DNA of 28,369 bases, from IMG/VR virus record IMGVR_UViG_3300042987_000727, positions 1-28,369 of that record; one strand, given 5' to 3'. The stretch is from a virus. The position numbers and the translations under genes are program-made. Under the pieces are notes generated by a model that did not search any database, was not told the DNA's origin, and saw only the letters and a list, made by a program, of their open reading frames with translations. Of the stretch, positions 1 through 28,369 are shown piece by piece. Within the stretch, counting starts at the first letter, position 1. Each line of letters opens with the position of its first letter.

Positions 1-2
1 AG

Positions 3-119
3 CACGAACGCAAAGAGTACACCACGACTGAGTTAGCAGAAGCACACGCACGTCTTACGACGATGCAATTATGGAAAAGATCATGGACGAATGAGGTGAA
101 AGGATGGAAGATTTTATAA
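3..119 (+). CDS. C-terminal end of a gene cut by the window edge
   Basis: The frame beginning at base 3 is open from the window edge to a TAA at 117-119 and gives 38 codons (starting HERKEY, ending KGWKIL). It overlaps the next start codon by 16 bases, which fits the overlapping style of this cluster. The first half (EYTTTELAEAHARL) looks protein-like. The last part, rich in Trp and Lys, looks less so; the real gene could instead end in another frame at the TGA at 92-94. No family recognised. Confidence 0.4.
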   Translation, partial: HERKEYTTTELAEAHARLTTMQLWKRSWTNEVKGWKIL

Positions 120-259
120 TTTGTATGGGTGGGTTTTTAGCTGGCTTTATAGTCGGTGTACTCAGAGGCAGACGGAGCATTGTGCGTGAAGCACAAGAGT
201 TAGTGGCAAACGCAATTATGGAGGTAAGAAACTATGAACGATCCCGTAAACCATCCTAA
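104..259 (+). CDS. 51-residue single-pass membrane protein
   Basis: ATG at 104 is preceded by a purine-rich GAGGTGAAAGG ribosome-binding stretch. The product has a hydrophobic helix at about residues 4-20 (FIICMGGFLAGFIVGVL), followed at once by RGRR, so the basic end should stay in the cytoplasm (positive-inside rule). A polar helix follows to the end. It overlaps the next gene by 26 bases in another frame. I recognise no family; small single-pass proteins of this kind in phage early regions often act on the host membrane, but that role is inference here. Confidence 0.6.
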   Translation: MEDFIICMGGFLAGFIVGVLRGRRSIVREAQELVANAIMEVRNYERSRKPS

Positions 260-473
260 GCATTACACCGAGCATCCTAGCGGTGTCGAGTGTATAGAGA
301 TTACCGAGTACATGAATTTCTGTGTAGGAAATGCTATTAAATATCTTTGGAGAGCTGGCCTGAAAGGTGAGCAGATTGAGGACTTGCGTAAGGCTCGGTG
401 GTATATCGACCGTGAGATTGCTAGACTGTTGAACGATAAAGAACCACCCTTCATGAAGAGGGGGGAGAAATGA
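234..473 (+). CDS. DUF3310 family small phage protein
   Basis: The 79-residue product matches the DUF3310 pattern: an N-terminal NHPKHY, then GVECIEI, NAIKYLWRAG and DLRKARWYIDREI. DUF3310 proteins are very common in phages and are often annotated as nucleotide kinase-like, but their biochemical role is not established. No P-loop is visible here, so no enzyme activity is claimed. The start at 234 has a near-perfect GGAGGT at 220-225, eight bases upstream. The end overlaps the next start by ATGA. Confidence 0.85.
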   Translation: MNDPVNHPKHYTEHPSGVECIEITEYMNFCVGNAIKYLWRAGLKGEQIEDLRKARWYIDREIARLLNDKEPPFMKRGEK

Positions 474-655
474 GTCCCGCGCATAGGTTCTGCATGCTTG
501 CCGCATGGCTTGAGGGTTACGCCGAGGGCTTGCCCGACTACTGCACTAATGAGAAGTTCAAGATTAAAGAAGCTGCTGAGTTGTTAATGGAAGTCTACGA
601 ACAACGTATGAAGGAGAAGGAAACATGGAAGCAACATGCGGGGGATCGGGCATGA
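470..655 (+). CDS. Small hypothetical protein in accessory cluster
   Basis: 61 residues, largely helical and charged (for example KEAAELLMEVYEQRMKEKE). ATG at 470 overlaps the stop of the DUF3310 gene (ATGA), with GGGGGGAG just upstream inside that gene. Its last codons include an AAGGAGAAGG stretch also able to serve as a ribosome-binding site for an ATG at 625 within the next frame. No family recognised. Confidence 0.6.
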   Translation: MSPAHRFCMLAAWLEGYAEGLPDYCTNEKFKIKEAAELLMEVYEQRMKEKETWKQHAGDRA

Positions 656-915
656 GCAAAGAAGCTATGAAACAACCCGAAGCCTTGCGGCTGGCCGATG
701 CTCTGGATGACGAGTTCGTGCAAGGCAGAATCAGTAACTACAACGGGCGCAAAGCCGCCGTTGAACTGCGCCGATTGCATGAGGTCAGTCAGGATCTGCT
801 GAAGGCACTCAACACGATCCTCAACATATGCTTGCTAGATAACGGGCACTGGGCCAAGACGATAGAACGCGAGGCTCATGAAGCCATCGCCAAGGCGACT
901 GGGGGTGAGGTATGA
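652..915 (+). CDS. Small hypothetical protein, AMK...EALRLADAL type
   Basis: 87 residues from ATG 652 (MSKEAMKQPEALRLADALDD), which overlaps the upstream stop by ATGA. An in-frame ATG at 625 has a better-spaced AAGGAG, giving nine extra residues, but the MSKEAM start is preferred because it matches the start of the next gene (MSREAMQ) and the overlap pattern of the cluster. The A-rich helical body (KAAVELRRLHEVSQDLLKAL) resembles a widespread group of short, uncharacterised phage proteins. No catalytic motif is visible. Confidence 0.65.
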   Translation: MSKEAMKQPEALRLADALDDEFVQGRISNYNGRKAAVELRRLHEVSQDLLKALNTILNICLLDNGHWAKTIEREAHEAIAKATGGEV

Positions 916-1331
916 GCAGAGAAGCTATGCAGATGGCGCTTGAGGCGTTGGAGAGTGATCCAATAAGTCATGCTGGGCTTGTTAATAGAAAGCAAGCAAT
1001 CACCGCCCTGCGCCAAGCACTTGTCGATGCCGACGACATGTCTAGAAAACGTGTCGATGAAAAGGCAAAACGTGAACATGAGCCGGTGGCGTTTATTAAT
1101 GTGGAAAAGCAAAAACTTGAGTGGGCCAAACTTACATCGTGGCATACGCCAACAATAGTAAACCTGCCAAAGATTCCACTCTACACCGCGCCACCAAAGG
1201 CTGCTGAATGGGTTGGGCTGACGCATCCACAAATTCATGAATTAGATTGGCCTGATGGCGTGTCATTTGAAGACATCCTACTGTTTGTCCGAGCCATCGA
1301 GCAAGCCTTAAAGGAGAAGAACAATGCTTGA
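912..1331 (+). CDS. Modular hypothetical phage protein with EWVGLT C-terminal module
   Basis: 139 residues. The N-terminal AMQMALEALES...AITALRQAL helix, the central EPVAF/PLYTAPPK segment and the C-terminal EWVGLTHPQI...IEQALKEKN form a mosaic seen in many short phage early proteins; no biochemical function is known to me. The C-terminal module recurs in the next gene, encoded partly by an identical 18-base stretch. The start overlaps the previous stop by ATGA. Its last codons (LKEKN) carry the AAGGAGAAG ribosome-binding sequence of the next gene. Confidence 0.65.
   Translation: MSREAMQMALEALESDPISHAGLVNRKQAITALRQALVDADDMSRKRVDEKAKREHEPVAFINVEKQKLEWAKLTSWHTPTIVNLPKIPLYTAPPKAAEWVGLTHPQIHELDWPDGVSFEDILLFVRAIEQALKEKNNA
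1206..1223 (+). repeat. 18-base direct repeat, copy 1 (EWVGLT module)
   Basis: GAATGGGTTGGGCTGACG is identical here and at 1462-1479. Both copies encode EWVGLT in the C-terminal modules of adjacent small genes. The identity includes wobble bases, pointing to recent duplication or recombination. Confidence 0.85.
1311..1326 (+). promoter_or_regulatory. Ribosome-binding module AAGGAGAAGAACAATG
   Basis: The sequence is at once the C-terminal LKEKN codons of the upstream gene and the Shine-Dalgarno plus start of the next. Near-identical modules lie at 1566-1583 (AAGGAAAAGAACACATG) and 1752-1768 (AAGGAGAAGAACACATG), with a looser one near 610-627. Confidence 0.8.
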
Positions 1332-1584
1332 TGTTGAAAAGTTTTTGGTCGCTTTGCGGAGTAACAAAGACCTTGACGGAAAGTTGAAGCCGATCCACCT
1401 CGCTGACACTGTGCAAGAAGAGATCAAGATAATTCAAGCGGCAGTCGAGAATTCACGTCGGGAATGGGTTGGGCTGACGGATGGGGAGATTGACATACTG
1501 TCGTGCGAGACTGTTAAAGGTGATAAATCAGTCAACTGGCTATGCAAAGTTCTCGAAGCCAAGCTAAAGGAAAAGAACACATGA
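1324..1584 (+). CDS. Hypothetical protein sharing EWVGLT...LKEKN module
   Basis: 86 residues. The N-terminus (MLDVEKFLVALRSNKDLDGK) is unrelated to the preceding protein. The C-terminal half (REWVGLTDGEID...VLEAKLKEKNT) repeats that protein's module, indicating duplication or shuffling of a 40-residue cassette between neighbours. It overlaps the upstream gene by eight bases and its final codons again form the next gene's ribosome-binding site. Function unknown. Confidence 0.65.
   Translation: MLDVEKFLVALRSNKDLDGKLKPIHLADTVQEEIKIIQAAVENSRREWVGLTDGEIDILSCETVKGDKSVNWLCKVLEAKLKEKNT
1462..1479 (+). repeat. 18-base direct repeat, copy 2 (EWVGLT module)
   Basis: Second exact copy of the 18-base stretch at 1206-1223. 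The flanking bases diverge while the protein module (EWVGLT...LKEKN) remains alike. Confidence 0.85.
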
Positions 1585-1769
1585 CTGAGGCAGAAGAAGA
1601 CTTAAGCAGCCATTACCAAGTTCAAGAGTCCCGTGTCATTTTACACCCTGCGTATTTAAAACCTGTGTTGCTGACCCGTTATGGGTGGGCCAAACGTCAA
1701 GGATTTTTTGGCGAGAGGGTGCGATGGTACAAACAAGAAGTTACTGTAATCAAGGAGAAGAACACATGA
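1581..1769 (+). CDS. Small hypothetical protein ending in KEKNT
   Basis: 62 residues from ATG 1581, overlapping the previous stop by ATGA and preceded by AAAGGAAAAGAACAC. A longer form from 1542 is possible but would extend well into the upstream gene. The product is basic and rich in Arg, Tyr and Trp (RYGWAKRQGFFGERVRWYKQE). Its last five residues (KEKNT) are encoded by the same sequence that closes the neighbouring genes. No family recognised. Confidence 0.55.
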   Translation: MTEAEEDLSSHYQVQESRVILHPAYLKPVLLTRYGWAKRQGFFGERVRWYKQEVTVIKEKNT

Positions 1770-2032
1770 AAGAAGAATGGTTAATGCCCACCGCAGTTGT
1801 GCCGGTTGACGCAAAGACTACTGCGGCTCTTGTGAATGAGGTCAAGCGATTGATCGGGGTTGTGGGTAGCATGGCGCTTGCTGATGCCGAACGCGACCAA
1901 GCGCGTGAACTGCTGGAGCGTTGCGAGACTGAGATGCGCTACGCTGGGTGGACTAAATATGAGTCGGACAACCCTGCTCGCCATGAAGTGTACGAAGAGG
2001 TCAAGGAGTTTTTGGCAAGGGGAAATACATGA
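1766..2032 (+). CDS. Small hypothetical helical protein
   Basis: 88 residues from ATG 1766, which overlaps the upstream stop by ATGA and follows an AAGGAGAAGAACAC ribosome-binding module. The body is a predicted long helix (DAERDQARELLERCETEM) with an acidic C-terminus (EVYEEVKEFLARGNT). No motif supports a specific function. A longer version starting at 1685 would overlap the previous gene by 85 bases and is not preferred. Confidence 0.6.
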   Translation: MKEEWLMPTAVVPVDAKTTAALVNEVKRLIGVVGSMALADAERDQARELLERCETEMRYAGWTKYESDNPARHEVYEEVKEFLARGNT

Positions 2033-2283
2033 ATCGAGAAGACATCGTCCGCATGGCGCGGGAGGTTGGATTAGCTTACGGGTCTGACGAAAAACCATTA
2101 GGTTCTGTAACACGCTTCGCCGCCCTTGTTGCCGCAGCAGAGCGTGAGGCGTGTGCAAGGTTGTGCGACCAGATGTTTCATGACTGGTGCAATCAAGAAT
2201 TTGGAGACGAGGACGAGGCTTGCAGAAACAAACCTGATGCCGAAGATTGCAAGAAAGCCATACGAGCAAGGGGGCAAGCATGA
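2029..2283 (+). CDS. Small Cys-containing phage protein, AEREACARLCD type
   Basis: 84 residues. The motif AALVAAAEREACARLCD followed by a distal EDCKKAIRARG tail is a recurring pattern in uncharacterised phage early proteins, where the region between the two parts varies. Six Cys/His residues in the middle (CARLCDQMFHDWC, then C, C) could bind a metal, but the spacing matches no finger I know. Start overlaps the previous stop (ATGA), and the end overlaps the next start in the same way. Confidence 0.65.
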   Translation: MNREDIVRMAREVGLAYGSDEKPLGSVTRFAALVAAAEREACARLCDQMFHDWCNQEFGDEDEACRNKPDAEDCKKAIRARGQA

Positions 2284-2489
2284 CACCTGATACCAGAGTA
2301 CGAATAAAAAGCACGGGCAAAATTGGCTACGTGGTCAAGGAGGATGGGGACGGTATGCTGTGCATACGTATCCCATCGGACAATAATTGGCCGTTCCCGC
2401 ACTACGCTTTTATTTCTAAGCGGGATGTGGTAATGGTAAGGGTTGCTAAATCTGCTGCTCCTCTGGACATAGAGGAAGCCCCCTTCTAG
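2280..2489 (+). CDS. Small beta-rich (SH3/KOW-like) hypothetical protein
   Basis: 69 residues from ATG 2280 in an ATGA overlap. The pattern of short hydrophobic strands (TRVRIKSTGKIGYVVKEDGDGMLCIRI...DVVMVRVA) suggests a small SH3- or KOW-like barrel, which in other phage and ribosomal proteins binds nucleic acid or protein tails. This fold call is inference from the strand pattern only. A start at 2247 is also in frame but would overlap the upstream gene by 37 bases. Confidence 0.6.
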   Translation: MTPDTRVRIKSTGKIGYVVKEDGDGMLCIRIPSDNNWPFPHYAFISKRDVVMVRVAKSAAPLDIEEAPF

Positions 2490-2498
2490 GAGCCTGAC

Positions 2499-2804
2499 AT
2501 GCCCTACGTTAACAAACCCCGTCCTTACAAGAAAGAATACGAACAGTACGATGGTACTGAAAAAGCCAAAAAGAAACGCGCTGAGCGTAATCGAGCGCGA
2601 GCGATCATGATGAAAAAGGGTTTGGCACAAAAAGGCGACGGCAAAGACGTACACCACAAGAAAGCGCTATCAAACGGCGGTTCCTACAAAGACGGTCTAG
2701 CTGTGGTTAGTGCAGCTAGTAACAGATCTTTTGACCGCGACGGCAACCATAAGCTGATCTCTGAGGTCAGCCCACGAGAACGGAAGAATCGTGCAAATCG
2801 TTAA
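2499..2804 (+). CDS. Small HNH-endonuclease-like protein
   Basis: 101 residues, strongly basic at the N-terminus (KKEYEQYDGTEKAKKKRAERNRARAI). The core GDGKDVHHKKALSNGG...GLAVVSAASNRS (residues 46-77) corresponds to the beta-beta-alpha metal HNH core: His52/His53 as the first conserved pair and Asn74 as the middle Asn. Related short phage proteins read DVDHK..G...NL..VS...NRS. The final His is not evident, so nicking activity is uncertain. A good AGGAG lies about eight bases before the ATG. The 3' end overlaps the helicase start by 14 bases. Confidence 0.7.
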   Translation: MPYVNKPRPYKKEYEQYDGTEKAKKKRAERNRARAIMMKKGLAQKGDGKDVHHKKALSNGGSYKDGLAVVSAASNRSFDRDGNHKLISEVSPRERKNRANR

Positions 2805-4341
2805 CGACGAATTACTACTGATAAAAACGCAGTTCCCTAGCAGGATAAAAGAAACCATCAAGGGCAGTCAGGTTGTAGCGCAGCAGGGTGATGTTTACGA
2901 AGTGGCAGTGAATTGGGATCTAGCTGAGGCCCAGACGCTGCGCCGACTGAACATCAAGAACGTGCCATCACCTATCGTTAGAGACTACGATTGGCCTGGG
3001 TTACACAAGCCGATGGAGCACCAGAGAACCACGGCTTCATTTCTTACGCTTCATAAACGTAGCTTTTGCTTTAACGAGCAAGGCACAGGCAAGACAGCGT
3101 CTGCTATCTGGGCGTCGGACTACCTGATAAAATTAGGTGCCATCAAGCGTGTGCTAGTCGTGTGCCCTTTGTCAATTATGCAGTCGGCGTGGCAAGCGGA
3201 CCTGTTTAAGTTCGCTATACACCGAACTGTGAATGTAGCCCACGGCGCAGCCAGTAAACGCAGAGATATCATCAACAGCACTGCCGAGTACGTCATCATC
3301 AACTATGATGGCGTAAACGTAGTGAAGGATGAGATCAAGGGCAAGTTCGACCTCATCATCATCGACGAGGCAAACGCATACAAAAATAGCCGAACCCAAC
3401 GGTTCAAAACGATGCGTGGGCTGCTCAATGAACGCACTTATCTGTGGATGATGACTGGCACACCCGCTGCTCAATCCCCGCTTGATGCTTTTGGCTTAGC
3501 CAAACTGTGCGTACCAGACCGCACCCCGCTGCTCTACACCGAGTACCGTGATACCGTGATGTACCAGATCTCTAGATTCAAATGGGTTCCTAAACCGTCA
3601 GCTATCGATGTAGTCCACAAGCTACTGCAACCAGCCATTAGGTTTTCAAAAGCAGAATGCTTAGATTTACCAGAAGTGACTAACGTTTCGCGGTACGCTC
3701 CGATGACTGCACAGCAGCTTAGCTACTACAAGCAGATGAAAAAAGAGTTCATCATGCAAGCAGTGGGCGAGGACGTTAGCGCAGTAAACGCTGCTGCTAA
3801 TCTAACGAAACTGTTGCAGATCGCTTGTGGCGCTGTCTATACGGACGCAGGGAATGTTATTGAGTTTGATGTGTCGGACCGCATGAACGCCGTGCAAGAA
3901 GTCATTGACGAAGCAACTAACAAAGTTCTTATTTTTGCACCGTTTACGCACACGTTAGCATTGATCAAAGATCAACTGACTAAGAACGGCGTGACCTCAG
4001 AGATCATCGATGGAAGTGTGCCAGTCAACAAACGCACCGACATCTTTCGTCGGTTTCAAGAAGCGCAAGACATAAAAGTTCTCATCATTCAGCCTCAAGC
4101 AGCAGCGCACGGCGTGACACTAACTGCTGCTAACGTAGTCATATGGTATGCGCCCGTGACATCCATCGAGTCATACTTGCAAGCTAATGCTCGTGTGCAT
4201 CGCCAAGGACAACACAACCCTGTGACGGTTGTGCATATCGAAGGTAGCCCCGTAGAGACTAGACTCTACTCGATGCTCAGGGGCAAACTCGACTTTCATT
4301 CAAAAATAATTGACCTCTACAAACAAGAAATAAATACTTGA
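2791..4341 (+). CDS. SF2 helicase/translocase, SNF2-like
   Basis: 516 residues from a GTG start that overlaps the HNH gene. Superfamily 2 ATPase motifs appear in order: Walker A QGTGKT (residues 97-102), Walker B IIDEAN (190-195), motif III MTGTP, and motif VI NARVHRQGQ (466-474, with two Arg for the Arg finger and ATP contact). A QPQAAAHGVTLTAA segment matches motif V. The RVHRQGQ form is typical of SNF2-type DNA translocases rather than processive RNA helicases. In phages such proteins are placed in replication or DNA-remodelling blocks, which fits its place before the ssDNA-binding-like and primase genes. The Walker B reads DEAN instead of DEAH. The stop codon lies inside the -35 box of the next promoter. 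Confidence 0.85.
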   Translation: MQIVNDELLLIKTQFPSRIKETIKGSQVVAQQGDVYEVAVNWDLAEAQTLRRLNIKNVPSPIVRDYDWPGLHKPMEHQRTTASFLTLHKRSFCFNEQGTGKTASAIWASDYLIKLGAIKRVLVVCPLSIMQSAWQADLFKFAIHRTVNVAHGAASKRRDIINSTAEYVIINYDGVNVVKDEIKGKFDLIIIDEANAYKNSRTQRFKTMRGLLNERTYLWMMTGTPAAQSPLDAFGLAKLCVPDRTPLLYTEYRDTVMYQISRFKWVPKPSAIDVVHKLLQPAIRFSKAECLDLPEVTNVSRYAPMTAQQLSYYKQMKKEFIMQAVGEDVSAVNAAANLTKLLQIACGAVYTDAGNVIEFDVSDRMNAVQEVIDEATNKVLIFAPFTHTLALIKDQLTKNGVTSEIIDGSVPVNKRTDIFRRFQEAQDIKVLIIQPQAAAHGVTLTAANVVIWYAPVTSIESYLQANARVHRQGQHNPVTVVHIEGSPVETRLYSMLRGKLDFHSKIIDLYKQEINT

Positions 4342-4366
4342 CACACTTTAGTTTGTCTTGTATTCT
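4338..4366 (+). promoter_or_regulatory. Sigma70-type promoter for the replication block
   Basis: TTGACA (4338-4343) matches the -35 consensus exactly, followed by a 17-base spacer and TATTCT (4361-4366) as -10. Transcription would begin near 4373, giving a leader of about 13 bases with GGAGGT at 4375-4380 and ATG at 4386. This is the first non-coding gap after the packed small-gene cluster. The helicase TGA stop (4339-4341) is part of the -35 hexamer. Confidence 0.75.
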
Positions 4367-4385
4367 CATGTTTCGGAGGTGAATT

Positions 4386-4775
4386 ATGGACATACCAGTT
4401 GAGAAAATTATTAGTGCGTTTCTTAAGATTCGTAGTGCTAAGGAAGAATTAACTAGAGGCTACGAAGCCCAAGTTGCTGAGCTTGATGAACAGATGACCG
4501 TTCTCAAACAGAAGCTGCTAGAAGTCTGCAAGGATACTGGCGTCACTTCGCTCGGCACAGGTAATGCTATTGCGTATCGTACAGTGAAGAACCGCTACTG
4601 GACGAACGATTGGTCAAACTTCTACAACTTTCTAAAAGATAAAGGAAAGCTGGAGTTGCTAGAAAAGCGGATTCATCAAACCAACATGAAGGAGTTTCTT
4701 GAAGAGCACCCTGATACACGCCCACCAGGATTGAACATAGATTCAGAGTACGACATCACCATTAAACGCAGATAG
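4386..4775 (+). CDS. Hypothetical protein with N-terminal coiled coil
   Basis: 129 residues. Residues about 15-48 form a heptad-like coiled coil (KEELTRGYEAQVAELDEQM, then TVLKQKLLEVCKDTG). The C-terminal half holds aromatic residues in RYWTNDWSNFYNFL, then a conserved-looking PPGLNIDSEYDITIKRR end. Similar proteins sit next to phage ssDNA-binding or recombination genes, and the layout is reminiscent of Gam- or Gp157-like proteins, but I cannot assign a family. It is the first gene after the strong promoter, with GGAGGT five bases from the start, so it should be highly expressed. Confidence 0.7.
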   Translation: MDIPVEKIISAFLKIRSAKEELTRGYEAQVAELDEQMTVLKQKLLEVCKDTGVTSLGTGNAIAYRTVKNRYWTNDWSNFYNFLKDKGKLELLEKRIHQTNMKEFLEEHPDTRPPGLNIDSEYDITIKRR

Positions 4776-4784
4776 GAAATAAAT

Positions 4785-5639
4785 ATGTCTAACGTAACAC
4801 TTTTTGACCAATCAGTGCCTGAATATCTCAAAGAAGTTGAGATGGATGAGATGACCCGTCGCTACGCCGGAGGCTCAAGCGGCAAGAAAATATCCATCCG
4901 TGGGCGCGTGTTCCGCCTCATGGTGGGCGGGAAAGAAGTATCTAAAAACGAGAACAACTACATGAATGTAGTAATCGTTGCTGGAGGCAAAGATATTGCC
5001 CGCTACTACCATGCCAAAGCCTACAGTGCTGGCGATACATCCCCGCCTGACTGCTTTTCTAACGATGGCATCGCACCTGATGTGGCTGCATCGTCCCCGC
5101 AAAGCGACAAGTGCGAAACATGCCCGATGAACATAAAAGGCTCGGGTACGGGTGAATCACGCGCTTGCCGGTTCCAGCAGCGTCTAGCCGTCGTGCTTGC
5201 TGAATACATCGAAGGTGATGTGTATGAGCTTGCACTGCCATCAAAGTCTTTGTTTGGCCGTGGTGCTACAGATAAGATGCCGTTCCAGCAGTACCTAAAG
5301 TACGTTGGATCGCAAGGCCGCAACATCAATACACTTGTAACCGAGATGCGGTTCGACAGCGATAGCGATACGCCGAAACTGGTGTTCAAGCCCGTGCGCT
5401 ACTTGACGAGAGAAGAGTGGCTGCAAGCTAAGAAACAGGGCGAAACACCAGAGGCACGTAACGCGCTGCGTATTTCAGTAGGTCCAGCTAGCAAGCAGAT
5501 TGCACCACCGGCTGTTGAAGTTGTTGTTGCGCCAGAACCTGAGCCAGTGAAGCGCACGGCTAAGAAGAACGCCGAGCCACCCCCTGCAAAGAAGGGCTTT
5601 ACTGACATAGTGAGCGACTGGTCCACGGACGATGAATAA
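4785..5639 (+). CDS. Probable single-stranded DNA-binding protein
   Basis: 284 residues. The middle (residues about 35-190) looks like a beta-rich nucleic-acid-binding domain interrupted by a probable zinc site: Cys90, Cys110-x-x-Cys113 and Cys128 (PDCF, CETCP, CRFQQR). The C-terminus is a flexible Pro/Ala/Lys-rich tail ending in DIVSDWSTDDE. Acidic, aromatic-containing tails of this kind are characteristic of phage and bacterial SSBs, where they recruit replication partners. The gene lies between the promoter-proximal gene and the primase-helicase. The family call rests on the domain plan, not on a specific signature, so another zinc-binding replication protein remains possible. Confidence 0.6.
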   Translation: MSNVTLFDQSVPEYLKEVEMDEMTRRYAGGSSGKKISIRGRVFRLMVGGKEVSKNENNYMNVVIVAGGKDIARYYHAKAYSAGDTSPPDCFSNDGIAPDVAASSPQSDKCETCPMNIKGSGTGESRACRFQQRLAVVLAEYIEGDVYELALPSKSLFGRGATDKMPFQQYLKYVGSQGRNINTLVTEMRFDSDSDTPKLVFKPVRYLTREEWLQAKKQGETPEARNALRISVGPASKQIAPPAVEVVVAPEPEPVKRTAKKNAEPPPAKKGFTDIVSDWSTDDE

Positions 5640-5875
5640 TGGATGCCCGTGGATATTCATTGAAACTGGTTGAAGCTATCCGAGGGGGAGACCCTTCGGA
5701 CCCTGTTATTAGGTTAGGGAAATACTGTATTGACAATCAAGTGCCAGTCAGCGATCTTGCAGCGTATTTTAAAGTCAGCCGACCTACCATTTACAACTGG
5801 TTTTTCGGTAGGATGAAGCCTAGGAAACAAAGACTAGAGCTTTTGCAAGATACCCTTAAACGACTTGGTGTTTGA
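5639..5875 (+). CDS. Small helix-turn-helix DNA-binding protein
   Basis: 78 residues. Residues 36-57 (PVSDLAAYFKVSRPTIYNWF) form a clear helix-turn-helix: a first helix with the AAYF core, a turn at KVS, and a recognition helix RPTIYNWF, as in Cro/CI and transposase-type domains. The remaining basic helix (KPRKQRLELLQDTLKRL) could dimerise or bind DNA. The ATG shares one base with the previous stop (TAATG), so it is translationally coupled to the SSB-like gene. It may regulate the adjacent promoter or leader; no ligand-binding domain is present. Confidence 0.8.
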   Translation: MDARGYSLKLVEAIRGGDPSDPVIRLGKYCIDNQVPVSDLAAYFKVSRPTIYNWFFGRMKPRKQRLELLQDTLKRLGV

Positions 5876-5883
5876 CAAGCCAC

Positions 5884-5955
5884 GGGGCGTCTAGCTCGAC
5901 GGAGTGAAAAAAGGCATGCCGCTGCCTTTGACGCCCCTATTTACACATCGCGGCA
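5884..5955 (+). promoter_or_regulatory. Structured RNA leader of the primase gene, possible pseudoknot
   Basis: The 95-base gap after the HTH gene holds an 8-bp perfect outer stem (5884-5891 with 5930-5937), and inside it a 7-bp hairpin (5910-5916 with 5923-5929). The six-base loop of that hairpin, TGCCGC (5917-5922), is exactly complementary to GCGGCA at 5950-5955, just before the GAGGAG ribosome-binding site at 5960-5965. A short competing hairpin (5888-5891 with 5898-5901) uses the same CGTC strand as the outer stem. There is no U-tract, so it is not a simple terminator. Regulation of primase translation is inferred. Confidence 0.5.
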
Positions 5956-5970
5956 GGTTGAGGAGCGGCT

Positions 5971-8796
5971 ATGACCATCAAAGCATTGCTTACCGCACTG
6001 CTACCCCCAACAGGGTACTACTGCGTAGTAGGCTTAAAACCCGACACTATTACAATACAAAAGTTTGTAACGACTATTGACGAAGTTGAACAAGAAGCTG
6101 CCGACCTAGTTAGTAACGAATACAACGCATACTTCGGCTGCGCTAAGTATGCTACCGACAAGAACCGCAAAGCCACCAACGTTGAGTCAGCACAAAGCTT
6201 CTGGCTTGATATTGATTGCTACGCTGATAAGCCATACGCTGACCAGCATGAAGGCATAACAGCACTCAAAGAGTTTTGCCACACATTGAAGTTGCCAAGG
6301 CCGACTATCGTAGATTCAGGGCGTGGTCTTCATGTCTACTGGCAACTGCAAGACCCTATAACACCTGATCAATGGCGTCACACTGCTACAAAACTTAAAA
6401 AACTTTGCCACGAACACAATCTAAAAGCAGACCCATCCCGCACCGCTGATATCGCATCCATCTTACGATTGCCAGATACCAAGAACTTTAAAACAGACCC
6501 AGCGCTTGACGTAAAACTCATAACAACAGGCAAGCCTGTAGCCTACGACACCTTTAACGCCCTTCTCGGCGCAGACATTCAATCACCTACGCCGACACCG
6601 ACTTACGACACCGGCGGGTTGAATGAGTTGACTAAGTCATTGATGGGTAACAAGCAGAATAAGTTTTCATTAATACTAGAAAAGTGCGATAAAGGAGAAG
6701 GGTGCGCTCACATTAAGCATGCGGTTGATCATCAGGATCAGATCGAAGAACCGCTGTGGAGGGCCGTCTTGTCGGTTGCGACACGTTGCATAGACGGTGC
6801 AACCGCTATCCACGAAATCTCTAACAAGCACCCAGACTACAACCTTCAAGCAACTGAGGAAAAAGCTGCGCTTACTAAAGGCCCGTTCCTCTGCACCACC
6901 TTTGAAGAGATCGACGCAGCCCGTTGTGCCAACTGCCAACACAAGGGAAAGATCAGCAGCCCCATATTACTAGGGCAAGTCGTGGCAGAGGCGGGGGGCG
7001 GTAAGGTACTTGGCTTCATCGAGAATAAGCCGGATACCGTTTCTGAATACGTCATACCACCGCTACCTTTCCCGTATTTCGCAGGTAAAAACGGCGGCAT
7101 ATACCGCAAGTCATCTGATGACGACGAAGATGCTTCGCTAGTGTACGAGCACTATCTTTACGTAGTGAAGCGTCTGCGAGATCCAAAACGAGGCGAAGTG
7201 ATATGGCTTCGACTACATACCCCACGAGATGGAGTCAGAGAGTTTGCACTCCCTGCGGATGAACTGCTAGTCGTAGAAAAACTTAGAGCAAGGCTAGCGT
7301 GGTATGGCGTGGTGGGCTTGAAAAAGCAGATGGACAGCATCATGCAATACATCGTGTATTTCGTTAAAGAGTTGCAATGCACAACGGAGGCAGAACTTAT
7401 GAGAAACCAGTTTGGCTGGACCGAGAACAATCAGTCGTTCATCATTGGCGACACAGAGATACGAGCGGACGGAGACAAGTATTCACCCCCATCAAGTTAC
7501 ACCAAGCAGTACTGCCATGCGTTTGAACCTGTAGGTACGCTAGAAGCATGGAAGAAAGTTATAAGCGTTTACGAACGGCCAGGGTTTGAGCCGCATTCTT
7601 TTGGCTTTTTCACTGCTTTCGGCGCACCACTCATGAGGTTCCTCAACCAATCGGGGGCGATCATCAACATGGTCAACAGTGCATCAGGCACTGGCAAAAC
7701 CACATCGTTGAAGTGCATGCACAGTGTGTATGGGCACCCCGAAGAAATGATGCTGCTTGAGCGCGATACGCCGAACACTAGGCATCATCGGCTTGGAGTT
7801 ATGAACAACTTAGGTCTTGGTTGCGACGAGATTACTAAGATGTCCAACGGTGACTTCTCTGATTTTGCTTACAGCGTATCGCAAGGTCGTGGACGTGGCC
7901 GCATGCAGATGAACGATAACGCTGAGCGGTTTAACTTCGCCAAGTGGTCAACCATCCTGCTGTGCAGTTCTAACGCATCCGTTGTAGATAAATTAAAAAG
8001 CTTAACCACCTCTGACGCCGAGCTTATGCGAGTCTTAGAATTTACGGTCCCTGAGTCTAAGCTGCTGTTTAAAGAAGAAGCTGATGAAATCTACGGCAAG
8101 CTATACACCAACTACGGGCATGCTGGTAAACCCTATATTCGTGACTTGGTAGCCAACATTGAAGAACGTATTGGCGAAGTCAAGGAGCTTCAAAAGTTCA
8201 TCGACAAAAAAGCAAAGTTCACTAACCGTGAGCGGTTCTGGTCGGCAGTTATCGCATGCAATATTGCAGGTGCTCAGTTCGCTAAGCGGTTAGGACTGCA
8301 CAACATCGATGTAGGTCGTGTACTGCGTTGGGTCGTTACCGAAATGTCGCAGATGCGGGAGGACATAAAGCCCCCTGCTAGCGACCATGCTTCGGTTATC
8401 GCAGAGTTCTGGAACCAGTACGCTCGGCATACGCTAGTAATCAACGGCGAAACGGACCGCCGCACAAACGTTGAATCACTGCCTATACGAGAACCATTTG
8501 GCGAACTTGTGGTCCGCATGGAGCCAGACACGCAGAAGCTGTTTATCGACTGCAAGTTCTTCCGCAAATTCTGTCAGGACTTGCGGATCACCGTTAGAGA
8601 TGTGATTGGCTCGTTGACTTCCGATGGCATATGCCAAGGGATTACGCAAAAGCGGATGTACAAGGGCACAAAACTAAGCAGCATGCCGCCTGTTACGGCT
8701 TACGTGTTCGACTGTAGCAAAGGTGGATTCATCGATACCGAGCAGTACTACGATCCCGGCATGGAACTAGAGGAAGCCAAGCAGGATGCGAATTGA
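5971..8796 (+). CDS. AEP-type primase fused to SF3-like/DUF927-like helicase
   Basis: 941 residues; start 5971 follows GAGGAG by five bases. The N-terminal half carries the archaeo-eukaryotic primase signature: motif I FWLDID (Asp80, Asp82, metal ligands), motif II SGRGLHVYW (His121), and motif III region RTADIASILRLPDTKN. Cys/His clusters follow (CDKGEGC, later CANCQHKG), likely a zinc-binding linker. The C-terminal half is an ATPase with Walker A SASGTGKT (residues 570-577) and Walker B-like CDEI (Asp619, Glu620), then an LLCSSNAS sensor-like strand, as in DUF927 and phage/plasmid replicative helicases. It would synthesise primers and unwind DNA at the fork, making it the central replication protein here. 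Confidence 0.85.
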   Translation: MTIKALLTALLPPTGYYCVVGLKPDTITIQKFVTTIDEVEQEAADLVSNEYNAYFGCAKYATDKNRKATNVESAQSFWLDIDCYADKPYADQHEGITALKEFCHTLKLPRPTIVDSGRGLHVYWQLQDPITPDQWRHTATKLKKLCHEHNLKADPSRTADIASILRLPDTKNFKTDPALDVKLITTGKPVAYDTFNALLGADIQSPTPTPTYDTGGLNELTKSLMGNKQNKFSLILEKCDKGEGCAHIKHAVDHQDQIEEPLWRAVLSVATRCIDGATAIHEISNKHPDYNLQATEEKAALTKGPFLCTTFEEIDAARCANCQHKGKISSPILLGQVVAEAGGGKVLGFIENKPDTVSEYVIPPLPFPYFAGKNGGIYRKSSDDDEDASLVYEHYLYVVKRLRDPKRGEVIWLRLHTPRDGVREFALPADELLVVEKLRARLAWYGVVGLKKQMDSIMQYIVYFVKELQCTTEAELMRNQFGWTENNQSFIIGDTEIRADGDKYSPPSSYTKQYCHAFEPVGTLEAWKKVISVYERPGFEPHSFGFFTAFGAPLMRFLNQSGAIINMVNSASGTGKTTSLKCMHSVYGHPEEMMLLERDTPNTRHHRLGVMNNLGLGCDEITKMSNGDFSDFAYSVSQGRGRGRMQMNDNAERFNFAKWSTILLCSSNASVVDKLKSLTTSDAELMRVLEFTVPESKLLFKEEADEIYGKLYTNYGHAGKPYIRDLVANIEERIGEVKELQKFIDKKAKFTNRERFWSAVIACNIAGAQFAKRLGLHNIDVGRVLRWVVTEMSQMREDIKPPASDHASVIAEFWNQYARHTLVINGETDRRTNVESLPIREPFGELVVRMEPDTQKLFIDCKFFRKFCQDLRITVRDVIGSLTSDGICQGITQKRMYKGTKLSSMPPVTAYVFDCSKGGFIDTEQYYDPGMELEEAKQDAN

Positions 8797-8983
8797 TGGA
8801 GTTGACTACAACATTGACTTCACCGAGTTCAGAGTAGGCAGCTCGTTTTTTGTGCCGTGCATACACCCCAAGATAGCCAAAGAGGATGTAAAGAAACGGG
8901 CTAGACGACTTGGCTACAAGGTAGGGTCAAAGTTTGTGATTGAAGATGGGCTGAGGGGCTTGCGTGTTTGGCGATTAAAGTAG
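8786..8983 (+). CDS. Small basic hypothetical protein after the primase
   Basis: 65 residues, start overlapping the primase stop by 11 bases. The product has an acidic N-terminus, then GSSFFVPCIHPKIAKEDVKKRARRLGYKVGSKFVIEDG, followed by LRGLRVWRLK. The pattern strand, basic helix, strand suggests a small nucleic-acid-binding fold, but no family is recognised. The upstream ribosome-binding site is weak (GAGG lies about 14 bases before the start), so its expression probably depends on coupling to the primase. It is the last gene before the terminator. Confidence 0.65.
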   Translation: MRIDGVDYNIDFTEFRVGSSFFVPCIHPKIAKEDVKKRARRLGYKVGSKFVIEDGLRGLRVWRLK

Positions 8984-9036
8984 TATGATTCGCGCAGTTT
9001 GATGGTGTGCTTCTCCTCCTGGTCGTGATGACTTTC

Positions 9037-9062
9037 CCCCCGCCTATGTGCGGGGGTTTTTT
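9037..9062 (+). terminator. Rho-independent terminator of the rightward operon
   Basis: CCCCCGC (9037-9043) pairs with GCGGGGG (9050-9056) across a six-base loop, followed directly by six T (9057-9062). It ends the rightward transcript and overlaps the stop codon of the leftward giant gene. Read leftward, the hairpin is preceded by As and is followed by GAAAGTC rather than a U-tract, so it should work only for rightward transcription. Confidence 0.9.
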
Positions 9063-12000
9063 ATTTCAGCAAACCTTTAGCCTTCAGTGCATCGCTCAGT
9101 TCTTTATCGGGCACATCATTGTACTGCGGATACTTTTGCCTGACTTCTTCAAGCGTCATTTTTTCAGGGGGTTTAGGTTTTGGTTGTCCGTACTCAAGCA
9201 TAGGCGCTATACGCTCGCGCAGTCGTTTATCGATTCTTGCACCAAACGCTTCGGCTTCAGCTATTTGCTCTGCCCTTACCTCAAACGATGTCATAAGTTT
9301 TTCTGAAAAGTCACCATCCTCTGGCAACATGTCAGGGTACTTTTCGTAGAACTGAAGTGCTTTGTCTAAGGCCGTATCAAAACCTTTGGCGTTATCACGC
9401 TCAAGCCACAGACGGTTGAGAAGCCCAGTTTCTTTGGCTAAGATTTTTTGCTCTTTTTCTTTGGCTTGGATAGCAGATTTTTGTTTTAGAGCTAATTCTT
9501 CAGGCTGCAAACCCACAGCTTGCATGACTAGCATCCACTCGGAAAACTTTTCCGCTGCCAGTTGTTCTTCGCCGGACCGAGTGGTAGCTCCTTCGGTTCC
9601 GTAGCGATAAGCCTGTATCGGTTTAGCAAACAATGCAGGTAGTATTTTTTCCCAAGCTCGGCTGTACTGGCCTTCGCCAAATAACTTAGCAGCCTCGGCC
9701 CAGTTCATAGCAAGACCAACCACAGGGCCAGCATTTGCTATAACGTCTTGGATTAGCCCTTCGACAACATCAGGAGAGTAGCGTCCATCCCGATAGAACA
9801 TACTCAATGGATCGAGGCTGACGCGTTCAGATAACGAACCACCGATGAGCTGGCTTATTGGACCGCGAGCAAGCGACATGCCCCCTAACCGTTCATCAGC
9901 CCAGTTGCGGAACCAATTTAGGTAATTAGATTCTTCGTCTTCTTTATCATCATCAGAAGCTAACATCAAAAACATGGCAGGTAGCGCAATCCAGAAGAAC
10001 GGCATTGCTTCTAGACCACCGAACAAGAACGTAACGCCTAAGATACCTAAAAGTTCTTTCCCAGATTGTTTAGCTATATCACGTCTAAAGTTTTTGATGT
10101 CCTCCATCCTTTGATCTATCTCGGCTTGGGGGATTTTTTCCTGGATAAACCTGTCCCGTATATCGTTTAGTTCTTTTTTATCAAACAGAGGGCTAAGCGA
10201 AAGCTGCAAGGCACGCATGTAGTTGTACGTTGCCATAAAAGCGTACTGTTTGAACTTTAATAGCACGCTTAGTGGAACATTAGCAAACAACCGAGATTTC
10301 ATCTGTCGGCTAAAGTCACCAAGTGTTAAACCGGCAATATGCTTAGCTTCTTGAATGGCACCTTCAAAGGCTTCGTCAGGGGTGTAAGTCACCGGATTCC
10401 CGTTAGCATCGCGCTCTATAACGCCACGGGTATCCCGCTTAGGCGAGTTAAGCAATCGGTTGTATTCAAGCTCAAAAGCCGACATCAATGCAACTTCACG
10501 GTTAGCACGCTCGGACTGATGGAAAAGACCGCCTAAAACTTTTTTGATAATGTTGTACCGCGTGGTGTATAGCTCAGACGGTCTTTCAGTCAGATCAAAA
10601 ATATCGTTGGTTAAACTTACATCAATCTGCCCCTCAGCGATAAACCGGTCAGCAGCACGCTGCAACAAAGGGGAAAGTTTACCCCCTTCAACAATTGAGG
10701 GAAACTGCATTTGAAACATCAAACCTTTTGCAGCAGGCTTAAGCATGCGCCCAGGTGCTGTCTGCCAGTACCTCCCCATGTTTTTAAGCATGACTTCACT
10801 GGCTTCGGTGTAACCGTACTTACCACCAAGTTTAGAGCCAGTAAATACAGCAAAACCTAGTGTGTTTAAGAGAGCAGTAAAAGGCGCAGATAGCATCGAG
10901 AAAAACACAAACGTACCCGCAGTCCCAGCAGCTTTTGCTAAGAACGACTTATCCTCTGCGCTTAGAACTGTCTTAGTACGTGCCTCTAACTCGTTAACAA
11001 AGTCCCTGTACACAGCGCGTGCATCGGGCTTAAAGAATTCGTTAATGTAATCACGAGCCTTGTTGATGTTGTTGATGAAATCTTCACCATACTTGAACCG
11101 AGCCATCTGATACGCGCTGTGTACAGCCACGTCGGTGAACACTCGCAGCATGTCGCTGCTTGCACCCTGGACAGCTTTACGATTAATAAACATCTTCCGC
11201 ATACTTTGTTGCGGCAGCATGATGTAAATCAGTTGGTTCAAACTATCTTGCAGTTCTTTACGAACATCCTGAGCACTCTTAGTTGACGTAGCGCCAGTAG
11301 GAGGGACGATGGAATCTATAAGGTCTTGTACCTCTTTCAGTATCTGCGTAGACGCTAAGTTCTTAGAGAACAGTTCTGATATACCTGCGCCGAAGTCAAC
11401 GGTTTCGGCCAAAGCTTTTTGCTGTGCATTACCACTTTTAAGTTCCCGGATACGTGCAGCTCGTGAAAGCTCCCGAGTAACTTCGCTTTCAAATTCATAG
11501 AACTCTTTGAAGTTACCTTTACCAACTTGGAACCAATACTCACCAAAACGACGTAATGGAAAGTACGGAAATACCAACTTATCAGGAGCAAACTGCTCGT
11601 TTATTTTACGAATAGCTTCTTGGCGTTCAGCTTTGGGTAGCTTCAAGACCCGCTTCTTCATCTCGCGGATCATCTCTTGCAAGTTATTGTTGAAGTAATC
11701 TCTAACTCTACGGTATATAGCTTGGAACTCTGGATCAAGGCTAGCCCATGCAGCGTCGAGGTTGGCTATCCCTGTCGGACCTTTATCTGGGTCTTTACCG
11801 TTGATAGTGGCATCTAGCATGATTCTGCCAACTAACGTAGACTGCGCTGGCTTTTTGTTTTGAGCGTCGAGCCAGTCTTTTGCGATGATTTGAGCTTCAC
11901 CGAGCTTGCCCAAACGGAACGAAGTCATCTTGTCTACGATGTTGATCGCAGTTACCAATTGAGGAAATTTAAAACGCGTGATGTCCGCAAGCTGACGCAG

Positions 12001-15000
12001 CGTTGCAGAGAACAAGAACGCCCTACGTAGTTTGCTATTTATAGGGTTCCAAATTGCAGGTGCTAATGAACCAACTGCTTTCCCCCACGGCGTACGCCCT
12101 TTTAGCGCATCGTTCAATACGCCAGTCAGTGTTTTCGTTGCGTCTTCAGCGGTTCTCCACGGTGACTTACCACTAATAGGACCGCGAGGACCGCGAGGTC
12201 TTTTCTTACCCGCTACTATCGGCGGCTGACCGCCGGGAGGTGTTGGCGGTGGCTGGTTTAACGGTACATTTGTACCCGGCAATACGCCCGGAGGCGAAGG
12301 CTTGGGGAACTGTGGAGATTGATTTACAACTGTACCCGGCGGGTTGAGCGGACGAACAGGGGGTTGTTGGCCGGGAGGAAGCGACTGTGCAGACACCCCA
12401 GGTTCGCCCATAAGGATTGCATAGGCTGCTTCAATATCAGCAGTTACGCTTGGTGGGGTTCGTTGCCGTTCTTCAGCAGAAAGACGTAGACGTGCAGCAG
12501 TATTTCTGGCTTCGATTTCACCAGAAGCCATCAAATACAAGTCGTATTTAATATCTGATGCGCCGTAAGGGCCTTGTCTGACAGAAGCTACTAAGTCATC
12601 AATTTTTTTAGACGCGTCTTTTAATTTGTTTTTTAACTCATCAACTTTTTTTGTAGCCTCATCTTTTGCAGTTTTGGCGTTTTCTGTTTCGGTTTTAACC
12701 CTATTAGATAAATCAGCTCTCTTCGCATCTATTTGTTCATATAATATTGCTTCATCTACTCTACGGTATTTAATTTCATTTTCTAAGTTTTTAAGTTCGT
12801 TAGCGGTACGTTCGTAATCAGCAAATGGTAGATGTAGAATAGTACGTCTTTTACTATATAACCTATCTAAATCGTCTCGTATAGCCTTCTTACGAAGCTG
12901 TAACTTTGTTATTTCGTTTGTTGCGGATATAAACCAACCAAACTTTTTTACCTCGAAGAGTATATATTTATACTCTTCAGATGCCGGGTGTAACTCATTT
13001 TTAACTACGCTATTTAATTCTTTTTCAATTTTATTTTTTAATGCTATACGTTTGCCGAGTTCAAATTGCAACCCGATTAGATTATCAGCTACTTGTATTT
13101 TTTTACTAAGCTCGGCACCTTTAGATGTGTTTATTTTAGGGTCGTTTTCGTAGCGCTCTTTAAGTTTTTCTAAGTTATCTACGTTATTTAGACTTATAGC
13201 TTCAGACGAAGCGCCAGGACCAAAACCTTCTTTAATTTGAATTGCATGCTGTATTTCGTGAACTAAAGTGCGCTCAGGGTCAATTGCATATGGCGTTATG
13301 GTTATAGAATCCTCACTAACGGTGTAATACCCTTGTGTTTGATTAAAAAAATCAAAGAAACTAGGACGCTTAAACACAATTATATTTTTGAGGTCAGGGT
13401 AAGCAGCGTATAGTTTAGGGTGATCAAGTATCTCACCAAGCGTAGTACGTTGATCTTCTGGAACATTTCCTTTATTGTAAAAAACACTTGCGGTTGGCAC
13501 AGTCGCCCATTTATTAGCGTCAAACTTTGCTGTGCTATCGTCAACTTCAAAACGCCATTGACCATCCGTTTGGTCGTGCAGCCATCCCGTTTTGTTCCAG
13601 ACTTCAACTGGAGAAGCACCGGCTTTCTCCATCTTCTCAGCTTCTTGGAGGTTAGCTAATTTTCTAGACTTATCGTCGGCTACAGCAATTGGGTCATATT
13701 CGCTTTCTTCAAGCGCTTTCTTCCCGGCAAACATATAAAACCTAGATACGCTCGTAGCCAACATTTGTTTTGATTTAAACTTACCATCAGATTTAATAAG
13801 GCTATCTAATGCGCGAATGATTGGCGCGTCGGATGGCAGCCCAAGTTTGTCTTTTAGCGTAGCGACCAGCCCTTTAAGCCATTGCTTGAGCCTGCTGATA
13901 ACAGTCTTAGGCGCGTTGAACTTACCTTCTAAAATACGAGAAGCATTTACCGCCCAAAATTCTGAAGGGTTCAAATACTGATAGACGTTATAAAATACCT
14001 GCCCATCTACAAGCATTTTATAAGCTTCTTCATAAGCTTTTTTATCGTTATACAAAAGTGCTTTGTGTACCAGTTCCAAGTATTTGCGTTTAGGCGAACC
14101 ATAAGCAGCGCGGTTCTTAGCGTCAATCAGAGACTTGAGCCACAACTCACGTATTGCCGACTGCACACTCTCTGGCATCATGCGTTCAAGATGGTGCATG
14201 ATTTCATGTATAACCGTGTCTTTTTTAGTGCTTCCGGCAATAAGCCTCATCAGCCGCCGGAACTGCACATATTGTCCCGCTATATTGTCTTCCCCTTCTT
14301 TGGGGCTGCGTATGGATATAGCAAGATCATCAACAAGTGCTGGATTTTGTTTAATAAACCATTCAGCAAGTTCAAGAGCTTCTTCGGGCAACTGGCCGTT
14401 ACGCACCGCACGAAGCAGTCGTTCACGGATATTGAGCTGACCCCGCACCAAATCCGCAGGTACTTTACCTTCTTTAGCTGTTTCATCGTAAGCTGCGTTG
14501 GCCTCGGCAGCGTACATATCTGAATCAATCTGGCCTTCATTTAAAGCCTTACGTAAACGCCGAATAGTCCTACGTAACGATACGGGTGCAGTACCACCTT
14601 TATCAGATACGTCTGTTGCTCCAGTGATATCAAAAAAGTCTAAACCTTCCTCGCGCTCTGCTTCGATTTTTTCGCGCAAATCAAGTTGTGCGTTTTTAAG
14701 ATCTTTTTCTAAAGCATCAAGTCTATTCTCTAGCGCCTCAATGTTGCCATCTTCAGTTGCCGCAGCTAATTCAGCTTCGGTTTCGGCTATTGTTGCTTTT
14801 ATATTAGCTACACGGTCTTGAAGATCTTTTGTTGTAACTTCTTCAACTTTTGTAGGCTCTTTAGGGGTTAGCCTAAGTTCTTCATCGTAAAGCTGGTTAA
14901 TGCGTTCCGTTAAAGCATCGTATTTTCTACGGGCAGGTGAACGCGCAGCAGGGGGTTTACCTGTGGATGTACGTAGCGTTTGTTGCTCAGCTAGTAGTGC

Positions 15001-18000
15001 ATCCCTTTCTTGCCTAACTTGTTCAATAGTACGCTTGCCTGTAGCTAACTCTTGTAGTTTTGCTTGGGCTAACGCTATATCGTTTTGTAGGCTATCAATA
15101 GACTTTTGAAGTTTATCTTGAGAGAAATTTTTATATTGCCTGTCCTGCGCTAGACGTTGCGCTACTACGTTATACCCACCAGCATAAAGTTTGGTAAGCA
15201 GGTCGTTTAAATCAATCACATTTTGAGGCGCACCCGATTTACGACCGGCATTGTCAGGCGAAAAACCTGCCGCACGTATACGCTCAAACAATTGCCCAAT
15301 TAGATCGTTTACTGTATTGAGCACCCCCGACGCAGGGCCGCTGTTTTTAATTTCGTTACTGTACTGCCGCAGTAATGCAGCTTCCTTTGTTGAAGTAGTA
15401 CGGAACGTATCAGCCAGCGTACCTTTTAACTTTGACTCAGTAGTTGCTGGGGCTTCAAAAGCTTGCAGCTTTTGAGTAATAAAATCGACAGACTTTTGAT
15501 CGCTTTTAACCTTACCCCGCAGTGGACCTTGCAGTCTGTTTAATATACCTTCACCAAAAGCTACGGCCTGTGGGTTTGGTAGGGCTATGAGGCGTTGCGC
15601 TAAGTCGTACTCCTGCTGTTCAAACTCATTAAAAGGTTGTGTGACTTCAGTAGAAGGAGCTTCAGCAGGTTTTTTAGCGGCTCTTTCAGCACGATCAGTT
15701 TTGTCCCACTGCCCCATAAGCGTGTCAATCTGTTCGCCAAGTGCGTCGTATTTAGCACGGGCTTTACTTTTGACAGCGGGGACTCTGCCGTTTTTCGTTA
15801 GCAAAGCTAGTCTTTGCTGCTCAAGGTCTCTTATTTCGTCTTGTAGTTGATCGGCGGTCTTGGCAGCAGGGGTGGGGGCACCTGCCACTTCTGTTCCTTC
15901 AGCAGGCGCTGCTGCTCCCTCTTCTTTTGCTTGCTGGGCTTCGGTGGGCGTAACGGCACTGGGGGTTTCCTTTTTGAGTTTGGCTTTTCCTACTGCGGAT
16001 TCAACTGGAGTTCCTCTACCAAGTGCGTAGACATCGCTGTAGTTGGAATACTTCTTTTCTTTATCTACTTGGTAAGCTTCTGAAGCCATAGGCCCAATAT
16101 CAACAACCTGCCTAGCCACAAGAACTTCGCCTGGGGCAAGGGATCTTGCGCGGCGATCAAACTCTACCTTGTCAAATCTACGAGATCCGTAACGATCTAC
16201 AGTTACAGGAAATTCAATTAGCGTATCTGCTTTAACGTAAATCGGGACAATAGAACCGGGAGTTCCAAAAGTTTCATCTGGCATACCGTATGTGGCAGCG
16301 ACATCTGGACTGTCTGACACAAAAACATTGTAGCCTTCCCTTGGTTCAGCATTAATTGCACCCTCTTTGTCACCTTGTATTCCACGGTACAAAACTAACG
16401 GTTCACCATTTTTATCCGTAATAAATTCGTTTGTTTTTGTTAATGGTTTTTCTACTGCACCCTGTGGGGTTTCCTCTTTCTTTAATCTACGTGCGTCGTT
16501 AACAATTTCACGCACAATATCAACATCATCTTGGGTGTATGTTGCGTTGGGGTCTATAAATAATGTACGGAACTCACCCGCAGCTACAGGATCAATCGTT
16601 GCGTATTCGTCGAGTAGGGTATCGATTTCCTTGCGTACGTCTAATGCAGGAGGCGGTGCTCCCGCTCCCTGTACAGGCTCCACAGCAGGAACCGAAGGCA
16701 CTCCCACTGAAGGTGGCTCAGCTCCTGCAACTCCTTCGGGGGCGAGTGTTCGTTCGGGTCTTCCAGAAATTGGAATGCCCTCTCCACTAATCGTAGGGGA
16801 AGGTCGTTGACTAGGTGGTATGGTGACATCGCGTTCTCCTTCACCTAACTTGTCTATTGCCCTACGTGCACCGCTTTTAGCTAGTGCAGCAGCACCTGCA
16901 ACGCCACCAATCGTGCCGGTTTGCAGTACGGTTTGTAGGACGGTATCGGATAACTGTTTAATAAGATCGGCAGCGGTGCCTTCTTGCCTAAGACCAATGG
17001 GTAACTTCTCTATACCAAATTGAGCGGCGGTAGTTGCCATCTCTGCGGGTACTTCTTTGGCGATTGCTTTACCAAAATAGTTGCTAAGAAAGTCAGCTAA
17101 CTCATCAGTGCGTACGCCTTTAGCAGCAGCACGCATACCAGCTATCTGTTCAGATAGCCCAAACCGCGAGAAATATATCTCTGCACCGGTTAGTAGCGAT
17201 GCGCGTAATGCAGACTCGGAAGCAGACTGGCCTTCTCGTTTACCTTCAGAGTACGCCTGCCCAAACGAAGTAACCCCAATATTTGCCAGCACCGGTAACG
17301 TTGTGCCTGTAAATAAACTTGCTAAAAGCCCTGGACCCTGCTGGGCGAGCGAATTAAGCATGTTCTCAAACTGGTCAACCAGAGGAGATCGACTCTTAGG
17401 CTCGCCAAGCTGCTGCAAGAATGCTTCAGATTTTTTACCTACCTGTCCGTAATACCTAGCGGCTTCTTCGTTACCTGTTAGATCAGCAATAGCTTCCGCA
17501 GTACCAGCAGCACCTTGTTTAAGTCCTTCGCTTGCACGAGCTAGCGCCCTACCTGCTATACCTTCTTTGCGGGTCTCAAGGGCTTCAACAGCTTCGGGGG
17601 ATGGTTCTTTGGCTACGGTAAGTGCGCGTGGCCCCATACCTCGCTCAATCTCTTGTTGAGCTATGAGGTCGGCAACCTCATAGTTAGCGCCTTGACTGAC
17701 AAGCTGCTCTACTCTTGCTTCGCGCCTAGGGTCTAACCGTTTAGCTGAAGGTGCAGTAGACTTAAAGCGCTCGTACTCAGCATCGAGAGCACGCACCACA
17801 TTACCAATGTAGTCGGTACGTTTAGCCAAAACCTCACGCTGTTGAGGCGTAGCCATGTCGTACATCGACCGTATCCTGTCGTACTCTTGCTGGCTAACCG
17901 GAGCACCCCGTGTCTCTATCGGTGCAGTCGGCTCAGGCTTAAAGCCTTCCATAACAGACGCACGTCGAGAAGAAGTAGGGGCAGGTGTTATAGGTGCAGT

Positions 18001-18195
18001 TGCAAACGCCGACTCCATGCCAGTGATAGGTTCAGGCTGAGCAAAAGGCTCGGCAAGTGTCAAGCCAATCTGCGAGTAGAAGTCATCCTTAGTTATCGCG
18101 GACGCATAGAACTTCTCGTACAAACTGTCCGCTAACTGCTTGTCAGGAACGTCGTTGTACTGTGGGTACTTCTTGCGAAATTCTTGTAGTCTCAT
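9061..18195 (-). CDS. Giant polyvalent internal virion protein
   Basis: 3,044 residues, ATGA-coupled to the preceding gene. Domains in order: a YPQYNDVPDK docking-like motif (residues 1-30); hydrophobic Ala/Gly-rich helices (about 270-440); an ADP-ribosyltransferase of the polyvalent-protein kind (about 570-745: LYRG with Arg604, SDSPDVAATYG at 627-637, ending SDVYALG); coiled coils (780-1180) with an internal repeat; zincin 1 (HEIMHH, His1330-Glu1331-His1334, with Glu1412 in SEFW as a possible third ligand); zincin 2 (HEIQH at 1646-1650, GEIEARN with Glu1893) preceded by the GWLHD...WRFEVDD domain; a Pro-rich linker (1930-2010); and an LPD38-like C-terminal region (about 2030-2900) with membrane segments near 2424-2460 and 2712-2745. 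The docking motif returns at the end. Such proteins are thought to be packaged and ejected with phage DNA; its targets are unknown. Confidence 0.85.
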   Translation of the reverse strand: MRLQEFRKKYPQYNDVPDKQLADSLYEKFYASAITKDDFYSQIGLTLAEPFAQPEPITGMESAFATAPITPAPTSSRRASVMEGFKPEPTAPIETRGAPVSQQEYDRIRSMYDMATPQQREVLAKRTDYIGNVVRALDAEYERFKSTAPSAKRLDPRREARVEQLVSQGANYEVADLIAQQEIERGMGPRALTVAKEPSPEAVEALETRKEGIAGRALARASEGLKQGAAGTAEAIADLTGNEEAARYYGQVGKKSEAFLQQLGEPKSRSPLVDQFENMLNSLAQQGPGLLASLFTGTTLPVLANIGVTSFGQAYSEGKREGQSASESALRASLLTGAEIYFSRFGLSEQIAGMRAAAKGVRTDELADFLSNYFGKAIAKEVPAEMATTAAQFGIEKLPIGLRQEGTAADLIKQLSDTVLQTVLQTGTIGGVAGAAALAKSGARRAIDKLGEGERDVTIPPSQRPSPTISGEGIPISGRPERTLAPEGVAGAEPPSVGVPSVPAVEPVQGAGAPPPALDVRKEIDTLLDEYATIDPVAAGEFRTLFIDPNATYTQDDVDIVREIVNDARRLKKEETPQGAVEKPLTKTNEFITDKNGEPLVLYRGIQGDKEGAINAEPREGYNVFVSDSPDVAATYGMPDETFGTPGSIVPIYVKADTLIEFPVTVDRYGSRRFDKVEFDRRARSLAPGEVLVARQVVDIGPMASEAYQVDKEKKYSNYSDVYALGRGTPVESAVGKAKLKKETPSAVTPTEAQQAKEEGAAAPAEGTEVAGAPTPAAKTADQLQDEIRDLEQQRLALLTKNGRVPAVKSKARAKYDALGEQIDTLMGQWDKTDRAERAAKKPAEAPSTEVTQPFNEFEQQEYDLAQRLIALPNPQAVAFGEGILNRLQGPLRGKVKSDQKSVDFITQKLQAFEAPATTESKLKGTLADTFRTTSTKEAALLRQYSNEIKNSGPASGVLNTVNDLIGQLFERIRAAGFSPDNAGRKSGAPQNVIDLNDLLTKLYAGGYNVVAQRLAQDRQYKNFSQDKLQKSIDSLQNDIALAQAKLQELATGKRTIEQVRQERDALLAEQQTLRTSTGKPPAARSPARRKYDALTERINQLYDEELRLTPKEPTKVEEVTTKDLQDRVANIKATIAETEAELAAATEDGNIEALENRLDALEKDLKNAQLDLREKIEAEREEGLDFFDITGATDVSDKGGTAPVSLRRTIRRLRKALNEGQIDSDMYAAEANAAYDETAKEGKVPADLVRGQLNIRERLLRAVRNGQLPEEALELAEWFIKQNPALVDDLAISIRSPKEGEDNIAGQYVQFRRLMRLIAGSTKKDTVIHEIMHHLERMMPESVQSAIRELWLKSLIDAKNRAAYGSPKRKYLELVHKALLYNDKKAYEEAYKMLVDGQVFYNVYQYLNPSEFWAVNASRILEGKFNAPKTVISRLKQWLKGLVATLKDKLGLPSDAPIIRALDSLIKSDGKFKSKQMLATSVSRFYMFAGKKALEESEYDPIAVADDKSRKLANLQEAEKMEKAGASPVEVWNKTGWLHDQTDGQWRFEVDDSTAKFDANKWATVPTASVFYNKGNVPEDQRTTLGEILDHPKLYAAYPDLKNIIVFKRPSFFDFFNQTQGYYTVSEDSITITPYAIDPERTLVHEIQHAIQIKEGFGPGASSEAISLNNVDNLEKLKERYENDPKINTSKGAELSKKIQVADNLIGLQFELGKRIALKNKIEKELNSVVKNELHPASEEYKYILFEVKKFGWFISATNEITKLQLRKKAIRDDLDRLYSKRRTILHLPFADYERTANELKNLENEIKYRRVDEAILYEQIDAKRADLSNRVKTETENAKTAKDEATKKVDELKNKLKDASKKIDDLVASVRQGPYGASDIKYDLYLMASGEIEARNTAARLRLSAEERQRTPPSVTADIEAAYAILMGEPGVSAQSLPPGQQPPVRPLNPPGTVVNQSPQFPKPSPPGVLPGTNVPLNQPPPTPPGGQPPIVAGKKRPRGPRGPISGKSPWRTAEDATKTLTGVLNDALKGRTPWGKAVGSLAPAIWNPINSKLRRAFLFSATLRQLADITRFKFPQLVTAINIVDKMTSFRLGKLGEAQIIAKDWLDAQNKKPAQSTLVGRIMLDATINGKDPDKGPTGIANLDAAWASLDPEFQAIYRRVRDYFNNNLQEMIREMKKRVLKLPKAERQEAIRKINEQFAPDKLVFPYFPLRRFGEYWFQVGKGNFKEFYEFESEVTRELSRAARIRELKSGNAQQKALAETVDFGAGISELFSKNLASTQILKEVQDLIDSIVPPTGATSTKSAQDVRKELQDSLNQLIYIMLPQQSMRKMFINRKAVQGASSDMLRVFTDVAVHSAYQMARFKYGEDFINNINKARDYINEFFKPDARAVYRDFVNELEARTKTVLSAEDKSFLAKAAGTAGTFVFFSMLSAPFTALLNTLGFAVFTGSKLGGKYGYTEASEVMLKNMGRYWQTAPGRMLKPAAKGLMFQMQFPSIVEGGKLSPLLQRAADRFIAEGQIDVSLTNDIFDLTERPSELYTTRYNIIKKVLGGLFHQSERANREVALMSAFELEYNRLLNSPKRDTRGVIERDANGNPVTYTPDEAFEGAIQEAKHIAGLTLGDFSRQMKSRLFANVPLSVLLKFKQYAFMATYNYMRALQLSLSPLFDKKELNDIRDRFIQEKIPQAEIDQRMEDIKNFRRDIAKQSGKELLGILGVTFLFGGLEAMPFFWIALPAMFLMLASDDDKEDEESNYLNWFRNWADERLGGMSLARGPISQLIGGSLSERVSLDPLSMFYRDGRYSPDVVEGLIQDVIANAGPVVGLAMNWAEAAKLFGEGQYSRAWEKILPALFAKPIQAYRYGTEGATTRSGEEQLAAEKFSEWMLVMQAVGLQPEELALKQKSAIQAKEKEQKILAKETGLLNRLWLERDNAKGFDTALDKALQFYEKYPDMLPEDGDFSEKLMTSFEVRAEQIAEAEAFGARIDKRLRERIAPMLEYGQPKPKPPEKMTLEEVRQKYPQYNDVPDKELSDALKAKGLLK
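9106..9159 (-). repeat. C-terminal copy of the YPQYNDVPDK motif
   Basis: Encodes MTLEEVRQKYPQYNDVPD near the end of the giant protein. It pairs with the copy at 18142-18195. Of 54 aligned bases 37 are identical. In the half encoding YPQYNDVPD all seven differences fall on third codon positions, so the repeat is kept at the protein level. Confidence 0.9.
14878..14976 (-). repeat. Internal coiled-coil repeat of giant protein, copy 2
   Basis: Encodes residues 1074-1106 of the giant protein (LRTSTGKPPAARSPARRKYD...). It aligns to residues 798-830 with 16 of the first 30 positions identical, including the KYDAL block and the preceding Pro/Ser/Arg pattern. Confidence 0.7.
15706..15804 (-). repeat. 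Internal coiled-coil repeat of giant protein, copy 1
   Basis: Encodes residues 798-830 (LLTKNGRVPAVKSKARAKYD...), 276 residues before the second copy. Each copy ends a coiled-coil block, which suggests duplication of a whole helical segment. Confidence 0.7.
18142..18195 (-). repeat. N-terminal copy of the YPQYNDVPDK motif
   Basis: Encodes MRLQEFRKKYPQYNDVPD, the first 18 residues of the giant protein. Versions of this motif are common at the N-terminus of large phage virion proteins. The same nine-residue core, YPQYNDVPD, recurs about 3,000 residues later. Confidence 0.9.
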
Positions 18196-19952
18196 CGTCC
18201 GGGCAAGTTAAGGCCTAAAGGATTGGCGCTAGATGCTGCTGGTGCTGCGGGTCTATTTGCAGAAGTTGAAATTTTAGGTAAATTTTCGTCAACTTTCTGT
18301 TGAAGATACTGTTCAGCCTCGGCAGTTTTCCCTTGCTTTATAAGATCCTTATACTTTCTATCCATCAGGCGTATTCTATTTTCAAGTTTACTTCTTTTCT
18401 CTTGCCTTTCAGTATCAGCGCGAGAAGCAGCGGCTTCGGCGGTCATCTCTCTTGGTGCTGCTTGGCGCATCTGCCGCTGCGTTTTATCGCTAGCCATGAC
18501 CATGAGTTCAGTGTCGGACTTGTCAGCGTACTCAGGATCACCTGCATCTCTTAGCCGTTTAAATTCAGTGTAGTTTATATCGGTAGCACGCGCATACTCA
18601 GAACGGCGGTCGCCGCCATACGCCGCAGTTGTACGCTCAACTTGCTCAAGACTCCCCAATGTAGAAGCAACCTGTCGTAGATTCGCTCCGGTTTGTTGCA
18701 CCTTTTCACGTAAGTTACCGTACTCGCCTTGTAAAAGCGAGTTAAACGTAGAAGCACGACGATCAAGTACTTTCTGCTCAGCAGCTTCTTTGCGAGCCAA
18801 GGCATCGCGGTACGCAGCTTCAGTCTTATCCGACCTCTGCAAGGCATCTTGGTTAGCTGCACGCTCTAATGCTTGCTGGTCTCTTCTAAGCTGTATATTA
18901 AGCTTTTGTATTTCACGAATGTCTTTACCAAACTCTTGTACTGCTTCGCTAGCCCCTTTACCTATGTTAACCGCAGCAAATGGTGAAGTGCCACCAAGAA
19001 TTTTTAGACCCGCCGTTAAAAGCGCCATATCAGCAGCTTCTTTACGCTGCGTTTTTAAGCCTTCACGTTCAGTCTCGTATTCTGTTTTTTGTGTAGCTGT
19101 CAGGTTCGGGTCATAGCCAAACTTTTTAGCAGCTTCTAGCTGTTCAGTAGCAATCCTATCTCTGTCAGGCGCTGCTATATTAACGTCTGGATACATCTCT
19201 TTAGCTTGAGCCTGCAAAGCTGCGTAGTCTGGCTTTGGAACATTTATCGGTTGGTTTAGTTGGTATAGTGCATCTTGGAGTTTTATACCTGATCCACGCA
19301 TACCTCCTCCCGCTGAGGGAGGCGTCGCTGTCGGCGCAGCGGCTGGTAGAGCGGCGGGTGCAGCCGTCTTACTACTAGCAGCGTTTAATGCAGCTTGGAT
19401 TTCCGCAATTTTTTCAGGGCTTGCGTTATTAGCTATTGCAGATTGTAGTAACCTCTGAAGCAAGAAAAATTCCGTCGTAGGCGCTTGTACAAGATTGCCA
19501 GTCTGAAACCGCTGCACATCCCCGCCACTACCAAACGCAACCATCCCACCGCCAGCATAGTCAAACATGTTGTCAGGTATAGGTATACCGTCAAGCCCAC
19601 GCTCCATTGCAGGTGCAGGCAGTTGGTTATTACTTACACCAACCTGACCGCCGTAGGCCATACGCATGGGTGGAGGCGCTGCGGCTTGAAGTCCAGCTTG
19701 TGGTGGTCCAGGGGGTGGTCCTTGCGGTGGTGCTGGGGGTTGCCCACCTAAAACTTGTTGGGCTACAGTGGTTTGCGGGCCTTGCTCTTCTTGGGCGGCG
19801 TTACGTACCCGGTCAATAAACATCCCAGCAAGCACGGCAGCGGTAGGATCTAAGATGCCAAGCTGCACTGCCTTAGCAATCTTTTGTTTGTTGCCCCCGT
19901 ACTCCTTTGCCAAAGACTCAGGGGACTGAATACCATAAGCTTTTGTTTCCAT
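18192..19952 (-). CDS. Probable internal virion protein, 586 residues
   Basis: The N-terminal region (SPESLAKEYGGNKQKIAKAV...LDPTAAVLAGMFIDRVR) is followed by a Pro/Gly/Gln-rich linker and a short signature MFDYAGGGMVAFGSGG with DVQRFQTGN, which I associate with structural proteins of aquatic podophages. The rest is Ala/Gln-rich and strongly coiled-coil (AKEMYPDVNI, TEREGLKTQRKEAADMALL, QKLNIQLRRDQQALERAAN) with many charged helices to the end. It sits directly before the giant gene (ATGA overlap), the place held by gp15 before gp16 in T7, so a role in the internal core or ejected channel is inferred. No clear ribosome-binding site precedes the ATG at 19952. Confidence 0.65.
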   Translation of the reverse strand: METKAYGIQSPESLAKEYGGNKQKIAKAVQLGILDPTAAVLAGMFIDRVRNAAQEEQGPQTTVAQQVLGGQPPAPPQGPPPGPPQAGLQAAAPPPMRMAYGGQVGVSNNQLPAPAMERGLDGIPIPDNMFDYAGGGMVAFGSGGDVQRFQTGNLVQAPTTEFFLLQRLLQSAIANNASPEKIAEIQAALNAASSKTAAPAALPAAAPTATPPSAGGGMRGSGIKLQDALYQLNQPINVPKPDYAALQAQAKEMYPDVNIAAPDRDRIATEQLEAAKKFGYDPNLTATQKTEYETEREGLKTQRKEAADMALLTAGLKILGGTSPFAAVNIGKGASEAVQEFGKDIREIQKLNIQLRRDQQALERAANQDALQRSDKTEAAYRDALARKEAAEQKVLDRRASTFNSLLQGEYGNLREKVQQTGANLRQVASTLGSLEQVERTTAAYGGDRRSEYARATDINYTEFKRLRDAGDPEYADKSDTELMVMASDKTQRQMRQAAPREMTAEAAASRADTERQEKRSKLENRIRLMDRKYKDLIKQGKTAEAEQYLQQKVDENLPKISTSANRPAAPAASSANPLGLNLPGR

Positions 19953-19956
19953 AATA

Positions 19957-21177
19957 TTAGCTACCCATTAAACGGGAAAGCCCAAGAGCACCAAGCCCTG
20001 CACCCGCTAGTTGAGAGGCAGCAGATGGAGGCGCAGCGTATGTAGTTTGTGTTGAAGATAGACCCACAGGAATCCCACGCATGAGGTTACTGTAATACCC
20101 CAACTGCTCCATCGGGTAGTCGCGCTGTCGCAAGAAGTCCGCATATGCTTGGTCAAGAAGCTGCTGTTGATAGCCACGCTGTTCTGCACCTACTGCACCT
20201 TGGGCTTGCAGCCTACGTAACTGAGCTTCTTGTTGCGCTGTTCCTAACCCGCCAAGTGTCTGTGCTCCAGCTAAAGATTGTTGAAGTCCTTGGAGACCCA
20301 AATTAGCACCAAACTGTCTTGACTGTTCCCGCGCTTGTTGCGCTTGCATTTGTGCTTGTAAGTTTTGTTGCCCTACGGTAAGTCCGGCTTGTTGGTTAGC
20401 TAATGCAGCACGGAGAGCGTTTTCTGCAGACATTCCTTGGGCTTGTAACCGATTAGCAGCGTTTTGAACTGCTGCTTGTTGCTGGTTGGTAAGGTTTGCT
20501 AATCCTACTTGAGTTTGAGCTGCACGATCACGTTCAAACTGCTGTTGCGCTTGTTCAAAAGCTTTTTGAGACCCAGTAGCTTGAATATCTCCAAGTTGAG
20601 TCCGTAACCCACGCTCACGCTCTCCAGTAAGAAGCGCTTGTCGCGCACCACCATAACTTCCCTGTCTAGAAGAAGCTAAACTCTGCCCTAATTGCCCTAA
20701 TTGTGCGTCACGTAGTGCTTCCCGCTTTTGTACATCAACTACATTTTGCATGTAAGGAGACATGTACTGTTGGGCAGCTTCAGAAGTAAATTCTCTTGGG
20801 CCAGCTAATTGAGCAGCTTGAATATCTGGAGCAGAAATATTTTGGGAATACACTCTTTCAGCCGGACCCATTTGAGCGCCAAACTGCCCAGGCTGATAAT
20901 TTTGCCCAGCTTGCATAGACTGCCTAGCCGCGTTGTAAGCAATATTAGATGCGTCATAAAGCTGAGACGGGTCTTGCATCCTCATAATTTCTTGTTGAGT
21001 CTGCAGTTGCCCAGGAGTAAAGTACGCAGTTCTTTCGTTTTGATATTCTTGGTACGGTCTATAAGAATACCCCTGCGCCCTTTGCATAATGTTTTCAAAA
21101 TAAGGGCGTGCGTACTCCGGCAGATTAGTCTGCGTAACTGTCTGACTTGCTGGTTGGCTACCGCCGCCTTTACCCAT
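19957..21177 (-). CDS. Gln/Ala-rich virion protein, 406 residues
   Basis: The start MGKGGGSQPASQTVTQTNLP followed by EYARPYFENIMQRAQ, PYQEYQNERTAYFTPGQLQ is typical of a structural protein family of podophages. The central part is very rich in Gln and Ala (QAQGMSAENALRAAL, QQNLQAQMQAQQAREQSRQF) and should form long helices. The C-terminus is YAAPPSAASQLAGAGLGALG, a Gly/Ala stretch suited to membrane or lipid contact. Position between the GNAT-like and 586-residue genes matches gp14 of T7-type internal cores, though this equivalence is by position only. A good AGGAG lies seven bases before the ATG. Confidence 0.65.
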   Translation of the reverse strand: MGKGGGSQPASQTVTQTNLPEYARPYFENIMQRAQGYSYRPYQEYQNERTAYFTPGQLQTQQEIMRMQDPSQLYDASNIAYNAARQSMQAGQNYQPGQFGAQMGPAERVYSQNISAPDIQAAQLAGPREFTSEAAQQYMSPYMQNVVDVQKREALRDAQLGQLGQSLASSRQGSYGGARQALLTGERERGLRTQLGDIQATGSQKAFEQAQQQFERDRAAQTQVGLANLTNQQQAAVQNAANRLQAQGMSAENALRAALANQQAGLTVGQQNLQAQMQAQQAREQSRQFGANLGLQGLQQSLAGAQTLGGLGTAQQEAQLRRLQAQGAVGAEQRGYQQQLLDQAYADFLRQRDYPMEQLGYYSNLMRGIPVGLSSTQTTYAAPPSAASQLAGAGLGALGLSRLMGS

Positions 21178-21610
21178 GATTAACTCCTAAACCTGCCTCA
21201 GCCGCAGGTAACTGAAAAGTTTGCCATAACGGTTTATGTCCGTCATCTTTAAATACCTTAGTCCAACCTAACCGAGCAGTAGCTTCTACACCGTCGCATT
21301 GGTTATCGTAAGCAAAATGTTGGAGAAGCTTAAGCATTGAAGGCTTCCATGTATCTAACTCTACTCCACCACAAAACACCATCGATAAGTATTTTTTACG
21401 TGGATAATGACAAAAATGCGTTACAACTGCGCCTTTAATCCCTGACTCATTAAATGCGATCCAAAGTGTGTGGTCATACTCCATAATCGAATCAAGAATA
21501 TCTTCTACTTCGTAACGCCCATGTGTATATTCAGCCGCGCCTTGAAGATACCCTTCAACTTGGCTCCAAACTTCTTTAACGTACTCACTAGGGACCATTG
21601 TGCATTGCAT
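21170..21610 (-). CDS. GNAT-like protein, T7 gp13-like position
   Basis: 146 residues from the ATG at 21610 (MQCTMVPSEYVKEVW), chosen because GGAG lies seven bases upstream in the minus strand and because the upstream extension in this frame (Arg-rich, low similarity) is only the shadow of the hydroxylase gene. The pattern VPSEYVKEVWSQVEGYL...LWIAFNESGIKGAVVTHFCHYPRK...LLQHFAYDNQCDGVEATAR fits small phage proteins with an acetyltransferase (GNAT) fold, some of them homologues of T7 internal protein gp13. The acetyl-CoA loop (Q/R-x-x-G-x-G/A) is not evident, so it may be structural rather than catalytic. It shares 106 bases with the preceding gene and overlaps the next by eight. Confidence 0.65.
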   Translation of the reverse strand: MQCTMVPSEYVKEVWSQVEGYLQGAAEYTHGRYEVEDILDSIMEYDHTLWIAFNESGIKGAVVTHFCHYPRKKYLSMVFCGGVELDTWKPSMLKLLQHFAYDNQCDGVEATARLGWTKVFKDDGHKPLWQTFQLPAAEAGLGVNHG

Positions 21611-22326
21611 TCTTCTTCTCCGTAGAACTGTTTCTCCCACCGCTTGTGCCGGAAGTACGGAATCCAAATGTATGGAAACAGCACCGACATGCGCAGGATC
21701 GCCCAGTTGATGAACTTCCACGGTTGCGGAAGAGGACGCATCACATCCAAGAACAGAATAGCCCGAATCTGATCGGTCTCGTTTACGGCGATGTGCTCAT
21801 ACGTGTCGTCAAACAAGACTACCTTACCTTCCTCCCAGTGGTACTTTTCCCCACCGTTGACCAACGTACACTCTTTGTTGCCGGGAATGACTACTCCCAA
21901 GTGCATACGCAGGATGCCAGACCACGGACCTTCATGTGGCATGAGCATTTTATGGGGGCCAAGCACAGATATGTAAGCTGAAATTACATACTTGTGCCTG
22001 TTCAAAACCTCGAACGTCTTTGGCGCGTACTGCTGGTTGCGCCCGAAATTCACGCCAGCCGCCTTGAAGAAAAACATCCGCCACTTGTCGTCGTTGGAGA
22101 TGTACGTCTGGTCAGGCGAGATGCTTTGGAACGGCGCAAAGTCGTCGTATCGCTTAAGAATCGTTTTAAGTTCGGCTTGAATGGCTGGAAAATTGTCTTC
22201 CAACTCTTTTGCTACCGGGAAAGAATAGGGGTCGAAGAACTTCTTGTCCCCCAACAGACAATGCTTGTGGAAAGGCTTCTTCAAAAGCCGCTCAATCCAC
22301 AGAGTGCTTATCTGTAATTCCATCAT
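21505..22326 (-). CDS. Aspartyl/asparaginyl beta-hydroxylase-like 2OG-Fe(II) oxygenase
   Basis: 273 residues. The core matches the AspH family (PF05118), which includes human AspH and the lipid A hydroxylase LpxO. HEGPWSGILRMHLGVVIP gives Fe ligand His131, Gly133 where most 2OG oxygenases have a carboxylate, and Arg140/His142. FDDTYEH gives the second Fe ligand His178, and Arg188 (RAILFLDV) is ten residues later, the spacing seen for the 2OG-binding Arg in AspH. All catalytic positions are therefore present. It would hydroxylate a protein side chain or a lipid; the substrate is unknown. After RPLP an aromatic, hydrophobic helix (about 205-225) precedes a basic tail. The start overlaps the previous stop (ATGA). 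Lying among virion genes, it may modify a virion protein or the host envelope. Confidence 0.85.
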   Translation of the reverse strand: MMELQISTLWIERLLKKPFHKHCLLGDKKFFDPYSFPVAKELEDNFPAIQAELKTILKRYDDFAPFQSISPDQTYISNDDKWRMFFFKAAGVNFGRNQQYAPKTFEVLNRHKYVISAYISVLGPHKMLMPHEGPWSGILRMHLGVVIPGNKECTLVNGGEKYHWEEGKVVLFDDTYEHIAVNETDQIRAILFLDVMRPLPQPWKFINWAILRMSVLFPYIWIPYFRHKRWEKQFYGEEECNAQWSLVSTLKKFGAKLKGIFKARLNIHMGVTK

Positions 22327-23045
22327 GCTGGCAGATACCTGTCTGCATTTGAATCCTGCCCACGTTTAGCTTTCTTACGTTCTCTATGTACCCGCTCCAT
22401 CATGGCGTAAAGCTTCTTAGCGCCTGCGTTTGATGAACCATTACCGATTTCTGAAACTGTACGTGCGTCGATGACAAACTCACCATCAGCCAATCGAGCA
22501 GGCTGTGCGTTACCAATCGTAGCAGGGATAGAGTCACTTGTACCATCCCCCGGACCTTGAAGATATCGCCCCGCCGCAGCTTTAATTACGCCACCAGAAG
22601 CCATAGGGGGGTAATAGTAATCATCATATGATGGAGTAGGAGTAGGAGTAGGAGTAGGAGGAGGGGCAGTTTCAACAGGCCGGTAAAAATAGATTCGTTC
22701 ACCTCGACCACCTTTTCCCCCCATCCCCCCTGCAAATGGCGACCTGTAATTTTCCGCAGATTGAGGTACAAATGACTCAGCTTCAGGGTAAAACTGCTGA
22801 ACATAACGTTGTTGAAATGGCGCTGCGTAAGGGTTAGTTAGATATGACGATTGTTGCGGTACCCCTCGATACAACATATCTCTTGACGGCTGTGCGCTAG
22901 GTTGTTGGTATTGCCCATAAATAGCATCTAATCCAGATAAAGGCGAAGCATATTGATTTTGAGACGTTTGTTGCGAAGTTATACCACCTTTACCACTAGA
23001 ACGCGGCATTACTTGAGATTTTAATGCTGAAGAACCCTTACCCAT
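22323..23045 (-). CDS. Virion-associated protein with LADGEFVIDARTVSEIGNG domain
   Basis: 240 residues. The N-terminal half is low-complexity, rich in Gln, Ser and Tyr, and includes a Thr-Pro repeat (PTPTPTPTP) encoded by a hexanucleotide repeat. The C-terminal 90 residues (ASGGVIKAAAGRYLQGPGDG, SIPATIGNAQPARLADGEF, NGSSNAGAKKLYAMMERV) form a conserved domain found in many phage structural or tail-associated proteins; its function is not known to me. It is followed by the hydroxylase (ATGA overlap) and preceded by the 276-residue gene, two bases away. Confidence 0.7.
   Translation of the reverse strand: MGKGSSALKSQVMPRSSGKGGITSQQTSQNQYASPLSGLDAIYGQYQQPSAQPSRDMLYRGVPQQSSYLTNPYAAPFQQRYVQQFYPEAESFVPQSAENYRSPFAGGMGGKGGRGERIYFYRPVETAPPPTPTPTPTPSYDDYYYPPMASGGVIKAAAGRYLQGPGDGTSDSIPATIGNAQPARLADGEFVIDARTVSEIGNGSSNAGAKKLYAMMERVHRERKKAKRGQDSNADRYLPA
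22633..22656. repeat. Hexanucleotide repeat (GGAGTA)x4
   Basis: Four perfect GGAGTA units followed by an imperfect GGAGGA unit. On the coding (minus) strand this reads TACTCC repeats, encoding alternating Thr and Pro in the linker of the 240-residue virion protein. The unit is a multiple of three, so copy-number change would alter linker length without a frameshift. Confidence 0.85.
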
Positions 23046-23047
23046 TT

Positions 23048-23878
23048 TTAGCCCCTTGTGAATCCCGGATACGGGTTAGATGGTTCAAAATAGTTGTACT
23101 CACTCGATATTTTTCTTGGGTCTTTTTGTATCGGGTTGTACACACGCGACATCGGTAGCGCAGGTGGTTTAGCTTCGTACTTCTCAGGTTCGGGTAATTT
23201 AACATCAGGTGGACGCATAGCCTCACTTACCAATGGATAGGCCGCAGCCATCGCACCGTATTTACCTCCGTACTGCCCCAACAAATTACTACCTAAATTA
23301 GATAAACCACCGGGCTGACCTAACGTAGCAAGGCTTCCTTGAGCTTGGTCTAAAAGTGGTTTTGCGGCAAAATCCTTTATAGCTGCGTCTTTAGCCGCCA
23401 TTAACGAACCTTCCCCAGCTCCAAAAACTGCACCTGCGGGGTTAGCCCCCATACCAGCTTCAATAAGACCTGGATGTGTCGCTGTCGCTAACTCCTGCAT
23501 CCCCGCAGCTTGTGCCCCAAGCGACCCAGCACCACTAAGCGCACCACCCAATCCAGCACCACCGAACGCACCAAGGCCAGCCATAAAGCCTTTACCAAGA
23601 TCGCCTGTACGAATTGTTTCGCCGCCACCAACAATTCCTGCTGCCATAATAGGAGGCATCCCAGTAAAGAAAGTAAGACCTGCACCAATGATTGTCGGTA
23701 GTAATCTGTCTAAGAAGCCAGCTTCAGGGAGACCAGTTCTTGGATTAATACTAAGAGACCCACCTTGAGCCATAGCAAGAGCTTGTAACCCGCCAACCTC
23801 TCTGGGTGTCATATGCACTAACATGCTGTCGTTGCCTCGACCCATGCTAGCTAGTTGTTGAGCAGAATAGATAGACAT
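23048..23878 (-). CDS. Gly/Ala-rich virion protein, MTPREVGGLQALA type
   Basis: 276 residues. The start MSIYSAQQLASMGRGNDSML, with VHMTPREVGGLQALAMAQGG and then SLSINPRTGLPEAGFLDRLL, matches a family of structural proteins from uncultured aquatic phages. It is followed by long Gly/Ala-rich hydrophobic stretches (PTIIGAGLTFFTGMPPIMAA and GLGAFGGAGLGGALSGAGSL) that could insert in membranes, as ejected internal proteins do. The C-terminus is Pro-rich (PEPEKYEAKPPALP). AAGGA precedes the ATG by six bases. It is the first gene after the only sizeable gap (53 bases) in the late operon. Confidence 0.65.
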   Translation of the reverse strand: MSIYSAQQLASMGRGNDSMLVHMTPREVGGLQALAMAQGGSLSINPRTGLPEAGFLDRLLPTIIGAGLTFFTGMPPIMAAGIVGGGETIRTGDLGKGFMAGLGAFGGAGLGGALSGAGSLGAQAAGMQELATATHPGLIEAGMGANPAGAVFGAGEGSLMAAKDAAIKDFAAKPLLDQAQGSLATLGQPGGLSNLGSNLLGQYGGKYGAMAAAYPLVSEAMRPPDVKLPEPEKYEAKPPALPMSRVYNPIQKDPRKISSEYNYFEPSNPYPGFTRG

Positions 23879-23925
23879 GCTTATTCCTTACGAAGAAACC
23901 CAAGTTGCCGTTACGATTTCACACG

Positions 23926-23955
23926 ATTATGCTAGAAACCATCTTGTACTAACAA
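23926..23955 (-). promoter_or_regulatory. Possible internal late promoter
   Basis: Read on the minus strand: TTGTTA (23955-23950) as -35, an 18-base spacer, and CATAAT (23931-23926) as -10, in the end of the 293-residue gene and the gap that follows. The -10 matches five of six consensus bases and the -35 four of six. It would drive the genes from 23878 down to 9061. Confidence 0.4.
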
Positions 23956-24813
23956 GATATTAAAAAATGCGCTGACCAAGTTGTTATTTGCTGACCCAAT
24001 TGCTGAAGCCCCAATGCAATTTTTTTCAGGTACCACGTAAGGGTTAGCGAAGTCATACTGCACAGAACCGTTATTGATTGCAACTACTGCGCCGACCCGT
24101 AAAACTCCGTCAGGTCCATGCTGTTTTAAATATCCAGTAATTCCAGTAGTACCGGTAGCTTGCCCTGCAGTAAAAGTCCCTTCAAGCAAATACGCTGTGT
24201 ATCCAGCAGGTACACAATAATGAGCAGTTGTCCGATTGTTATATCCCGTAGCAATGATGTCGTATAACGTAGCCCCTACTTTAGCTGTAATCTCTCCAGC
24301 ATTAGCCCCACCGGAACCAACAGTTGCCACGTAAAACTGATTGACATACATATAAGAGTTTACAGTCGTCACCCCAGTAGTGCCGTTCATCGTAACGGTT
24401 TCACTAACAACTTCATAGTTTTCATCAAGCCCTTCAATATACACAGTACGTGCGCCTGTGCCAACAGGGTCACCATCATCATCTGTACTGGTTGAAACAA
24501 TCGTAAGCTGAGAATCGGTTGTAGGGTGTGGAATCAATCCACCATCAGGCCAGATAGTTTCTTCGGTCTGGTCAACGTCTGGGTTATACCCAAAAACACT
24601 AAAAGAGCTATACCCTGGTACTAAGCCTTGAGCTACTCTGGTGTAAAAGGGAACCTGCATATCATTGACCTCGGTAGCAACTTGGTTTAGAAAAGTATCA
24701 AGCCGGTTAAAGTAAAGTCGCAAAATTCTATTTAGTTCATTTTGTTGACGAACATCATACTGGGGGGATGGTAGTGGAAGTGCCGGAGCAATAAAGTTTT
24801 TAAGTAAAGTCAT
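23932..24813 (-). CDS. Virion structural protein with helical N-terminus and beta-rich body
   Basis: 293 residues. Residues 1-60 are helical and polar (NELNRILRLYFNRLDTFLNQV). The body is beta-rich with TDSQLTIVSTSTDDDGDP, GTGARTVYIEGLDENYEVVS, ETVTMNGTTGVTTVNSYMYV and VGSGGANAGEITAKVG, a pattern shared by structural proteins of marine and freshwater phages. The C-terminal third (PAGYTAYLLEGTFTAG...VLRVGAVVAINNGSVQYDF) is also beta. It is coupled to the tail-hub gene by an ATGA overlap and probably forms part of the tail or its receptor-facing end. The exact role is unknown. Confidence 0.7.
   Translation of the reverse strand: MTLLKNFIAPALPLPSPQYDVRQQNELNRILRLYFNRLDTFLNQVATEVNDMQVPFYTRVAQGLVPGYSSFSVFGYNPDVDQTEETIWPDGGLIPHPTTDSQLTIVSTSTDDDGDPVGTGARTVYIEGLDENYEVVSETVTMNGTTGVTTVNSYMYVNQFYVATVGSGGANAGEITAKVGATLYDIIATGYNNRTTAHYCVPAGYTAYLLEGTFTAGQATGTTGITGYLKQHGPDGVLRVGAVVAINNGSVQYDFANPYVVPEKNCIGASAIGSANNNLVSAFFNILLVQDGF
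23941..23958. repeat. Inverted repeat overlapping the possible late promoter
   Basis: ATCTTGT and ACAAGAT form a perfect 7-bp inverted repeat around a four-base centre. It lies in the last codons of the 293-residue gene and covers the proposed -35 box. It could be an operator or an mRNA hairpin; no U-tract follows it, so it is not a terminator. Confidence 0.55.
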
Positions 24814-26414
24814 CGTCTACCATCCTGTCTAACATCAAGACGATGTGACCCAGACTGCCATTGAACGCCTAAGCCATCTGAAGAAATTTTAAAGGCCATC
24901 TGGCGTCCACGCGCACGCACAAACACTTGCTCCGTATACTGATCCAATGTCGCGTATGTCGAAGCTACGTTTTGTGAATCTGAAGCGGTGTTTGCATACG
25001 CACTTCCAGAAAACCGTTTGGGCCGCATGGTAAGCGTTACTGTAGGAGTGGCAGCAGTTGACCCACTAAAACTAAAATCAGGAAGAATCCTACGAGTGAG
25101 CATAAATTGCTCGCCGTCCCCAAGATCATAGTCAGACGACTGAATATAAGATGTCATCGGGGCATCGCCATCATTAACCCCATATTCATGTCTATACTCA
25201 TATCCTACAGATTCATTTTGGCCTGTATACATACCAACAGGATTATCGCGTAGCGCAGTATCAAGCCAAGCTGTACGTACTAAAGTTCCGTAATACCAAA
25301 CACCTTCTAAATGATTAAAGATAACGTACCTATCGTTCCAATCTGAATTTGCGCTAGGATAAAACCACCATATTTCTGTGAACCCTTCATTTGTGCCGCT
25401 TACAATTTGATCTGCTTGGCTAAAGTTTATGTCTTGAAATACATACTGTCTTAAGGTACATGGCAATGTCTGCACCTGTCCCGAGTACACATAAAACTTA
25501 TCTTGCCCCATCCAGTAAGTCACATTGTTGGCTGTAGTAACAGCTCGTGGGCCTATTATTGATATATTGTCAGCTAGTTCTTGCAGGGAAAAAACGTCTA
25601 GAGTCCCCGTAAATTGCAATGAATACAAAGAAGAGTTTGTAAATACTAGTATTTCCTGTCTTGTAGCTATGCCCCGAACGATTTTTGAGCCGCGTGAAAC
25701 TCGAATAAAACCGGCTGAATTAGTAATCAGCGGAGTCCAATTTTGTGGTTCGTTTTGATTAGCCCAACGTATAAGTAATGGGTCAAAATCAGTGGAGTTA
25801 CCCGCATAGGGTTGACACCCTAAAGCAAGAAGATGTTTATCATTTTGGGACACAAGAACTTGCATTGCTGCTGTCGGTACGTCTGAAGCGCCAACAAGAG
25901 AACTAAGCAAAACGGCGCGGTTATCCAACGCAGTTGAAATAGAAATACCTCGTTCCCAATAATATATAGCTCCGTTACGGATGTTCATTACGAGATCGTT
26001 GTCGAAGTTATCAAACCACCAATCTCGTTGAGGTAATGTAATTGGTGTAGACCCACTTAACCCCCAAGGAGAAATACCCCAACTCCCACTGCCCCACCCA
26101 TAACCTACAGTAGCTGCGGCATAGCCAGACTCAATAGCATAATATCCGTTAGTTAACGATCCCCCGCTACCTATATCTGAAGAATTAGCCACAACAGGTA
26201 CAATTTGAGATTTATCTGTGGATCTTGCTTGTATAGTATATGTGTTGGAGTTAGTTACTGTTATTTCATAGTCTTGATTTAATACTTCAGCAGTAATATT
26301 TCCACCAAGCGATTGTGCTTGTGTAAAAGTTACAAAATCTCCAGTTACCGAACCAAAAGCAGGATCAGTTACCGTTATAGTTGAAGACCCATTAGTTGCA
26401 CTGAAAGTAATCAT
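24810..26414 (-). CDS. P22 gp10-like tail hub / DNA stabilisation protein, C-terminal part
   Basis: 534 residues. It starts with a beta module (ITFSATNGSSTITVTDPAFG, LGGNITAEVLNQDYEITV), then WGxGxWGxxxWG-type repeats (YGWGSGSWGISPWGLSG) and a body rich in regularly spaced Trp and strands (RDWWFDNFDNDLVMNIRNG, LLIRWANQNEPQNWTP, EIWWFYPSANSDWNDRYVIF), consistent with the beta-propeller of the P22 gp10 family, which closes the portal and carries the tail needle or spike. In related phages the family is one protein that begins with the segment encoded by the preceding gene. Here the ATG overlaps that gene's TGA (ATGA). Thus this is probably the second polypeptide of a split tail-hub gene. Confidence 0.75.
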   Translation of the reverse strand: MITFSATNGSSTITVTDPAFGSVTGDFVTFTQAQSLGGNITAEVLNQDYEITVTNSNTYTIQARSTDKSQIVPVVANSSDIGSGGSLTNGYYAIESGYAAATVGYGWGSGSWGISPWGLSGSTPITLPQRDWWFDNFDNDLVMNIRNGAIYYWERGISISTALDNRAVLLSSLVGASDVPTAAMQVLVSQNDKHLLALGCQPYAGNSTDFDPLLIRWANQNEPQNWTPLITNSAGFIRVSRGSKIVRGIATRQEILVFTNSSLYSLQFTGTLDVFSLQELADNISIIGPRAVTTANNVTYWMGQDKFYVYSGQVQTLPCTLRQYVFQDINFSQADQIVSGTNEGFTEIWWFYPSANSDWNDRYVIFNHLEGVWYYGTLVRTAWLDTALRDNPVGMYTGQNESVGYEYRHEYGVNDGDAPMTSYIQSSDYDLGDGEQFMLTRRILPDFSFSGSTAATPTVTLTMRPKRFSGSAYANTASDSQNVASTYATLDQYTEQVFVRARGRQMAFKISSDGLGVQWQSGSHRLDVRQDGRR

Positions 26415-26764
26415 GGAGTAACAGTACCCGTTGAACCTGTAGCACTAACACCAGAAAGTGAAATACTACTAATCGAAGTATTTTGCAGGGGAGTAATGTT
26501 ATAAAACTGCCCGCCTGTTTCAATATAAACGTGGTTGTTTGTACCAACCGCTAGAAGATTATCGCTGTATGACGTAATCCAATTAAATATTTGTCTTGAA
26601 GTACCAAAAAAGAAATAGGGTGTAGCTTTTTGCCATCCGCCTAGTTTTTGCGGATACCCAGAAAAAAATCTAATTTTATCGCACTCATACCAACCACCTT
26701 CACCTGAGTAGCTAGTTTGATCTCTGTTTATACCAGGGCGAAAATTAAGTTTAAGAAAAGGCAT
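26411..26764 (-). CDS. P22 gp10-like tail hub protein, N-terminal part
   Basis: 117 residues from the ATG at 26764, chosen because GAGG lies directly upstream and the family begins MPFLKLNFRPGINRD; an in-frame start at 26851 lies inside the lysozyme gene. The segment includes GEGGWYECDKIRFFSGYPQK, LGGWQKATPYFFFGT and NLLAVGTNNHVYIETGGQFY, the normal start of P22 gp10-like proteins from aquatic phages. The frame ends at a TGA overlapping the next ATG. The two parts need a -1 shift, or one added base, to join. The join is not at an obvious slippery heptamer. Confidence 0.75.
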   Translation of the reverse strand: MPFLKLNFRPGINRDQTSYSGEGGWYECDKIRFFSGYPQKLGGWQKATPYFFFGTSRQIFNWITSYSDNLLAVGTNNHVYIETGGQFYNITPLQNTSISSISLSGVSATGSTGTVTP

Positions 26765-26766
26765 TT

Positions 26767-27237
26767 TTACCTCATCAGCGCAGCTTCTGCGGCACGGCGG
26801 CGAGTAAGACCGGGGAGAACTCTTCCGGCAGCTTTGTTCCATTTGACGCATTCAGTCGCTGCGCCATCCCAATCCCCCGCATCAATACGTTTTTTGAACG
26901 TCGAGATTCTGTAATTTCCTAAGCCACAATTGTATGCCCAGCTAGTCACTGCGGCAATGCGTCGAGGTGAAGCATTTGGAAACGTCGGAGAAAGCTTGCA
27001 GATGCCTACATAAAAGTAATCAATGTGGTGCTCTAAGGCATCCTCACATTGCTGCATGGTCCATATCGTCCCAGGGTTAATATCAGGGCCGGTTGACCCC
27101 CAGCCAATGGTCCAAGGATGCCCACGGGTTCCGGGGTCGGGATAAGAGGTTACGTTTCCATCAGGCAGACGTTTAGCCAGCCCTTCAAAGGGTTTAATAA
27201 GCACATTTTTAGCTAGCTTTTTAGCCTCATCGTTCAT
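26767..27237 (-). CDS. Phage lysozyme (GH24 endolysin)
   Basis: 156 residues. The N-terminal FEGL...YPDPGTRG.PWTIGWGSTG region supplies the GH24 catalytic set: Glu18 (general acid), Asp34 and Thr43, equivalent to Glu11, Asp20 and Thr26 of T4 lysozyme with a longer spacing between the first two. The middle (ASPRRIAAVTSWAYNCGLG) and the C-terminus (RIDAGDWDGAATECVKWNKA, LPGLTRRRAAEAALM) are also typical of the family. It cleaves the MurNAc-GlcNAc bond of peptidoglycan. No signal peptide is seen, so it should depend on the holin encoded just upstream (ATGA overlap). The tail-hub gene starts two bases after its stop. Confidence 0.9.
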   Translation of the reverse strand: MNDEAKKLAKNVLIKPFEGLAKRLPDGNVTSYPDPGTRGHPWTIGWGSTGPDINPGTIWTMQQCEDALEHHIDYFYVGICKLSPTFPNASPRRIAAVTSWAYNCGLGNYRISTFKKRIDAGDWDGAATECVKWNKAAGRVLPGLTRRRAAEAALMR

Positions 27238-27719
27238 TTCTTTTGATACTTTTCAAGCGGCCTACCGACGAAGAAAAATGAGATGCACATCGTAAACAAC
27301 CCAAAATCATCCTCATCCCAGACGGTAGTTACAACCTCGGTCCATACCGCGCCAGTTTGAAACGCCATAACAAGCGCTGCCGCTTTAACAGCCGCGTACA
27401 TAAAAAATAATGCCCAAGTGATGCCGGGGCGTACAAGAGCAGAGATTGCAGCCACAAACCAACCTGCTGCTTTAGCCGTTTCAGCCTGCTCCTGAAATGC
27501 CGCTTTGATCGCTTCGGTCTGCTGGATGGAGTAGTCGACATACTTTTCCTCCACGCGAAATTCACCACGCAATTTCTCCAGATCCGTCTGGAGTTGGAAC
27601 ATGGACAACTCATGTTGTCGCTCGTTTTTCTTGTCTAGGAACTTCAATACTTCCGGCGCAAGCCTGAACAAGCCACCAAAGATTGAGCCAAGCAAGCCAC
27701 CTGAGAGAAGTTCAAACAT
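27234..27719 (-). CDS. Holin, GTA_holin_3TM-like
   Basis: 161 residues. An N-terminal hydrophobic segment (4-21, LLSGGLLGSIFGGLFRLA) is followed by a charged coiled coil (30-72), a long hydrophobic stretch (84-120, including LVRPGITWALFFMYAAVKAA) and a last one (139-152, FGLFTMCISFFFVG) before a basic tail. The Arg97-Pro98 pair between segments fits the 3TM holin family (PF11351) of gene transfer agents and phages. It would form membrane lesions that release the GH24 lysozyme encoded next. The first eight bases overlap the preceding small gene. Confidence 0.8.
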   Translation of the reverse strand: MFELLSGGLLGSIFGGLFRLAPEVLKFLDKKNERQHELSMFQLQTDLEKLRGEFRVEEKYVDYSIQQTEAIKAAFQEQAETAKAAGWFVAAISALVRPGITWALFFMYAAVKAAALVMAFQTGAVWTEVVTTVWDEDDFGLFTMCISFFFVGRPLEKYQKK

Positions 27720-28035
27720 TATTCACCCAAGGTAAGGGTGGTGTAACTACAGGGGGGTTAATAAGATTGTCGATCTGGGTTTGTAAATTTGCTTCAATTG
27801 CGTCCTTATCTACACCGTTAGCCCAGATCCAACCAAGGACTTGGTTAAGTGTAAGGTCTTCATAAGGTGTAAACGGATCGCCAGGGCCAGGGACAACGCA
27901 GCTTCCATAAACGTAGGATGTGTAATTACCATCAACGGCTGTGCAATTCCAATGAACAGTAAATACAACATCCGTTAAATTGTCCTGGGTGGGATAGCAA
28001 TCTAAAGTAGAGATTTGCCAGTTAAACGTAGTCAT
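27712..28035 (-). CDS. Small DUF7936-like phage protein
   Basis: 107 residues. The pattern WQISTLDCYPTQDNLTDVVF, then TVHWNCTA, a YGS...PGPGDPFTPYEDLT loop, LNQVLGWIWANGVDKDAIEANL and the Pro-rich PPVVTPPLPW end, is that of a widespread small phage family that I believe is DUF7936. No function is established. It is encoded between the tail fibre and the holin in the same operon, which suggests a tail-tip or assembly role. The ATG overlaps the fibre stop by ATGA, with AAGGA nine bases upstream. Confidence 0.7.
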   Translation of the reverse strand: MTTFNWQISTLDCYPTQDNLTDVVFTVHWNCTAVDGNYTSYVYGSCVVPGPGDPFTPYEDLTLNQVLGWIWANGVDKDAIEANLQTQIDNLINPPVVTPPLPWVNNV

Positions 28036-28369
28036 GCTTGATTTCCTTCAAGTTGTGCTACACGAGCCGTTAAGGATTCGATGAGGGCTTGCTGTTCTTG
28101 GATGGCTTTGATGCACAGTGAAACCATGTTGCTGTATGAAAGCGCATCAGGTTCTCCATCCTTGTTATATTGAATAAATTCAGTCAAACCTGCTTCGTGG
28201 ACTTCTTCAGCAATCAAACCACCAAACGTTGTGTCTCCATCATTCTTGCCTTTGTAAGTGACAGAGCGAAGTTTCATAACTTCAGCTAAACCGTGCGTGG
28301 CATCTTGAATGTCAGTCTTGTAGCGTAGTGATGACGTTGAACGAAACAAATGTCCAGCACTATTTACGA
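28032..28369 (-). CDS. Tail fibre C-terminal end with S74 intramolecular chaperone (partial)
   Basis: The frame is open from the window edge (GTA AAT AGT ... encoding VNSAGHLFRSTSSLRYKTDI) to the stop at 28032, so this is the 3' end of a longer gene. RSTSSLRYKTDI...MKLRSVTYK, FGGLIAEEVHEAGL and a final coiled coil (IQEQQALIESLTARVAQLEG) match the peptidase S74 (intramolecular chaperone) domain. This domain trimerises, folds the fibre and then cuts itself off at the Ser of the SSLRYK site with help of the Lys. A TTG at 28349 might look like a start but the reading frame clearly continues upstream. Confidence 0.9.
   Translation of the reverse strand, partial: VNSAGHLFRSTSSLRYKTDIQDATHGLAEVMKLRSVTYKGKNDGDTTFGGLIAEEVHEAGLTEFIQYNKDGEPDALSYSNMVSLCIKAIQEQQALIESLTARVAQLEGNQA

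Follow-up and report, generated by a model that had tools for sequence, protein, structure and literature searches.

An OlsC-like Fe(II)/2-oxoglutarate hydroxylase, putatively acting on membrane lipids, in the late operons of aquatic podophages

The window analysed here, a stretch of 28,369 bases that makes up an entire virus record, carries on its minus strand a 273-aa ORF (22326-21505) predicted to encode a hydroxylase of the OlsC-like branch of PF05118. On balance, we favour the reading that this protein is an accessory enzyme, made late in infection and passed between aquatic podophages, that would hydroxylate an acyl chain on a membrane lipid of the host. This substrate is proposed as the most likely one on account of the homology of the protein to OlsC and, more distantly, to LpxO. 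Phages modify LPS sugars and alter host metabolism; to our knowledge, no characterised phage enzyme hydroxylates membrane-lipid acyl chains.

The product of the ORF matched the Pfam family PF05118 (Asp_Arg_Hydrox) over the full length of the profile (1-157 of 157), with an E value of 6.6e-41 and 140 bits against a cut-off of 22.6. The residues S120, H131, G133, R140, H142, H178 and R188 are all present, S120 aligning with the serine situated 11 residues ahead of the first His in human AspH. The initial annotation had credited this ORF, without giving its strand, with the full AspH active-site set, which was confirmed, and the spacing that it claimed (9 residues from 131 to 140 and 10 from 178 to 188) is identical in human AspH (5APA). 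The AlphaFold model of the protein (pLDDT 90.7) found human AspH as its top PDB fold match (E 2.3e-15, TM(target) 0.80 to 5APA). Beyond the AspH fold, the model contains an N-terminal helix (residues 3-21) and two C-terminal helices (203-214 and 218-235); these additional helices are basic and partly hydrophobic, as would be expected of a peripheral membrane enzyme. The last ~34 residues, after approximately aa 240, are not conserved, and homologues from other groups stop at aa 237-240. Since this tail is unconserved and overlaps the next gene in another frame, the real domain is considered to span from aa 1 to ~240. Judged by its fold and residues, the window gene is predicted to encode a genuine iron/2-oxoglutarate hydroxylase.

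The window comprises early/replication genes on the plus strand up to ~9.0 kb, including those for a SNF2-type helicase and a DUF927 primase, and a late block spanning 28.3 to 9.1 kb of the minus strand, in which the hydroxylase gene is located (Table 1). The ATGA overlap at its start is predicted to couple its translation to that of the preceding late gene. The small gene directly downstream of the hydroxylase matched a phage 'putative acyltransferase' (E 4e-14) and a phage 'putative acetyltransferase' (E 2e-7) in tblastn searches, and it belongs to a PHROG of unknown function. A GNAT identity was rejected for this gene, which did not match the annotated GNAT of CRP-901. It overlaps the 3' end of the hydroxylase gene by ~100 bases, and both genes are missing together in locus L276; it is a possible functional partner of the hydroxylase. 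Elsewhere in the late block, the stabilization protein matches that of DSL-LC04 and the 'constituent protein' of CRP-901, and the isolates closest by this protein are phages of Roseobacter, Pelagibacter and a gammaproteobacterium. Two virion genes (24810-26851 and 22323-23878) are each split into two ORFs in the window where relatives have one (616-712 aa; ~560 aa), through either a genuine split or a frameshift/stop introduced by sequencing. A single late protein of 3044 aa occupies positions 9061-18195; in a relative (L035), the giant protein has an LPD38 domain, and in group D phages the gene immediately upstream of the hydroxylase encodes a giant protein of the same cluster as that of L035. 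Neither a tRNA in the window nor a near relative was found that would point to a host.

Table 1. Coordinates of the hydroxylase gene and of neighbouring features in the window
Feature	Position	Strand	Evidence
Predicted OlsC-like Fe(II)/2-oxoglutarate hydroxylase, conserved domain (aa 1-~240)	21605..22326	-	PF05118, OlsC profile, AlphaFold model, dN/dS
C-terminal tail of the hydroxylase ORF, unconserved, out-of-frame overlap with the next gene	21505..21604	-	ORF coordinates
ATGA stop/start overlap of the hydroxylase with the upstream virion gene	22323..22326	-	junction ...GCATGATGG
Putative acyl/acetyltransferase-like small gene (about 140 aa), directly downstream of the hydroxylase	21170..21607	-	tblastn
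Late gene upstream of the hydroxylase, corresponding to the C-terminal part of a protein encoded by a single ORF in relatives	22323..23045	-	weak tape-measure/virion match
DNA ejection-type protein	19957..21177	-	phrog_4287, E 2e-11
Virion structural / head 'stabilization' protein	24810..26414	-	phrog_3287, E 1.1e-49

The branch of PF05118 to which the enzyme belongs was assessed with curated profiles, a tree and an alignment. The top curated profile for the window protein was OlsC (NF052565), with 194.4 bits over aa 21-239 against a curated cut-off of 450 bits and nearly whole coverage of the profile (positions 35-254 of 259, including the C-terminal extension), followed by LpxO (NF033391) with 104 bits against a cut-off of 500. 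The same ranking was obtained with two other phage members. Conversely, the phage profile gave 204.5 bits for OlsC, 190-217 for the nearest bacterial OlsC-like proteins, 97-121 for LpxO and mostly 44-93 for long (TPR-type) proteins. In the alignment, a pre-barrel segment ('FQDIS-DQ...DD+WK/R') and a C-terminal helical segment are common to the phage and OlsC-like proteins only.

A phylogeny against AspH, LpxO and OlsC had been suggested with the initial annotation, and in the maximum-likelihood tree of 58 rows, in which human AspH is represented by a partial sequence on a long branch, the phage proteins formed one clade (100/100) with a stem of 1.16 changes/site. This clade, together with the OlsC-like and LpxO proteins, was split from human AspH and the TPR-type bacterial AspH-like proteins (100/98), and LpxO formed its own clade (100/100; stem of 2.66 changes/site), which included three rows fetched by other profiles. 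The branching order among the OlsC-like groups, including the sister of the phage clade, lacks resolution, and their stems are long. Of the initial AspH/LpxO-type label, the family and the intact active site stood and the type did not: sequence comparisons place the enzyme as neither AspH-type nor LpxO-type, in a phage clade of its own on the OlsC-like/LpxO lipid-hydroxylase side.

A single-sequence scan of IMG/VR retrieved 57 relatives, and a profile scan retrieved 298, of which 80 were kept. None of the seven catalytic positions varies among 123 viral members, which amount to 82 distinct sequences, and pairwise dN/dS among viral homologues is about 0.02-0.1 wherever dS is unsaturated; the hydroxylase is under strong purifying selection. 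A survey of actinobacteria yielded a match in only 1 of 198 genomes, and no members of the window's clade were found among 50,697 phage records. The matches in phage records that were opened and annotated corresponded to bacterial lpxO or to a divergent protein of Pseudomonas phage Itty13; the unannotated ECO95 and S.Kent 'phage' fragments matched at the same level as bacterial lpxO records. The INPHARED matches Acinetobacter phage MD-2021a and a Salmonella record were discarded as bacterial-chromosome lpxO. Records CAKLQH020000005.1 and AFYI01000007.1, listed as phage, carry bacterial chromosomal DNA (lpxO adjoining fadAB/uvrC or fdhF) and are mislabelled. The sole near cellular match, L059 in a Euryarchaeota MAG (SP209, PBMQ01000020.1), is considered a misbinned phage contig because of its terminase-hydroxylase-c3-portal order and its place inside the phage clade, and an archaeal host was rejected. 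What looked like a 384-aa fusion of hydroxylase and lysozyme in L027/L029-L034 arose from reading through a stop, the two being separate adjacent genes.

The hydroxylase gene occupies different late positions across phages. In phages of the window type, it lies between a virion protein and the acyltransferase-like/ejection gene pair. In others, it is situated between terminase and portal (L042-L057, L173-L193), ahead of the terminase-portal pair (L019-L026, L144-L156; also L036-L038, where the arrangement differs), or flanked by a giant virion protein and a lysozyme-spanin cassette (L027-L034, L159-L172), the exception being group B (L013-L018, L020), where it adjoins DNA polymerase A. The location inside a late/virion block that had been pointed out initially is borne out and recurs in different phage groups; the idea of a late module holds as far as this recurrent placement (terminase/portal, lysozyme/spanin, ejection genes), but the gene has no constant virion partner and is found once beside a DNA polymerase. 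In group G, the gene adjoining the hydroxylase (L050:2432-3124, P0001) matched phrog_3704 'ferredoxin', a doubtful label for a protein of 230 aa with few cysteines and no Pfam match.

A second, related late block on the 87-kb record that also holds L041 encodes an 88%-identical stabilization protein and lacks both the hydroxylase and its downstream gene, the upstream virion protein being followed directly by the ejection protein. Among window-type phages, the enzyme is 70-93% identical, in contrast to 25-66% for most of its neighbours, and its third-codon-position GC in the window is 0.66 versus 0.30-0.39 in the adjacent late genes. The contrasts in identity and GC and the relative lacking the gene suggest an accessory cassette exchanged between phages, and the hydroxylase is best read as an accessory late cassette swapped between aquatic podophages. 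As a separate observation, the 87,451-base IMG/VR record G541 (L276-L280) contains two related but distinct phage late/early blocks, with two DUF927-type primases that are 37% identical and two stabilization proteins that are 88% identical, and is probably a chimeric or concatenated assembly.

These genomic data bear on the best-surviving alternative, which we nevertheless consider improbable, namely an AspH-like hydroxylase acting on Asp/Asn of a virion or host protein. AspH is the best solved fold with identical active-site spacing, the gene usually resides within late/virion blocks, and fold-level 'aspartyl/asparaginyl hydroxylases' are present in other viruses. However, the 273-aa ORF contains the oxygenase domain only, with no TPR substrate-binding domain, and falls outside the AspH clade; moreover, the virion neighbours vary between phage groups (with a DNA polymerase neighbour in group B), a relative retains the virion genes without the hydroxylase, and the enzyme is better conserved than most of its virion neighbours. 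The lack of a constant virion partner, the absence from a close relative and the exchange between phages argue against a dedicated virion substrate. The virion-protein substrate put forward initially is weakened, a sister phage with the 88%-identical stabilization protein having the block but no hydroxylase gene.

Ranked next, and slightly more doubtful, is an LpxO-type activity, which would place a 2-hydroxyl on a secondary acyl chain of host lipid A, altering the receptor or outer membrane and hindering re-adsorption. The match to the LpxO profile and the position of LpxO on the same side of the tree are consistent with it; nevertheless, the score is far under the cut-off, LpxO is a separate long-stemmed clade, and an alignment inspected by eye revealed that the phage protein lacks the hydrophobic N- and C-terminal segments and the insert of LpxO.

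A small-molecule hydroxylase, acting on an amino acid or peptide intermediate and altering a host metabolite or defence signal, comes third and also seems unlikely. It is suggested by two OlsC-like bacterial relatives, one from Mycobacterium (L066) adjoining an NRPS thioesterase/MFS gene and one from a Verrucomicrobiota MAG (L061) adjoining aminotransferase/cysteine dioxygenase genes; given these neighbours, the substrate may be a small molecule, and the OlsC-like branch may not be lipid-only. On the other hand, no biosynthetic partner was seen in the phage genomes, the terminal helices are basic/hydrophobic, and the best match is a lipid enzyme family. Finally, a non-functional passenger or annotation artefact, to which only the unconserved overlapping tail of 34 aa could point, is practically negligible given the low dN/dS and the invariant catalytic residues.

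Returning to the hydroxylation of a membrane lipid, we counted in its favour the active site, the OlsC profile as top match, the side of the tree, the segments in common with OlsC-like proteins, the terminal helices and the purifying selection, and against it the score below the OlsC cut-off, the lack of resolution and long stems of the OlsC-like branching, and the neighbours of L066 and L061. Also counting against it, the top-ranking Pfam families in two related phage genomes included no other lipid-pathway family. The enzyme would be a membrane-associated non-haem Fe(II)/2-oxoglutarate dioxygenase. By homology to AspH, Fe(II) would be held by H131 and H178, with a glycine in place of the usual acidic ligand, and both sequence and fold suggest that 2-oxoglutarate is bound by S120/R188 with R140/H142. 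Its coupling and operon position indicate that it may be synthesized late and co-translated with virion proteins. Phylogeny and architecture point to hydroxylation of an acyl chain, probably at C-2, at the cytoplasmic face of the inner membrane, the candidate lipid being an aminolipid such as ornithine lipid, or a phospholipid, and less likely lipid A. The conjectured benefit would be that the envelope is strengthened or altered before lysis, that rival phages are hindered, or that the timing of lysis is tuned.

The family is deeply conserved, one scan giving about 300 viral occurrences, with strong purifying selection and repeated siting in late operons, and the question is therefore directly testable by lipid mass spectrometry. 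The closeness of this phage-only branch, which had no name before, to bacterial hydroxylases of membrane lipids (ornithine lipid/lipid A) suggests that many aquatic phages may chemically modify the membrane lipids of their hosts at a late stage of infection. A broader proposal, which we regard as tentative, is that a widespread family confined to phages, and passed among aquatic podophages, hydroxylates lipid acyl chains and so remodels the host membrane in late infection, acting in lysis timing or rival exclusion. If true, the annotation habit of calling such phage genes protein (Asp/Asn) hydroxylases would be corrected.

Compared with known systems, the phage enzyme shares the fold (TM 0.80 to 5APA) and active-site spacing of human AspH and its TPR-type bacterial relatives, but it lacks their TPR domain, has extra N- and C-terminal helices and lies in a separate clade (100/98). 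LpxO, the lipid A 3'-secondary acyl hydroxylase of Salmonella and Acinetobacter, has the same PF05118 catalytic core and residues and lies with the phage enzyme on one side of the tree, but differs in its separate clade, the hydrophobic segments at both ends and the insert before its C-terminus. OlsC, the ornithine-lipid ester-linked acyl 2-hydroxylase of Rhizobium, Ochrobactrum and Brucella microti, whose activity has been established for homologues (PMC5767591), has in common with the phage enzyme the PF05118 core, the 'FQDIS...' segment, the C-terminal helical extension and the absence of TPR and of LpxO-type hydrophobic ends. Unlike OlsC, the phage enzyme scores 194 bits against the cut-off of 450, belongs to a distinct phage clade and is encoded in phage late operons; its identity to the nearest bacterial OlsC-like proteins is about 34-39%.

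The initial expectation that either a virion-protein or a lipid A substrate would be a new use of this enzyme in a phage proved too strong. 'Aspartyl/asparaginyl beta-hydroxylases' have been described in cyanophages P-HM1/P-HM2 (PMC3037559), in all pelagimyophages (PMC7029224) and in Limnohabitans phage DC33 (PMC12195039), and since PF05118 proteins were already reported in cyanophages and pelagimyophages, the enzyme class is not new in phages. The P-HM1 copies (E 7e-20 and 1e-10 against PF05118) and the HTVC008M copy (very weak, E 3e-4) are remote relatives of the window protein, and the P-HM1/P-HM2 and pelagimyophage proteins were not recovered by tblastn with it. The DC33 protein, known here by its published annotation only, is phage-encoded and of the same broad Pfam family. 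No description of a lipid acyl hydroxylase from a phage emerged from a full-text search of the open-licence literature. What appears to be new here is the phage-only clade and its lipid-type affiliation.
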